Source of the DNA: Conchiformibius steedae
GTDB taxonomy: Bacteria; Pseudomonadota; Gammaproteobacteria; Burkholderiales; Neisseriaceae
Length of the DNA stretch: 64,000 bases
Assembly (NCBI RefSeq): GCF_014054725.1
Contig: NZ_CP059563.1
Location: 410,868-474,867, forward strand
Direction: 5' to 3'
Positions within the stretch are counted from its first letter, which is position 1. Each line of letters starts with the position of its first letter. Position numbers and translations under genes: made by a program. A model generated the notes under the pieces. The model had not been told where the DNA came from and did no database searches. It was given only the letters and a program-made list of their open reading frames with translations. This document shows positions 1 through 64,000 of this stretch, piece after piece.

Positions 1-865
1 ATTTGCGGGCGTGTGGTCCTTGGTCGGAAGCGCGGGTAGCGTAGGCTTGGTAGCATTCGCGGCGCAGTTCGGGACGGTCGCTGTACAGGGCGATGGCGGA
101 ATAGCTGGGGTAATCCAAGGTAAAACGCCAGCCTTCTTGACCTTTGCTTTGGGCGGAAGCGCGCGCGGCTTGACGGGCGGTGTCGCTCAAACCTGACAAT
201 TGCGCTTCATCGGTAATGATTTTTTCCCATGCGGCAACGGCGTCTAATACATTATTGGAAAATTGGGTACGCAGTTTGTCCAAGCGGGTGTTGATGTCGG
301 CGTAACGTTTTTGTTGGGTGGGATTGAGGGCAATGCCTGACAGTTTGAAATCCAGCAAGGCATCGTCAAGGGCTTTTTTCTGCGCCTGTGTGTAGCGGGC
401 GGATTCGGGATGGGCGTGCAGGGCGCGGAAACTATTGTACAGTCCTTGGTGCAGCCCGTACCATGTTTGAAACGCGCTGATTTTGCCTTGGGCGGTGGCG
501 TGGGCGCGGCGCAGGGCTTCGGAATTATTGACCGACATTAAATGCGAAACTGCACCCCATGCCCGTCCGAGCAAGTCGCCCGCATCTGCCAAGGGCAGGT
601 AAAAGTTTTGCCAATTCGGTTGTTTGATGGCGGTTAGTGTGGCAACGGTGCGGCGGTTGTGCGCCAGTAAAAAATCGACAGCAGGATTGATGTGTTGCGG
701 ACGAATATCGGCAAAACGCGGCAAACCAGAAAAATCCAACAGCGGATTATTTTTGAGCGCGGCGGGCAGCGTTAAACCCGTGTGTGTACCCGTACGGGCA
801 AAAGCGGGAAAATGCAAGGCGGCAAGCCCCAATGCGCCCAGTTGTAAAAATTGTCGGCGGTGCAT
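1..865 (-). CDS. M3-family oligopeptidase A-like peptidase with Tat-like signal (partial)
   Basis: The gene runs off the left edge, so only about 288 N-terminal residues are present. Residues 40-75 (NPLLDFSGLPRF, then IRPQHINPAVDFLL) match the start of the mature oligopeptidase A (PrlC/OpdA) fold of zinc M3 peptidases, which degrade short peptides including cleaved signal peptides. The HExxH zinc site lies outside the window. The start at 865 has an AAGGA ribosome site. Before the family homology comes a 23-residue leader: twin arginine with RRQFLQLG, a hydrophobic stretch, then PAFA, which looks like a Tat or Sec export signal. The usual family member is cytoplasmic, so export is an inference. 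Confidence 0.85.
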   Translation of the reverse strand, partial: MHRRQFLQLGALGLAALHFPAFARTGTHTGLTLPAALKNNPLLDFSGLPRFADIRPQHINPAVDFLLAHNRRTVATLTAIKQPNWQNFYLPLADAGDLLGRAWGAVSHLMSVNNSEALRRAHATAQGKISAFQTWYGLHQGLYNSFRALHAHPESARYTQAQKKALDDALLDFKLSGIALNPTQQKRYADINTRLDKLRTQFSNNVLDAVAAWEKIITDEAQLSGLSDTARQAARASAQSKGQEGWRFTLDYPSYSAIALYSDRPELRRECYQAYATRASDQGPHARK

Positions 866-908
866 GGCAAAATCCTTCGCCCCGTGCGGGCGGCTGTGTT
901 AATCAAGT

Positions 909-1076
909 TTAGGGCGTGTCTCTATTTGCTTTGCCAAGCGGTTTTTTGAGTAGAAATCTGCGTGTACAAGGCAAAAATCCGCGCAAGGTTGGACACCTTG
1001 CAAGGATTTTTAACGCGGCAGACGCGGGTTTATATCAAAAATACCGCCGCATAAGTAAAATAGGGACACGCCCTAA
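909..1076. repeat. 168-bp inverted-repeat (MITE-like) element
   Basis: The ends are near-perfect inverted repeats: TTAGGGCGTGTCTCTATTTG on the left and the reverse complement of TTAGGGCGTGTCCCTATTT on the right, with one mismatch. No coding capacity is visible inside, and the interior has its own hairpin around GCAAGGTTGGACACCTTGC. Size and structure fit a non-autonomous element, but no related transposase is in the window. Confidence 0.55.
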
Positions 1077-1098
1077 CTATACCCCGCCCAAACGGGGC

Positions 1099-1128
1099 TT
1101 TCAAGCCGATTGGCGCATCGGTTATAAT
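1099..1128 (+). promoter_or_regulatory. Putative sigma-70 promoter of the DUF3579-GNAT gene
   Basis: A perfect -10 box TATAAT (1123-1128) lies 18 bp after a weak -35 TTTCAA (1099-1104). Predicted transcription would start near 1135, giving a leader of about 28 nt before the ATG at 1163. Confidence 0.5.
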
Positions 1129-1162
1129 TCGGTTGTTATTCATTGTATTTCGGTATTCGGCT

Positions 1163-2011
1163 ATGTTGGTCTGCAATCCAGAAGAAATCATCATCCACGG
1201 CACCACGGGCAAAGGCAAAGTATTCCGCCCCAGCGATTGGGCCGAACGTTTGTGCGGTATTCTGTCGTCCTTTAATAAAGACAACCGCCTGTCCTACCAT
1301 GAATGGGTGCGTCCCGTGCTGCTGGACAAAATCCGCTGCGTTGCCATCGCGCCCAAGCTGGAAGAAATCAATCCGAGCATGTACCGTTTTCTGATGGACT
1401 TTGCTGCCGACAACAACCTGCGCGTTTTGCGTTACAGCGAACTGCTGGCAGAAGCAGGTATCACACCCGAAACCCCCGCAGCCCATGTGCCTGCCGATGT
1501 GGCGTGTGTTGCCACCGTGCTCACCGAAAACGAAAAAGCCGCCGCACCCGAAGGCGTGGTTTCCGCCGTATTGCGCGAAATCCCCCCACATGAAACCGCC
1601 GCCGCATTCGCCGCACTCAGCGTATTGCGTCCCAAATTAAAAGACATTAACGGCTTTGTTGAGCAAATCAACAAGATTCAGCGTCCGCAAGGCTACCGTC
1701 TGCTTGGTATTTTTGAAGACGGGCGCAGCAATGCCGTTGCCGTATGCGGTTTTCACGAAGAAACCAATCTCGTCAGCGGCACGCACATTCATATTGACGA
1801 CCTCGTTACCGTCCCCCAATACCGCAAACACGGCTACGGCACCCGCCTGTTGGAAGAAGTCCAACGCATTGCCCGCGCCCACGGCGTTACCCAAATCCAC
1901 ATTGACAGCAATGTTGGCGGCGAGCGTACTACCGCTCACCGCATCTATTTTCAGCACGGATTTGAAATCAACGCCTACCATTTTGTGTGTGAACTGGACA
2001 ACCACAAATAA
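1163..2011 (+). CDS. DUF3579 domain fused to GNAT N-acetyltransferase
   Basis: The product has 282 residues from ATG 1163; a TTG ten codons upstream is possible but would begin at the predicted transcript start. Residues 1-95 (VCNPEEIIIHGTTGKGKVFR, then DWAERLCG) resemble DUF3579, a small betaproteobacterial domain of unknown function. The C-terminal half, about residues 150-280, is a GNAT acetyltransferase: IHIDDLVTVPQYRKHGYGTR carries the acetyl-CoA loop (R-x-x-G-Y-G), and the fold ends with YFQHGFE. The substrate is unknown. The domain order suggests DUF3579 supplies substrate or partner recognition, which is inference. Confidence 0.8.
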   Translation: MLVCNPEEIIIHGTTGKGKVFRPSDWAERLCGILSSFNKDNRLSYHEWVRPVLLDKIRCVAIAPKLEEINPSMYRFLMDFAADNNLRVLRYSELLAEAGITPETPAAHVPADVACVATVLTENEKAAAPEGVVSAVLREIPPHETAAAFAALSVLRPKLKDINGFVEQINKIQRPQGYRLLGIFEDGRSNAVAVCGFHEETNLVSGTHIHIDDLVTVPQYRKHGYGTRLLEEVQRIARAHGVTQIHIDSNVGGERTTAHRIYFQHGFEINAYHFVCELDNHK

Positions 2012-2018
2012 AAAAACA

Positions 2019-2042
2019 GGCGGTTTGTCCCCGCAAACCGCC
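2019..2042. terminator. Hairpin after the GNAT gene
   Basis: GGCGGTTTG pairs with CAAACCGCC around a short loop just past the stop codon. The rightward strand has no T-run after it, but the leftward strand has a run of T. Termination is plausible but not certain. Confidence 0.4.
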
Positions 2043-2136
2043 CAAACGTATCTTTCCCGCCACAATTTTTTGCAACAAAATACTGTTAATAAATAATGGT
2101 GTATAAAATTTCCTGCAATTTTTTGTGTTCTGATGC

Positions 2137-2165
2137 TTGCCAAGATTTAGCAAAGTGCGTATAGT
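2137..2165 (+). promoter_or_regulatory. rRNA operon promoter
   Basis: The -35 TTGCCA (2137-2142), exact 17-bp spacer and -10 TATAGT (2160-2165) lie about 190 bp before the 16S gene. The upstream sequence is AT-rich, as expected for an UP element. Confidence 0.65.
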
Positions 2166-2218
2166 TCGGTTTTTCGCTGCTGCAGCACTGGTTTTTAAGT
2201 TGTGGCGGTGATTTTTAT

Positions 2219-2230
2219 TGCTCTTTAACA
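2219..2230 (+). promoter_or_regulatory. boxA antitermination site in the rRNA leader
   Basis: TGCTCTTTAACA is the classical boxA sequence bound by NusB-S10 to protect rRNA transcription from Rho. It sits in the leader between the promoter and the 16S gene. Confidence 0.85.
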
Positions 2231-2355
2231 GTTGATTACCGATAAGTGCGGATATTTGTCCGCACTGCCAAGATTGACGAGTACACAGTAACGTTTGTTT
2301 GTTGTGTTTCTTGTTGGTTTTTTTGAGCAGACCAGAAGTTATTAAGTTAGAGATT

Positions 2356-3899
<1,544 letters not shown>

Positions 3900-3960
3900 G
3901 AGAAAGCGGTCAAGTATCCGCACTTATCGGTAATCATGTTAGATGCAAGAAAAAGACCTT

Positions 3961-4037
<77 letters not shown>

Positions 4038-4079
4038 AACTGCTTAAAGCCGTTTGAAAGACCCAAACTGAAGAATACT

Positions 4080-4155
4080 GGGGGCATAGCTCAGTTGGTA
4101 GAGCACCTGCTTTGCAAGCAGGGGGTCATCGGTTCGATCCCGTTTGCCTCCACCA
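4080..4155 (+). tRNA. tRNA-Ala (UGC)
   Basis: 76 nt with encoded CCA. The acceptor stem GGGGGCA pairs with TGCCTCC, and the anticodon loop TTTGCAA has anticodon TGC. It is the second tRNA of the 16S-23S spacer. Confidence 0.97.
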
Positions 4156-4252
4156 AATATCAGGTATTTCATCAGATATTAAATAAAGCTTTTGCAAATA
4201 AAAGCGGATTAAGGTAAAATAGTCTGTTTTTATTTGCAAAAATAATTGCATC

Positions 4253-4263
4253 GCTCTTTAACA
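4253..4263 (+). promoter_or_regulatory. boxA site before 23S rRNA
   Basis: GCTCTTTAACA in the spacer repeats the boxA core of the operon leader, as is usual before 23S genes. The rest of the spacer, 4156-4483, shows no gene. Confidence 0.8.
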
Positions 4264-4483
4264 AATCGGAAGCCGAAATCAACAAACAAAGACAATGTTG
4301 GTTGTAAATATAAATATATTTCAACCACAGTAATTTGGGTGATGATTGTATCAATTGTTCCTGAACACAAAAGGCAGGAACAATTCACAACAAAGCAGTA
4401 AACTGTATCAAAGTAAGGTATCTGAAGTTTGTTCTGGTCGTCAACGCCAAACAAACGAAGTCAACAGGTACTTCAAATGATAG

Positions 4484-7369
<2,886 letters not shown>

Positions 7370-7441
7370 ATCATTTGAAGTACTTAATCAGTTTACTGAA
7401 ATACATCATTACCCAACAGCGGCTTCCGATTTATCCTTTTA

Positions 7442-7557
7442 TGTTTGGCGGCAACAGCGCTGCGGTACCACCCCTTCCCTTCCCGAACAGGACCGTGAAA
7501 CGCAGCTGCGCCGATGATAGTACGGATCCCCGTGCGAAAGTAGGGCACCGCCAAACT
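7442..7557 (+). rRNA. rrf: 5S ribosomal RNA
   Basis: About 116 nt. The outer helix TTTGGCGG pairs with CCGCCAAA, and the interior carries the conserved CCCGAAC-type loop. Standard last gene of the operon; ends within 2-3 nt. Confidence 0.92.
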
Positions 7558-7568
7558 ACCTATACTCA

Positions 7569-7598
7569 AATCCCCCGCTTAATAGCGGGGGATTTTTT
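7569..7598 (+). terminator. rRNA operon terminator
   Basis: AATCCCCCGCT, a TAAT loop, AGCGGGGGATT, then TTTTT. A strong intrinsic terminator directly after 5S. Confidence 0.92.
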
Positions 7599-7727
7599 AT
7601 AATATTTTAATTTAAAATGAATTGAAATAATATTTTAATTTTTAGTCAATAATGCTCATTTATATGCTATAAAATTAAGTTAAAGTGAAATAAACGCAAT
7701 TATATTTCAATTTATGTCAAAAAATCC

Positions 7728-7756
7728 TTGTCAAGAATGTGGGGAAAGGTTAATCT
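7728..7756 (+). promoter_or_regulatory. Putative aroG promoter
   Basis: -35 TTGTCA (7728-7733), 17-bp spacer, -10 TAATCT (7751-7756), 25 bp before the aroG start. The preceding AT-rich 130 bp (7599-7727) shows no gene. No Tyr or Phe repressor site was recognised. Confidence 0.55.
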
Positions 7757-7780
7757 TGAGTTTTTGATAAGGACACAATA

Positions 7781-8830
7781 ATGAACCACTTACATACGAC
7801 AGATGATGTACGCATTCACGCATTGGCAGAACTGTTGCCGCCGATTGCCCACTTATACGAATTGCCGATTAGCGAACAGGCAACCGATTTGGTGTTAAAA
7901 ACCCGTGCGGAAATTGCCAAATTATTAAAAGGCGAAGATAAACGCTTATTGGTGATTATCGGACCGTGTTCCATTCACGACCCCAAAGCAGCATTGGAAT
8001 ATGCACAGAAGTTATTGGTATTGCGCGAAAAATATGCCAAAGAGCTGTTGATTGTGATGCGGGTATATTTTGAAAAACCGCGTACCACTGTAGGTTGGAA
8101 AGGTTTGATTAACGACCCGCATTTAGATGGTTCGTTTGATATTAATTTTGGTTTGCGTCAGGCGCGTAAATTATTATTGGATTTGAATAATCTGGGTATG
8201 CCTGCTTCTACCGAGTTTTTGGACATGATTACGCCGCAGTATTATGCGGATTTGATTTCGTGGGGGGCGATTGGGGCGCGGACAACCGAAAGCCAAGTTC
8301 ACCGTGAGTTGGCAAGTGGTTTGTCTTGCCCCGTGGGCTTTAAAAACGGTACGGACGGCAATTTGAAAATCGCCATTGATGCCATTGGTGCGGCTTCGCA
8401 TCCGCATCACTTTTTATCGGTAACCAAAACAGGGCATTCTGCCATTGTGCATACAGCGGGCAATCCTGATTGCCATGTGATTTTGCGTGGCGGCAAAGAG
8501 CCCAATTACAGCAGTGAGCATGTGCAAGCAGCGGCAGCGGCTTTGAATAAAGCAGGCGTAACGCCTAAACTGATGGTGGATTGCAGCCATGCCAACAGTA
8601 ATAAAGACCATACCCGTCAGATGATTGTCGCAGAAGATGTGGCGCAACAGCTGCGCAGCGGCGAAGACAATATTATGGGTGTGATGGTGGAAAGCCATTT
8701 GCAGGCTGGGCGGCAAGATAAGCCTGAAGTGTATGGTAAGAGCATTACCGATGCCTGTATTGGTTGGGACGATACCGAAAAATTGTTGGCGGTATTGGCG
8801 GAAGCAAATGCGGGACGTGTATATAGTTGA
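7781..8830 (+). CDS. aroG: 3-deoxy-7-phosphoheptulonate (DAHP) synthase, class I
   Basis: The enzyme condenses phosphoenolpyruvate with erythrose-4-phosphate to DAHP, the first step of aromatic amino acid synthesis in the cytoplasm. At 349 residues it has the length of E. coli AroG. Visible motifs are IGPCSIHDPKAALEYA (metal-site Cys near residue 62), MRVYFEKPRTTVGWKGLIND and VDCSHANSNK (metal-site His). A GATAAGGA ribosome site precedes the ATG. The isozyme type by feedback inhibitor cannot be read from the sequence. The last codons and the stop (TATAGTTGA) coincide with the end of a repeat element, so the extreme C-terminus may have been altered by its insertion. Confidence 0.95.
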   Translation: MNHLHTTDDVRIHALAELLPPIAHLYELPISEQATDLVLKTRAEIAKLLKGEDKRLLVIIGPCSIHDPKAALEYAQKLLVLREKYAKELLIVMRVYFEKPRTTVGWKGLINDPHLDGSFDINFGLRQARKLLLDLNNLGMPASTEFLDMITPQYYADLISWGAIGARTTESQVHRELASGLSCPVGFKNGTDGNLKIAIDAIGAASHPHHFLSVTKTGHSAIVHTAGNPDCHVILRGGKEPNYSSEHVQAAAAALNKAGVTPKLMVDCSHANSNKDHTRQMIVAEDVAQQLRSGEDNIMGVMVESHLQAGRQDKPEVYGKSITDACIGWDDTEKLLAVLAEANAGRVYS

Positions 8831-8928
8831 TTAAAATCGCAACGATAAGGCGTTGTTAACGCCCTTATGGACTGTTGGTACACGGCGGGCGTTGTCGCTT
8901 TGTCTCGTTTTTATTTTTATCAATTATA
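8822..8928 (+). repeat. 107-bp TATAG-ended repeat, copy 1
   Basis: Begins TATAGTTGATTAAAATCGCA and ends TTTTTATCAATTATA, so the outer ends are inverted repeats. It has the same length as the copy at 45934-46040 and differs at scattered positions. It overlaps the aroG stop codon. It resembles short Neisseria repeats with TATAGTGGATTAA ends and has no coding capacity. Confidence 0.8.
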
Positions 8929-8946
8929 AAATCAGCCAAATGATAA

Positions 8947-8988
8947 AAAGCCGTTTTTCCAAAATATTTAAGGAAAAACGGCTTTATT
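8947..8988. terminator. Bidirectional terminator between aroG and the pirin gene
   Basis: AAAGCCGTTTTTCC and GGAAAAACGGCTTT form a 14-bp stem with A/T runs on both sides, serving the two convergent genes. Confidence 0.85.
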
Positions 8989-8993
8989 GTGGT

Positions 8994-9860
8994 TTAAGCA
9001 ATCGCGCCAAAACGTTCAGAACGGAAATCATCCATCGCTTGCAGGATTTCTGTTTCGGTGTTCATCACAAACGGTCCGTAAGCGGCGACAGGCTCGTTAA
9101 TCGGTACGCCTGACAGCAGCAGGATTTTGGCGTTTTCTGCGCCTGCTTGCAGGGTAAAGGCTTCGCCTTGTTGCTCAAAACGTACCAATTCACCTGCACG
9201 GGCTTTTTGTTCGCTGTTGATGCTGACTTCGCCGCGCAATACCACCAACAGCAAATTGTGGCTGACGGGAATGGATAATTCGGCTTGCTGGGTGGCGTTC
9301 AAATCCATGTCCCATACGTTCATTTCGGTAAAGGTTTCCGCTGCGCCTTGGGTATTTTGGTATTCGCCGGCAATCAGGCGTATTGTGCCTGCTTGCGCGG
9401 GCAGGGCGATAACGGGAATGTTTTCTTTTGCCAGATGCTGGTAACGGGCAGGCGCGGATTTGTGTTTGGCAGGCAGGTTTACCCACAGCTGCACCATTTC
9501 AAATGTGCCGCCGTTACGCGAAAAATGCTCGGAATGGAATTCTTGGTGAATAATGCCGTTGCCTGCGGTCATCCACTGTACATCGCCTGTGCCGATAACG
9601 CCACCGCCGCCTGTGGAATCGCGGTGTTCCACTTCGCCTTGATAGGCGATGGTAACGGCTTCAAAGCCTTTGTGTGGGTGTGCGCCCACGCCGCGTTCCA
9701 GTCCGTCAGCGGGAAAATCTTTGGGGGCTGCGTAATCCAGCATCAAAAACGGGTCGCTGCCGCGGTCTTCATCCATATGGGAAAACAGGGGTTGTACCAA
9801 AAAGCCGTTGCCTACCCAGTGCTGGCTGTTGGCGCGGTAAATCTGTTGTACGTTTCTCAT
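8994..9860 (-). CDS. Pirin family bicupin protein
   Basis: 288 residues. Pirins are bicupin proteins with a metal in the N-terminal cupin; bacterial members include quercetin dioxygenases and stress-related proteins. The metal-site motifs HPHKGFEAVT (residues 61-70), HRDSTGG (about 79-85) and HQEFHS (about 106-111) are present, so the site looks intact. The C-terminal cupin, about residues 165-285, lacks metal ligands, as usual. It lies 15 bp after the DUF896 gene and probably shares its promoter, facing the HxlR regulator. The substrate is unknown. Confidence 0.9.
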   Translation of the reverse strand: MRNVQQIYRANSQHWVGNGFLVQPLFSHMDEDRGSDPFLMLDYAAPKDFPADGLERGVGAHPHKGFEAVTIAYQGEVEHRDSTGGGGVIGTGDVQWMTAGNGIIHQEFHSEHFSRNGGTFEMVQLWVNLPAKHKSAPARYQHLAKENIPVIALPAQAGTIRLIAGEYQNTQGAAETFTEMNVWDMDLNATQQAELSIPVSHNLLLVVLRGEVSINSEQKARAGELVRFEQQGEAFTLQAGAENAKILLLSGVPINEPVAAYGPFVMNTETEILQAMDDFRSERFGAIA

Positions 9861-9875
9861 GTTTATTTCCTTAAT

Positions 9876-10103
9876 TTAAATTAGATTATTGGCTTGTGCA
9901 TAACGCAGCTTGGCAGGGGTAACGTCGTTGCCTTCGCTGTCTATAACGGTAAGCACGGATAAGGTGCCACGAAATTGGGCGCGGATTTGTGCCAGATAGC
10001 TTTGGCGCAATTGCTCGCGTTCGTGCTGCTCTGCGGTGCTTAAAGGGGTGGTTTTGGCTTTTTGTGCCAATTGGTTAATACGGTCAAGTTCGGCGATACG
10101 CAT
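9876..10103 (-). CDS. DUF896 (UPF0291) small protein
   Basis: 75 residues. RINQLAQKAKTTPLSTAEQ and EGNDVTPAKLRY are the two conserved segments of DUF896, a helical-hairpin family best known from Firmicutes, where members include SOS-induced YneA-operon proteins. No function is established here. It is the first gene of a two-gene leftward unit with the pirin gene. Confidence 0.85.
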   Translation of the reverse strand: MRIAELDRINQLAQKAKTTPLSTAEQHEREQLRQSYLAQIRAQFRGTLSVLTVIDSEGNDVTPAKLRYAQANNLI

Positions 10104-10132
10104 ATTTTTTCCTTGTGTGAATCGTTACCGCT

Positions 10133-10160
10133 ATTATATGGTGTATAATTATTTTTGCAA
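10133..10160 (-). promoter_or_regulatory. Promoter of the DUF896-pirin unit, likely HxlR-controlled
   Basis: On the minus strand: -35 TTGCAA (10160-10155), 16-bp spacer and a perfect -10 TATAAT (10138-10133). TTGCAA is its own reverse complement and could also serve the divergent hxlR-type gene. The adjacent GTACATAC (10161-10168) and GATAC (10175-10179) are candidate operator sequence. Operator identity is inference. Confidence 0.5.
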
Positions 10161-10195
10161 GTACATACATTTTTGATACTGTAAAGGACGAAAGC

Positions 10196-10675
10196 ATGAG
10201 CGAACCCGTTGAGAATCAGGAACACCTTTGCCCCGTTAATACCACTTTGGCGGTAATGGGTGGAAAATGGAAACCGTTGATTTTGTATTATTTAAACGGA
10301 AATACGCGCCGTTTTAACGAATTGAACCGTTTGATTCCCGCCGTAACCCAGCGGGTGCTGACCATGCAGTTGCGCGAATTGGAAAACGATGGGATTGTGT
10401 TGCGCAAGGTGTATGCGCAAGTGCCGCCGAAAGTGGAATATTCGCTGACGGCGTTTGGCGAAACGCTGATGCCGGTGGTGGCGGCGATGCACGCGTGGGG
10501 CAGGGCGTATGCGGACGAATGCAGCCGTGTTAAAAGCCAAACCGAAGCGGCGGTTTTGGCGGCTGCGGCGGCAAAAGAGCCTTCTGTACGTTTGTCCGAT
10601 GCGGGCAGTTTGGCGCAAATGATGGCTTTGATGGGGGCGGAAGCAGGCGGACAGCCGCGTTCTGTGGGGAAATAG
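10196..10675 (+). CDS. HxlR family transcriptional regulator
   Basis: 159 residues. Residues 12-100 form the HxlR winged helix: CPVNTTLAVMGGKWKPLILY, then RFNELNRLIPAVTQRVLT and the wing LRKVYAQVPPKVEYSLT. The Cys at residue 12 is at the place where redox or electrophile-sensing HxlR proteins carry their reactive Cys. An unusual Ala-rich tail of about 50 residues follows the domain. It is divergent from the DUF896-pirin unit, which it probably represses or activates. The ribosome site is AAAGGA. Confidence 0.9.
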   Translation: MSEPVENQEHLCPVNTTLAVMGGKWKPLILYYLNGNTRRFNELNRLIPAVTQRVLTMQLRELENDGIVLRKVYAQVPPKVEYSLTAFGETLMPVVAAMHAWGRAYADECSRVKSQTEAAVLAAAAAKEPSVRLSDAGSLAQMMALMGAEAGGQPRSVGK

Positions 10676-10687
10676 CTGCAGCGGGAT

Positions 10688-11554
10688 TTAGGGCTTGCGG
10701 TGTTTGCGGCGCAGCAGTTTGACCAATACGCCGCTTTGTGCGCCAAACAGCACCGAAAACAAATAAAATCCACCGCAGAATAAAATAATGGCAGGTCCTG
10801 ACGGGATATTGACGTAATAGGAAAACAATAATCCCGCTGCACCGCATACCAAGGCAATGGCTGCGGCAACTGCCATCATTGCCCCGATGCGGCGCACCCA
10901 CAAACGCGCCGTTACCGCCGGCAGCATCATCAATCCCACCGACATCAGCGTACCCAAAGCCTGAAAGCCTGCTACCAAATTCATTACCACCAGCACCAAA
11001 AACGCCACATGCCACGCGCCGCCGTGTCCGTTTACCGCGCGTAAAAAAGTGGGGTCTATGCTTTCCAGCAGTAAGGGACGGTACATTACCGCCAATGCCA
11101 GCAGTGTGGCAGTGGATACCGATGCCATCAGCAACAGTGAGGTTTCATCTACCGCCAGCACCGAACCAAACAGCAAATGCAGCAGTTCTACGCTGTTGCC
11201 GCCAATACTGACCAAAGTTACACCCACCGCCAAGCTGCTTAAATAAAACGCAGCAAAATTGGCATCTTCTTTCACTTCGGTAAAACGGCTGGCTAATCCT
11301 GCCAACAATGCCATCAGCATGCCCGCCACAAAGCCGCCGATGCCCATCGCAGGCAAACTCAAACCCGCCACCATATAGCCCGCAGCCGCCCCCGGCAGCA
11401 CGGCATGACTGAGTGCATCGCCAATCAGGCTCATGCGCCGCATCACCAAAAATACGCCTACAGGCGCGGCAGACAATGCCAAAATCAGTACCGAAGCCAA
11501 GGCGGTACGCATAAAAGCGAATTCGGAAAAAGGTTGGATAAGCAGTTCGTACAT
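10688..11554 (-). CDS. Zinc/manganese ABC transporter permease (ABC-3 family)
   Basis: 288 residues with about eight membrane helices. The family signature MRRMSLIGDALSHAVLPG (residues 39-56) is the loop that contacts the ATPase in ZnuB/MntB-type permeases. It follows a small lipoprotein gene with a 3-bp gap. Its probable partners are the ATPase at 15193-15927 and the binding protein at 43529-44431, the only other ABC-3 parts in the window. No Zur-like site was found just upstream, so the promoter may lie before the lipoprotein gene or before the RarD-type gene. Confidence 0.9.
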   Translation of the reverse strand: MYELLIQPFSEFAFMRTALASVLILALSAAPVGVFLVMRRMSLIGDALSHAVLPGAAAGYMVAGLSLPAMGIGGFVAGMLMALLAGLASRFTEVKEDANFAAFYLSSLAVGVTLVSIGGNSVELLHLLFGSVLAVDETSLLLMASVSTATLLALAVMYRPLLLESIDPTFLRAVNGHGGAWHVAFLVLVVMNLVAGFQALGTLMSVGLMMLPAVTARLWVRRIGAMMAVAAAIALVCGAAGLLFSYYVNIPSGPAIILFCGGFYLFSVLFGAQSGVLVKLLRRKHRKP

Positions 11555-11557
11555 GGT

Positions 11558-11923
11558 TTAAGGCTTTTGTGATTCGTAATGTTGCAGCAGCGATTCGGCG
11601 CGGTGGCGGTTGGCAGCGCAATAACCTTGGTTTTCCGTTTGGGCTTGGGCGGCTGCCACGCTGACTTCTATATGTGCATCGGGAATATGTTTCAGGCAGC
11701 TTTGCCGTTTAAATAAAGTTTCGCCCGCAAAATAGCTTTCGCTGTCGTAACGCGCCGCATCGGCATGGTTTTCCGCGACACAGGCGCTGCGGTAGGCACT
11801 TAAAAAAGAAGCATCGTCCAACAAAGTTTGGCAGGACGAAACGGCAGGTGTAGAAGGCGCGGCACAAGCACCCAACAGCATCAGCAGGGAAGACAAGGAA
11901 AGAATGTTTAATTTACTCGTCAT
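11558..11923 (-). CDS. Small predicted lipoprotein
   Basis: 121 residues. The N-terminus has a signal peptide and lipobox (LLGAC, Cys at residue 19), so a lipid-anchored envelope protein is expected. The mature part is hydrophilic with four further Cys, which could form disulfides in the periplasm. I do not recognise the family. It ends 3 bp before the ABC permease gene and begins 15 bp after the RarD-type gene, so all three may be co-transcribed. Confidence 0.65.
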   Translation of the reverse strand: MTSKLNILSLSSLLMLLGACAAPSTPAVSSCQTLLDDASFLSAYRSACVAENHADAARYDSESYFAGETLFKRQSCLKHIPDAHIEVSVAAAQAQTENQGYCAANRHRAESLLQHYESQKP

Positions 11924-11938
11924 ATCACATTAAATATA

Positions 11939-12826
11939 TTAAGAATTTTTACAAACAGGCTGGTATCCGCGCCGCCACGCCCCCCATACCGCCAAACACA
12001 CGCCCAGCCAAATTAAACCGTAAGCAGGCAGCATCTGCGCCTGTACCGCTTCCTGCAAATACAGCACCGCCAACACCAGCAGCAACACAGGTTTCAAATA
12101 ATTCATCATACCAAATAATGCCACAGGCAACTGCAAACCTGCCTGTAAATTGCACTGCATCGCCCATACGCTGAACACGCCCAAAGACAGCACCGCTGCC
12201 GCCAATACGGGACGCGCCGTTATCAGTGCCAAGCTGTCGGATGCGGTAAGCAGATACCAGCCGACACAGGGCGCAATCAACAGCAAATCCACCGTCAAAC
12301 CCACCACCGCAGGCACACGCTGCTGCCGCCGTATCAGGTAGTAAGCAGGATAAGTGAACGCAATCCACGCGGTACTCCACGCAAACGCGCCTGTCCGCAG
12401 CAATTCCCACAGCACGCCTGCCGTGGCACACGCCACCGCCGCTGCCTGCCAACTGTCCCAGCGTTCGCCCAAAAACAACCTGCCCGCCACAATCATTATT
12501 AGGGGAAACAGAAAATACCCCATTGCCACATTCAGTCCGTGTCCGTTGGCAGGCGCCCACATAAACAGCCAAAACTGGCTGGCTAAAATCGGTGTGGGCA
12601 ACACCAGCAGCAGCCATACTTTCCATCCGCGTATTTTAGCCAATTGACGCAACAGCATGGGTCTTTGTCCCGTTACCGTCAGCCACAGCAGCATCACCGC
12701 TGCCATCGCCACCATCCGCCACGCAAAAACATCTGTGCCGTTTAACGGTTGCAGCCACACGCCGTATAAAAAAATCACACCGAATAAAATATTGGCAAAA
12801 ACCGCCAACGCCATACCGTACCACAT
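11939..12826 (-). CDS. EamA/RarD-like drug/metabolite transporter
   Basis: 295 residues from ATG 12826, which has AGGA 8 nt upstream; the longer frame to 12949 adds a non-hydrophobic leader and lacks a ribosome site. There are ten hydrophobic segments in two EamA repeats, with RarD features such as PLNGTDVFAWRM and FGMMNYLKPVLLLVLAVLYL. Such proteins export amino acids or related metabolites across the inner membrane. It is divergent from an Lrp/AsnC regulator, a common arrangement for amino acid exporters. The substrate is not identifiable. Confidence 0.88.
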   Translation of the reverse strand: MWYGMALAVFANILFGVIFLYGVWLQPLNGTDVFAWRMVAMAAVMLLWLTVTGQRPMLLRQLAKIRGWKVWLLLVLPTPILASQFWLFMWAPANGHGLNVAMGYFLFPLIMIVAGRLFLGERWDSWQAAAVACATAGVLWELLRTGAFAWSTAWIAFTYPAYYLIRRQQRVPAVVGLTVDLLLIAPCVGWYLLTASDSLALITARPVLAAAVLSLGVFSVWAMQCNLQAGLQLPVALFGMMNYLKPVLLLVLAVLYLQEAVQAQMLPAYGLIWLGVCLAVWGAWRRGYQPVCKNS

Positions 12827-12860
12827 GGGTTTGTTCCTGATAAAAAACCAAATTGTACGC

Positions 12861-12872
12861 AGGCTACCTGAA
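12861..12872 (+). other. DNA uptake sequence, AGGCTACCTGAA type
   Basis: An exact match to the Eikenella-type dialect of the Neisseriaceae uptake 12-mer, between the divergent exporter and Lrp genes. Confidence 0.55.
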
Positions 12873-12981
12873 CGGTTTTTCCGCTTTTCGGCACAAGATG
12901 CAAATATTTTGCAAAATATTAGGCTTCGTGCAAAATAATACCGTTTCACGCTGTTCCGATTTTCTTCTCTTTTTCTTCCCT

Positions 12982-13446
12982 ATGAACCTTTACCCTTTAG
13001 ACGCGCTTGACCGCCGCATATTAAACCTGCTGCAAGACAATGCCGATATGCCCTTAAAAGATTTGGCGGAACAATGCCATGCTTCCGCTGCCACCTGCCA
13101 ACGCCGTTTGGCGCGTTTGAAACAAAATGGTATGGTGAAATCGGTTGCCTTGGTGTCGCCGCAAGCAGCAGGCTGCGAAATCAGCGTGTTTGTGCAAATT
13201 CAGTTGGAACATCAAGACCATCTGATTCAAGGTGCGTTTGAAGCAGCGGTGCGCCGCGAACCCGAAGTGGCAGGTTGTTATGAAATATCGGGCGATTATG
13301 ATTTTATGCTGCTGGTGCATTGCCGCGACATGCACGCCTACCACCGTTTTACCCGCCGTGTATTGGGGGCAGACAACCGAGTTCGCACGTTTAAAAGTTT
13401 ATTTATTATGAATTTTGTTAAGGCGGAAACCAAAATTAAACTTTAG
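12982..13446 (+). CDS. Lrp/AsnC family transcriptional regulator
   Basis: 154 residues from ATG 12982 (MNLYPLDALDRRILNLLQDN), the standard family start; the upstream in-frame extension is not family-like. Residues 5-65 hold the HTH (LAEQCHASAATCQRRLARLK). Residues 70-145 form the RAM ligand-binding domain, with VAGCYEISGDYDFMLLVHCR. No clear ribosome site precedes it. It probably controls the divergent RarD-like exporter in response to an amino acid. Its last 11 bases overlap the convergent MATE-like gene. Confidence 0.9.
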   Translation: MNLYPLDALDRRILNLLQDNADMPLKDLAEQCHASAATCQRRLARLKQNGMVKSVALVSPQAAGCEISVFVQIQLEHQDHLIQGAFEAAVRREPEVAGCYEISGDYDFMLLVHCRDMHAYHRFTRRVLGADNRVRTFKSLFIMNFVKAETKIKL

Positions 13447-14764
13447 GCGCAAAACACACTTCCTGCCAACGCATACCGCGTTGGCGTAATGCTTTGGCAT
13501 ACAGGTACATCGTAGGCAGCATATCCAGCACCATACCGATGCCGAATATCAAACTGATGGTCTGCAAAGACATGGACACCATTCCTGCCTGATACAGCAC
13601 AAATACCACCCCGTAATACACCACATCAATACAAACAGACTGATACAGCATATAGCGTGTCAAACCCAAGCCCTTCAGCGTGGCATCCAACACCGCATAA
13701 TTAAAAATAAACACACAATAAAATCCCGTTTGCAGCAGCATGACCGACAATACGGTATCGGCTTCGCGCACCTGCAAAGCATGGCTTAAAAACGGCTGCC
13801 ACAGGGGAATGGACAACAGCCACAGCAAAACAAATACGGTTGCCAAACCCAAATAACTGCGGGTGCGGAGGCGGATATTGTCGGCATCGGCAGCCACATC
13901 GCGTTTAACCACTTCCGATAATGCCAAGGCAGGCACCAGTAATACGCCCCAAATCACGCTGTTTGCCACCCAATACACGCCCTGATTACCGATTTGGTTG
14001 ACCATTGCCAAAATCATCACGGCAAAAACCACATTGCGTATCAGGGATTCCAAACCTGAAAATGCGCCCAAGGCAAACCAATGTTTTAACCATGCGCCGT
14101 CCCAGCGGATACCGTGTCGGCGTATCCAATCCAACAGGCGGATACGGTATGCCAGCCATACGGTCAGCAGCGTATTGACGGCGAGATTGGACAGGGCAAT
14201 GCCGTTTACGCCCAATTGCAGGGAAAAACGGTTATCGGCAATCAAAAATACGTCTGCCAACAGCAATAAAGCCGTTTTGCATACGGAAAAAACCATCATT
14301 TGCCGATATTGCCCCGTTACCGCCAAATACACAATCAGGTATTCGCCTGCCACTGCACCCATTAATGCCAATGATTCCAAACGGATGTACTCGCTTGTCT
14401 GCCCGATAAGCTGCGGACTGATACCGGTGTGCGGCAGCAGGGCATCTGCAAACGTCCACACCCCCGCTGCCAACAGCAAATAAACGGCAAACACCACCAT
14501 CAAACCGTTGGCAGCGGTATTTAAAAATGTTTCCCGTCCCGTTTGGCGGGCAGTGGCAAGCATAAAAAACAGGGGAATTAAAAAGGCTTCTTGCAGGATT
14601 TCATAAACAATATTCAGCCATTGGATTTGGCTGGCAATATTAAAACCCCATTCATTAGGCAGATTGCCGATAAAGTGCAGGCGTACCAAGTTTAAAACAG
14701 ACGGAATCAGCAACAGCAGTACAAATGCCGTCCACAATTTAAAATCAAAATTTATTTTACCCAT
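13436..14764 (-). CDS. MATE-like (MOP superfamily) membrane transporter
   Basis: 442 residues with about twelve membrane segments. The pattern of two six-helix halves with SLALMGAVAGEYLIVYLAVT and GIALSNLAVNTLLTVWLAYR fits MATE/DinF-like exporters of the MOP superfamily, though more divergent than the NorM at 57041. Substrate and coupling ion are unknown. It precedes the UV glycosylase gene only in map order; 27 bp separate them on the same strand, with the glycosylase gene upstream in transcription. Confidence 0.75.
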   Translation of the reverse strand: MGKINFDFKLWTAFVLLLLIPSVLNLVRLHFIGNLPNEWGFNIASQIQWLNIVYEILQEAFLIPLFFMLATARQTGRETFLNTAANGLMVVFAVYLLLAAGVWTFADALLPHTGISPQLIGQTSEYIRLESLALMGAVAGEYLIVYLAVTGQYRQMMVFSVCKTALLLLADVFLIADNRFSLQLGVNGIALSNLAVNTLLTVWLAYRIRLLDWIRRHGIRWDGAWLKHWFALGAFSGLESLIRNVVFAVMILAMVNQIGNQGVYWVANSVIWGVLLVPALALSEVVKRDVAADADNIRLRTRSYLGLATVFVLLWLLSIPLWQPFLSHALQVREADTVLSVMLLQTGFYCVFIFNYAVLDATLKGLGLTRYMLYQSVCIDVVYYGVVFVLYQAGMVSMSLQTISLIFGIGMVLDMLPTMYLYAKALRQRGMRWQEVCFAPKV

Positions 14765-14791
14765 CAGTTGTTTGGCTTTCTGATTGTGCGG

Positions 14792-15196
14792 TTATGCGGT
14801 ATGGCTTGCTTGTTGGTTTTGATGGGCGGTAAAACGTGCTTTCTGCGGCATACGCTCGGCAATACGGGCGCGGTTAGCGGCTAATGCGGCGACAGTGGGG
14901 ACGTAGTCCTGCCACAGCGCGGCATCTTCAGGCAGCGTGTCGGGCCAACGGTTTTGCACATTAAAACCACGCGCCAAACATTCCTGATGCAGCAAAGCAT
15001 AACGGTTTTTTAGAAACAACAGTCGGTTAAAGAAAAAACGTACATGCCCTTCGCCCAGCTTGTAGTCTTCGGGCTGCCCGTTTAAATGAAAACGCCCTTT
15101 GGCAACGGCATTGGGAATGCGCGTTAATTCACGGTGTTCTGCCAACAGGTGTTGGTCGCACAGTTCGGACGGTGGCACAAGGTTGATTCGGGTCAT
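14792..15196 (-). CDS. T4 DenV-type pyrimidine dimer DNA glycosylase/AP lyase
   Basis: 134 residues. MTRINLVPPSELCDQHLLAE closely follows phage T4 endonuclease V, which excises UV-induced pyrimidine dimers. In T4 the amino group of Thr2 is the nucleophile and Glu23 is catalytic; both are present, as are Arg3, His16 and Arg22, followed by LGEGHVRFFFNRLLFLKNRY. Because Thr2 must be N-terminal after Met removal, the start is fixed at 15196, not at the longer frame beginning 15208. Its ATG overlaps the TGA of the upstream ABC ATPase gene (ATGA), indicating translational coupling. Confidence 0.9.
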   Translation of the reverse strand: MTRINLVPPSELCDQHLLAEHRELTRIPNAVAKGRFHLNGQPEDYKLGEGHVRFFFNRLLFLKNRYALLHQECLARGFNVQNRWPDTLPEDAALWQDYVPTVAALAANRARIAERMPQKARFTAHQNQQASHTA

Positions 15197-15927
15197 AAGG
15201 CGCACCATTCTTCCGTTTCGCTTGCCTGTGCCAAGGCATTGGCACGGCGCAACAAATCTTCACAAAGGATGTCATCGGTTTGCCCCGCTGCCACTTTTTC
15301 GCGGGCAATCAGGAAGGTATGCGGAAAATAGGCGCGGACTTGTTCGTAATCGTGCAAAACGGCAATAATGGCACGTCCGTTTTGGTGTTCCTGCTGCAAT
15401 ACGTCTAACAGGGCATAGGTGGTTTTGGCATCTACGGCGTTAAACGGTTCGTCTAACAGCAAAAATTGGGCGTTTTGTACCAGCATACGCGCTAACAGCA
15501 CGCGTTGGAATTGTCCGTTAGACAAATCGCCTATCATGCGTTGGGCAAAATCGTTCATGTTTACCCGTGTTAAGGCAGCGTGAACACGCTCGCGCTGTGT
15601 GGGGGTAATGCTGCCGAAAAAGCCTGTTTCATACCATAAGCCCAATGCTGCCAGTTCAAATACGCTCATGGGCTGGCTGCGGTCTATATCGGACTGTTGG
15701 GGCAGATAGGCGATGTCGGCGCGGGAAAGCCCGTGCCAGTGTACGGCACCTGTATTGCAGCGCAGCAGGCGCATCATGGCTTTGAGCAGGGTGGATTTGC
15801 CTGCGCCGTTGGGTCCGAACACGGCATACATACAGCCTGCGTCAAAACGCATATCCACATGATGCACGGCGGGACGGCTGCGGTAGCTGACGGTTAGGTT
15901 TTCAACTTGGATGGCGGGGGTATTCAT
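15193..15927 (-). CDS. znuC: Zinc ABC transporter ATP-binding protein
   Basis: 244 residues from ATG 15927 (MNTPAIQVENLTVSYRSRPA); the frame extends further upstream without a family-like start. Walker A is GPNGAGKST, the Q-loop is YLPQQSDIDRS, the signature is LSNGQFQRV (a slightly altered LSGGQ), Walker B is FLLLDEPFNAVD, and the switch His is in AVLHDYEQV. The closest families are ZnuC/MntB-type ATPases of ABC-3 importers. Its ATG overlaps the stop of a 34-codon membrane ORF, and a Zur-like site lies upstream of that ORF. The cognate permease gene is 3.6 kb away and separated by other genes. Confidence 0.9.
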   Translation of the reverse strand: MNTPAIQVENLTVSYRSRPAVHHVDMRFDAGCMYAVFGPNGAGKSTLLKAMMRLLRCNTGAVHWHGLSRADIAYLPQQSDIDRSQPMSVFELAALGLWYETGFFGSITPTQRERVHAALTRVNMNDFAQRMIGDLSNGQFQRVLLARMLVQNAQFLLLDEPFNAVDAKTTYALLDVLQQEHQNGRAIIAVLHDYEQVRAYFPHTFLIAREKVAAGQTDDILCEDLLRRANALAQASETEEWCAL

Positions 15928-16028
15928 GCGGCGGACGCCCAAAAATAAACGCCCCAAATCAGGGCAATGGCACACAGGGCAAGCAGCAGACGTTGCCACA
16001 CGCCCGCCAGCAGCAGGGAATAAGGCAT
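15924..16028 (-). CDS. 34-residue predicted membrane protein upstream of znuC
   Basis: The frame ATG 16028 to TGA 15924 encodes 34 residues (starting MPYSLLLAGVWQRLL, ending VYFWASAA) with one hydrophobic helix. Its stop overlaps the znuC start as ATGA, so translation of it could deliver ribosomes to znuC, which has no good ribosome site of its own. The ORF itself also lacks a strong ribosome site. It begins 26 bp after the Zur-like operator. It could be a micro-subunit of the transporter or only a leader peptide; both are inference. Confidence 0.5.
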   Translation of the reverse strand: MPYSLLLAGVWQRLLLALCAIALIWGVYFWASAA

Positions 16029-16052
16029 TTGGCGTTGGGTAAAAATGAAAGG

Positions 16053-16069
16053 GGGTTATTGTATAACAT
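16053..16069. promoter_or_regulatory. Zur-like operator upstream of the znuC unit
   Basis: Minus strand TGTTATACAATAACC (16068-16054) matches the Neisseria Zur pattern TGTTATDNHATAACA, as I recall it, at all but the last base. It overlaps a plausible -10 (TTATAC/TACAAT), so zinc-loaded repressor would block transcription. Confidence 0.6.
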
Positions 16070-16135
16070 TTTAGGCGGGGATAACACAAAGGGCAGTTTG
16101 AAAGGGGTTCAAACTGCCCTGTTGGTTGATGTGAT

Positions 16136-19108
16136 TTAGTCTTCGTCTTCGGTGGAATGCGGCGGCGGTACGGGCGCGAACCAGCCCACAGCCACCATCA
16201 TCAGTCCCACCACGATAAACGAAACAATGCGGGCGATGCCGCCGCTGTCGGCGAGTTCCACAAAAAACAGTTTTGCCACCACCACGCCCAACAAAACTGC
16301 GCCTGCCTGCCAGCGCAAGCGGTGGGCGCTACGGTTGCCCCACACCATCAGGGCGATACCCATTGTTGTCCACGCCACCGACAACGCCGCTTGCAGGGCA
16401 AACGATGCCAGCAAGTCGGGCAAATTCCATACCACGCCGCCGAAAAAGTGTCCGTTGCGTAACACTTCGGCACTGAGTGCGTACCACATTGCCACGCCCA
16501 TGCACCATTGTGGCAGGCGCGTGTGGCGCAGCGCAATCCAGCACATCAGCGCACTCAATACAAACACGGGATTAAGCAGCGGCAAATACGGCACGGGCGC
16601 AGTGGGGGTAGCGGTGTTGGCATAAAACAGCCACATGGCGGATAAAGCGGTGAATATCAGCGTACCCACTTGGCTGTAGATTTCGCCGTTGTGGCGCAGC
16701 CAACGTGCCAAATCCGTGCCGTAACCTGCGGATAAGTACAATCCCGCAGCGGCATATAGCCCCATTGCACTGATTTGCCAATCGCTATTGGCGGTGGTTT
16801 CGGCAATAAACATCCCCCACAGCCAAACAAACAACACCAAACCCAAGCCGTGGATTTCGGTGGCAGCGCGTTGTTTTTGGGCGTGTAAAATCCAGCCGTG
16901 TAACATGGTGGCTGCCAGCAGGGGCAGGACGCTGTGTTGATACATCAGCCATAAAACCGTAAAGACAATGGGGAAAACAAGGGTAATTTTCATGCCTTGC
17001 CGCCATTTCAGGTACACGGCTGCCGCCAACCAAACGGCAAACCACAGCACCGTTGCCCACACATCGGGCAACAAACGTATCAGGGCATACCAGCCAAAGG
17101 CAAAAGACATCAGTAATGCCCACCATGCCACGCCTGCGCCGAATTCTGAACGGTATTGTTTATGCAGGACAAAGGCAGTGGCAGCAAGCGGAACGGCAGC
17201 CGTCAGCATCATCCATGCCGTTAAATCGCCAAAACGTGCAGCCATAATCAGGCACAGCAGCAGACACAACAGCAAACCGATGGCAGTCAGCACTTCTGCC
17301 ATCACGCCCAATCTGCGGCGCAGCACTGCCCACAGTAGGGGCAAGCATGCCGATACGGGCAAAGCCCAAGTTACAGGCAACAACATCAAGGGCAGCAACA
17401 TCAAGTGTATGCCTGCCAGCCCGAACCACGCAGTACGTCCGCGCCGTTCCCAATCGGCAGGGGTATCATGGCGCCGCCATGCCCACACGGCGGCAGCGCT
17501 TGCCAAAATCCACAATACGCCCCAGCTGTCGCCCATCAGCAGAATATCGGTGTGTTCGCTAACATTGCTGCTGTTGTAGCTGCCGAACTGCATTAAGGTT
17601 GCCATCATGCCTACCGCCAATGCGCCCATACGCAGCCACGGTTGGCGCAGACGTGTGCCGCTGCCGTACACCAGCGCGGCTTCTATGGTCCACAATGCCG
17701 TTGTCCATTCTCCATCAAACGCCAAAGGAATACTGAGCGTGGCAAAACCCGCTGCCAACAGGGAAAACGCCGTTTGCAGGCTGTGGGATTGCCGTTGGGC
17801 AAACCATGCCGCCAACGCATACGCCACAGCAAAGCCGAATGCTGACACCGCTGCTCCGTAAGGCATATCCGCCACCATACGGTATTGCAGTGAAAACGCG
17901 GTTAAGGCAGTGGCGCACAGCAAGGCAACATCTACTTTACCGATTTGCATACCGTAGCGGGCAGCGTGTTGCCACAAAGTCTGCCAATCCGCATCGTTGT
18001 CGGGCGCAGGAATATCATCGTGTTGGTTGTGCAGGGCAAAACGCCACACCACCAGCGTATAAAGCAGTGTGTGATACAGCAAAAACGGTTCGGTGGTGGC
18101 GAAATGTTCGCGTGTATAAGCCTGTGCGCCCCATACCGCGCCAATTAAAAACGTACCCGCAAAACCCATCAGGTTGAGCGAACGCCACGATTTAAACCAA
18201 GCAATCAGCGCAATGCCTGTGTTGAGCAAAGCCAAATAGGCAAACAAAAGTATATGGTTGCCGCTGCCGTCTGATACCAATACGGGCGCAGCCATACCGC
18301 CCGCCACCGCAATATGCGCCAACGCCAAAGCATCACGGCGCACCGCCAAAGCCGCCATTGCCATCACGGTAATACTCATCAGCATTAAAGCGACAGGCGC
18401 AGGCAGCAGCTGATGCAGTTTTAATGCTGCCAACACGGTTAAATACAGCACCGCCATACCGAAACCCTGCACCGCCAAACCGTAGGCACGGCGTTTGTGC
18501 GCCAGCTTTCCGCCCAACCACACCGCTGCCATGCCCGTGGCAGCCACGCCCAAATAACGCATTTCAATCGGAAAATGAACGTGTTCCGCCGCCAACCGCA
18601 ATAAAAACGCCAAACCCAAAAACAACAACGCCATACCTGTTTTTAACAAAGGATTACCGCGCCAAAACCATGCCCAAACAAGATTGGGGGCAGGTTCTGA
18701 CGCGGTAGTGCGGGGAACGGAAGACGGTACGCGCTTGGGGGCTTCCGGTGGTGGCGGCGGCGGGGCAATGGCGGGTTCTGTCCGTTTGATGCGGAAGCGC
18801 GGGGCATCGTTACTGCTGTTTGCTGGTGTGGCGGCGGCGACCGTTTCAGGCAGCGGTGGCGCGATTTCTGCTTTAACCGTTTTCGGCGGTGCAGCTTCTA
18901 CCGCAGCGGGCGCAACCGCCGTTTCAGGCGGTTTGGGCGTAAGCGTTTCGGCTGTTGGCGCGGACACAGACGGCACGCCCTGCCGATGCAATAATTTTTC
19001 CACATGGCGCAAGCGTTTTTCCACCGCTTCTAAACGCTGGCGCATCTGGCTAACGTCAAACAACAGGTAACATAGCCCCAATATCAGCATCAAGATAATG
19101 ATAGCCAT
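16136..19108 (-). CDS. Large DUF2339 membrane protein
   Basis: 990 residues. Residue 1-20 is a membrane anchor, followed by a short coiled coil (MRQRLEAVEKRLRHVEKLLH). Residues about 45-135 are a Pro/Ala/Thr-rich linker including a run of seven Pro interrupted only by Ala. The remaining 850 residues are more than twenty membrane helices typical of DUF2339, an uncharacterised inner-membrane family. It is a single gene facing left, 27 bp from the rhodanese gene start side. No catalytic motif is visible and the function is unknown. Confidence 0.85.
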   Translation of the reverse strand: MAIIILMLILGLCYLLFDVSQMRQRLEAVEKRLRHVEKLLHRQGVPSVSAPTAETLTPKPPETAVAPAAVEAAPPKTVKAEIAPPLPETVAAATPANSSNDAPRFRIKRTEPAIAPPPPPPEAPKRVPSSVPRTTASEPAPNLVWAWFWRGNPLLKTGMALLFLGLAFLLRLAAEHVHFPIEMRYLGVAATGMAAVWLGGKLAHKRRAYGLAVQGFGMAVLYLTVLAALKLHQLLPAPVALMLMSITVMAMAALAVRRDALALAHIAVAGGMAAPVLVSDGSGNHILLFAYLALLNTGIALIAWFKSWRSLNLMGFAGTFLIGAVWGAQAYTREHFATTEPFLLYHTLLYTLVVWRFALHNQHDDIPAPDNDADWQTLWQHAARYGMQIGKVDVALLCATALTAFSLQYRMVADMPYGAAVSAFGFAVAYALAAWFAQRQSHSLQTAFSLLAAGFATLSIPLAFDGEWTTALWTIEAALVYGSGTRLRQPWLRMGALAVGMMATLMQFGSYNSSNVSEHTDILLMGDSWGVLWILASAAAVWAWRRHDTPADWERRGRTAWFGLAGIHLMLLPLMLLPVTWALPVSACLPLLWAVLRRRLGVMAEVLTAIGLLLCLLLCLIMAARFGDLTAWMMLTAAVPLAATAFVLHKQYRSEFGAGVAWWALLMSFAFGWYALIRLLPDVWATVLWFAVWLAAAVYLKWRQGMKITLVFPIVFTVLWLMYQHSVLPLLAATMLHGWILHAQKQRAATEIHGLGLVLFVWLWGMFIAETTANSDWQISAMGLYAAAGLYLSAGYGTDLARWLRHNGEIYSQVGTLIFTALSAMWLFYANTATPTAPVPYLPLLNPVFVLSALMCWIALRHTRLPQWCMGVAMWYALSAEVLRNGHFFGGVVWNLPDLLASFALQAALSVAWTTMGIALMVWGNRSAHRLRWQAGAVLLGVVVAKLFFVELADSGGIARIVSFIVVGLMMVAVGWFAPVPPPHSTEDED

Positions 19109-19130
19109 AACACATTGTCCTTAATCGGAT

Positions 19131-19544
19131 TTATTTTTTCTTCAGGTCGTCATACGCGCCCAAATTGCTTAAGTTTTTATAACCCATTCCTTGCAGGGTT
19201 TCCAAAGCCACACCCGAACGGCGACCGCTGCGGCAGTAAAGTTGGATTTCGGCATTTGGGTCTTTAGTAAAACGGGCGATTTGCTCGGCGATTTGGTCGT
19301 GGGGGATATTGACTGCGCCGTCCAAATGCCCTGCGGCGAATTCTTCGGGCGAGCGCACGTCAATCAGTAAAACCTGTTTGGGGGCAACAGCAGATGCGGC
19401 ATCGCTTACCGCAGCAGATGCGGCGGGTGCGGAAGCCGATGATGCGGCTGGTGTGACAGGTGTAGAAGCTGGGGGTTGAGTTTGCGCTGCATTACCGCAA
19501 GCAGCAGCAAACAAGGTAAAAGTGAGACACAAAAAGCGTTTCAT
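19131..19544 (-). CDS. Rhodanese-domain lipoprotein
   Basis: 137 residues. A lipoprotein signal (LFAAAC, Cys16) is followed by an Ala/Pro-rich linker of about 35 residues and one rhodanese domain (residues 55-135): LLIDVRSPEEFAAGHLDGAV and the active loop LYCRSGRRSG with the sulfur-carrying Cys. Single-domain secreted rhodaneses such as PspE transfer sulfur or act on thiols in the periplasm. It is upstream of the DUF2339 gene on the same strand with a 22-bp gap, so they are probably co-transcribed. Confidence 0.9.
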   Translation of the reverse strand: MKRFLCLTFTLFAAACGNAAQTQPPASTPVTPAASSASAPAASAAVSDAASAVAPKQVLLIDVRSPEEFAAGHLDGAVNIPHDQIAEQIARFTKDPNAEIQLYCRSGRRSGVALETLQGMGYKNLSNLGAYDDLKKK

Positions 19545-19739
19545 CGGATTGGTCCTTGATGGCGGTTAAACGGATTTTGATTATTGCCAAAGCCCTGCGC
19601 GGCTGTCCAGCTGTTTTCAGTAAAATTGCGCACAAAACGGGTAAAGTGTTTCGGATTTGTTGTCAGATTAGGTTAAAATGCCGCTGCCGCGCGTTGTGCC
19701 GCTGCGGTTTTTTTCTGAACCTGTTTAGGATTTGTGCTT

Positions 19740-20990
19740 ATGTTCTCCAAAAGCGTTACCATTGAAAAATACGACCTCGAACTCGCCGCCGCCATCGCCG
19801 CCGAAGTGGTGCGCCAGCAAGACCACATTGAACTGATTGCCTCTGAAAACTATGTCAGCTGCGCCGTGATGGAAGCCCAAGGCAGCCAATTAACCAATAA
19901 ATACGCCGAAGGCTATCCTGCCAAACGTTATTACGGCGGTTGTGAACACGTTGATGTGGCGGAACAGCTTGCCATTGACCGCGTGAAAAAACTGTTTGGC
20001 GCAGAATACGCCAATGTGCAGCCGCATTCAGGCAGCCAAGCCAATCAAGCCGTGTATGCTGCTGTGTTGAAACCGGGCGACACCATTCTCGGCATGAGTT
20101 TGGCGCACGGCGGACACCTGACCCACGGTGCGTCTGTGAATATTTCTGGCAAGCTGTACAACGCCATTACTTACGGTTTGGACGAAAACGAAGTGTTGGA
20201 CTATGCCGAAGTGGAACGTTTGGCATTGGAACACAAACCGAAAATGATTGTGGCGGGTGCATCTGCCTATGCGCTGGAAATTGATTGGGCGCGTTTCCGC
20301 GAAATTGCCGACAAAGTGGGCGCGTATCTGTTTGTGGATATGGCGCACTATGCAGGCTTGGTGGCAGGTGGCGAATACCCCAACCCCGTTCCCCACGCCG
20401 ATTTTGTCACCACCACCACCCACAAAACCCTGCGCGGTCCGCGCGGCGGCGTGATTTTGTGCCGCGATACCACCCACGAAAAAGCCTTAAATTCCAGCAT
20501 TTTCCCCAGCCTGCAAGGTGGGCCGCTGATGCACGTGATTGCTGCCAAAGCCGTTGCGTTTAAAGAAGCGCTTGAGCCTGAATTCAAAACCTATGCCAAA
20601 CAAGTGAAAACCAATGCCGCAGCCATGGCGGAAGAATTGGTAAAACGCGGTTTGCGCATTATTTCGGGTCGTACCGAAAGCCATGTTTTCTTGGTGGATT
20701 TACGCGCCAAACAGATTACGGGCAAAGCCGCTGAAGAAGCCTTGGGCAAAGCGCACATCACCATCAACAAAAACGCCATTCCCAACGACCCCGAAAAACC
20801 GTTTGTAACCAGTGGTATCCGTGTCGGTACGGCAGCGATTACCACACGCGGTTTTAACGAAGCCGATTCGCGCGTGTTGGCAAACTTGGTGGCAGACGTA
20901 TTGGAAGCCCCCGAAGATGCCGCCGTTTTGGCGCAAGTGGCGGAAAAAGTAAAAGCCCTGTGCGATAAATATCCTGTTTACGGCGCGTAA
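19740..20990 (+). CDS. glyA: Serine hydroxymethyltransferase
   Basis: Interconverts serine and glycine with tetrahydrofolate, supplying one-carbon units. 416 residues from ATG 19740, which has AGGA about 10 nt upstream; a GTG six bases earlier would sit too close to it. Visible family features are [25 protein letters not shown], the PLP loop [12 protein letters not shown], and the PLP Lys in [14 protein letters not shown]. It is transcribed alone between a leftward gene and its own terminator. No glycine riboswitch was seen in the 195-bp leader region. Confidence 0.97.
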
Positions 20991-21009
20991 AACCACGCCC
21001 GTGCTTACC

Positions 21010-21036
21010 GCCGCCGATGTATTCGGCGGCTTTTTT
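21010..21036 (+). terminator. glyA terminator
   Basis: GCCGCCGA and TCGGCGGC form an 8-bp GC-rich stem followed by TTTTTT. Confidence 0.92.
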
Positions 21037-21123
21037 ATTAAAAATTTTAATATTTTATAAAAAAGTTTTACGCAGCGTTTGACAGCAGAAAAAAAATCCG
21101 TATAATAGCAAGCTTCAACACCA

Positions 21124-21208
21124 GCCCAGGTGGCGAAATTGGTAGACGCAGGGGACTCAAAATCCCCCACCGAAAGGTGTGTCGGTTCGAGTCCGACCCT
21201 GGGCACCA
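21124..21208 (+). tRNA. tRNA-Leu (CAA)
   Basis: 85 nt with the long variable arm of class II tRNAs and encoded CCA. The acceptor GCCCAGG pairs with CCTGGGC, and the anticodon loop CTCAAAA has anticodon CAA, reading UUG. Confidence 0.96.
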
Positions 21209-21214
21209 AACTCA

Positions 21215-21241
21215 AAAAACAGCCTTTTCAGGCTGTTTTTT
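21215..21241 (+). terminator. Terminator after tRNA-Leu
   Basis: AAAAACAGCC, loop TTTTCA, GGCTGTTTTT. It starts 6 bp after the tRNA. Confidence 0.9.
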
Positions 21242-21276
21242 ACATTTCAAGCGGCTGGATTATATCCAGCCTATTT

Positions 21277-21753
21277 TTATTCCGTTTTTCCTGTGCAAAC
21301 TGCTTCACGCAAACGCCCGTCAAACTGCCAAGTATATTTGCCCGACACATCGGTATAATGCCCTGTGGTGCAGTTTACCCGCACACTTTGCACTTTTGCG
21401 CTCATGCGCCGTTCAAAAAAATACAGGTTTACACGGCGCGATTCGTTTTCCACCACCATGTTTTGCGTATCGGCAGCCACAAACTGCAAAACCTGCGGCA
21501 CGGCATACGACCAAGGTTTATACCATGCGCGTGCAGGCACTTCTGCCACCACCCGCGCACCTTGCGGCAGTTGGGCGCGGGTATGGGCAAACCAAGTGTA
21601 TTCGCTGTAAACCTGAAATCCCAACATCCCCAAACCCGCCGCTGCAGGCAAAGCCCATTTGGGCATACGTCCGCGCAACAGCGTTTTGGCGATTAATACC
21701 ACACCTGCCGCGCCCAAACCTGCAAACAGGGTGGCTAAAAATTCCCACAGCAT
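21277..21753 (-). CDS. Hypothetical membrane-anchored protein
   Basis: 158 residues from ATG 21753, which has AGGAA 7 nt upstream. Two hydrophobic segments (about residues 3-22 and 32-48) are followed by a soluble domain of about 100 residues with four Trp/Tyr-rich strands and two Cys near the end (VNCTTGHYTDV and EAVCTGK). I do not recognise a named family. It begins 70 bp after the end of the sodium symporter gene on the same strand, behind a terminator. Confidence 0.65.
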   Translation of the reverse strand: MLWEFLATLFAGLGAAGVVLIAKTLLRGRMPKWALPAAAGLGMLGFQVYSEYTWFAHTRAQLPQGARVVAEVPARAWYKPWSYAVPQVLQFVAADTQNMVVENESRRVNLYFFERRMSAKVQSVRVNCTTGHYTDVSGKYTWQFDGRLREAVCTGKTE

Positions 21754-21776
21754 TGTTCTTTCCTTGTCTGTAATAC

Positions 21777-21810
21777 CAAAAGCGGCACGATGATAAACGT
21801 GCCGCTTTTT
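21777..21810. terminator. Terminator after the sodium symporter gene
   Basis: AAAAGCGGCACG and CGTGCCGCTTTTT form a 12-bp stem with runs on both strands, 13 bp past the symporter stop. Confidence 0.88.
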
Positions 21811-21822
21811 CAAATCAATCCA

Positions 21823-23592
21823 TTAGTGGTCAATGGCTTTGCCTGCACCGTGCGGGAAACGCACGCTTTCCACCAAGTCCTGAACGTCTTGCGGCGGGGC
21901 TTTACCCAAATGCGATACCACAAACGCCACGGCAAAGTTGATGATGGCACCCACTGTACCGAAAGACAGCGGCGAAATACCAAACAGCCAGTTTTCAGGT
22001 TTGTTTTCAAAGGTATTGGTATCGGGGATAAAGAACCAGCCCAAATACAGGAAGATATACACACAAGTGGAAAGCAAACCTGCCAGCATGCCCGCAATCG
22101 CACCTTTGTCGTTGATGCGTTTTGAGAAAATACCCATCATCAGCACGGGGAACAGCGAAGCGGCGGCGATACCGAATGCCAGTGCAACCACTTGCGCGGC
22201 AAACCCCGGCGGGTTAATGCCCAACCATGTTGCCACCACGATGGCAACCGTCATTGACACACGCGCTGCCAGCAGTTCGCCTTTTTCGCTGATATCGGGT
22301 TTGAGGGTTTTCTTAATCAAATCGTGCGACACGGCGGAAGAAATTGCCAACAACAAGCCTGCTGCGGTAGAAAGTGCTGCTGCCAAACCACCTGCGGCAA
22401 TCAAGCCGATTACCCAGCTGGGCAAATTGGCGATTTCGGGGTTGGCCAATACCAAAATATCGTTGTTAACGGTCAGTTCATTGCCTTTCCAGCCGCGTTC
22501 GGTGGCGGTGGCTTCAAACTGTTCGTTTTTGTCGTTGTAATATTGGATTTTGCCGTCACCGTTTTTGTCTTCAAACTTCAGCAAACCTGTGGTTTCCCAG
22601 TTTTTCATCCATTCGGGGCGTTGTTCGTAGTCCAAAGCGGGCTGGTTTGTGCCTGCGGGGTAAATGGTGTTCACCAGATTCATACGCGCCATTGAACCGA
22701 CTGCGGGTGCAGTGGTGTAGAGCAGGGCGATAAACACCAATGCCCAACCTGCGGAAGTACGCGCATCAGACACTTTGGGAACGGTAAAGAAACGGATAAT
22801 CACATGGGGCAAACCCGCTGTACCAATCATCAGCGACATGGTAAACAACAGCATATTCAGCTTGTTGGGTTCGTCTGCGGTAAAGGCTTTAAAGCCCAAA
22901 TCGGTAATTAAGCCGTTAAGTTTGTGCAACAGCGGTTCGCCTGAAGCGTTTTCGTTGCCAAACATACCCAAAGGTGGCAGCGGATTGCCTGTCAGGTTAA
23001 ACGAAATAAACACGGCGGGAATGGTGTAGGCAATAATCAGCACCACATATTGCGCCACTTGGGTGTAGGTAATGCCTTTCATGCCACCCAATACCGCGTA
23101 AAACAGCACCACCACGGCGGCAATCAGCAAACCTGTGGTATTGCTCACTTCCAAAAAGCGTGAAAACGCCACGCCTGCACCTGTCATTTGTCCGATAACG
23201 TAGGTGGTGGACGCGGTAATCAAACACGCCACCGCCACCAAACGCGCGGTACGGCTGTAAAAACGGTCGCCAATAAAATCAGGCACGGTAAATTTGCCGA
23301 ATTTACGCAGATAGGGTGCCAGCAGCAATGCCAGCAACACATAACCGCCCGTCCAGCCCATCAGGTAGGCAGAAGCGGGATAACCGCTCATGGCGATAAT
23401 GCCCGCCATGGAAATAAACGAAGCGGCACTCATCCAGTCGGCGGCGGTTGCCATGCCGTTGAGTACGGGATGCACGCCCCCGCCTGCCACATAAAATTCT
23501 TTGGTAGAACCCGCGCGTGCCCAAATCGCAATGCCGAAATACAGCGCAAACGACGCACCCACAAACACCAAGTTAATCCAAAATTGGCTCAT
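21823..23592 (-). CDS. Sodium:solute symporter, large subunit (VC_2705 / ActP-like)
   Basis: 589 residues with about thirteen membrane helices of the SSS family. SFISMAGIIAMSGYP, QMTGAGVAFSRFL and LAAALSTAAGLLLAISSAVS are typical of acetate/pyruvate-type symporters. The small DUF4212 subunit gene precedes it with a 4-bp gap, which marks the two-subunit VC_2705 subfamily. Around residues 335-375 there is a polar insertion with FEDKNGDGKIQYYND, an EF-hand-like calcium loop facing outside by topology. The substrate is most likely a short carboxylate, but this is inferred from family. Confidence 0.9.
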   Translation of the reverse strand: MSQFWINLVFVGASFALYFGIAIWARAGSTKEFYVAGGGVHPVLNGMATAADWMSAASFISMAGIIAMSGYPASAYLMGWTGGYVLLALLLAPYLRKFGKFTVPDFIGDRFYSRTARLVAVACLITASTTYVIGQMTGAGVAFSRFLEVSNTTGLLIAAVVVLFYAVLGGMKGITYTQVAQYVVLIIAYTIPAVFISFNLTGNPLPPLGMFGNENASGEPLLHKLNGLITDLGFKAFTADEPNKLNMLLFTMSLMIGTAGLPHVIIRFFTVPKVSDARTSAGWALVFIALLYTTAPAVGSMARMNLVNTIYPAGTNQPALDYEQRPEWMKNWETTGLLKFEDKNGDGKIQYYNDKNEQFEATATERGWKGNELTVNNDILVLANPEIANLPSWVIGLIAAGGLAAALSTAAGLLLAISSAVSHDLIKKTLKPDISEKGELLAARVSMTVAIVVATWLGINPPGFAAQVVALAFGIAAASLFPVLMMGIFSKRINDKGAIAGMLAGLLSTCVYIFLYLGWFFIPDTNTFENKPENWLFGISPLSFGTVGAIINFAVAFVVSHLGKAPPQDVQDLVESVRFPHGAGKAIDH

Positions 23593-23596
23593 GATA

Positions 23597-23863
23597 TCAC
23601 TCCTCTTTTACGCCAAACTGTTCGTCCAGTTTGTTCATGCGCCATGAGTAATAAAAAATAATGGCGATAAACACCAAAATCGAGCCTTGTTGGGCAAACC
23701 AAAAGCCCAAATCGGCACCGCCCACGCTAATACCCATCAACATCGGGCGCAGCAAAATGGCGGCAAAGTGCGAGCAAAGCGCCCATACGGTCAGGCAGAT
23801 AAAGATAATGCGTAAATTTGCCTTCCAGTAGCCTGAAGCATCATGTTTTTTTTCTACGGACAT
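23597..23863 (-). CDS. Sodium:solute symporter small subunit (DUF4212)
   Basis: 88 residues with two membrane helices. YWKANLRIIFICLTVWALCS and GFWFAQQGSILVFIAIIFYY are hallmarks of DUF4212, the partner of VC_2705-type symporters. A strong ribosome site AGGAGATGAAAC precedes the ATG. The upstream 160 bp contain an inverted repeat GATACG-N6-CGTATC (23923-23940) that could be an operator. Confidence 0.93.
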   Translation of the reverse strand: MSVEKKHDASGYWKANLRIIFICLTVWALCSHFAAILLRPMLMGISVGGADLGFWFAQQGSILVFIAIIFYYSWRMNKLDEQFGVKEE

Positions 23864-24024
23864 GTTTCATCTCCTGATGAAAGGTGGTGAAAACGGGAAA
23901 TACCCCCGCTGTGTTCCTGCCGATACGCTTGAACGTATCAACAATGAAAATCAGGATAACACAACCTTACAAAACGTCCGCTTGGATTTGATGCCGTATC
24001 GGCAGATGTGATGCCCCTTATCGT

Positions 24025-24759
24025 TTAAACCGATTTGTCAGCGGACAGGCTTAATTGCGCGGAAACGGGTAAATGGTCAGACGCGCAAAAGGTTTCTGTT
24101 TGCCCTTGTCCATGCAAGCCTTTTAAAAAGATGTGGTCCAGCGTTTTGCGCGGTTGCCAACTGGGATAGGTGGGCGCAGGCGCAGCCACGCGGATAAAAC
24201 CTGCCCGTTCCAATACTTTGGCTGCTGCGGCATCGGGTAAAAAGTTAAAATCTCCGCATAAACAAACCTTTTCATATTTCGCCAGTGCATCAACAATATG
24301 TTGCGCCTGATGGATTTGGTCTTGCCTTCCCAAGCTGAAATGGGCGTTTGCCACCACCATTTCGCCCCAAGGTGTGTCTGCTGCCGCTGCCAGCCAACCA
24401 CGCCCTTTAATCCGCGAAGGCAGGCTTTCGCTAACCAGCAGACGCAGTGGAAAATGGCTTAACATCATGTTGCCGTGGCGCGACAATTTGCCGACCACAC
24501 GGTTGGTTTGGTGCAGGCTGTGGGCAAACGCAGACGCTTCAGCCAGTAGGTTTGCCTGACAGCAAAAACCGCTGCGCAAACCGCCCAAATCAATTTCTTG
24601 CAAACACACCACGTCAAACGCTGCAATATAATCGGCAATCCGTGCCAAAGTGTCGTGTTTTGCCCGCGCAGGCAAGACCTGACGGTGCAGGCGCGACACA
24701 TAACGCCAATAGCTGTCTGTACCGATGGCAGCCTGAATGTTGTAACTGAGAATACGCAT
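24025..24759 (-). CDS. Endonuclease/exonuclease/phosphatase family protein
   Basis: 244 residues from ATG 24759 (MRILSYNIQAAIGTDSYWRY), the standard EEP start; the frame continues 22 codons upstream without homology. Conserved EEP residues are Asn in SYNIQ, Glu in VVCLQEIDLG, His in VANAHFSL, Asp/Asn in CLCGDFNFLPD and the final His in CASDHLPVSA. The fold covers DNases, sphingomyelinases and phosphatases; no signal peptide is seen, so a cytoplasmic enzyme is likely. The substrate is unknown. Confidence 0.85.
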   Translation of the reverse strand: MRILSYNIQAAIGTDSYWRYVSRLHRQVLPARAKHDTLARIADYIAAFDVVCLQEIDLGGLRSGFCCQANLLAEASAFAHSLHQTNRVVGKLSRHGNMMLSHFPLRLLVSESLPSRIKGRGWLAAAADTPWGEMVVANAHFSLGRQDQIHQAQHIVDALAKYEKVCLCGDFNFLPDAAAAKVLERAGFIRVAAPAPTYPSWQPRKTLDHIFLKGLHGQGQTETFCASDHLPVSAQLSLSADKSV

Positions 24760-24849
24760 CAACCCATACGCCAAAGCTGCTTGGCGTTTCCATAAAAAAA
24801 CCTTGGGCGAATATTGCGCCCACACATGGAAACCGTCAATCCAAACTGC

Positions 24850-24855
24850 TATAAT
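24850..24855 (+). promoter_or_regulatory. Putative -10 box of ispB
   Basis: ATAATC/TATAAT at 24850-24855 within GCTATAATCGCC, about 33 bp before the ATG. No convincing -35 was seen. Confidence 0.4.
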
Positions 24856-24887
24856 CGCCGCTTTTCATTTTGCCAAAAATCTTGCCC

Positions 24888-25862
24888 ATGCTGCGCCAAC
24901 TGCCTTATTTTCAACAAAATCTGCAAAATGATTTGCACCGCGTGGACGCGGTGGTCAATCGCGCCGTGCAGTCGGAAGTGGCGCTGATTTCGCAAATCGG
25001 CAACTACATCATCAGTGCTGGCGGTAAACGCTTGCGCCCGATTATCACCATTTTGTCGGGCAAATCGCTTGGTTGCGACACCGACCAACTTTATTCGCTG
25101 GCGGCGATGGTGGAATTTATCCACACTTCCACGCTGCTGCATGATGATGTGGTAGATGAAAGCGAATTGCGGCGCGGACGTGCCACCGCCAATAATTTGT
25201 TTGGTAACGCCGCTGCCGTGTTGGTGGGCGATTTTCTCTATACCCGTGCTTTTCAATTGATGGTGGGTTCGGGCAGTTTGAAAATTCTGGACATTATGGC
25301 GGAAGCCACCAACATTATTGCCGAAGGAGAAGTGATGCAGCTGATGAATATCGGCAATACCGATATCAGCGAAGAACAATATTTGCGCGTGATTCAATAC
25401 AAAACCGCCAAGCTGTTTGAAGCGGCGGCGCAAGTGGGCGCGGTATTGGCAGGCGCGTCGCCCGAACACGAACAAGCCTTAAAAGATTACGGCATGTATG
25501 TGGGCACGGCATTTCAAATTATTGATGATGTGTTGGATTATTCGGGCAGCGCCGAACAAATCGGCAAAAATGTCGGCGATGATTTGGCAGAAGGCAAACC
25601 CACGCTGCCGCTGATTTATCTGATGCGTCAAGGCAGTGCCGAAGCCGCCGCCGAAGTGCGCGATGCCCTGCAAAACGCCGACCGCAGCCGTTTTGAAGCC
25701 ATTTACCGCCATGTCAGCCAATCCGATGCCTTAAACTATTGCACCAAACAGGCACAAAATGCCGTTGCCCGCGCCTGTGCCTGTTTGGACAAGCTGCCCG
25801 ACAATGAAACGGTGCAGGCAATGCGCGATTTGGCGCAACATTCGGTGGCGCGTATCAGTTGA
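24888..25862 (+). CDS. ispB: Octaprenyl diphosphate synthase
   Basis: Makes the long isoprenoid chain of ubiquinone by adding isopentenyl units to farnesyl diphosphate. 324 residues from ATG 24888; a TTG at 24870 is possible. The first Asp-rich motif is LLHDDVVDESELRRG, and the second is AFQIIDDVLDYSG followed by GKNVGDDLAEGKPTLPLIYL. GGKRLRPIITIL is the diphosphate-binding segment. The small residues before the first Asp-rich motif fit a long-chain product. It is monocistronic and ends 6 bp before a tRNA. Confidence 0.93.
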   Translation: MLRQLPYFQQNLQNDLHRVDAVVNRAVQSEVALISQIGNYIISAGGKRLRPIITILSGKSLGCDTDQLYSLAAMVEFIHTSTLLHDDVVDESELRRGRATANNLFGNAAAVLVGDFLYTRAFQLMVGSGSLKILDIMAEATNIIAEGEVMQLMNIGNTDISEEQYLRVIQYKTAKLFEAAAQVGAVLAGASPEHEQALKDYGMYVGTAFQIIDDVLDYSGSAEQIGKNVGDDLAEGKPTLPLIYLMRQGSAEAAAEVRDALQNADRSRFEAIYRHVSQSDALNYCTKQAQNAVARACACLDKLPDNETVQAMRDLAQHSVARIS

Positions 25863-25868
25863 GTTTTT

Positions 25869-25940
25869 CCCGCCGTAGTTCAATGGATAGAACGTATGCC
25901 TCCTAAGCGTAAAATACAGGTTCGATTCCTGTCGGCGGGG
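25869..25940 (+). tRNA. tRNA-Arg (CCU)
   Basis: 72 nt. The acceptor CCCGCCG pairs with CGGCGGG, the anticodon loop CTCCTAA has anticodon CCT, and the T-arm is ACAGGTTCGATTCCTGT. No CCA is encoded (GTTGGG follows), unlike the other three tRNAs here, so the CCA-adding enzyme must complete it. Confidence 0.92.
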
Positions 25941-25950
25941 TTGGGTGATA

Positions 25951-25990
25951 AAAATGCCGTTTTCCAGATTGAGGAAAACGGCATTTTTTT
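25951..25990. terminator. Bidirectional terminator after tRNA-Arg and the copper ATPase gene
   Basis: AAAATGCCGTTTTCC and GGAAAACGGCATTTT form a 15-bp stem with T-runs on either strand. Confidence 0.9.
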
Positions 25991-28139
25991 AATCTGATGG
26001 CATTGATACGGATTTTTGCCCGAAACGGTGCAGGCGCAGAGAATTGATCAGCACCGATACGGAACTGAGTGCCATCGCCATGCCTGCCACGGTGGGGCTG
26101 AGTGTGCCCGTGGCGGCAAGGGGAATCGCCAATACATTATACGCAAATGCAAAAAACAGGTTTTGGCGGATGGTGCGGCGGGTGGCGCGGGCAACGGCGA
26201 ACGCATCTGCCAAACGCATCAGCGAGGGGCGCATCAGCACGGCTTGGGCGGTGTGTTCGGCGGCGGCGCTGCTGCCGTAGGGGGCAAAACCGATGTGGGC
26301 GGCGGCGAGTGCGGGGGCATCATTAATGCCGTCGCCAATCATGGCAATGTGTTTGCCCGATTGGGCGAGTTGTGCCACGGTATCGGTTTTGTCGCGTGGC
26401 GACATACCGCCTTGGGCGCGAGCAATCCCTGCTTCGGCGGCACTGCGGGCAACGGCGGCGGGACGGTCGCCACTGAGCATCAGCGTGGCGATGCCCATGT
26501 TTTGCAAACGGGCAACGGCGGCGCGGCTGTCGGGTTTGAGGGTATCGGCAAAGGCAAATGCGCCTGCGGGTTTGCCGTTGACGGCAACGGCGGCAATGCC
26601 TGCTTCCCGCCATGTTTCGTTATCGGGCAAGGTAGTCAGTCCGCAAAATTCGGGCGAACCGACACGCACGTCGCCCATGCCCGTTACCGTGCCGCTGATG
26701 CCTTGTCCTGCTTCGGTGCGGACGGATTGGGCGGCGGGAATGTCGCCTAATTGATGGGCGCGGCGCACAATGGCAGCGGCAAACGGGTGCAGGCTGTGGC
26801 GTTCCAAGGCAGCGGCAGCGTGCAGCAAACGGGTTTCGTCTGTGTCGGCTGCGGTGTGGACGGCGATGATGTCGGGACGACCTTCGGTCAGCGTACCCGT
26901 TTTGTCAAACACGGCGGTATCGGCAGCGGCAGCACTTTCCAAAGCGGCAGGATGTTTAAACCAAACCCCGTGCCGTACCGCTGCCGCCATGCCCGCCATC
27001 ACCGCAGCAGGCGTTGCCAAACCGAGGGCGCACGGACACGCCACCACCAGCACCGCCACCCCACGCATCACCGCCGTACCCGCTGCCACGCCCGCCATCA
27101 GGTTGCCCGCAAAAGTGAGCAATGCCACCGCTGCCACCAAAGGCACAAACACCGCTGCCACGCGGTCTGCCAAGGCAGCGGCAGGCGCTTTGCCCGATTG
27201 TGCTTCTGCCAACGCCCGCATCATGTCGCCCAACAGTGTGTCTTCGCCCAATTTGTCGGCGCGGTATTCTAAGGAACCGTGCAACACTGCCCCTGCCAAC
27301 ACGCTGTCGCCCGCACGTTTGGCAACGGGACGGCTTTCACCTGTAAGATGGCTTTCGTCTGCCCATGCTTCGCCCGACAACACCGTACCGTCTGCGGCAA
27401 TCCGTCCGCCGTGTATCCCGCGCAAATGCTCGCCCATGCCAATTTGTGCCACTTCAATTTCCACCCATTCGCCGTTGCGTTGCGCCTGCACGGTTTTGGG
27501 AACGAGTTTGACCAGCAATGCCAAACCGTTCAGGCTTTCGCGTTTCATGCGTTCTTCCCAGTATTTGCCCAAAGACACCAGTGCCAGCACCATCACGCCT
27601 GTTTCAAAATACACGCCGTGCGTTCCCGCACCTTGCGCGGCAGACACCAGTGAATACAGGTAAGCGGCAGCCGTTCCCGCTACCACCAGCACATCCATAT
27701 TGGCACTGCCGCCGCGCAAAGCTGCCCACGCCCGCCGATAAAACGGTTGTGCCAGCCAAACTTGCACCAGCGTAGCAGCCACAATTTGCCACCACAGCGG
27801 CGGCATCAGCGCGTGCGAACCGAATAACATGCCCGCCATTCCGGGAATAAATGTCGCCATCAGCACCAAAAGCAGTTTCAAACGCCAATCGGGGGGAGCG
27901 GGTGCGGGCAGCGGTGCAGTCGTGCCTTGTACGGCGTGCGCGGAAAATCCCGCCCGTTCCACCAGCGCCGCCAACTGCGCGGCATCGGCAGCCGCCGCAT
28001 CAAAATCAATCCGCGCCTCTTCGGTGGCAAAACTCACTTCGGCACGGCTTACCGCAGGGTGCGCGTTTAACACTTTTTCCACCCGCGCCGCACAGCTTTG
28101 GCAACTCATGCCGTCAATCCGCAAACGCAAACGTTCCAT
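25989..28139 (-). CDS. copA: Copper-exporting P1B-type ATPase
   Basis: 716 residues from ATG 28139 (MERLRLRIDGMSCQSC); a frame 15 codons longer exists. One N-terminal heavy-metal domain (GMSCQSCAARVEKVL) is followed by two helices, four core helices and the ATPase domains. The CPC copper motif (ACPCALGLATP), phosphorylation site DKTGTLTEG, TGES (HLTGES) and GDGINDAPAL are all present. The nucleotide-binding HP motif reads RHSLHPFA rather than the usual SEHPLA, keeping the HP pair. It pumps Cu(I) out of the cytoplasm. No CueR-type operator was recognised in the 119 bp shared with truA. Confidence 0.92.
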   Translation of the reverse strand: MERLRLRIDGMSCQSCAARVEKVLNAHPAVSRAEVSFATEEARIDFDAAAADAAQLAALVERAGFSAHAVQGTTAPLPAPAPPDWRLKLLLVLMATFIPGMAGMLFGSHALMPPLWWQIVAATLVQVWLAQPFYRRAWAALRGGSANMDVLVVAGTAAAYLYSLVSAAQGAGTHGVYFETGVMVLALVSLGKYWEERMKRESLNGLALLVKLVPKTVQAQRNGEWVEIEVAQIGMGEHLRGIHGGRIAADGTVLSGEAWADESHLTGESRPVAKRAGDSVLAGAVLHGSLEYRADKLGEDTLLGDMMRALAEAQSGKAPAAALADRVAAVFVPLVAAVALLTFAGNLMAGVAAGTAVMRGVAVLVVACPCALGLATPAAVMAGMAAAVRHGVWFKHPAALESAAAADTAVFDKTGTLTEGRPDIIAVHTAADTDETRLLHAAAALERHSLHPFAAAIVRRAHQLGDIPAAQSVRTEAGQGISGTVTGMGDVRVGSPEFCGLTTLPDNETWREAGIAAVAVNGKPAGAFAFADTLKPDSRAAVARLQNMGIATLMLSGDRPAAVARSAAEAGIARAQGGMSPRDKTDTVAQLAQSGKHIAMIGDGINDAPALAAAHIGFAPYGSSAAAEHTAQAVLMRPSLMRLADAFAVARATRRTIRQNLFFAFAYNVLAIPLAATGTLSPTVAGMAMALSSVSVLINSLRLHRFGQKSVSMPSD

Positions 28140-28203
28140 GATGTCTTTTTCCCAAAATAAAGGTAGCGATATTATCGGGTGCATTATCCGTTTTTCAACA
28201 TTT

Positions 28204-28232
28204 TTGACAGCGCCGCCTGCTTGTTGAACAAT
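28204..28232 (+). promoter_or_regulatory. Putative truA promoter
   Basis: Consensus -35 TTGACA (28204-28209), 17-bp spacer, -10 AACAAT (28227-28232), 26 bp before the truA ATG. Confidence 0.5.
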
Positions 28233-28258
28233 GCGCGTTTTAACCGCCCATTCCGCCC

Positions 28259-29041
28259 ATGACCCGCTACGCCCTTACCCTTGCTTATGACGGCAGCCAT
28301 TTTTTTGGTTGGCAAAAACAGGCAGACGGCACGCCCACCGTGCAAGCCGCTCTTGAACATGCTTTGGAACAGATGGCAGAGCATCCCGTGCGGACCTTTG
28401 CCGCAGGGCGCACCGACACAGGCGTACACGCGCTGGCACAAACCGTGCATTTTGACACCGACACCGTTCGCCCCTTGCAAGCATGGGTGCGCGGGGTTAA
28501 TGCCCGTTTGCCTGAAGGCGTGGCGGTGCTGCACGCCCAAGCGGTTGATGAACGTTTTCATGCCCGTTTTGATGCCTGTGCGCGGCGTTACCGCTATGTA
28601 TTGCAATCCGCGCCCGTGCGTTCGCCGCATTTATACCGTCGTGCAGGGTGGACACATTATCCTTTAGACGCTGCGCTGATGCGCCAAGCCGCTGCGCTAT
28701 TGGTGGGAACACACGATTTTTCCAGTTTCCGCGCTGCGCAATGTCAAGCCAAATCCCCTGTTAAAACCCTGTATTCCGCCGAAATCCAACACACGGGCGA
28801 GCGTTTTGTGTTTGATTTCCATGCCAATGCCTTTTTGCATCACATGATACGCAATATTGTTGGCGCACTGGTATATGTGGGCAGCGGACGTTTAAGTGTC
28901 AATGCTTTTGCAGAACTGCTGCAAGCGCAAAACCGTTGCCACGCACCGCCCACTTTTATGCCTGACGGTTTGTATTTTGTCGGCGCAGACTATCCGCCTG
29001 AATGGGGCATTTACCCAGTTCCCGCATCCGATTGGCTGTAA
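28259..29041 (+). CDS. truA: tRNA pseudouridine(38-40) synthase
   Basis: 260 residues. Isomerises uridines 38-40 in the tRNA anticodon arm. The catalytic Asp lies in [15 protein letters not shown] (residues 47-61), and [19 protein letters not shown] and [17 protein letters not shown] are the other family blocks. The stop is followed after 3 bp by the ABC permease gene, so the two form one transcript. Confidence 0.96.
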
Positions 29042-29044
29042 ACC

Positions 29045-30568
29045 ATGATGTACCGTACCGGTTTTTGGCTGTTCGCGCTGATGCCGCTGCTGTTTTTATC
29101 GGCAACGGTGTTGGCACCGCTGTTTGCTATGCTGCGTTATGAAGATGCCGCGTTGCTGTGGGGCGAAATCTTGGGCGACAGCTATTACCGTTGGCGCATC
29201 GGCTGGACGGCGTGGCAGGCGTTTTGTACGGTGATGTTGACCTTGTGTTTGGGCGTGCCTGTGGGGTGGGTGCTGGCGCGTTTGCAGTTTCGTGGGAGAT
29301 TGTGGCTGCTGCGGCTGCTGATGCTGCCGTTTATCACGCCCACTTTGGTAGCAGGCATGGGCGTATTGGCATTGTTTGGCGAACGCGGGCTGTTGTGGCG
29401 AGGTTGGCAGGATACACCTTATTTGTTGTTATACGGCAATGTTTTTTTTAATCTGCCCGTGATGATACGCGCTGCCTATCAGGGTTTTTGCGCTGTTCCC
29501 ACCAACCGCGTGGCAGCGGTGCAAACCTTGGGCGCGGGTGCGTGGCAACGGTTTTGGCAGGTGGAACGACCCGTGTTGCTGCCGTGGCTGGCGGGTGCGG
29601 GCTGTTTGGTGTTTTTGTATTGTTTTTCGGGATTTGGTTTGGCGTTATTATTGGGCGGACAGCGTTATGCCACCGTAGAAGTGGAAATTTATCAACTGAT
29701 TGCCTATGAATTGGACATGGCACGGGCAGGGGTATTGGTGTGGCTGGTGTTGGCGGTAACGGCGTTGGCAGGGGGCGCGTATGCGTGGGTGAGCCGCCGC
29801 AGCCATGCTGCCAAAGTACGCCCGCTATCGCCACGCCCGCCGCAAACGGTTTGGGAACGGCTGTTGTTGGCAACGGTATTGACTGTGCTGCTGTGTTGCT
29901 GCGTATTGCCCTTGTTGGCGGTACTGGCACGGGCAATGGGCGCGGGCGAAGCGTGGCAGGTGTTGTGGCACGAAGAAACTTTATTGGCGTTGTGGAATAC
30001 GCTGCGTTTTACGGCGGCGGCGGTGGCGGTATCGGCGTTGTTGGGAATGGCACACGCGGCGTTGGTGCGCCGTTGGACGTATTTACGCGCTTTAACCTTT
30101 TTACCGTTTATGGTATCGCCCGTGTGTTTGGCGTTTGGGATGCTGCTGCTGTATCCCGATTGGTCGGCATCGCTGGGGATGCTGGTTGCGCTGTATGCGC
30201 TGCTGGCTTATCCGTTTGTAACCAAAGACATATTGGCGGCATGGGACGCTTTACCGCCTGCCTATACCGCAGCGGCGCGGATATGCGGGGCAAACCGTTG
30301 GCAAGTGCTGGGTACGGTTACACTGCCTTTGCTGCTACCTGCTTTGCGGCGCGGGCTGACCTTGGCAGCGGCCACAGGCATAGGTGAATTCGCCGCTACT
30401 TTACTGCTGTCTCGCCCCGAATGGACCACTTTAACCACCTTAATTTACCGCTATTTAGGCAAAGTGGGTGCAGAAAATCAAGACAAAGCCGCAGTGCTGA
30501 CAGTTTTGCTGATGGCATTGTCGGTGCTGGTGTTTGTGGCATTAGACGGCAAAGAACGTGAATCGTAA
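29045..30568 (+). CDS. Double-length ABC transporter permease (ThiP/FbpB type)
   Basis: 507 residues with about twelve membrane helices in two fused permease halves. Each half has an EAA loop contacting the ATPase (AAVQTLGAGAWQRFWQVERP near residue 160; AARICGANRWQVLGTVTLP near residue 410). This architecture belongs to importers of iron(III) or thiamine. No ATPase or binding-protein gene is adjacent, so the substrate is open. A second ATG one codon later is an alternative start. The stop codon abuts a repeat element. Confidence 0.88.
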   Translation: MMYRTGFWLFALMPLLFLSATVLAPLFAMLRYEDAALLWGEILGDSYYRWRIGWTAWQAFCTVMLTLCLGVPVGWVLARLQFRGRLWLLRLLMLPFITPTLVAGMGVLALFGERGLLWRGWQDTPYLLLYGNVFFNLPVMIRAAYQGFCAVPTNRVAAVQTLGAGAWQRFWQVERPVLLPWLAGAGCLVFLYCFSGFGLALLLGGQRYATVEVEIYQLIAYELDMARAGVLVWLVLAVTALAGGAYAWVSRRSHAAKVRPLSPRPPQTVWERLLLATVLTVLLCCCVLPLLAVLARAMGAGEAWQVLWHEETLLALWNTLRFTAAAVAVSALLGMAHAALVRRWTYLRALTFLPFMVSPVCLAFGMLLLYPDWSASLGMLVALYALLAYPFVTKDILAAWDALPPAYTAAARICGANRWQVLGTVTLPLLLPALRRGLTLAAATGIGEFAATLLLSRPEWTTLTTLIYRYLGKVGAENQDKAAVLTVLLMALSVLVFVALDGKERES

Positions 30569-30676
30569 TAGTTAATGTGATTTATTTTTCAGACAAGGCG
30601 GCGATGCCGCAGACAGTATGAATCATACGGCAAGGTGATGCCAACGCCGTATGGGAAATAAAGCACATTGACTATA
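30567..30676. repeat. TATAG-ended repeat, divergent subtype
   Basis: About 110 bp with inverted ends: AATAGTTAATGTGATTT on the left and the reverse complement of TATAGTCAATGTGCTTT on the right. The interior word AGACAAGGCGGCGATGCCG parallels ACGAGACAAGGCGACAACGCC of the 107-bp family. It begins at the stop codon of the permease gene. Confidence 0.65.
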
Positions 30677-30785
30677 AGGCTTTTGGTTTGCCTTATCTTA
30701 TGGTAAGGTTGCAGATTTTTGCCCCGTTTGTGTTGGCATTGATGGTATCTATTTGAAAAATAAACACATAAATGAAAGGTATTCT

Positions 30786-32800
<2,015 letters not shown>

Positions 32801-32804
<4 letters not shown>

Positions 32805-33457
32805 GCGGCAGCGCAATTTGTCGGTGCGCTCGACAAATATTCGCCCACCGCCGCCGCATCGTCCAAAATCACCGCGCCCTGCTGCGCCATTTGCGCCCAA
32901 GCCTGTTCGCAGGTATCAGCAGCAATGCCTCGGCAGGCAGCGCGGTTAACCAACACCTTGATGCCGCTGTGCTGCAACAGCTGCAATACTGTGGTTTTCA
33001 CACAATAATCCGTTGCCAAACCGCCCACAATCACCGTGTCAACCTGTTGGCTTTGCAGCCATTCAATCAAACCCGTGCTGCGCTGTTCTTTCAAATCGTG
33101 AAAACACGCACCATAAGGGTGCAATTCGGGCGACGTGCCTTTCCATACACAAAAATCATATTCGCTTTCGGCAGGCAAACCGTCTAATAATTCAAATCCG
33201 TATGTGCCTACAATGGCATGAGCAACCCAAGTTTGGTCGGCATCGGGCAAGCCTGTGAGCTGACCCATCTGGCTGTGGTCGGCGCATAGCCATTTGGCTT
33301 CCAAGGTGTGCGCGTCTTTGGTCATCACCCGTAAATCGGCGTATTGGGCTTGTGCGTTTAATTCCGACACGATTTCATCGCCGCCTGCCACGGGCAGTTC
33401 ATTCGGGCAAAGCGGAGTAAAGGTTTTTTGGGCATCAACATCAATGGCTGCAATCAT
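32801..33457 (-). CDS. pncA: Nicotinamidase (isochorismatase fold)
   Basis: 218 residues. Hydrolyses nicotinamide to nicotinate in NAD salvage. The catalytic triad is visible as Asp (IDVDAQKTFTPL, near residue 8), Lys (CVWKGTSP) and Cys (GGLATDYCVKTTVLQLL), with metal ligands around DAHTLEAKW. Its neighbour nnrD also serves the NAD(H) pool, though the two genes are convergent and not co-transcribed. Confidence 0.92.
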
Positions 33458-33547
33458 GGTTTGCCTTTCGTTGGTTGTGGGTATGGAATAAACGCCTTGC
33501 CGCGTAACAATACGGTCAAGGCGTTGTGGTTATTTGGATTGAATCGG

Positions 33548-34132
33548 TTATTTTTTAACCAGTTTCCAATTGTTGCGACCCAAATCCACCAAACGGATTC
33601 TGCCGTCTGAAGAAATAAAGCCGCCTTTGGTTGCCGACAAAATAATGCCTTTGGGCAAAGTGGCAGAGAAAATTTCCGCCTGTTTTTTGTCCTTACTAAA
33701 AATGGCGTAGGCTGCCAAAGACTGGTTATCGGGGTCCACCATGCGGATATTGGCAACGTTGAATAACTGCACGCATTGTTGCAGCAATACCGACCAAGTT
33801 GCACCTGTGGCGGTTTGACAACCGTAAGCATCAACAACAGTGCTGACAGGCGGCGGACTAACCGTTTTGGTTACGGCAGGCGGTTTGGTGGCGGTAGTGC
33901 TTGGCTGACGCGGTACTTGCACCTGTACCGGCGGCGCAACGGCAACAGGGGGCTGTACCACCACCTGCGGCACTTGCGGCGTAGCGGTTACCACCGCCGT
34001 TTGCGGCAGCATGGACGGCACCACGCCCGGATACACCTGATAGGGCTGGTAAGCTTGATAGGGGGGCAGCTGGTTGGTGCACGCACCCAGCAAAACCGTT
34101 ACGGCGGCAGCCGTGAAAATGTGATGTTTCAT
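33548..34132 (-). CDS. Proline-rich lipoprotein of unknown function
   Basis: 194 residues. Lipobox LLGAC (Cys18), then a Pro/Gln/Val-rich linker to about residue 100 (repeated PxxVVVQPPVAVAPP-like text) that could span periplasm. The C-terminal domain of about 90 residues has two Cys (YGCQTATGATWSVLLQQC) and ends with LGRNNWKLVKK. I do not recognise the domain. It stands alone between pncA and the frr region. Confidence 0.75.
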   Translation of the reverse strand: MKHHIFTAAAVTVLLGACTNQLPPYQAYQPYQVYPGVVPSMLPQTAVVTATPQVPQVVVQPPVAVAPPVQVQVPRQPSTTATKPPAVTKTVSPPPVSTVVDAYGCQTATGATWSVLLQQCVQLFNVANIRMVDPDNQSLAAYAIFSKDKKQAEIFSATLPKGIILSATKGGFISSDGRIRLVDLGRNNWKLVKK

Positions 34133-34393
34133 GGTTGAATGCCTTTCAAAAATGAATCAAATTACGGAAAACATACAGAGCCTTGCAAAAAAGCCTTGCC
34201 CTGCTGGATGATACGGTAGCGATTGTATGCCAATTGGCTGTCGCGCACACCTGCTGCGGGGGAATAAGTGGGATAAAAGCGTGTATTTATGTAAAGAAAA
34301 CCACAAAATCTAACCATTCTTTACAAAACCGTATCGGGGCGCACGGCGTAAACCTGTGCCTGTGGCGGCGGACGAATGTAAATCGGCTTAAAA

Positions 34394-34452
34394 TTGTGTC
34401 AAGAAACCCCCATCTACCGCAAAAAACCGAAATCGGGGATTTTTTGACACAA
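34394..34452. repeat. Long hairpin downstream of frr
   Basis: Outer arms TTGTGTCAAGAAA and the reverse complement of TTGTGTCAAAAAA, inner arms CCCC...GGGG with a second small stem inside. It lies 14 bp past the frr stop and may terminate leftward transcription. The rest of the gene-free stretch 34133-34393 shows only an uninterrupted, featureless spacer. Confidence 0.5.
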
Positions 34453-34465
34453 TATCTGCAGCTTA

Positions 34466-35023
34466 TCAGATTGCCATCAGGTCTTCTTCTTTAGCGGCAA
34501 GCGTTTTGTCAGCTTCGGCAATGTATTTGTCGGTCAGTTTTTGTACCGATTCTTCGCCACGACGGGCATCGTCTTCGGTGATTTCTTTGTCTTTGAGCAG
34601 TTTTTTGATGTGGTCGTTGGCATCGCGGCGCACATTGCGGATGGCAACGCGTCCTTCTTCCACTTCGCCGCGCACCACTTTAATCAGGTCTTTGCGGCGC
34701 TCTTCTGTGAGCATGGGCATGGGTACGCGAATCACGTCGGCCATCGCAGCGGGGTTCAAACCCAAATTGGAATCGCGGATGGCTTTTTCTACCGCCGATG
34801 CCATATTGCTTTCATATACTTTGACGCCGATGGTACGCGCATCCAGCAGGGTAACGTTTGCCACTTGGCTCACGGGAACGGGACTGCCATAGTATTCCAC
34901 TTCCACTTGGTCGAGCAAACCAGTGTGGGCGCGTCCGGTACGCACTTTTGCCAGATTTTCGCGCAAGACTTCCAGCGAACGCTGCATTTTGGTTTCGGCG
35001 GTTTTTTGAATGTCGTTAATCAT
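34466..35023 (-). CDS. frr: Ribosome recycling factor
   Basis: 185 residues, the normal length. With EF-G it splits post-termination ribosomes. [20 protein letters not shown], the RTGRAH motif and the C-terminal helix [18 protein letters not shown]-like text fit the family throughout. Follows pyrH after 91 bp on the same strand, the conserved order. Confidence 0.97.
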
Positions 35024-35114
35024 AAGGTTTTGTCCAAAATCAATCGGTCTAAATGGCGAATATTATCGCGTTTGCGCCGTGCCAACAAGAATATTGCGGC
35101 ACGGGTCAGGCACT

Positions 35115-35828
35115 TCAGTTATGCACCAGCGTGCCTTCGTCTGCGCCCAAAATCACGTTTTTTAACGCGCCGTCTTTGTGAATGTCAAACACAACGATGT
35201 TCAAACGGCGTTCGCGGCACAGGGCAAAGGCGGTGGCGTCCATTACTTTCAGGTTTTTGTTCAGGGCTTCATCAAAAGTTAGGGTTTGATAACGCTCGGC
35301 AGAGGGGTCTTTTTTCGGGTCAGCGGTATAAACACCATCTACATTGGTTGCCTTCATCATAATGTCGCAGTTCATTTCCGCACCGCGCAGGGCAGCAGCA
35401 GTGTCGGTGGTAAAGAAGGGGTTGCCCGTGCCTGCGGCAAAAATCACCACTTTGCCTTCTTCCAGATATTGAATGGCTTTGGGACGGGCGTAGGTTTCGG
35501 CAATCTGCTGCATGGATAGGGCAGACTGTACCCGTGCTTTCGTTCCCAAGCTTTCAAACGCGTCTTTTAATGCCAAAGCGTTCATTACCGTTGCCATCAT
35601 ACCCATATAATCGGCAGTGGCGCGGTCCATGCTTTGCGCCTGACCCGATACGCCGCGGAAAATATTACCGCCGCCCACCACCACGCCGACTTGTACGCCC
35701 AAATCGGCAATTTCTTTGACTTGCGACACAATGCGCATAATGGTTTCGCGGTTGATGCCGAATGGGTCGCCGCCCATCAGCGATTCGCCAGACAGTTTGA
35801 GCAGGATGCGTTTGTATTTGACAGTCAT
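35115..35828 (-). CDS. pyrH: UMP kinase
   Basis: 237 residues from ATG 35828 ([20 protein letters not shown]), with GAAGGTG upstream. Phosphorylates UMP with ATP; hexameric bacterial enzyme of the amino acid kinase fold. [27 protein letters not shown] and [15 protein letters not shown] are present. The usual upstream pair rpsB-tsf is not here; murJ diverges instead. Confidence 0.97.
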
Positions 35829-36133
35829 GTGAAGCACCTTCTTATATAGGGAAACAAACAGATAAATGGGGCGCATTATAACGCGTTTTTACCGATTTTT
35901 ACTTTGCCTGCGGCAAAAATCCCACACAGGTAGTGCAGCAGTCGCAGTCGCGGGCATGATGCGGATAATGCAAAACTTGATAATATTTTGATTTGTATTA
36001 AAAATGATGGGGAATCGGTACATCATCTTGCACAATTTGCCTGTTTTTAGTGTACACTTGGCAATAATCATGCTTGCCCGCCGCATTAGCCTGCTGCGGC
36101 AAGCCGAAAATGGCAAACCGAAAAGGAATCTTG

Positions 36134-37675
36134 ATGAACCTACTGGCCGTTTTAGCCAAAGTCAGCAGCATGACCATGCTGTCGCGGATTTTGGGCTTTG
36201 TGCGCGATGCGGTATTGGCGCGGATTTTCGGTGCGGGCGCGGCAATGGATGCGTTTGTGGTGGCGTTCCGCCTGCCCAATCTGTTGCGGCGGGTGTTCGC
36301 CGAAGGTGCGTTTTCGCAGGCGTTTGTGCCTGTGCTGGCAGAATACCGTCAAAAACGCGATGCGCGTACCACGCAGTTATTTGTGCAATATGTGGCGGGT
36401 ATGCTGCTGTTTGCGCTGTGTGTGGTGACGGCAATCGGCGTGCTGGCTGCGCCTGTGGTGATTTGGCTGACGGCGGCGGGCTTTTCTACCGAAGGCTCGC
36501 GCTTTGATTTGGCGGTGTCGCTGCTGCGGGTGGTGTTTCCTTATATTTTGTTTATTTCGCTGTCGTCTTTTGTGGGCAGTATTTTGAACACGTTTGGTCG
36601 CTTTGTGATTCCTGCGTTTACGCCCGTGCTGCTGAATGTGTCGTTTATTGTGTTTGCGGTGTTTTTTGTACCGTATTTTGACCCGCCGATTATGGCATTG
36701 GGTTGGGCGGTGTTTGTGGGTGGCATTTTGCAGCTGGTGTTTCAATTGCCGTGGCTGTGGCGTTTGGGTTTTTTAAAACGTCCGAAATTGAGTTTCCGCA
36801 GCCCTGCGGTGAATTATGTGATGCGCCAAATGTTGCCTTCGGTGTTTGCTTCTTCAGCGGCGCAGGTGTCCTTGGTGATTAACACCATGTTTGCTTCGTT
36901 TTTGGCGGCGGGAAGTGTGTCGTGGATGTATTATGCCGACCGTTTGATGGAATTGCCCGCAGGGGTCATTGGTGCGGCATTGGGAACGATTTTGCTGCCC
37001 AGCTTGTCGCGCCACGCCGCCGCAGGCAGTACCGAAGAATTTTCCGCTTTGCTGGACTGGGGCTTGCGCCTGTGCGTATTGCTGATTGTGCCTGCTGCAT
37101 TCGGTTTGGCGGTGCTGGCGTTTCCTTTGATTGCCACTTTGTTTATGTATAAAGAATTTACCCTACACGATGCCCAAATGACCCGTTACGCGCTGATGGC
37201 GTATGCGGTGGGCTTGCCTGCCATGATTATGGTGCGGATTTTGGCTTCGGGCTTTTACGCGCAAAAAAATGTGAAAACGCCTACCCGTATCGCCTTGGTT
37301 TCCATTGTGGCAACGCAGTTGTTTAATCTGCTGCTGGTGTGGAAGCTGAAACACGTTGGTTTGTCGCTGGCGATTGCTTTGGGCGCGACCATCAATGCAT
37401 CGTTGTTGTTAATGTTGTTAAAAATGCGTGGTATTTACACGCCGCGTTTTGGTTGGAAACGCTTTATCCGCCGTATTATGATTGCGGCGGTGATGATGGT
37501 GGGCGGTTTGCTGGCGGCGCAGCACTGGCTGCCTTTGCAATGGGTGGAAGTGAGCGGTTGGCACCGTAGCATACAGCTGCTGTGCCTGCTGATGTTGGGC
37601 ATGATTTTGTATTTCGGTACGTTGGTGGTATTGGGTACGCGCCCCAGCCATTTCAGAAGGGCGGAGCAGCATTGA
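36134..37675 (+). CDS. murJ: Lipid II flippase
   Basis: 513 residues from ATG 36134, with AAAAGGA 7 nt upstream; the frame extends to a TTG at 36074 without homology. Moves the peptidoglycan precursor lipid II across the inner membrane. About fourteen helices; family blocks SMTMLSRILGFVRDAVLARI, AFRLPNLLRRVFAEGAFSQA and YYADRLMELPAGVIGAALGT. The start overlaps nothing; the next gene begins 1 bp past the stop. Confidence 0.95.
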   Translation: MNLLAVLAKVSSMTMLSRILGFVRDAVLARIFGAGAAMDAFVVAFRLPNLLRRVFAEGAFSQAFVPVLAEYRQKRDARTTQLFVQYVAGMLLFALCVVTAIGVLAAPVVIWLTAAGFSTEGSRFDLAVSLLRVVFPYILFISLSSFVGSILNTFGRFVIPAFTPVLLNVSFIVFAVFFVPYFDPPIMALGWAVFVGGILQLVFQLPWLWRLGFLKRPKLSFRSPAVNYVMRQMLPSVFASSAAQVSLVINTMFASFLAAGSVSWMYYADRLMELPAGVIGAALGTILLPSLSRHAAAGSTEEFSALLDWGLRLCVLLIVPAAFGLAVLAFPLIATLFMYKEFTLHDAQMTRYALMAYAVGLPAMIMVRILASGFYAQKNVKTPTRIALVSIVATQLFNLLLVWKLKHVGLSLAIALGATINASLLLMLLKMRGIYTPRFGWKRFIRRIMIAAVMMVGGLLAAQHWLPLQWVEVSGWHRSIQLLCLLMLGMILYFGTLVVLGTRPSHFRRAEQH

Positions 37676-37676
37676 T

Positions 37677-38768
37677 ATGATGTCGGACGGTAGGACGCTG
37701 CTGCTGCTGGCAGCAGTATGTGTGGTTTTAGCAGGATTGGCAGGGTGGCGTTGGCAGCTGCGGCGGCGTTATCCGCCCTATCGCCAAAGCAGGCAATACG
37801 GGCGCAGAACTTTTGCCAACACGCCGCCTGCGGCGGCGTTGCACCGCCGCAGCACATTGGCGGCATTATTGTGTATGGCACTGTATCCGCAGCGTTACCG
37901 TCCGCCACAGCCCTTGCCTGTGCAACGCCCCGATTGGGACGCCTTTTTTTGTGCTGATGATAAAGAACGCATCAAAATGATTTGGTTCGGGCATTCCAGC
38001 CTGCTGATGCGCGTGGGCGGAAAAACCGTCTTTTTTGACCCCGTATTTGCCCCATCCGTGTCGCCGCTGCCGTGGATGATGCGCCGTTTTCAAGCCGCGC
38101 CCGCCGCATTGCACGAACTGCCCCCAGTGGATTATGTGGTGTACAGCCATAACCACTACGACCATCTCGACAAAACCGCTTTTCAACATTTTGCTGCAAC
38201 AGCCACACAATTTATCGTGCCTTTAGGCATGGCGGCGCTGCTGCGTTCGTGGGGTGCAGCGTCCGAACGCATCCGCGAAGCCGATTGGTGGGACGAAATC
38301 GCCCTAGACGGTTGGCAGCTACACGCCGTTCCCGCCCGTCATAACAGCGGACGCGGCTGGGGCGACACCAACCTTACCCTGTGGAATGGCTGGGTTGTCC
38401 GCACCCAAAGCGAAAGCATTTACTATTCAGGCGATTCCAGCTACGGCAGCCATTTTGCCGAAATCGGCAAGCGTTTTGGCGGACTGGATTTGGCACTCAT
38501 CGAAAACGGACAATACAATCCCGCATGGCGCGACAATCACATGTTTCCCGAACAAACCGTCCAAGCCGCTTTAGATGTACGCGCCAAATGCCTGATGCCC
38601 GTGCATTGGGGCGCATACGCACTCAGCACCCACCCGTGGGACGAACCCGTGTGCCGCAGCATTCCCTTGGCAAGACACGAAGGCTTGGCGGTACTGACAC
38701 CCGTTCAAGGGCAGGTATTTGACCGCGAAAGCGAAACCTTCCGCTGGTGGGAAAACGGCGAATCCTAA
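37677..38768 (+). CDS. Membrane-anchored metallo-beta-lactamase-fold hydrolase (NAPE-PLD-like)
   Basis: 363 residues. One N-terminal hydrophobic helix (residues 7-24), a basic linker, then an MBL fold: IKMIWFGHSSLLMRVGGKTV, zinc motif YSHNHYDHLDK, YSGDSSYGSHFAEIG, and the last His in PVHWGAYALS. The pattern is that of the NAPE-phospholipase D/UlaG-like branch, so a phosphodiester or lipid substrate is plausible but not shown. It is transcribed with murJ (1-bp gap; second ATG at 37680 also possible) and ends with a terminator. Confidence 0.87.
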   Translation: MMSDGRTLLLLAAVCVVLAGLAGWRWQLRRRYPPYRQSRQYGRRTFANTPPAAALHRRSTLAALLCMALYPQRYRPPQPLPVQRPDWDAFFCADDKERIKMIWFGHSSLLMRVGGKTVFFDPVFAPSVSPLPWMMRRFQAAPAALHELPPVDYVVYSHNHYDHLDKTAFQHFAATATQFIVPLGMAALLRSWGAASERIREADWWDEIALDGWQLHAVPARHNSGRGWGDTNLTLWNGWVVRTQSESIYYSGDSSYGSHFAEIGKRFGGLDLALIENGQYNPAWRDNHMFPEQTVQAALDVRAKCLMPVHWGAYALSTHPWDEPVCRSIPLARHEGLAVLTPVQGQVFDRESETFRWWENGES

Positions 38769-38807
38769 AAACGCCCTGTTGTCCGACATGTAAAAATTTT
38801 TTCTGCT

Positions 38808-38845
38808 AACCGCTGTTTATGTAAAAAAACCACAGCGGTTTTTTA
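38808..38845 (+). terminator. Terminator of the murJ-MBL unit
   Basis: AACCGCTGT pairs with ACAGCGGTT, followed by TTTTAC. Confidence 0.85.
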
Positions 38846-38929
38846 CTTGGGGCGCGTATCGCAAAGGCAGCGCGGCTTGTGTTAAAATCTATGCCGTTTT
38901 GCCCGTATGGGGCATAGGGAATTTATGTT

Positions 38930-41632
38930 ATGTTAGCCAATCTTGCCAAAAAAGTCTTCGGCAGCCGCAACGACCGACTGCTCAAACAATATCAAAAAAA
39001 CGTCAATAAAATTAATTCACTGGAAAAAACCATACAGGATTTGTCAGACGAAGCGCTGCAAGAAAAAACCAAAGATTTCCAACAGCGTTACGCACAGGGC
39101 GAAAGCCTTGACAGCATGTTGCCCGAAGCCTTTGCCGTATGCCGCGAAGCCTCGCGCCGTGTGTTGGGCATGCGCCATTTTGACGTGCAATTGATTGGCG
39201 GCATGGTGTTGCACGACGGCAAAATCGCCGAAATGCGTACGGGCGAAGGCAAAACCTTGGTCGCCACTTTAGCGGTGTATCTGAATGCCTTGGCGGGCAA
39301 AGGCGTTCATGTGGTAACTGTAAACGACTACCTTGCCGAGCGCGACGCAGGCATTTTGGCACCTTTGTATAATTTCCTTGGTTTGAGCGTGGGCGTGATT
39401 GTCAGCAATCAAGAGCCGTTTTACCGCCAAGAAGCCTACAACGCCGATATTACCTACGGTACCAACAACGAATTCGGTTTTGACTACCTGCGCGACAATA
39501 TGGTGAACGACCGTTACGACAAAGTGCAACGCAGCTTGAATTTTGCCGTGGTGGACGAAGTGGATTCCATTTTGATTGACGAAGCACGTACCCCGCTGAT
39601 TATTTCGGGTCAGGCAGAAGACAACATTCAGCTGTATCAGATTATGAACCAAGTGCCACCGCAGTTGGAACGTCAGGAAAAAGAAGACGGCGCAGGCGAT
39701 TACTGGGTGGACGAAAAAGCCCATCAGGTGATTTTGAGCGAACGCGGACACGAACACGCCGAAGAAATTTTGGCGAGAATGGGTTTGCTGAACGAAGGCG
39801 ATTCGCTGTATTCCACAGGCAATATTATGCTGATGCACCATTTGATGGCAGCATTGCGGGCGCATTCGCTGTTCCATCTCGACCAGCATTATGTGATTAA
39901 AGACGGCGAAATCGTGATTGTGGACGAACACACAGGGCGTTTGATGGACGGTCGCCGTTGGTCAGAGGGTTTGCATCAGGCGGTAGAAGCCAAAGAAGGC
40001 GTGGAAATCCGTCAGGAAAACCAAACTTTGGCGTCCATTACCTTCCAAAACTATTTCCGTTTGTACGACAAATTGGCGGGTATGACGGGTACGGCAGATA
40101 CAGAAGCCTATGAATTCCAATCTATTTACAACTTGGAAACTGTAATTATCCCCACCAACCGCCCCATTCAGCGTAAAGATTTCAACGACCAAATTTTCCG
40201 CACCGCCGAAGAAAAATATGAAGCGGTGGTTAAAGATATTGAAGTCTGCTACAAACGCGGTCAGCCCGTGTTGGTGGGTACCACCACCATTGAAAATTCC
40301 GAATTGGTGTCGCGCCTGTTGGATAAAGCAGGTTTGCCGCACAATGTGTTGAACGCCAAAGAGCATCAGCGCGAAGCCCTGATTGTGGCACAGGCGGGTA
40401 AACCTGGCATGATTACCGTTGCCACCAATATGGCGGGGCGCGGTACGGATATTGTTTTGGGCGGCAACGTCAAACATCAGGCGAATGCCATTATGGCAGA
40501 CGAAAACTTAAGCGAAGAAGAGAAAAAACAACAAATCAAACAGTTAGAAGATTCTTGGGAAGCCGACCACGAGCGCGTGATGGAAGCGGGCGGTTTGCAC
40601 ATTATCGGTACGGAACGCCACGAAAGCCGCCGCATCGACAACCAGTTGCGCGGACGTGCTGGTCGTCAGGGCGACCCCGGTTCCAGCCGTTTTTACCTGT
40701 CGTTTGAAGACCCGCTGCTGCGCCTGTTCGCACTCGACCGCGCCGCCACCATTCTGAACAAACTCGCCCCCGAACGCGGCGTACCGATTGAAGCAGGCAT
40801 TCTTACCCGCCAGATTGAAAACGCCCAGCGCAAAGTGGAAGGGCGCAACTTTGACCAGCGCAAACAAGTATTGGAATACGACGACGTTGCCAACGACCAG
40901 CGCAAAGTGATTTACCACCAGCGCAACGAAATTTTAAACAGCAACGATGTTTCCGCCATTGCCCGCGAAATGCGCCACGAAGTGATTGGCGGTTTGGTGG
41001 ATACCCACATGCCTCCCGACAGCATGGAAGAACAATGGGATTTGGCAGGTTTGGAAGCGCAATTGGCAGCCGAATTCCGCACCCAAATTGACATTCGCGC
41101 TTGGTTAAAAGCCGATAATTCATTGGAAAACGAAGACGTAAAAGAACGCCTGTTGGCAGAAATTGACCGTCAATACGCCGAAAAAATCGCCTTGGTGGGA
41201 CAAGATGCGTTTAACTCGTTTGAACGCAACGTCTTGTTGCACAGCATTGATAGCAATTGGCGCGAACATTTGGCAGCGATGGACTATCTGCGTCAAGGCA
41301 TTCACTTGCGCGGTTACGCCCAGAAAAACCCCAAACAAGAATACAAGCGCGAAGCCTTTGAAATGTTCCGCAATTTGTGGAATACCGTGCAACACCAATC
41401 CAGCGCCCTGCTGGTATCGGTGGAAATCCGTCAAGACGACGATGTGGAACAAGCGGCAGCCGATATGTTGCCCGAACACACCGAAGCCGAAGCCATCCAC
41501 CCCGATGCTAAAGAGTATTCGCCCTACACCCCCGAAGCCTTGGCAGCCGCAGGCAAAGTGGTTCACCGCAACGACCCCTGTCCGTGCGGCAGCGGCTTAA
41601 AATACAAACAGTGCCACGGTAAATTAAGCTAA
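38930..41632 (+). CDS. secA: Protein translocase ATPase SecA
   Basis: 900 residues, full length. Drives proteins through SecYEG. Walker A in [17 protein letters not shown], Walker [17 protein letters not shown], helicase motif [12 protein letters not shown] and [20 protein letters not shown]. The C-terminal zinc tail [14 protein letters not shown], which binds SecB and lipids, is intact. The ATG at 38930 has AGGGAA about 9 nt upstream. The leader contains TGTGTTAAAAT (extended -10-like). The SDR gene follows 4 bp after the stop. Confidence 0.98.
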
Positions 41633-41636
41633 TATT

Positions 41637-42482
41637 ATGACACAAAAAAGCATTTTGATTACAGGCGCATCCAGCGGCATCGGCTACGACAGCGTCTTGC
41701 GGATGCGCGCCTTGGGCTGGCGCGTGTTCGCCGCCGTACGCCAAGAAAGCGACCGCAGCCGTTTGGCAGCCGAAGGGCTGGAAACCGTGCTGATGGATTT
41801 GGACGACGAAAACAGCGTTTCCGCCGCTTTTGCCGCCGTATTGGCGCAAACAGGCGGAACGCTGGACGGCGTGTTTTGCAATGCAGGTTACGGGCAGATG
41901 GGCGCGGTGGAAGACGTTTCCCGCGCTGCGCTGCGGGCGCAGTTTGAAACCAATGTATTCGGCACATGGCAATGTGTTGCTGAAGCCATGAAAATCTTTC
42001 GTAAACAAGGGTATGGGCGTTTGTTGGTCAATAGCAGCATTCTTGGTTTTGCTGCTATGCCCATGCGCGGCGCGTACAACAGCAGCAAATTTGCCCTAGA
42101 AGGCATGTGCGACACCCTGCGCCACGAAGTACACGGTACGGAAATTTACGTCAGCTTGGTTGAACCAGGTCCCGTTACCAGCCGTTTTAGCGAACACGCC
42201 CTAAGTAAATTTAAGCAAAATATTGACATAGAAAACAGCGTGCATCGTGTGGCATATCAAAATCATTTGGCGCGTTTGGCAGGGCAAACCAAGCCCACGC
42301 CGTTTACCGTATCGGCTGCGGCTTGTGCCGAAATCTGCGCCTGTGCTTTTACCGATACCGTGCCGAAGCCGCGCTACCGCGTAACCGTGCCAACACAGGT
42401 ATTTTGGTGGCTGCGGAAATTCCTGCCCACATCAGTGCTGGATATGCTGAAACGGCGTGCCTTTGCTGCCGAAAAGCGTTGA
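41637..42482 (+). CDS. Short-chain dehydrogenase/reductase
   Basis: 281 residues of the classical SDR type. Cofactor loop TGASSGIGYDS (residues 9-19), NAG motif (CNAGYGQMG), catalytic Ser in LLVNSSILG and YxxxK in YNSSK. A C-terminal extension after residue 190 resembles that of the DHRS7/YbbO-like group acting on hydrophobic substrates. The cofactor preference (Arg after the loop, RQESDR) suggests NADP(H), by family rule. Probably read through from secA. Confidence 0.9.
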   Translation: MTQKSILITGASSGIGYDSVLRMRALGWRVFAAVRQESDRSRLAAEGLETVLMDLDDENSVSAAFAAVLAQTGGTLDGVFCNAGYGQMGAVEDVSRAALRAQFETNVFGTWQCVAEAMKIFRKQGYGRLLVNSSILGFAAMPMRGAYNSSKFALEGMCDTLRHEVHGTEIYVSLVEPGPVTSRFSEHALSKFKQNIDIENSVHRVAYQNHLARLAGQTKPTPFTVSAAACAEICACAFTDTVPKPRYRVTVPTQVFWWLRKFLPTSVLDMLKRRAFAAEKR

Positions 42483-42492
42483 GATTTAATTG

Positions 42493-42532
42493 AAAACACC
42501 CGCAGATGCTTGTATCTGCAGGTGTTTTATTT
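42493..42532 (+). terminator. Terminator of the secA-SDR unit
   Basis: AAAACACC-C-GCAGAT and ATCTGC-A-GGTGTTTT form a long stem followed by ATTTT. Confidence 0.88.
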
Positions 42533-42533
42533 T

Positions 42534-42572
42534 ATCCCCCACTCTAGCCCTCTCCCGTAAACAGGGGAGGGG
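42534..42572. repeat. REP-like inverted repeat
   Basis: ATCCCCCACTCTAGCCCTC, then CCC-loop-GGGAGGGGATAATGGGG: an imperfect palindrome of the CCCTAGCCCTCTCCC type common between genes in proteobacteria. A half copy, ACCCACCCCTAGCCCTTAG, is at 47385-47403. Confidence 0.5.
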
Positions 42573-42597
42573 ATAATGGGGAAGTTTTATCGGTTTA

Positions 42598-42632
42598 CCA
42601 AGCACCTGCCGTGCATTCAAACAGGTGCTTGG
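42598..42632 (-). terminator. Hairpin after the CaMKII_AD-like lipoprotein gene
   Basis: CCAAGCACCTG pairs with CAGGTGCTTGG. The leftward T-run is poor, so termination strength is uncertain. Confidence 0.45.
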
Positions 42633-42643
42633 GCTTGGAGGCT

Positions 42644-43378
42644 TTAGTGCGCGGCAGGCGCGGATGCGGGTGCAGGGGCTGCGACAGGGGCAATCGGAGC
42701 GGATGCCATTGCCGCTGCTGCCTGTTGCTGCTGTGCGGGCGTGGCGGCGGCGGTGGCAGGATGGGCTACCGGTGCAATCGGGGCAGAGGCGGGGGCTGCG
42801 GGCACGGCTGCAGCTTGGGCTTTGGCAGCGGCGACTGCGGCAGCGGTTTTGGCGGCTTGCGCTTCGGGCATCAGTGAGGAATGGTGGCTGGTAATCAACC
42901 AGTCTTTACCGTCCCATTTGTAGGTGTAGCTGTAGCGTCCTGTGGCTTTTTCGCCTGTTTTGCCAAAGGTAAAGGTGTAAACACCTGCATCAAACGCGGT
43001 ATTACAGCCGATTTGAATGTGGCGTTCGTTGATTTCACCTACGGGCGATTTTTCCAGAAAATGAACAAAGTAGTCTTCTTTTTCGGCAGGGCTGTAACGC
43101 ACTTTATCGGAAAGAGTGGGCAACAATACAGAATCTTTGGCGTAGGTCGCCACCACATTGGCAGGCTTGCCTGTTTTGAGGGCGTTGTTCCAACGGTCAA
43201 ACAGGGCGGCTACTTCGTCATCGGTTATGCTGTGGCAGGCGTAGTTATTGGTATGTTGGCTTTGCTCGGCGGCGGCTTTTTCGGCTTTCTTTTCACGCTC
43301 TTGTTTGCGTTTTTCGCCGTTGCCACAGGCAGCCAGTGCCAGCACCGATGCCATTAGGGCGATGGTTTTGATATCCAT
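42644..43378 (-). CDS. Lipoprotein with SnoaL/CaMKII_AD-like domain
   Basis: 244 residues. Lipobox LALAAC (Cys18), a charged Lys/Glu-rich stalk (residues 20-40), then a domain of about 125 residues: DDEVAALFDRWNNALKTGKP, VVATYAKDSVLLPTLS and YSYTYKWDGKDWLITSHHSS, the pattern of NTF2-fold CaMKII association-type proteins (SgcJ/EcaC family). From residue 172 the tail is almost pure Ala/Pro/Gln with a repeated ASAPIAPVA unit, ending ASAPAAH. Binding partner and ligand are unknown. Confidence 0.8.
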   Translation of the reverse strand: MDIKTIALMASVLALAACGNGEKRKQEREKKAEKAAAEQSQHTNNYACHSITDDEVAALFDRWNNALKTGKPANVVATYAKDSVLLPTLSDKVRYSPAEKEDYFVHFLEKSPVGEINERHIQIGCNTAFDAGVYTFTFGKTGEKATGRYSYTYKWDGKDWLITSHHSSLMPEAQAAKTAAAVAAAKAQAAAVPAAPASAPIAPVAHPATAAATPAQQQQAAAAMASAPIAPVAAPAPASAPAAH

Positions 43379-43528
43379 GAGGTTTGCTCCTTGAAAAGGC
43401 TATTTTTATTCAAAAGATTGCAAAAACGGGCAAAGGGCGAATACACGCCACTTTGTCCGTTACAGGAAGTTTCTTAGAGCAGATATGTTAAGAGTGTTCA
43501 GGGCTTTTGTAAAGCGGATTTTACAATG

Positions 43529-44431
43529 CTATTTCATGCTGTTAGTGAGGGTACGCACATTGTGGCGGAACAAATCGGCATAGGTGGCAGCGGGTGCACC
43601 ACGGCTAAGGGCATCGGAATACAGTTTGCCGCTGACTTTTACGCCGGTTTCTTGGGCGATGCGGCTAATCATGCGTCCGTCTTTAATGTTTTCTACAAAC
43701 ACGGCTTTGAGCCCTTGTTGTTTGATTTGGCGGATAATGGCAGCAACGGTACGCGCAGAAGGCTCGGCTTCGGTGCTTACGCCCTGCGGCGACAAAAACA
43801 TTACGCCATAGCGTTTACCCAAATAGGCAAAGGAATCGTGTCCCGTTAAAACTTTGCGCTTGGCAGCAGGCACGGCGGCGAATTGTTGGCGGGCGTATTG
43901 GTCCAATTGTTTTAACTGGGCAAGATAACGCTGTAAACCTGCTTGGTAATGGCTTTTGCCTGCGGGATCGGCTTTGGTAAGCGCAGCGGTAACGTTGGCG
44001 GCGTATTTTTGCATCAATACGGGGTCGTGCCACACATGGGGGTCAAACTCGCCGTGGTCGTGGTCATGCCCGTGATGATGATGGGCGTGTTCGGTAGCTT
44101 TAATCGGGCTGATGCCTGCGGCGGCTTCGGCATAAGGCACTTTGCTTTGTTTAACAGCGCGGACAATATCGGCTTTTTCCAAACCCAATCCGTTGAGCAA
44201 CACCAGCTTGGCTTGAGCAATGCTTTGGCTGTCGCGTGCTGTTAAACGGTAAGCGTGGGCATCGGCATCTGCGCCCACCAAGTTTTTAACCTGTACGCGG
44301 TTACCGCCGATTTGCGTGGCAACATCGCCCAAAATGCTGAAGCTGCTGACCACAGGCAAAGGTTCAGCCAAAGCTGTGCCTGTCCACACAAGCAGTGCCG
44401 CAAAAGCAGAATAAAGGGTTTTGAGATTCAT
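43529..44431 (-). CDS. znuA: Zinc ABC transporter substrate-binding protein
   Basis: 300 residues from ATG 44431 (MNLKTLYSAFAALLVWTGTA), with a signal peptide ending near ALAEP; the frame extends 21 codons upstream. It is a cluster A-I binding protein. The His/Asp-rich loop (EHAHHHHGHDHDHGEFDPHV) next to the metal His HVWHDP points to zinc, as do the ligands His in VLTGHDSFAYLG and the late Asp (YSDALS). Periplasmic partner of the permease at 10688 and ATPase at 15193. A Zur-like site lies 45 bp upstream. A Zn/Mn dual role, as in Neisseria MntC, is possible. Confidence 0.92.
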   Translation of the reverse strand: MNLKTLYSAFAALLVWTGTALAEPLPVVSSFSILGDVATQIGGNRVQVKNLVGADADAHAYRLTARDSQSIAQAKLVLLNGLGLEKADIVRAVKQSKVPYAEAAAGISPIKATEHAHHHHGHDHDHGEFDPHVWHDPVLMQKYAANVTAALTKADPAGKSHYQAGLQRYLAQLKQLDQYARQQFAAVPAAKRKVLTGHDSFAYLGKRYGVMFLSPQGVSTEAEPSARTVAAIIRQIKQQGLKAVFVENIKDGRMISRIAQETGVKVSGKLYSDALSRGAPAATYADLFRHNVRTLTNSMK

Positions 44432-44474
44432 GGTGGTGTTCCAATAAGTAAAAAGGGCGATTGTACCGTATTTA

Positions 44475-44491
44475 ATGTTATAGTGTAACAT
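44475..44491. promoter_or_regulatory. Zur-like operator of the binding-protein gene
   Basis: The 17-bp near-palindrome ATGTTATAGTGTAACAT has one mismatch between arms. TGTTATAGTGTAACA (44476-44490) fits the recalled Neisseria Zur pattern at all but one base and is almost the same as the site at 16054-16068. Confidence 0.68.
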
Positions 44492-44513
44492 CAATGCCTT
44501 TGTTTGACGGAAA

Positions 44514-44542
44514 CCGATTTTGCGATAATAATTCGCTTTAAC
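44514..44542 (+). promoter_or_regulatory. Putative sstT promoter
   Basis: -35 TTGACG (44514-44519) and -10 AATAAT (44537-44542) with a 17-bp spacer, 24 bp before the ATG. The start of this promoter is 23 bp from the Zur-like box, so the two divergent genes share a compact control region. Confidence 0.5.
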
Positions 44543-44565
44543 TTTATCTGTTTGGAAATCCCATT

Positions 44566-45816
44566 ATGTTCTTGCATACCTTATGCCGTGTGTATCAGCG
44601 TACAGGTCTGATTTATCAAATTATTGCGGGCTTGCTGGTTGGCGCGTTTATCGGACAGTTTCTTCCCGCTGCCGTGCCCACGGTGGCGATTTTGGGTAAG
44701 CTGTTTGTGGGCGCATTAAAAAGTGTTGCCCCGTTTTTGGTGTTTGTGCTGGTAACCGCTGCCATCGCCCAACACAACAGCGAAACCAAAACCCATATCC
44801 GTCCGATTTTAATCATGTATTTAATCGGCACGTTTAGCGCGGCGGTGGTGGCGGTGGCTGCCAGCTTTATGTTTCCCAGCACGCTGACGCTGTTGCAGCA
44901 GGCTGACGACAAACTCACGCCCCCGTCAGGCATTGCCGAAGTGATGACCAATCTGCTGATGAATCTGGTTGCCAATCCTGTGAATGCTTTAAGCAATGCC
45001 AACTACATCGGCATTTTGGCATGGGCGTTGTTGCTGGGTTTTGCCCTGCGCCGTGCATCGCCTGCCACTTTAACCGTTATCAGCGATATGTCTAAAGCCG
45101 TTTCCACCATTGTGGCGTGGATTATCCGTTTTGCACCTTTGGGCGTATTGGGCTTGCTGGCAGAAACCGTTGCCAACACAGGCGCAGCCACTTTGCTGGA
45201 ATATGTGCGTTTGATTGTGGTGTTGGTGGGCTGTATGGCGTTTGTGGCCTTGGTGGTCAATCCCTTGCTGGTGTTTTTGCGTATCCGTAAAAACCCTTAT
45301 CCTTTGGTGTTTTTGTGCTTGCGCGAAAGCGGCGTTCCCGCGTTTTTTACCCGCTCTTCTGCTGCCAATATCCCCATCAATTTTGCTTTGGCAAAAAAAC
45401 TGAATCTGCATGAAGATACGTACAGCGTGTCGCTGCCTTTGGGTGCAACCATCAATATGGCAGGCGCAGCGATTACCATTACCGTGCTAACTTTGGCAGC
45501 CGCGCACACACAAGGCATTAGCGTGGATTTTGCCACAGCATTGCTGTTAAGCTTGGTGGCAACGGTAAGTGCGTGCGGTGCATCGGGTGTGGCGGGTGGT
45601 TCGCTGCTACTGATTCCGCTGGCGTGCAGCTTGTTTAATATTTCCAACGACGTTGCCATGAATGTGGTGGCAATCGGCATGATTATCGGTGTGATTCAGG
45701 ATTCTGCCGAAACGGCGTTAAACTCTTCTACCGATGTGCTGTTTACTGCAGCGGCGGATTTGGGTGCCAATATTAATGTGGCGGCGGCAGATGCGCCCAA
45801 ATCTGATGCCTCTTAA
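44566..45816 (+). CDS. sstT: Sodium:serine/threonine symporter
   Basis: 416 residues with eight helices plus two re-entrant hairpins of the glutamate-transporter fold. [20 protein letters not shown] (hairpin with Ser-rich tip), [17 protein letters not shown] and the final hairpin [18 protein letters not shown] are diagnostic for SstT. Imports L-serine and L-threonine with sodium. Monocistronic with its own terminator. Confidence 0.95.
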
Positions 45817-45836
45817 AATCTGATGATTGGATAATC

Positions 45837-45870
45837 AAAAACGGCACGGTTAGCACAACCGTGCCGTTTT
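45837..45870 (+). terminator. sstT terminator
   Basis: AAAACGGCACGGTT, loop AGCAC, AACCGTGCCGTTTT. Confidence 0.9.
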
Positions 45871-45937
45871 ATAGTGGATAAAAATAAAAACGAGACAAGG
45901 CGACAACGCCATATCGTTGCAATTTTAATTTACTATA
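45870..45937 (-). repeat. TATAG-ended repeat, 68-bp internally deleted copy
   Basis: The left end TATAGTGGATAAAAATAAAA-CGAGACAAGGCGACAACGCC is the reverse complement of the right half of the 107-bp element, and the right end (ATATCGTTGCAATTTTAATT) of its left end; the middle 40 bp are missing. Its last four bases TATA are shared with the next copy, which lies in the opposite orientation. Confidence 0.75.
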
Positions 45938-46040
45938 GTTGATTAAAATCGCAACGATACGGCGTTACCCACGCCCTGATGTACTGTTCGTACACGGCGG
46001 GCGTTGTCGCCTTGTCTCGTTTTTATTTTTATCAACTATA
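45934..46040 (+). repeat. 107-bp TATAG-ended repeat, copy 2
   Basis: Same length and ends as the copy at 8822-8928; ends 2 bp before the stop codon of the leftward HAD gene. Ends TATAGTTGATTAAAAT and ATTTTTATCAACTATA are inverted. Confidence 0.82.
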
Positions 46041-46042
46041 TT

Positions 46043-46711
46043 TTAACGCCAATATTCAATACGCCAACCCTTTTGCTGCGCTTCCTGTTTCAGCGTGTCA
46101 TCGGGATTCACTGCCACCGCTTCATTCGCCCAACGCAGCAGCGGCAAATCGTTTTTGGAATCGCTGTAAAACACCACTTTTCCGTAATCGCTGCGCTGCT
46201 TGCCACGCGTCTGCAACCATTGCTGCAAACGGGTGATTTTGCCCTCGCCCAAGCTGGGCGTGCCTTGAATTTTGCCGTTAAAACGTCCTGCTTCGTCCGT
46301 CTGCAATGCTGTTCCGATAATTTCCGTGATACCAAACAGATGGCAAATCGGCGTAATAATAAATTCATTGGTGGAAGAAATGACCAGCAATTCATCGCCT
46401 TGGCTGCGGTGTTGTGCCACGGTTGCCTGTGCGTCTGCCAAAATATACGCGGCGATTTTGTCGCGTACAAACTGCGGATGCAGCGCATCCAATTCGGCGC
46501 GCGCCACATTTGTTACTGCACCCATTTGAAAGGCAACAAATTCATGCACGTCCAAACAGCCGTTTTGGTAGTCGCGGTAAAATTGTTCGTTGCGGGCAGC
46601 GGCTTCGTCTGCATCTAAAAAACCTTGTTCAATCAAAAACTCGGTAAAGGCGCGGTCGCTGTCGGTGGCGATGAGGGTGTGGTCTAAATCAAAGATGGCA
46701 AGATTGCTCAT
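46043..46711 (-). CDS. HAD-IB family hydrolase (SerB-like)
   Basis: 222 residues. HAD motif I FDLDHTLIATDSD (residues 7-19), motif II VISSTNE, motif III Lys in GEGKITRL and motif IV FYSDSKNDLPLL. An alpha-helical cap lies between motifs I and II. This is the HAD-IB group that includes phosphoserine phosphatase and CicA-like enzymes; the substrate here is not defined. A 27-bp gap separates it from the DUF924 gene upstream, so the pair is likely co-transcribed. Confidence 0.9.
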   Translation of the reverse strand: MSNLAIFDLDHTLIATDSDRAFTEFLIEQGFLDADEAAARNEQFYRDYQNGCLDVHEFVAFQMGAVTNVARAELDALHPQFVRDKIAAYILADAQATVAQHRSQGDELLVISSTNEFIITPICHLFGITEIIGTALQTDEAGRFNGKIQGTPSLGEGKITRLQQWLQTRGKQRSDYGKVVFYSDSKNDLPLLRWANEAVAVNPDDTLKQEAQQKGWRIEYWR

Positions 46712-46738
46712 TGGCTGACTTTCTTTAAAACAAAAAGC

Positions 46739-47278
46739 TTAAAAAGACGAATCGGGTTCTTGCAAAAAGGCAATTTCTTCGGCGGTGCTTTCGCGCCCCA
46801 ATACGGCGTTGCGGTGGGGATAACGCCCGAAACGGTCAATAATCACTTTGTGTTTGATTTCAAATTCCAAGGCATAGGGTGTGGTGTATTCGGCAAACAG
46901 TTTTTCTGCCTGCGCGTGAACGGCGCGGCTTTCGCTGTGCATCAGCGGCATCAGCATCATGTGGCGTTCGCTGTCATTCATTTGTGCGAAACCGTTTTGT
47001 TTCACGGCTTCTTGTGTCAGCGCCACCGCCATATTGTCTTGGGCAAACGCCAAAGGGCTGTTGCGGTGCAGGTTGCGCGAAAATTGGTCCAACACAATAA
47101 TTTCCGCCAAACGCCCGTGCAGGCTGTCGCGCCAGCCGTATAACTCGCTTTGTGCGGCTTGTTGCCACAGCGCGAAAAAACGGGCGCGGATTTGGGCGTC
47201 AAATTCATCGCTTTTTTTAAACCAAAACGCTTGGTTGTCGGGGGAAAACCAGAAATCTAAAATGGTTTGCGGGGTCAT
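46739..47278 (-). CDS. DUF924 family protein
   Basis: 179 residues. ILDFWFSPDNQAFWFKKSDE, the conserved IIVLDQFSRNLHRNSPLAFA and FGRYPHRNAVLGRESTAEEI are the DUF924 signature; the family is an all-helical TPR-like fold with no fixed function. Leading gene of the pair with the HAD hydrolase. Confidence 0.88.
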   Translation of the reverse strand: MTPQTILDFWFSPDNQAFWFKKSDEFDAQIRARFFALWQQAAQSELYGWRDSLHGRLAEIIVLDQFSRNLHRNSPLAFAQDNMAVALTQEAVKQNGFAQMNDSERHMMLMPLMHSESRAVHAQAEKLFAEYTTPYALEFEIKHKVIIDRFGRYPHRNAVLGRESTAEEIAFLQEPDSSF

Positions 47279-47346
47279 GGGTTTGCCCTTGTGAAAAACG
47301 GCGATTATATGTTGTTTACTATCTACTTAACAAATTTTAGACAATA

Positions 47347-47385
47347 GAAAACCAAGCGGTCAGTAAACTGACGGCTTGGTTTTTA
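47347..47385. terminator. Hairpin between DUF924 and the accessory island
   Basis: AAAACCAAGC-GGTCAGT and ACTGAC-GGCTTGGTTTTT form a long stem with T-runs on both sides. The rest of 47279-47624 holds the half REP-like repeat at 47385-47403 and otherwise no gene that I can support. Confidence 0.7.
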
Positions 47386-47624
47386 CCCACCCCTAGCCCT
47401 TAGTCTTAAACAACGGTTTTTCAAGTACTCGGTTTCCCTTTCTTCTAGCTGCATTCACAGCAACAGTTGTTAAGCCTTAAAGTTGCTTTGTCATCGCATT
47501 GCAGGTGCAACAGGCACTTTGCAAGGCTTAGCTGGTAAACAACAACAAAACAGGGTTAAATAACCCATAGAATTGAGCCATTATTAAGGCTGGCTCTACT
47601 ACCTTAGGGGGTTTTGTAAAAATT

Positions 47625-48257
47625 TTACCATGAAGCAGGGTATTCAGTTAAGCCATCTATTGAAAACCCATGATTTAACAATGCTTGCCTAATCAAAAAA
47701 GGTAAAGCAGATAAATGCTCACTATACTTATTTAAATCTTGACTAAACTCACAAATAGAAATTTCTTCAAAATAATCAATCAATTCATTCAATAAAAAAG
47801 ATTTGATAAATATCGTTTGCCATAATGCACCCTCTAAATTGTTGAAGTCTTTTGTACTAATTTTGTGTTGCCAAATTAGGAAAAACTTATTATTTCCTTG
47901 GTAGTGAATAATTACCTTATATGGTTGTTGAGATGAAAAACTTGATTTTTCTTGGAAAATTAGGCTAAAAATAATTTTACCTTCAACCTTTATAAAAATT
48001 TTCTCATCTTTATCGTCTACACCCCAGTAAAGCCGAAAGGTATTACGTCTTAATTTATGACCAAATAAATCTAACAATGGTTTAAGCTGTTGCTCTGTAG
48101 CCAGTTTCTCTCCTCTGTACCAAGCACTTACAACAGATTGCTGGGTGCGGCACTTATCAGCAATTTCTTTTTGCGTCCAACCATTATTAATTGCCAGCCT
48201 TATCAATTCACGAGTTTGTTTAAATGGCTTCTTTTTAGTTTTGGTATTTGACTCCAT
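47625..48257 (-). CDS. AT-rich HTH protein of unknown function
   Basis: 210 residues; ATG preceded by AAAGGAAAA. Residues 12-60 form an XRE-type HTH: IRLAINNGWTQKEIADKCRT, then QQSVVSAWYRGEKL and LLDLFGHKLRR. The remaining 150 residues are rich in Phe, Ile, Lys and Asn with several predicted strands (IFIKVEGKIIFSLIFQEKSS, YKVIIHYQGNNKFFLIWQHK) and no family I recognise. Base composition is far more AT-rich than the neighbours, which suggests transfer. It follows a 51-residue protein gene and a palindrome on the same strand. Confidence 0.75.
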   Translation of the reverse strand: MESNTKTKKKPFKQTRELIRLAINNGWTQKEIADKCRTQQSVVSAWYRGEKLATEQQLKPLLDLFGHKLRRNTFRLYWGVDDKDEKIFIKVEGKIIFSLIFQEKSSFSSQQPYKVIIHYQGNNKFFLIWQHKISTKDFNNLEGALWQTIFIKSFLLNELIDYFEEISICEFSQDLNKYSEHLSALPFLIRQALLNHGFSIDGLTEYPASW

Positions 48258-48280
48258 TAAATTTTCCTTTTATGTATAAC

Positions 48281-48313
48281 AGGAAGCAATATCTCTTAAA
48301 GATATTGCTTCCT
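48281..48313. promoter_or_regulatory. 14-bp perfect palindrome between two island genes
   Basis: AGGAAGCAATATCT, 5-nt loop, AGATATTGCTTCCT. No T-run follows on the minus strand, so an operator for the HTH protein or an RNA processing or stability hairpin is more likely than a terminator. Confidence 0.6.
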
Positions 48314-48324
48314 ATATTGTACAC

Positions 48325-48480
48325 TTATTTCTTTTTAGGTGGTTGATAATTAGGATTCTGTGGATTCATTTGCCATCCACGATTTCCTTGGTTTCTGGAA
48401 TAAGTTTTATTCGTTCCTGATGTTCCATGGTTAGGATTGCTAATATCGGCACGATGATTACTTTGGTTCTTGTGTTTCAT
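48325..48480 (-). CDS. 51-residue Asn/Pro-rich hydrophilic small protein
   Basis: ATG 48480 to TAA 48325, with a near-perfect ribosome site AGGAG 7 nt before the start. The product is wholly hydrophilic, without a signal or membrane part: MKHKNQSNHRADISNPNHGT near the start, and GNRGWQMNPQNPNYQPPKKK at the end, giving two copies of an N-R-x(3-6)-N-P-(N/Q) motif. Similar Asn-Pro mini-proteins occur in other proteobacteria without known function, as I recall. It is upstream of the palindrome and HTH gene and probably in the same transcript. The ribosome site makes it very likely real. Confidence 0.7.
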   Translation of the reverse strand: MKHKNQSNHRADISNPNHGTSGTNKTYSRNQGNRGWQMNPQNPNYQPPKKK

Positions 48481-48658
48481 AAGAAACTCCTAGTTGCTTG
48501 TTGGTAATGCACTCATGATATCCAATGGCATTATTCAGAACAACTGATGATTTTTTGATAAAATCTGATAATTTTTGATAATTAAATACCAAATTGATTT
48601 CAAATGGTTTATTTTTTAATTTGAAAAACTTAAAGAATAATTTTCGCCGATTTTTCAC
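48458..48658 (-). CDS. Doubtful 66-codon GTG ORF in the leader of the island transcript
   Basis: The frame GTG 48658 to 48458 encodes a basic protein (MKNRRKLFFKFFKLKNKPFE...) and overlaps the start of the small-protein gene by 23 bp. No ribosome site is present and the GTG coincides with the predicted transcript start near 48655, so translation would have to be leaderless. It is more likely a 5' untranslated leader. Confidence 0.25.
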   Translation of the reverse strand: MKNRRKLFFKFFKLKNKPFEINLVFNYQKLSDFIKKSSVVLNNAIGYHECITNKQLGVSYETQEPK

Positions 48659-48661
48659 AAT

Positions 48662-48689
48662 GCTATAATCGCCGATTCTTTTTTCACAA
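48662..48689 (-). promoter_or_regulatory. Island promoter overlapping the valS -10 box
   Basis: Minus strand: -35 TTGTGA (48689-48684), 16-bp spacer, -10 TATAGC (48667-48662). On the plus strand the same place reads TATAAT (48664-48669), a good -10 for valS with a 31-nt leader. The two promoters cannot be occupied at once. Confidence 0.5.
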
Positions 48690-48700
48690 TCTAAAAAATC

Positions 48701-51538
48701 ATGTTACCCAAATATTCCCCCGCCGAACTTGAATCCAAACATTATGCCCGTTGGCAGGCAGCAGGCGCGTTTCAGCCCGATTTCAGCCGTGGCGAAGCCT
48801 TTGCCATTCAGCTTCCCCCGCCCAATGTAACGGGTACGCTGCACATGGGGCATGCCTTTAACCAAACCATTATGGACGGTTTGGCGCGTTACTACCGCAT
48901 GAAAGGGCGCAATACCTGCTGGATTCCGGGTACCGACCACGCAGGCATTGCCACGCAAATTGTGGTGGAACGTCAGCTTGCCGCCCAAGGCGTGTCGCGC
49001 CACGATTTGGGACGCGAAGCCTTTTTAGAAAAAGTGTGGCAATGGAAAGAACAATCGGGCGGTACGATTACCGACCAAATGCGCCGTGTCGGTTGTTCTG
49101 CCGACTGGTCGCGCGAATACTTTACCATGGACGAAGTCCGTGCCGACACCGTGACCCGCGTGTTTGTGAAACTGCACGAACAGGGCTTGATTTACCGTGG
49201 CAAACGCTTGGTAAACTGGGACCCCGTGTTAGGCACGGCGGTTTCCGACCTTGAAGTGGAAAACGTGGAAACCGACGGACACATGTGGCACATCCGCTAT
49301 CCGCTTGCCGATGCCCCCGATGAAGCCCTGATTGTCGCCACCACCCGCCCCGAAACCCTGCTCGGCGACGTTGCCGTTGCCGTTCACCCCGAAGACGAGC
49401 GTTATCAACACCTGATTGGCAAACAACTGCAACTGCCTTTGTGCGGGCGCACCATTCCCGTGATTGCCGATGAATATGTGGATAAAGAATTTGGTACAGG
49501 CTGCGTCAAAATCACCCCTGCCCACGATTTCAACGACTATGAAGTCGGCAAACGCCACGACACACCCTTGGTAAACGTCTTGGATTTACAAGCCAAAATC
49601 CTGCCCGAAGCGCAAGTGTTTAACTTCCGCAGCCAAGTATTGGACAGTTTCAGGCTGCCTGAAAACTATGCAGGTTTGGACCGTTTTGCCGCGCGTAAAC
49701 AAATCATTGCCGATTTGGACGCACAAGGCTTATTAGCCGAGACCAAAGCCCACAAGCTGATGACCCCCAAAGGCGACCGCACAGGCAGCGTGATTGAACC
49801 CATGCTCACCGACCAATGGTTTGTTGCCATGCACACCCAGCCGCAAAACGGCGAGCCCGACAGCGAATTTACAGGCATGAGCTTGGCACAAAAAGCCAAA
49901 CACGCCGTAGACAGCGGACAAGTCAAATTTATCCCCGAAAACTGGGTCAATACCTACAACCAATGGATGAACAACCTGCAAGACTGGTGCATCTCGCGCC
50001 AGCTGTGGTGGGGACACCAAATTCCCGCATGGTATGACGAAAACGGCAATATTTACGTTGCCCACAACGCAGCCGAAGCCCAAGCCAAAGCAGGTGCAAA
50101 CGCCGTTTTGCGCCGTGATGAAGACGTGTTGGACACATGGTTTTCGTCTGCGCTTGTGCCGTTTTCCACTTTGGGCTGGACAGATAATGGCTTGGATACC
50201 GATGAACTGAAAGCCTTTTTACCGTCTTCCGTGCTGGTAACGGGTTACGAAATCATCTTTTTCTGGGTGGCGCGGATGATTATGATGACCACCCACTTCA
50301 CGGGCAAAGTGCCGTTTAAAGACGTGTATATTCACGGCATGGTGCGCGACCACGAAGGCAAAAAAATGTCCAAATCCGAAGGCAATGTGATTGACCCTGT
50401 GGATTTGATTGACGGCATCGCCCTGCCCGAACTGCTGGAAAAACGCACCACAGGCTTGCGCCGCCCTGAAACCGCGCCGCAAGTCCGCACTGCCACCGAA
50501 AAACTGTTCCCCGAAGGCATTCCCGCCATGGGCGCGGACGCATTGCGTTTTACCATGGCAAGCTATGCCAGCTTGGGGCGCAGCATCAATTTTGACTTTA
50601 AACGCGCCGAAGGCTACCGCAATTTCTGTAACAAAATCTGGAACGCCACCAATTTTGTGCTGATGAACACCGAAGGCAAAGACTGCGGACAAGACGAAAG
50701 CCAACCTTTGGCATACAGCTTTGCCGACCAATGGATTATCGGACGTTTGCAGCAAACCGAAGCCGCCGCCGCCGAAGCCTATGAAAGCTACCGTTTTGAT
50801 TTGGCAGCGCAAACCCTGTATGAATTTGTGTGGAACGATTTTTGCGACTGGTATGTGGAATTGGCAAAAGTGCAGTTGCAAAACGGCTGCGACAGCCGCC
50901 AACGTACCACGCGCCGCACTTTGGTGCGCGTATTGGAAGTGGCGCTGCGTCTGCTGCATCCGATTATTCCGTTTATTACCGAAGAGCTGTGGCAACACAT
51001 CGCCCCGCTTGCCCATGCCAAACACGGCGACAGCATTATGTTGGCGGCGTTCCCCCAACCCGACCCCGACAAAATCGTCCCTGCCGCGTTTGACAAAATG
51101 GCGGCATTGCAGGACTTAATCGGCGCGGTGCGCGTATTGCGCGGCGAAATGGGCATTGCCCCCAATATCAAAGCGCCCTTGTTTGTGGAAAGCCATCAGG
51201 ATTTGGCAGAACTGCTGACCTATCTGCCTGCAATGGCGCGTTTAACCGAAGCGGTGCAGGTAAGCACGCTGCCTGAAAGCGAAGACGCGCCTGTTGCCGT
51301 GTGCAACGGCGCACGTTTGATGCTGAAGGTGGAAATTGACAAAGCCGCTGAAACCGCACGCCTGAACAAGGAAGCGGAAAAGCTGCAAAAGGCTTTGGAC
51401 AAATTAAACGCCAAGCTGTCCAAACCGGGCTACACCGACAAAGCCCCCGCGCATTTGGTGGAAAAAGACCGCAGCGAACTGGCTGCCTTAAATGAAAAAA
51501 TGGCGAAAGTAAAAGACGCGCTGGCAAAACTGGCATAA
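48701..51538 (+). CDS. valS: Valyl-tRNA synthetase
   Basis: 945 residues, class I synthetase charging tRNA-Val, with an editing domain between the two signature motifs. [20 protein letters not shown] holds the HIGH-type motif (HMGH, residues 47-50), and [18 protein letters not shown] the KMSKS motif. The C-terminal coiled coil is visible (residues 885-945, Lys/Ala/Leu heptads). No clear ribosome site precedes the ATG. An exact AGGCTGCCTGAA uptake-type word lies inside the gene at 49652-49663. Confidence 0.98.
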
Positions 51539-51545
51539 AATAAAC

Positions 51546-51580
51546 GGGCTACCTGAAAGGGGTTTCAGGTAGCCTGCCTG
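51546..51580 (+). terminator. valS terminator built from paired uptake sequences
   Basis: GGGCTACCTGAA (51546-51557) and TTCAGGTAGCCT (51564-51575) form a 10-11 bp stem with loop AGGGGT. Inverted uptake-sequence pairs used as terminators are typical of Neisseriaceae. No long T-run follows. Confidence 0.65.
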
Positions 51581-51596
51581 TGAATAAGCAATAATT

Positions 51597-51621
51597 AGGT
51601 TGAAACGCAGCATAAACCCAA
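51597..51621. repeat. GGTTGAAACGCAGCATAAACC repeat, copy a
   Basis: One of at least four related intergenic words in 51.6-59.3 kb (see 52495, 58437, 59237); imperfect inverted arms GGTTGA..TAAACC. Confidence 0.5.
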
Positions 51622-51704
51622 AATTTTTATACAACTTTGAGTGACAGATTTGCCTATATTGACTTATTTTTTTGAACTCAAATGGATTTAACAAGGATAA
51701 CACC

Positions 51705-52430
51705 ATGGATACAATTACCACCAATTCCCCCCAATCTGACTATGAGGTAAGCGACCCTATTGATGCAGCCTACATAAGGGGCGATTATGCCGAAGCCAAA
51801 CGGTTATTGGAGATGGAAATCTTAAATGATAACGCATCTGCCCGTGCCCAATACAATATGGGTTTATTGTATTACCATGGACAAGGGGTAGAACAAGATT
51901 ATGTTATCGCAAGAAAATGGTACGAAAAAGCTGCAGAACAAGGGTATGCCGATGCCCAATACAATTTAGGCTCATTGTATTTTTACGCAAAAGGTGTGGC
52001 ACAGGATTATGCCACAGCACGAAAGTGGTGGGAAAAAGCTGCAGAGCAAGGGCAGGCTCTCGCACAAAATGCGTTAGCATTAGTGTATGTAAACGGATAT
52101 GGAGTGGAGAAAAATTATAGTGTCGCAAAGCAATGGTATGAAAAAGCTGCAGAACAAGGACATACTGTTGCACAATACGGGCTTGGATTACTGTATGATA
52201 CTGGGCGAGGTGTGGAACAAGACTATGTTTTAGCGCGATACTGGTATGAAAAAGCCGCCATAGAGGGTCACGTCAATGCACAATATAATCTGGGGGTATT
52301 GTATGGCAACGGAGACGGTGTAGAGCAAGACTCTGCTACCGCGCAAAAATGGTTTGAAAAAGCCGCTGCTCAAGGTGATGAAAATGCCAAGGAGGCATTG
52401 CAAATATTATTAAAAACCCTCGGGCAGTAA
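51705..52430 (+). CDS. Sel1-like repeat protein
   Basis: 241 residues from ATG 51705, with AAGGA 8 nt upstream. After about 40 residues come five to six Sel1 repeats of 36 residues, each with AQYNxGxLYxxGxGVEQDYxxAxxWYEKAAEQG. They stack as helix pairs and bind partner proteins. No signal peptide is seen, so it is probably cytoplasmic. No partner gene is adjacent. Confidence 0.9.
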   Translation: MDTITTNSPQSDYEVSDPIDAAYIRGDYAEAKRLLEMEILNDNASARAQYNMGLLYYHGQGVEQDYVIARKWYEKAAEQGYADAQYNLGSLYFYAKGVAQDYATARKWWEKAAEQGQALAQNALALVYVNGYGVEKNYSVAKQWYEKAAEQGHTVAQYGLGLLYDTGRGVEQDYVLARYWYEKAAIEGHVNAQYNLGVLYGNGDGVEQDSATAQKWFEKAAAQGDENAKEALQILLKTLGQ

Positions 52431-52494
52431 AACATTTCAGTAGCAAGCAAGCTACACGGCAGCCTAAAAAGTGCGTACGGCGTATTTGTCAAAC

Positions 52495-52522
52495 GTTGGG
52501 TTACGGTTTCGCCTAACCCAAC
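52495..52522. repeat. GTTGGGTTA / TAACCCAAC inverted repeat, copy b
   Basis: Nine-bp arms around CGGTTTCGCC, followed by TTATTGCTGTATTTTTT. It may end transcription of the Sel1 gene, 65 bp downstream of it. Confidence 0.6.
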
Positions 52523-52563
52523 TTATTGCTGTATTTTTTGCTGTAAAATGATTCGTTTTCCGT

Positions 52564-52575
52564 TTCAGGCAGCCT
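52564..52575 (-). other. DNA uptake sequence, AGGCTGCCTGAA type
   Basis: The reverse strand of TTCAGGCAGCCT is the Simonsiella-type uptake 12-mer. It ends 4 bp before the DUF72 start codon, where a ribosome site would be expected. Confidence 0.55.
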
Positions 52576-52579
52576 AACA

Positions 52580-53416
52580 ATGTCCCAGCCCACCATCTAC
52601 ATCGGCACAGGCGGATACAGCGATACCGACCTAATCGGCACGCTCTATCCGCACGGCACGCCCAAAACCGATTTTCTCAATATTTACGCCTGCCATTACG
52701 ATACGGTGGAAATCAACAGCACGTTTCACGCGCCGATTGGGGCGCGCGCTGTGCAGGGCATGGCGGAAAAAGCCGCAGGCAGGCTGCGTTTTTCGGTCAA
52801 GCTGCATCAGGATTTCAGCCACACCCGCCGCGCCACCGCACAGCAGGCGCGGGATTTTCTTCATGCCTTAAAGCCTTTGGGCGACAGGTTGGCAAATCTT
52901 TGTATCCAGTTTCCTTTTTCATTTGAACGCAATCCTGCTAATCGCCGCTATTTGACGGAGTTGGTGTTGTGGTTTCAAGATTATCCTGTGGCGATGGAGT
53001 TTCGCCACCCAAGTTGGCATATTCCTCAAGTATTTGAATTTTTTGCAACACAGCCGCAGTTGATTTGGTGTAGCGTGGATTATCCGCCTGAAATTGGTTT
53101 GCCCGAATCGGCTTTTCGTCCCTTGGGGCGCACGGCGTATGCGCGTTGGCACGGGCGTAACCGCCATTGGCACGTGGGGCGTTCGGCGGCGGAACGGCAC
53201 GATTACCGTTACACCGATGCGGAATTGCAGCAGTTGGCAGGGGCTTTACACGCGCAACGTGATGATTTTGATGTGTTGTATCTGTATTTTCAAAACACCA
53301 CGCGCAGCCATGCGTTTTACAATATTCCTGTGTTGAAGCGGTATTTGGACGGATTGGGTTTTCGGGTAAAAACGGCGGTAGATGAGTATGTGGGCGAGCA
53401 AAAAGGTTTGTTTTAA
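52580..53416 (+). CDS. DUF72 (YecE-like) TIM-barrel protein
   Basis: 278 residues. IYIGTGGYSD near the start, YDTVEINSTFHAPIG, FSVKLHQDFSHTRR, VAMEFRHPSWH and LYLYFQNTTRSHAFYNI are the DUF72 landmarks. Function unknown; the family has a TIM-barrel with a conserved Glu/Arg/His pocket. No ribosome site is visible because the uptake sequence occupies the place. Confidence 0.9.
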   Translation: MSQPTIYIGTGGYSDTDLIGTLYPHGTPKTDFLNIYACHYDTVEINSTFHAPIGARAVQGMAEKAAGRLRFSVKLHQDFSHTRRATAQQARDFLHALKPLGDRLANLCIQFPFSFERNPANRRYLTELVLWFQDYPVAMEFRHPSWHIPQVFEFFATQPQLIWCSVDYPPEIGLPESAFRPLGRTAYARWHGRNRHWHVGRSAAERHDYRYTDAELQQLAGALHAQRDDFDVLYLYFQNTTRSHAFYNIPVLKRYLDGLGFRVKTAVDEYVGEQKGLF

Positions 53417-53424
53417 AAAAATTA

Positions 53425-53459
53425 AGGCTGTTTGAGCGGGACTCAAACAGCCTATTTTT
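53425..53459. terminator. Bidirectional terminator between the DUF72 gene and gcvP
   Basis: AGGCTGTTTGAG and CTCAAACAGCCT form a perfect 12-bp stem followed by ATTTTT; A-run on the other side. Confidence 0.92.
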
Positions 53460-53473
53460 ATGAGGGTTTTTGA

Positions 53474-56323
53474 TTAATCTTCATAGGCTTGCATAGGCGG
53501 GCAGGAACAAACCAAGTTGCGGTCGCCGTAAACGTCGTCCACACGCTTCACGCTGGGCCAGAATTTGTTGTCGCGCACATAGGGCAGTGGGAACACGGCT
53601 TGTTCGCGGCTGTAGGGGTGTGTCCATTCGGCGGCGGTCACATCGGCGGCGGTGTGTGGGGCATTGACCAGCGGGTTGTCGTCTTTGGGCCATACGCCGT
53701 TTTGTACGTTCAGCACTTCTTGCTTAATGGCTTTCAACGCGGCGATAAAGCGGTCCAATTCGGCTTTGCTTTCCGATTCGGTAGGCTCAATCATCAGCGT
53801 GCCTGCTACGGGGAAAGACACGGTGGGGGCGTGAAAACCGTAATCCATCAGGCGTTTGGCGATGTCGGTTTCGGTAATGCCGCTTTCGGCTTTCAGCGGG
53901 CGCAAATCGACAATACATTCGTGCGCCACACGTCCGTTTTTGCCTGTGTACAAAATCGGATAATCGGCACTCAGGGCATTGGCAACATAGTTGGCGTTCA
54001 GCAACGCCCAACGGGTGGCCTGTTCCATGCCTTGTTTGCCCATCAGGGTGATGTACATCCAAGTAATCGGCAAAATGCTGGCAGAGCCATAAGGCGCAGC
54101 AGCAACGGCACTCATGCCGTCAGTCGCACCGCATACAGGCATTACGCTGTGGCTGGGCGTAAATGGGGCAAGATGGGCTTTTAAGCCGATGGGTCCCATA
54201 CCCGGTCCACCGCCGCCATGCGGAATACAGAAGGTTTTGTGCAGATTCATGTGCAATACGTCTGCACCTACTTCCGCAGGCTGCATAATGCCGATTTGTG
54301 CGTTCATGTTCGCGCCGTCCATATACACTTGTCCGCCGTGCTCATGCACAATGTGGCAGATGTCGCGGATGCCTTCTTCATACACGCCGTGGGTAGAGGG
54401 ATAGGTAATCATCAATGCGCCCAAATTCGCCTGATGTTCGGCGGCTTTGGCTTTCAAATCGTCAATATCCACATTGCCTTGTTCGTCGGTCTTTACCACC
54501 ACCACTTTCATGCCCAACATTTGCGCGGTGGCGGGATTGGTACCGTGTGCCGATTGCGGAATCAAGCACACATTGCGCTCGGGTGCGCCATTGGCTTCGT
54601 GGTAGCGGCGGATAGACAACAAGCCTGTGTATTCGCCCTGTGCCCCCGAATTGGGCTGCATACAAATGGCATCAAAGCCCGTAATGGCTTTTAACTGCGT
54701 GTGCAAATCGCGCAGCAGTTGCGCATAGCCCTGTACCTGTTCGCGCGGCGCAAACGGATGGATTTGCGAAAATTCTGCCCAAGTAATCGGCAACATTTCT
54801 GCGGTGGCGTTCAGCTTCATGGTGCAGCTGCCCAATGAAATCATGCTGCGGTTCATTGCCAAATCGCGCTCTTCCAGTTTTTTCAGGTAGCGCAACATTT
54901 CGTGTTCGGTGTGGTAACGGTTGAACACTTCGTGGGTCAAAATCGCGTCTTGGCGCAGCAGATGGTCTGCCAACACGGTGGCAGCCTGTTCGGGCAAGGC
55001 GTGTGCCGTACCTGTAAACAAACGGCTTAAATCGGCAAAATCTTCGGCAGACGATTCTTCATGAAACGCCACGGCTAACACCGTGTCGCTGACACGGCGC
55101 AGGTTGTAGCCTGCTGCCAAGGCGTTTTGGTAAATGCTTTCTGCTTGTTCCGCGCTGCCGCAATCCACGGCAACGGTGTCAAAAAACACAGCATGAAGCA
55201 CTTTCAAGCTGCCTGAAACGGCTTGTGCGAACGCTGCTGCCAAGGCGTGAATGCGTTGGGCGATGCGTTTTACCCCTTCGGGTCCGTGATAAACGGCATA
55301 CATGCCCGCTAAATTGGCTAACAAGGCTTGCGCGGTACAGATATTGGATGTGGCTTTTTCGCGGCGGATGTGCTGTTCGCGGGTGGATAGTGCCATACGC
55401 AGCGCGGGTTTGCCTGCCGCATCTTTGGATACGCCGATAATGCGCCCCGGTGCAGAACGTTTAAACTCGTCTTTAAAGGCAAAATAAGCTGCGTGTGGAC
55501 CGCCAAAGCCCATTGGTACGCCAAAGCGTTGTGTGTTACCCAAGGCAATATCTGCGCCCAAAGCGGCGGGGGATTTCAGTAAAACCAAGCTCATCACATC
55601 GGCAGCCACGGCAACCACCGTGTCTTTGGCTTTCAGTGCGGCAATCACGTCAGTCAAATCGGCAACATCGCCGTCTTTACCAACATATTGGAACAGTGCG
55701 CCGAAAAAGTCGCCGTTTTGCGCGGTGGCAAAATCGCCTGTTACCAATTCAAAACCAAAATATTTGGCGCGGGTACGCATCACGTCCAGCGTTTGCGGGA
55801 ATACGCGTTCATCTACAAAAAATTGATTGGACTTGGATTTGCTGACGCGTTTTGCCATAGACATGGCTTCGGCGGCGGCGGTGGCTTCGTCCAACAGCGA
55901 TGCGCCTGCCACGTCAAAACCCGTTAAATCAATACACACTTGCTGGAAATTTAACAGGGCTTGCAAACGTCCTTGCGCGATTTCTGCCTGATAGGGGGTG
56001 TAGGCGGTGTACCAGCCAGGGTTTTCCAGCACATTACGCAAAATTACGTTGGGCAGGCGGGTGGGGTAGTAGCCCAAGCCAATATAGCTTTTATTAACGG
56101 TGTTTTTGGCGGCAATGGCTTTGATTTTTGCCAAAGCATCGGCTTCGCTCAAGGCTTCGGGCAAATCCAGTTCGTTGGGCATGCGGATGCTTTGCGGAAC
56201 GGTGTTGGCGATAAAGCTGTCCATATCGCTTTCGCCCAATGCTGCCAACAGCGCGGCTTGGTCGCCAAAGCTGATGTGGCGGGCGGCGAATTCGTTGGGG
56301 TGGAACAGGTCTTGGAAGTTCAT
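53474..56323 (-). CDS. gcvP: Glycine dehydrogenase (decarboxylating), P protein
   Basis: 949 residues, the fused-chain form of the glycine cleavage P protein. Decarboxylates glycine and passes the aminomethyl group to the H protein. N-terminal [37 protein letters not shown], and the PLP Lys in [20 protein letters not shown] are present. A 21-bp gap follows the gamma carbonic anhydrase gene on the same strand, with AAGGT as ribosome site. gcvT and gcvH are not in the window; glyA is 33 kb away. Confidence 0.97.
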
Positions 56324-56344
56324 ACTTTTTTACCTTGGTTTAAC

Positions 56345-56911
56345 TTAAACAGATGCGGGAAGCGGGGGGTCGCTTTCGGGCGTGCCACGGTTGTAGTTGC
56401 CCGCCAAAAGCACATAATGATTGGCGGAATAGCGTAAAAATGCCAGTTCGTCTTCAGTAAGGCGGCGGATTTGGCGCACGGGCGCACCCATATACAGCCA
56501 ACCGCTTTGCAGGTGTTTGCGCGGGGGGACGAGACTGCCTGCACCAATCATGACATCGTCTTCAATCACGGCATCGTCTAACACGGTGCTGCCGATGCCG
56601 ATTAACACGCGGTTGCCCACCTGACAGCCGTGCAGCACCACATGATGCCCCACAGTAACATCGTCGCCGATAATCAGCGGCGAGCCGTCGGGTTTGGCAT
56701 CGTTTTTGTGGGAAACGTGCAGCATGGACAAATCTTGAATATTGCTGCGCTTGCCAATGCGGATGCTGTTTACATCGCCGCGAATCACCGCGCAGGGCCA
56801 TACCGATGCTTGGGCATCAATTGCCACATCGCCGATAATCACGGCGCTGTCGTCAATATAGCAGCCGTCGCTGATTTGGGGAAAGGTGTTGAGATAGGAA
56901 CGCAATGCCAT
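56345..56911 (-). CDS. Gamma carbonic anhydrase family protein
   Basis: 188 residues of left-handed beta-helix hexapeptide repeats. VIRGDVNSIRIGKRSNIQDL carries the conserved Arg/Asp/Gln, and metal His are in MLHVSHK and TVGHHVVLHGC. YrdA/CaiE-like proteins of this size are often poor anhydrases, so the true substrate is uncertain. Co-transcribed with gcvP downstream. Confidence 0.92.
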   Translation of the reverse strand: MALRSYLNTFPQISDGCYIDDSAVIIGDVAIDAQASVWPCAVIRGDVNSIRIGKRSNIQDLSMLHVSHKNDAKPDGSPLIIGDDVTVGHHVVLHGCQVGNRVLIGIGSTVLDDAVIEDDVMIGAGSLVPPRKHLQSGWLYMGAPVRQIRRLTEDELAFLRYSANHYVLLAGNYNRGTPESDPPLPASV

Positions 56912-57040
56912 GATGAAATACCGCTCCGAAAGTGGGTTGCCGAAAAGAACGTATCATAACAAATTTTGCCCCGTGCGAACGAGATTTCCGCCCCTGTGCG
57001 GGGATTTGACGGTACAATTTACGCCTTTTGGCAAAGCAAA

Positions 57041-58420
57041 ATGTTATTTGGTTTAAACCGTTATTCGCGCCGCCGCTTCGGTAAGGAAACACGCATGCTG
57101 CTGGCATTGGCACTGCCGATGATGTCGGCACAGATTGCAGCGGTGGGCGTGGGCGTGGTGGATACCGCCATGGCAGGCGGCGCAGGCAAAGACGATTTGA
57201 CTGCCGTTGCCTTAGGAACATCGGTATTTGTTACCCTGCTGGTTACCTTTATCGGCATTATGAACGCCCTCAACCCCATGATTGCCCAACAATACGGCGC
57301 AGGCGAACGCGAAAACATCGGCGAAACGGCGCGACAGGGTTTGTGGTTTGGTTTGGCATTGGGAACGGCGGGAATGTTAGGCATGTGGCTGGCTATTCGT
57401 CCGCTGCAAGCCTATTTGAATATGACGGAAGCCGTAGAAACCATGTTGGGCGACTATGTGTTTTACACCGCTTTGGCACTGCCTGCCGCCATGCTTTACC
57501 GCGCCCTGTATGCCTATGCGTCCAGCTTGGGAAAAACACAAGCGATTATGTGGATTAGTTGGGCGGCTTTGCTGCTGAATATCCCGTTTAATTATGTGTT
57601 TGTTTACGGCAAACTGGGTATGCCCGCAATGGGTGGTGCAGGCTGCGGTGTGGCAACCGCGCTGGTGTTTTGGTTTAACGCCGCTGCCTTATGGCTGTAT
57701 GTGTCCAAAGCGCGTTTTTTTGCCCCGTTTGCGCTCACGGCGCGTTTTTCCCGTCCCGACAAAACCGTATTAAAACAAATCTGGCAACTGGGTTGGCCGA
57801 TTGGTTTTTCCTACTTTTTAGAAGTCAGTCTGTTCAGTTTTATCGTGTGGCTGATTGCCCGCTTGGGCGAAGACACTGTAGCCGCACAACAAATTACCTT
57901 AAACATCGGCAGCATTACCTATATGGTGCCTTCTGCCATTGGCGCAGCCGCCACCGTGCGCGTGGGCTACTGCGTGGGTTTGCGCCGTTTTGAACAAGCG
58001 CGTTATGTATCGGGGGTAACACTGGCATTATCGGTGGGTGCAGCGGCAGTGTGCATGGCGGTATTGTTGCTGTTACGCGGCGTATTACCGCAGTTTTACA
58101 CCAACGATGCCGATGTGATGGCAATTGCCGCGCAATTATTGGTATTGTGTGCCGTGATGCAATTGTTTGACTTTATCCAATGCGCCGCTTCTTACGCCTT
58201 GCGCGGCTACAAAATCACCCGCGGACCCATGCTGATTCACGCCGTAGCCTTTTGGGGATTGGGTTTGCTGCCGGGGTGGTGGCTGGCGTATGGTGTGGCA
58301 GATATGGGCATTTACGGCTTTTGGACAGCGCTGATTGGTTCTTTAGCCGCTGCTGCTGTGGCGCTGGTGTGGTATTTGGCACGTTGCAGCGACTGGGCAG
58401 CACGCCACCGCGCCTTATAG
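57041..58420 (+). CDS. norM: MATE family multidrug efflux protein, NorM-like
   Basis: 459 residues from ATG 57041; the longer frame to 56966 has no homology. Twelve helices in two six-helix halves. ALPMMSAQIAAVGVGVVDTA, VALGTSVFVTL, NPMIAQQYGAGE and PSAIGAAATVRVGYCVG are typical of NorM, which extrudes cationic drugs with sodium or protons. Transcribed alone, divergent from the carbonic anhydrase gene. Confidence 0.93.
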   Translation: MLFGLNRYSRRRFGKETRMLLALALPMMSAQIAAVGVGVVDTAMAGGAGKDDLTAVALGTSVFVTLLVTFIGIMNALNPMIAQQYGAGERENIGETARQGLWFGLALGTAGMLGMWLAIRPLQAYLNMTEAVETMLGDYVFYTALALPAAMLYRALYAYASSLGKTQAIMWISWAALLLNIPFNYVFVYGKLGMPAMGGAGCGVATALVFWFNAAALWLYVSKARFFAPFALTARFSRPDKTVLKQIWQLGWPIGFSYFLEVSLFSFIVWLIARLGEDTVAAQQITLNIGSITYMVPSAIGAAATVRVGYCVGLRRFEQARYVSGVTLALSVGAAAVCMAVLLLLRGVLPQFYTNDADVMAIAAQLLVLCAVMQLFDFIQCAASYALRGYKITRGPMLIHAVAFWGLGLLPGWWLAYGVADMGIYGFWTALIGSLAAAAVALVWYLARCSDWAARHRAL

Positions 58421-58436
58421 CGGCAGTAAGTAGATT

Positions 58437-58458
58437 AAAGCACAGCATAAACCCAACC
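58437..58458. repeat. AAGCACAGCATAAACCCAACC repeat, copy c
   Basis: Related to copies at 51597 and 59237. A hairpin AAGCTGGG-N8-CCCAGCTT follows at 58480-58503 and may terminate norM. Confidence 0.5.
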
Positions 58459-58551
58459 ACACAACAGCCGAAAAAGCAAAAGCTGGGTTGATTAGCCCAG
58501 CTTACGCCTAATAAAAAATAGGATTATTTCAAAAATGAAAGCGATAAAACC

Positions 58552-59163
58552 ATGTTAGGTTTGGCGATACTTTTTGGATTATTGGTTTGGATAGTGGTAA
58601 CGCTGATTGCCATGACTATTGGCTACAAAATTGCCAAGAAAAAAGGCTTGTTTGCAGGATTTATGCTGACAATGGGCGGTTGGATTGTTTATTGGGCGAT
58701 TGAATTTGCGTATATTCAAGCAAAAGTGAGCTATTTATGCAAAAAAGAAGCTGGGATTACAGTATATATAACGCCTGAACAATGGCGTAAACAGATTAGG
58801 GAGGAAGAGTGGAAAAAATTGAAACCATTTACGGATACGGAAATTGATAAACGATATGCTATCAATAATAATAATACTTTATTATTTAATAATAAAAAAT
58901 ATAAATACACTAGAGGTCAAATACGCGCAGGAAATATAGAAAATGGCCGTATACTATATTATGATTTTTATGATAAAGTTGATGGCGTACATATGGCATC
59001 TCATATTTTAGTTGATAAAATTACCCAAAATGTGTTACTCAAAAAAATTGAGTTTAGCTATTCCAAAAGTTTCATGGGTATAAATTTATCGTTTATAGAA
59101 TGTTCAAGTAATATAAGTGAAAAATTTCATGAAATTGCTGTACAATATTCTAATCGTAACTAA
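58552..59163 (+). CDS. AT-rich hypothetical membrane protein
   Basis: 203 residues. Two hydrophobic segments (residues 3-27 and 34-58) precede a soluble part of about 145 residues rich in Lys, Asn, Ile and Tyr (for example YAINNNNTLLFNNKKYKYTR). No family recognised. The codon use after residue 60 is much more AT-rich than in the flanking genes, suggesting transfer. No strong ribosome site before the ATG. Confidence 0.55.
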   Translation: MLGLAILFGLLVWIVVTLIAMTIGYKIAKKKGLFAGFMLTMGGWIVYWAIEFAYIQAKVSYLCKKEAGITVYITPEQWRKQIREEEWKKLKPFTDTEIDKRYAINNNNTLLFNNKKYKYTRGQIRAGNIENGRILYYDFYDKVDGVHMASHILVDKITQNVLLKKIEFSYSKSFMGINLSFIECSSNISEKFHEIAVQYSNRN

Positions 59164-59184
59164 TTTTTTTAAGAAGTTTTAATC

Positions 59185-59250
59185 ATGAAAAATAAATTTT
59201 TGGCTGATTACGTTTATTTGGCTGAAGCAAGTAAGCGTAGGTTGGGTTGA
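59185..59250 (+). pseudogene. Remnant: 21-codon gene start cut off by a repeat
   Basis: ATG 59185 with AAGAAG upstream begins MKNKFLADYVYLAEASKRRL and stops at TGA 59248-59250 inside the GTAGGTTGGGTTGA repeat. The first 16 residues look like a normal N-terminus, and the repeat appears to have replaced the rest of the gene. Not certain to be a gene. Confidence 0.3.
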
Positions 59251-59302
59251 AGCGCAGCGTAAACCCAACAAAAGACATTGGGTTACGGCATTACCTAATC
59301 CA
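59237..59302. repeat. GTAGGTTGGGTTGAAGCGCAG repeat, copy d (two arms)
   Basis: GGGTTGAAGCGCAGCGTAAACCC (arms GGGTT/AACCC) followed by ATTGGGTTACGGCATTACC and TAATCCAA. The longest copy of the 51.6-59.3 kb family. Confidence 0.55.
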
Positions 59303-59335
59303 AGCGAGCACTTTTAACATACCAAGGAATCCACC

Positions 59336-59938
59336 ATGTTTTGGGACGAACGCTACGACAGCGAAAACTATGTTTACGGCACACAAGCCAATATTTTTCT
59401 GCAAGAAATCGCCCACCATCTGCCCGGCAGCGGACGCGCTTTGGATTTGGCGGCAGGCGAAGGGCGCAATGCGGTTTTTTTGGCGGAACGCGGTTTGTCG
59501 GTAACGGCTGCCGATGCTTCAAGCGTGGGCTTGGCAAAGGCACAGCGTTTGGCGGAAAGCCGTGGTGTGCGCCTTGAGCTGGTGCAGGCGGATTTATGCA
59601 GCCACGATTGGCAGCAGGGCAGCTATGATGTGGTCAGCAGCGTGTTTTTCCAACTGCCGCCGCCGCTGCGTTTGGCAGTGGGGCGCAGGGCGGTGAATGC
59701 GTTGCGGGAGGGTGGTTTGTTGGTAGCGGTGTTTTACCACAGCGAGCAGCTTGCGCTGGGCACAGGCGGACCGTCTAACCCTGAATTTTTAGGCAGTTTG
59801 GCGGACTGGCAGGCGATGTTCCCCGATTTGGAATGGCTGCACGCCGAGCACCGCCGCCATGTGTTAAACGAAGGGGAATTGCATCAAGGCGAAAGTTCGG
59901 TGGTGTATCTGCTGGGGCGCAAACCCGGTTCTAAATAG
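59336..59938 (+). CDS. Class I SAM-dependent methyltransferase (TehB-like)
   Basis: 200 residues. MFWDERYDSENYVYGTQANI and RALDLAAGEGRNAVFLAERG (SAM loop, about residues 35-54) followed by VTAADASSVGLAKAQ place it near TehB/UbiE-like small-molecule methyltransferases, some of which methylate tellurite or thiols. The substrate is unknown. The start lies just after repeat copy d. Confidence 0.88.
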   Translation: MFWDERYDSENYVYGTQANIFLQEIAHHLPGSGRALDLAAGEGRNAVFLAERGLSVTAADASSVGLAKAQRLAESRGVRLELVQADLCSHDWQQGSYDVVSSVFFQLPPPLRLAVGRRAVNALREGGLLVAVFYHSEQLALGTGGPSNPEFLGSLADWQAMFPDLEWLHAEHRRHVLNEGELHQGESSVVYLLGRKPGSK

Positions 59939-60074
59939 TTTAAATACTTTATTTTATAAGTTATTTTATTGTTTTACAAAATAATTCTTAATCAAATTAT
60001 CCTGCCTAAAATGGAAAAAAACCGTTTCAGGCAGATTTTTTCGCGTAGAATAGCAGATTTTTAGGATTTTCTTT

Positions 60075-60116
60075 ATGTATGCAGGCGAAAAATTTAATGC
60101 CTACAGCCATTTGGTG
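60075..60116 (+). pseudogene. Hemolysin III family gene, 5' fragment interrupted by a mobile element
   Basis: MYAGEKFNAYSHLV is the N-terminus of hemolysin III (TrhA/YqfA) membrane proteins. After codon 14 the sequence changes to the IS21-type element, and the frame ends after a further 46 unrelated codons. No continuation of the gene is found to the right of the element within the window, so a deletion or second rearrangement accompanied the insertion. Confidence 0.65.
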
Positions 60117-60421
60117 AGTATTCGCATAAAAATCCCCCACCATGCGCGTCTATTTTCCCCCACCATACGCATCGGTAAGTCTGCCACCTGTTCGCACCAT
60201 AACGCCATCACTACAACCGTTCGCATACCTGCCCCCAATTTGCCTGAAAGCGCATGATGTCCCACCATCATCGACAGACCTGTCAAATTACCCGCCGACC
60301 GTTTAAGAAATTTGGGACAGTTACCCATCAATGCTGCCTCCTTGTTAAAGACAATCTGAACTGTAACGGATAAAGTAACCGGAAAGGCTGACAAAATAAA
60401 ACGGCTGTCCGGTAAAAACAC
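60101..60421 (-). CDS. Doubtful ORF in the tail of the IS21-type element
   Basis: An uninterrupted frame of 106 codons (MGNCPKFLKRSAGNLTGL from an internal ATG, ending MRILTKWL) lies after istB. It crosses the transposase-binding repeats and takes its stop from the hemolysin III fragment, so it is probably not a gene. Confidence 0.2.
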   Translation of the reverse strand: MFLPDSRFILSAFPVTLSVTVQIVFNKEAALMGNCPKFLKRSAGNLTGLSMMVGHHALSGKLGAGMRTVVVMALWCEQVADLPMRMVGENRRAWWGIFMRILTKWL

Positions 60422-60430
60422 CGGACAGCT
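60398..60430 (-). terminator. istB terminator
   Basis: CTGTCCGG and CCGGACAG around TAAAAACA, followed leftward by TTTTATTTT on the minus strand. Confidence 0.8.
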
Positions 60431-60451
60431 GTTTCTCCTGTCGTAAACCGA

Positions 60452-61195
60452 TTATCCTGCTTCCGTCCGTAACGGCTGCATCTTACGCATTGACGCTCCC
60501 TGCAAATTGATACGGTGCGTATTGCTGAACAGCCTGTCCATCATAGAATCGGCACGCCCTTTATTATCAAACATATCATGCCAATGATTCATCGGCAGCA
60601 AAGACGTGATAATCGTAGAATGGCTGTTATGCCGTTCGTCAATCAACTCAAACAACAGTTTCTGTTCTTCAGGTTTGTAGGCCTCCAATGCCCAGTCATC
60701 TAAAATCAGTAAAGGAAACCGTCCCAAGGCATTAAAGGCTTTACCCAAATTGCCGGCTATCTGTGCCATAACTAGTTCCTCCAATAACAGGCTCACTTTC
60801 TTAAACACAGTCGGAATACCCTGCATACACGCTTCATGCCCCAAGGCACAAGCCAGCCATGTTTTACCTACCCCGGAAGGACCTGTAAAGCAGATATTCT
60901 GATGTGCTTTGAGCCATTCCAAACCGGTCAGGTTGGCGAACACCGTTGCGTCCACCCCACGGCTGGTATGATAATCAATCTGATGAATATCCGCTTTTAC
61001 CTTAAAGTGTGCCTGTTTCAACAAACGCTGTATCCGCCGGTTGGCTTGGTGATGGCGTTCCGCCAGCAGTATGGATAAAAAACGGCTGTCAAATGATGCT
61101 TCACGGCTTTCCACACTCATTGTTTGGCGTTGGTATTCTTCTGCCATACCTCGTAATTTCAGCAAGGTACAGATATGGTAAATTTCTTCATTCAT
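60452..61195 (-). CDS. istB: IS21 helper ATPase
   Basis: 247 residues from ATG 61195 (MNEEIYHICTLLKLRGMAEE); the frame extends 19 codons into istA. AAA+ ATPase that regulates IstA: Walker A FTGPSGVGKTWLACALGHEA, Walker B PLLILDDWALE, sensor in STIITSLLP. Overlaps the istA stop by 8 bp (ATGAATGA), giving coupled translation. Intact. Confidence 0.93.
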   Translation of the reverse strand: MNEEIYHICTLLKLRGMAEEYQRQTMSVESREASFDSRFLSILLAERHHQANRRIQRLLKQAHFKVKADIHQIDYHTSRGVDATVFANLTGLEWLKAHQNICFTGPSGVGKTWLACALGHEACMQGIPTVFKKVSLLLEELVMAQIAGNLGKAFNALGRFPLLILDDWALEAYKPEEQKLLFELIDERHNSHSTIITSLLPMNHWHDMFDNKGRADSMMDRLFSNTHRINLQGASMRKMQPLRTEAG

Positions 61196-62789
61196 TTGTT
61201 GCTGCTTCCTTTGGGTCTGTATCATCACTTTGTCGGCGGTAATAGTCTGCACCGCGTAAATTATCGTGCTGGTTCAATACTTCTGGTGCGGCAGTTTGGA
61301 CGTGCTGCAAAGAACTCAAGCGTCCTGTCGGCAACTTTTTCTGCACACCCAGCCATAGCTGCTTCAGTTTACGGGAATCAAATACCTGTTTTTCCAATGC
61401 CAGGCTGCACAAATATTCCACTTCCGCAGCAGGACGCACGCCGACCATTTTCTTAAACCCCTTAAAAAAACGGTAGTACAAACTGCGGTTGGCGTAACGT
61501 TCAAAGAAGGCTGTAAAATATTTCCCCGTCTGTGCCCCGTAATTGGCTGCCCATTGCAGTACGGTATCCGCATTGATTGCCACAACAGCCCGATGGGTGG
61601 GAGCCAAATGGTCAGGGTGCGTAACAACCGCACCGGCAACCCCTTTCAAATGTGCCGCCACCAACTTCTGTTCATGATATAAGCTGACCGAATCCTGCTT
61701 CAGACAAAACTCCACTTGTTTGGATTTTAAATGAAAAGGCACGCTGTAATATGTGCCGTCAATCAATACATGGTAATCCAAACCCGCGTATGCCTGTCCC
61801 CAAAACGGATTGGCATAGGCTTGTGCGGGTAACGGTTTTAAACATTGCCACTCGGTCTCCATAAAACGACTGTAACGGCTGCCCTGCTGTTTTTGGAACG
61901 GCTTTCGGTTTAACTGTTCCAATAGCGGAACAATCGCACGGTTCAATTCGTTCAAGCTGAAAAATTGCTGCTTACGTAACCTGAATAAAATCCAACGCTG
62001 TACCAGTAACACACCGGCTTCGGCTTTAGCCTTATCTTTCGGTTTGCGTACCCGGGCAGGAAAAGGCTCTACACCATAATGTTCACACAACTTGCTGTAA
62101 TTCTGATTGATTTGCGCAAAATATTTATCTGCTTTGATAACCGCCGCCTTTAAATTGTCCGGTACGACAAACTGCGGGACACCTTTAAAAAATTCAAACA
62201 TACGGATATGCGAAGCGTTCCAGTCCTGACTACTTTGCGAAGCGGTGGCTTCACAAAAGGTATAGCCGGAATAACCCAATACCCCGACAAAGATTTGTGC
62301 CTGTGTTATTTCGCCTGTTTTTTGATTGATAATCGGAACGGTACTGCCTGCATAATCCACAAACACACATTCGCCAGGCGTATGATGGTGGCGCATACTG
62401 ATTTGCAAAGATTTCTTATAGCAACTGTAGCGTTTGGCGAATTGGGAATAACTGATAATGGTTTCGTCCGGACCGAGCTGCCGTACCCATTCTTCATATA
62501 CTTGTCTGATGGTGGCATTTTTGCATTTTTGCAGAGTGTCATGCACTTCATCAAAATCAATTTTTAACCGCGCCGGTGCGGTCGCCGCTGGCTTTTGTGC
62601 AAATACTGCCGCCCAATCTTCTTCGCGTTTCGGCGGATAGGGTAAGCCGCTTTCCTGATACAGTTGATAATATTTCCGCACCATGTCGCGGGAAACACCG
62701 TAACGGTGTGCCGTTTCACGTTGAGAAAGATTCAGCACATACAAAGCGTTCAGCACTGCCTGTATGGTCTTTAATGAGATTTTCTTCAT
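61188..62789 (-). CDS. istA: IS21 transposase
   Basis: 533 residues. N-terminal HTH (LNLSQRETAHRYGVSRDMVR), DDE core with GECVFVDYAG (first Asp) and QFVVPDNLKAAVIK (second Asp), Glu in the segment around PFPARVRKPKDKAKAEAGVL, and a C-terminal beta domain. Intact, so the element could be active if its ends are. Confidence 0.92.
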   Translation of the reverse strand: MKKISLKTIQAVLNALYVLNLSQRETAHRYGVSRDMVRKYYQLYQESGLPYPPKREEDWAAVFAQKPAATAPARLKIDFDEVHDTLQKCKNATIRQVYEEWVRQLGPDETIISYSQFAKRYSCYKKSLQISMRHHHTPGECVFVDYAGSTVPIINQKTGEITQAQIFVGVLGYSGYTFCEATASQSSQDWNASHIRMFEFFKGVPQFVVPDNLKAAVIKADKYFAQINQNYSKLCEHYGVEPFPARVRKPKDKAKAEAGVLLVQRWILFRLRKQQFFSLNELNRAIVPLLEQLNRKPFQKQQGSRYSRFMETEWQCLKPLPAQAYANPFWGQAYAGLDYHVLIDGTYYSVPFHLKSKQVEFCLKQDSVSLYHEQKLVAAHLKGVAGAVVTHPDHLAPTHRAVVAINADTVLQWAANYGAQTGKYFTAFFERYANRSLYYRFFKGFKKMVGVRPAAEVEYLCSLALEKQVFDSRKLKQLWLGVQKKLPTGRLSSLQHVQTAAPEVLNQHDNLRGADYYRRQSDDTDPKEAATNE

Positions 62790-62925
62790 GGTTTTCCTTT
62801 AGTATCGGGCTTTCCTGCAAGGTGCAGAGAAACCCACTGTCAGACAAAAATGCTTGACAGTGTTTTAGAAAACATGGAAAATCAAGACGTTCTGACACTT
62901 GCTTAAGTTTAGAACATCTCTAAAG

Positions 62926-62958
62926 GGTTAGCGAAGTTGGCGCTTTGCTAACCTTTTT
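62926..62958 (+). terminator. Terminator between IS21 and the phage-type regulator
   Basis: GGTTAGCGAAG and CTTTGCTAACC followed by TTTTTT. It has no plus-strand gene before it within the element, so it may belong to a lost gene. Confidence 0.75.
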
Positions 62959-63050
62959 TCCATGCTTAAAAATATACAAAACTCAATTTTTAAGATAAAA
63001 TACAAAATTGAAGTTTTATATTCGGCACCAAAATATTTTTGGCAAAGCTG

Positions 63051-63245
63051 CTATTTCATAATGACCTCCCCTTCTTTTAAGCCTAAAAGAACGGCAATAT
63101 CATGTGTTTGACCCCGTTTGCACGCAGCATGTCCGCTCAATACCCTTTGTACGGATTGATAGGAATAGCCGTGTTTCTTTGCCCAATCAACCATGGTAAT
63201 CCCTTGTCTGTCAAGGTCTTTTCTGACTTGCTCTAAACTTTTCAT
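63051..63245 (-). CDS. BcepMu gp16-like phage-associated DNA-binding protein
   Basis: 64 residues. MKSLEQVRKDLDRQGITMVD, then WAKKHGYSYQSVQRVLSGHA and KRGQTHDIAVLLGLKEGEV match the short HTH proteins of Mu-like phages (gp16 type), as I recall them. A TATAAT box lies on the minus strand within AAATATAATTG upstream (63283-63290 area). No other phage gene is in the window, so it is an isolated remnant or the edge of a prophage. Confidence 0.75.
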   Translation of the reverse strand: MKSLEQVRKDLDRQGITMVDWAKKHGYSYQSVQRVLSGHAACKRGQTHDIAVLLGLKEGEVIMK

Positions 63246-63323
63246 AGCCCTGATTCAAATCAAAAATGCTTTGATAAATCTTCAATTATATTTGAAAATT
63301 TTGCCAAAGGCTATTTTAAATTA

Positions 63324-64000
63324 GGGGCTGTACTAGATAACTAGGGAAATCTAATTTCAGGTTAGAATAATCCCTATGAGAAGAAGTCGTTTAAGTCAGT
63401 ACAAGCAAAACAAACTGATTGAACTGTTTATTGCAGGTGTTATCGCACGCACAGCAGCGCAATTAGTCGGCGTTAATAAAAACACTGCTGCCTATTATTT
63501 TCATCGTTTACGCTTACTGATTTTCCATAACAGCCTGCATCTGGAAATGTTTGATGGCGAAGTAGAGGTTGATGAAAGCTATTTTGGCGGACAGCGCAAA
63601 GGCAAACGCGGTCGCGGGGCAGCCAGCAAAGTCGCTGTATTTGGGCTTCTGAAGCGCAACGGCAAGGTTTACACCGTTGCTGTGCCCAATACACAAACTG
63701 CCACTTTATTGCCGATAATACGTGAGCAGGTAAAGCCTGACAGTATTGTTTATACTGATTGTTACAAAAGCTATGATGTACTTGATGTGAGTGAGTTTAG
63801 CCACTTTCGCATCAATCACAGCACACATTTTGCTGAACGACAAAATCATATTAACGGAATTGAGAACTTTTGGAATCAGGCAAAACGCCACTTACGGAAG
63901 TTTAACTGCATTCCCAAAGAGCATTTTGAACTGTATTTGAAGGAATGTGAATGGCGTTTTAACCACAGTGAAATAAAAGTTCAATTTTCCATTTTAAAAC
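63324..64000 (+). mobile_element. IS1016-type (IS1595 family) insertion sequence, cut by window end
   Basis: The left end GGGGCTGTACTAGATAACTA is the IS1016 terminal repeat type. About 677 bp are present, close to the full size of about 700 bp; the right end lies beyond the window. Confidence 0.85.
63376..64000 (+). CDS. IS1016-type transposase (3' end outside the window)
   Basis: 208 codons from ATG 63376 (MRRSRLSQYKQNKLIELFIA), open to the window edge. N-terminal HTH, then the ISXO2-like DDE core: EVEVDESYFGGQRKGKRGRG (first Asp/Glu), IVYTDCYKSYD (second Asp), and the late NHINGIENFWNQAKRHLRKF (Glu replaced region with N). No frameshift is seen. Confidence 0.92.
   Translation, partial: MRRSRLSQYKQNKLIELFIAGVIARTAAQLVGVNKNTAAYYFHRLRLLIFHNSLHLEMFDGEVEVDESYFGGQRKGKRGRGAASKVAVFGLLKRNGKVYTVAVPNTQTATLLPIIREQVKPDSIVYTDCYKSYDVLDVSEFSHFRINHSTHFAERQNHINGIENFWNQAKRHLRKFNCIPKEHFELYLKECEWRFNHSEIKVQFSILK

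Follow-up and report, generated by a model that had tools for sequence, protein, structure and literature searches.

A mobile 1.28-kb cassette combining a 51-residue protein, a helix-turn-helix regulator and a structured RNA: a candidate conflict system

We analyzed a compact genetic unit from Conchiformibius steedae, found on the minus strand of a 64,000-nt stretch of contig NZ_CP059563.1 (hereafter the window, meaning the whole stretch). The unit lies between a HAD/DUF924 gene and valS. It consists, in order, of an array of TATCA repeats with a promoter, a gene for a 51-residue protein, a hairpin, a gene for a 210-residue helix-turn-helix (HTH) protein and a structured RNA. This anatomy, the joint inheritance of the array with the HTH gene and the RNA, the covariation in the RNA, the exchange of the regulator's central domain and the mobile context are well supported. 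Our preferred reading, to which we give a probability of about 0.5, is a mobile, self-contained, autoregulated conflict cassette in which an HTH sensor drives expression of the 51-residue protein and the RNA.

Judged by sequence comparison, the cassette is new as a system: the HTH domain is the sole part that falls into described families in the libraries searched. We found no description of the combination in the open literature, which leaves out most subscription papers. The initial annotation had proposed an undescribed, foreign, autoregulated two-gene system. Conserved co-occurrence of the genes and an operator-like array agree with that proposal; the role it gave to a palindrome most probably does not hold, and the RNA adds a third, larger part to the two it counted.

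Composition, small protein and distribution

Both open reading frames lie where the initial annotation had placed them, and their GC contents (0.32 for the HTH gene and 0.36 for the 51-residue gene, against 0.51 for the whole window) agree with its account of an AT-rich foreign unit flanked by housekeeping genes. Its interval of 47625-48700 covers the frames and falls short of the full extent. Because a conserved structured RNA stands 3' of the HTH gene, the unit reaches about 47337 and measures about 1.28 kb (Table 1). The sister species offered no usable empty site, as valS is not adjacent to the DUF924 gene there.

Table 1. Features of the cassette and the adjoining valS gene, in window coordinates
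Feature	Position	Strand	Basis
valS	start 48701	+	
Four phased repeats TATCA-5-TATCA-5-TATCA-6-CATCA, proposed operator	48545..48580	-	conserved at HTH loci
Predicted promoter, -35 TTGTTC (48538-48543), -10 TATCAT (48515-48520)	48515..48543	-	fixed spacing across loci
51-residue hydrophilic protein	48325..48480	-	protein-level conservation across phyla
Hairpin (14-bp perfect palindrome), probable terminator or attenuator type	48281..48313	-	folding against shuffles
210-residue HTH protein	47625..48257	-	PF01381 E 1.2e-4; AlphaFold2 pLDDT 87.6; domain-wise dN/dS
HTH domain, residues 1-78	48024-48257	-	
Variable central domain, residues 79-184	47706-48023	-	
Conserved tail, residues 185-210		-	C-terminal end of HTH protein
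Structured noncoding RNA, ~270 nt	47340..47612	-	covariation, covariance model
3' terminal hairpin CCAAGCCGTCAG..CTGACCGCTTGG with T-rich tail, conserved 3' end of the RNA and terminator	47345..47384	-	15 pairs

The 51-residue protein is hydrophilic throughout, as had been noted, with abundant G, N, Q and K, and its gene has an AGGAG ribosome site. The family carries the motif NHxADxxNxNxGTSGTNxTYxxNQGNRGxQxNP, and the cross-phylum consensus, NHxADxxNxNKGTxGTNxTYxKNQGNRGKQLNPN, is almost letter-perfect; 15 residues are invariant among seven diverse members. We built a profile from seven members and searched GTDB species genomes, which gave 236 confirmed loci in Pseudomonadota, Bacteroidota, Spirochaetota, Cyanobacteria and other groups. 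The frame is therefore conserved as a protein; a lack of such conservation would have counted against the initial annotation's proposal. Thiofilum carries the motif twice within one protein. The protein had no matches in Pfam, NCBIfam, PHROG or PADLOC, and the family profile had none among PDB sequences.

Several loci vary this theme. On Vibrio plasmids (L015:3854-4567) the motif lies inside a 237-residue protein with no Pfam match, and on an Arcobacter plasmid (L013:3992-4868) a 42-residue family member is followed, one base on, by a Thg1-like (tRNA-His guanylyltransferase) protein. About nine Bacteroidota loci (L049-L088) place the small gene before an ORF of about 763 residues, a fused glycosyltransferase/radical-SAM-SPASM protein, and this pairing may be meaningful. 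A related Neisseriaceae genome (G005, L012) has a 51-residue-like stretch bearing two stop codons, possibly a decayed copy.

A direct search of genome contigs with the HTH protein gave no matches, so we reached its relatives through the 51-residue profile. An all-against-all ORF comparison around the best 80 of the 236 loci, together with the window, yielded an HTH cluster of 21 loci. The HTH gene accompanies the small gene in 20 of the best 80 loci, which answers the earlier question of whether the two co-occur elsewhere. The remaining 60 lack it and have different neighbors, the Bacteroidota ORF among them. At nearly all loci that have it, the HTH gene lies 40-250 nt downstream in the same orientation. 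The cluster spans Neisseria, SXT-type integrative and conjugative elements (ICEs) in Providencia, Kordiimonas and Marinagarivorans, and Thiofilum, Rheinheimera, Arsukibacterium, Leucothrix, Parathalassolituus, Herbaspirillum, Propionivibrio, Oleispira, Vibrio salinus, Corallococcus, a Geobacter relative and Marinobacter, in which the two genes are 1.2 kb apart.

Genome samples gave the same picture of joint inheritance. The window's genome shares its family with g10, a genus that contains Neisseria. Across 149 genomes close to the window's, the same five have both the HTH gene and a strong match to the RNA (at least 131 bits); weak matches in the remaining genomes reach at most 33 bits, many on the terminal hairpin alone. 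Four of these five carry the 51-residue gene. In the fifth (G064, L005) a stop breaks the HTH gene and the array precedes a gene for a 66-71-residue protein instead. Among 369 genomes of the class, the 51-residue gene, a full-length HTH gene and the RNA all occur in the same two.

This 66-71-residue protein (GWKxxxRKKHNILIAPNNRRVAIPSTPSD; L002:1034-1234, L005:2606-2821, L098:1492-1680) is somewhat HicA-like and has no Pfam family match. In Neisseria its gene precedes the 51-residue gene behind the same array, and in L005 it takes that gene's place. The window's genome has a related ORF elsewhere, at 43% identity.

Operator array, regulator and structured RNA

Upstream of the 51-residue gene, TATCA repeats are spaced one helical turn apart. 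We scored loci for four copies at 10-11 bp spacing and counted a score of at least 17 of 20 as positive. The array was found at 19 of the 21 HTH loci and at none of the 58 scored loci without HTH, where the maximum was 16. The association is strong (Fisher 4e-16, computed with 56 non-HTH loci); the loci are partly dependent, and collapsing them to about 15 lineages gives p near 1e-8. One of the two exceptions, Oleispira, has a TATAA version. The entire host genome has a single exact three-repeat site, the one at the 51-residue promoter, and the array pattern occurs off-target once in 1.46 Mb strand-bases of the other loci. The best -10-like hexamer falls 23 or 24 nt past the last repeat in 14 of the 17 loci scored, with one more tying at 23. 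This comparison favors a promoter beside the array and a leader of about 28 nt over the promoter proposed earlier, with its leader of about 175 nt.

The array is likely the operator of the HTH protein, and we consider it very probable that the protein binds there. The -35 box next to the array is weak, a poor match to TTGACA, and for this reason we prefer activation to repression; the protein probably activates its own operon.

Profile and structure searches place the HTH part of the regulator only, in keeping with the earlier description of a 210-residue protein with an unfamiliar C-terminal domain. Helix-turn-helix families are its sole match (PF01381 at 22.4 bits, cutoff 23), and PADLOC returned only PDC-M64B, an HTH-level match over 46 residues (E 6e-4). 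An AlphaFold2 model built from 19 sequences shows an XRE domain followed by six strands and two helices. Foldseek matched the XRE domain (probability 1.00, rmsd near 2 A, E above 0.01), and the N-terminal part is a Cro/CI-type helix-turn-helix (HTH_3/XRE). Against the PDB, Foldseek gave no matches at E 1e-3 or better, leaving the C-terminal domain without a solved relative.

The domains of this protein evolve differently. In two phage-like contigs, L107 and L108, the 51-residue proteins are identical, as are all 80 of HTH residues 1-80 (dS 0.03), and the last 26 residues share 23 (dS 0.06). The central region between them shares 61 of 114 residues at dS 1.35. Because near-identical flanks enclose a divergent center, this comparison indicates that the central part has been exchanged. 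Between the Neisseria loci L020 and L022, the HTH domain shows no amino-acid change at dS 0.39, and the central domain has dN 0.070 and dS 0.085. A protein whose operator-reading end stays conserved and whose middle evolves quickly looks like a sensor for a ligand that itself varies, and we lean towards ligand sensing by the central domain. The swapping could also reflect recombination alone.

Conservation extends about 270 nt beyond the HTH stop codon and marks a structured RNA. The consensus of 15 aligned sequences has 38 pairs, 31 with compensatory changes. Of the alignment cells, 92.6% are paired (75.6% in shuffles) and 107 are changed on both sides (34.0, sd 4.7, in shuffles); none of 500 shuffles equaled the alignment on any of five measures. 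A slid-partner control paired at most 44%, a comparison that is partly circular because the structure was derived from the same sequences. Single sequences fold at z from -2.2 (window) to -4.8. The RNA forms a single multi-branch fold with GNRA-type tetraloop variants and G-U compensatory pairs. Two further elements, a closing helix (ACCC(A)/TGGG) and a hairpin (GAGC/GCTC), appear in an alignment of nine sequences. In the terminal hairpin 98.2% of cells are paired, and 10 of the 15 pairs have changes on both sides.

A covariance model built from 14 sequences scored 152 bits on the window RNA. It also matched the remaining HTH loci with an RNA, among them the held-out L005, L109, L101, a truncated L032 and Corallococcus (E 5e-13). 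The RNA is present at 20 of the 21 HTH loci, the Geobacter relative being the only exception, and at none of the 60 loci without HTH. Rfam (release 15) gave no match at gathering score, either for the window RNA (searched at E up to 10) or for seven other loci (searched at the gathering threshold).

A promoter-like TTAACT-18-TAAAAT with TG lies within 47602-47699 of the window (minus strand) and overlaps the HTH stop codon. Several loci have TTGA-17-TAG pairs around this stop codon, a candidate separate promoter of the RNA.

Mobile setting and candidate roles

Carriers of the cassette include N. gonorrhoeae, SXT/R391-type ICEs and phage-like contigs. The N. gonorrhoeae replicon NZ_CP119142.1 (L007), 2.17 Mb long and listed as a plasmid in PLSDB, looks chromosomal by size and content. 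In the window and in Neisseria the cassette lies among housekeeping genes. In three ICEs (L018, L021 and L023) it occupies the traA-dsbC interval. In hotspot 2, an insert starts immediately behind the stop codon of traA and stops 79 bp before s054 (PMC2791158), the dsbC homologue (PMC2654960). By these published junctions the L021 insert spans 3842-5121, or 1280 bp, and has no content beyond the array, the two genes and the RNA.

In the phage-like contigs L107-L109 the cassette lies between head/packaging genes and variable cargo, with a terminase among the former in L107 (Pfam); we take the neighboring genes to be Mu-like. Scans of phage records and viral contigs for the HTH gene gave no hits, although L107-L109 carry it. 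Defense genes are frequent neighbors among the sampled loci: the Shango helicase SngC (L026, E 4e-264), type I restriction-modification methyltransferases (L025, L032), an AriA-like ATPase with an OLD TOPRIM (PARIS/OLD-like, L108), an HNH effector-like protein (L107) and AbiE (L018, L100). In this sample the neighborhood is an association and not proof.

We propose the following model. Copies of the HTH protein would sit side by side on the array, on one face of the DNA, and control their own operon, more likely as an activator. The intergenic hairpin would leave the 51-residue protein in excess over the regulator. The variable, swappable central domain would sense a ligand that varies and that most likely comes from a phage entering the cell or from a competing mobile element; ligand binding would alter the HTH protein on the array and raise transcription of the 51-residue protein and the RNA. 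These two products would act jointly to counter the invader or protect the carrier. Anti-phage or inter-element conflict is a candidate role that we rate at somewhat below even odds. A more tentative version is an RNA-containing conflict system in which the swappable sensor reads invader proteins and induces a 51-residue protein that works as a ribonucleoprotein with the ~270-nt RNA. Against a conflict role, the 51-residue family occurs in many genomes without regulator or RNA and need not be an effector; the housekeeping surroundings in the window and in Neisseria also speak against it.

The cassette shares features with several described systems. Like Cro/CI-type (XRE, PF01381) repressors and restriction-modification controller (C) proteins, it has an N-terminal HTH of that fold and a probable operator beside its own promoter in a small operon. 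Those proteins use paired palindromes, whereas here the proposed operator has four direct repeats at intervals of one helical turn; the C-terminal domain is variable with no solved relative (E <= 1e-3), and an RNA is part of the unit. The mosAT and AbiE systems use the same traA-dsbC (s054) hotspot and can lie side by side with it (PMC2654960, PMC2791158), but they have no sequence relation to it, and it comprises an RNA and a 51-residue protein rather than a nucleotidyltransferase pair. Type III toxin-antitoxin systems, retrons and reverse-transcriptase defense are likewise compact mobile units of protein and structured RNA, yet the cassette lacks a reverse transcriptase, an endoribonuclease and a tandem-repeat RNA. 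Its SXT-type hotspot-2 insert contains just the 51-residue and HTH genes and the RNA, with neither the nuclease gene of a type III system nor the reverse transcriptase of a retron. Among PADLOC defense models, the cassette proteins match none beyond HTH-level PDC-M64B.

We doubt that the unit is a regulatory or stress cassette, with a disordered, hydrophilin-like protectant, an HTH protein that reads a cell signal and an ordinary sRNA or 3' UTR element. The composition of the small protein fits a protectant, and its family is chromosomal and widespread in Bacteroidota and Spirochaetota. However, the 15 invariant residues exceed what composition requires, and the sporadic distribution, ICE and phage-like carriage and swapped central domain of the regulator argue against this role.

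An addiction cassette resembling a toxin-antitoxin system seems unlikely. Here the 51-residue protein or the RNA would be harmful, the HTH protein or the RNA would neutralize or repress it, and the carrier would be stabilized. Carriage in ICE hotspot 2, which also houses the toxin-antitoxin pair mosAT, an operon shared by a small protein and an HTH protein, and an RNA that might serve as antitoxin all fit. However, the small protein matches no toxin family and is without an HTH or RNA partner in 60 of the best 80 loci, as a type II pair would not be; its hydrophilic character and an RNA that is downstream on the same strand, not antisense, depart from type I; and an RNA without tandem repeats departs from type III.

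It is improbable that the downstream element is folded DNA serving cassette mobility (an attC- or IS200-like end) rather than RNA. The cassette is clearly mobile and the 3' end of the element coincides with its boundary in SXT-type hotspot 2, but the tetraloop variants, multi-branch fold, G-U-including compensatory changes and T-run after the last hairpin fit RNA, and the cassette has no recombinase.

Returning to the conflict reading, one 1.28-kb unit holds an RNA absent from Rfam, a tiny cross-phylum protein that neither Pfam nor NCBIfam includes, and a regulator domain without a solved relative. If that role is true, it would be a defense or addiction principle missed by present catalogues, since small size or lack of coding keeps two of its parts from being annotated. 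The evidence on the RNA, operator and domain swap makes specific, simple tests feasible.

The hairpin between the genes

The 14-bp perfect palindrome described earlier is present and folds well beyond shuffled sequences (z -7.3). Other loci mostly have hairpins that beat shuffles at the same position, with unrelated sequences (L072 -6.6, L034 -5.0, Neisseria -4.7, Thiofilum -3.8); the signal is weaker in L042, L081, L084 and L107. We read the palindrome as most probably a hairpin of terminator type and not an operator; as a terminator or attenuator it would keep regulator output below that of the 51-residue protein, which we infer to be the best account. A two-gene system whose HTH protein binds this palindrome, as first proposed from its perfect symmetry beside the HTH gene, is very improbable, as the hairpin is kept across loci but its sequence is not, whereas almost every HTH locus retains the TATCA array. 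Rfam "Plastid-psbA-3" matches to the palindrome, which occur on both strands and do not reach the gathering score, come from the inverted repeat alone.

Other loci show small ORFs in this region. We set aside a membrane-like ORF in Neisseria, which has a TTG start, crosses the hairpin and overlaps the HTH start. Vibrio salinus (L092: about 4142-4275) has an acidic 45-residue ORF with NPNN motifs between the 51-residue and HTH genes.
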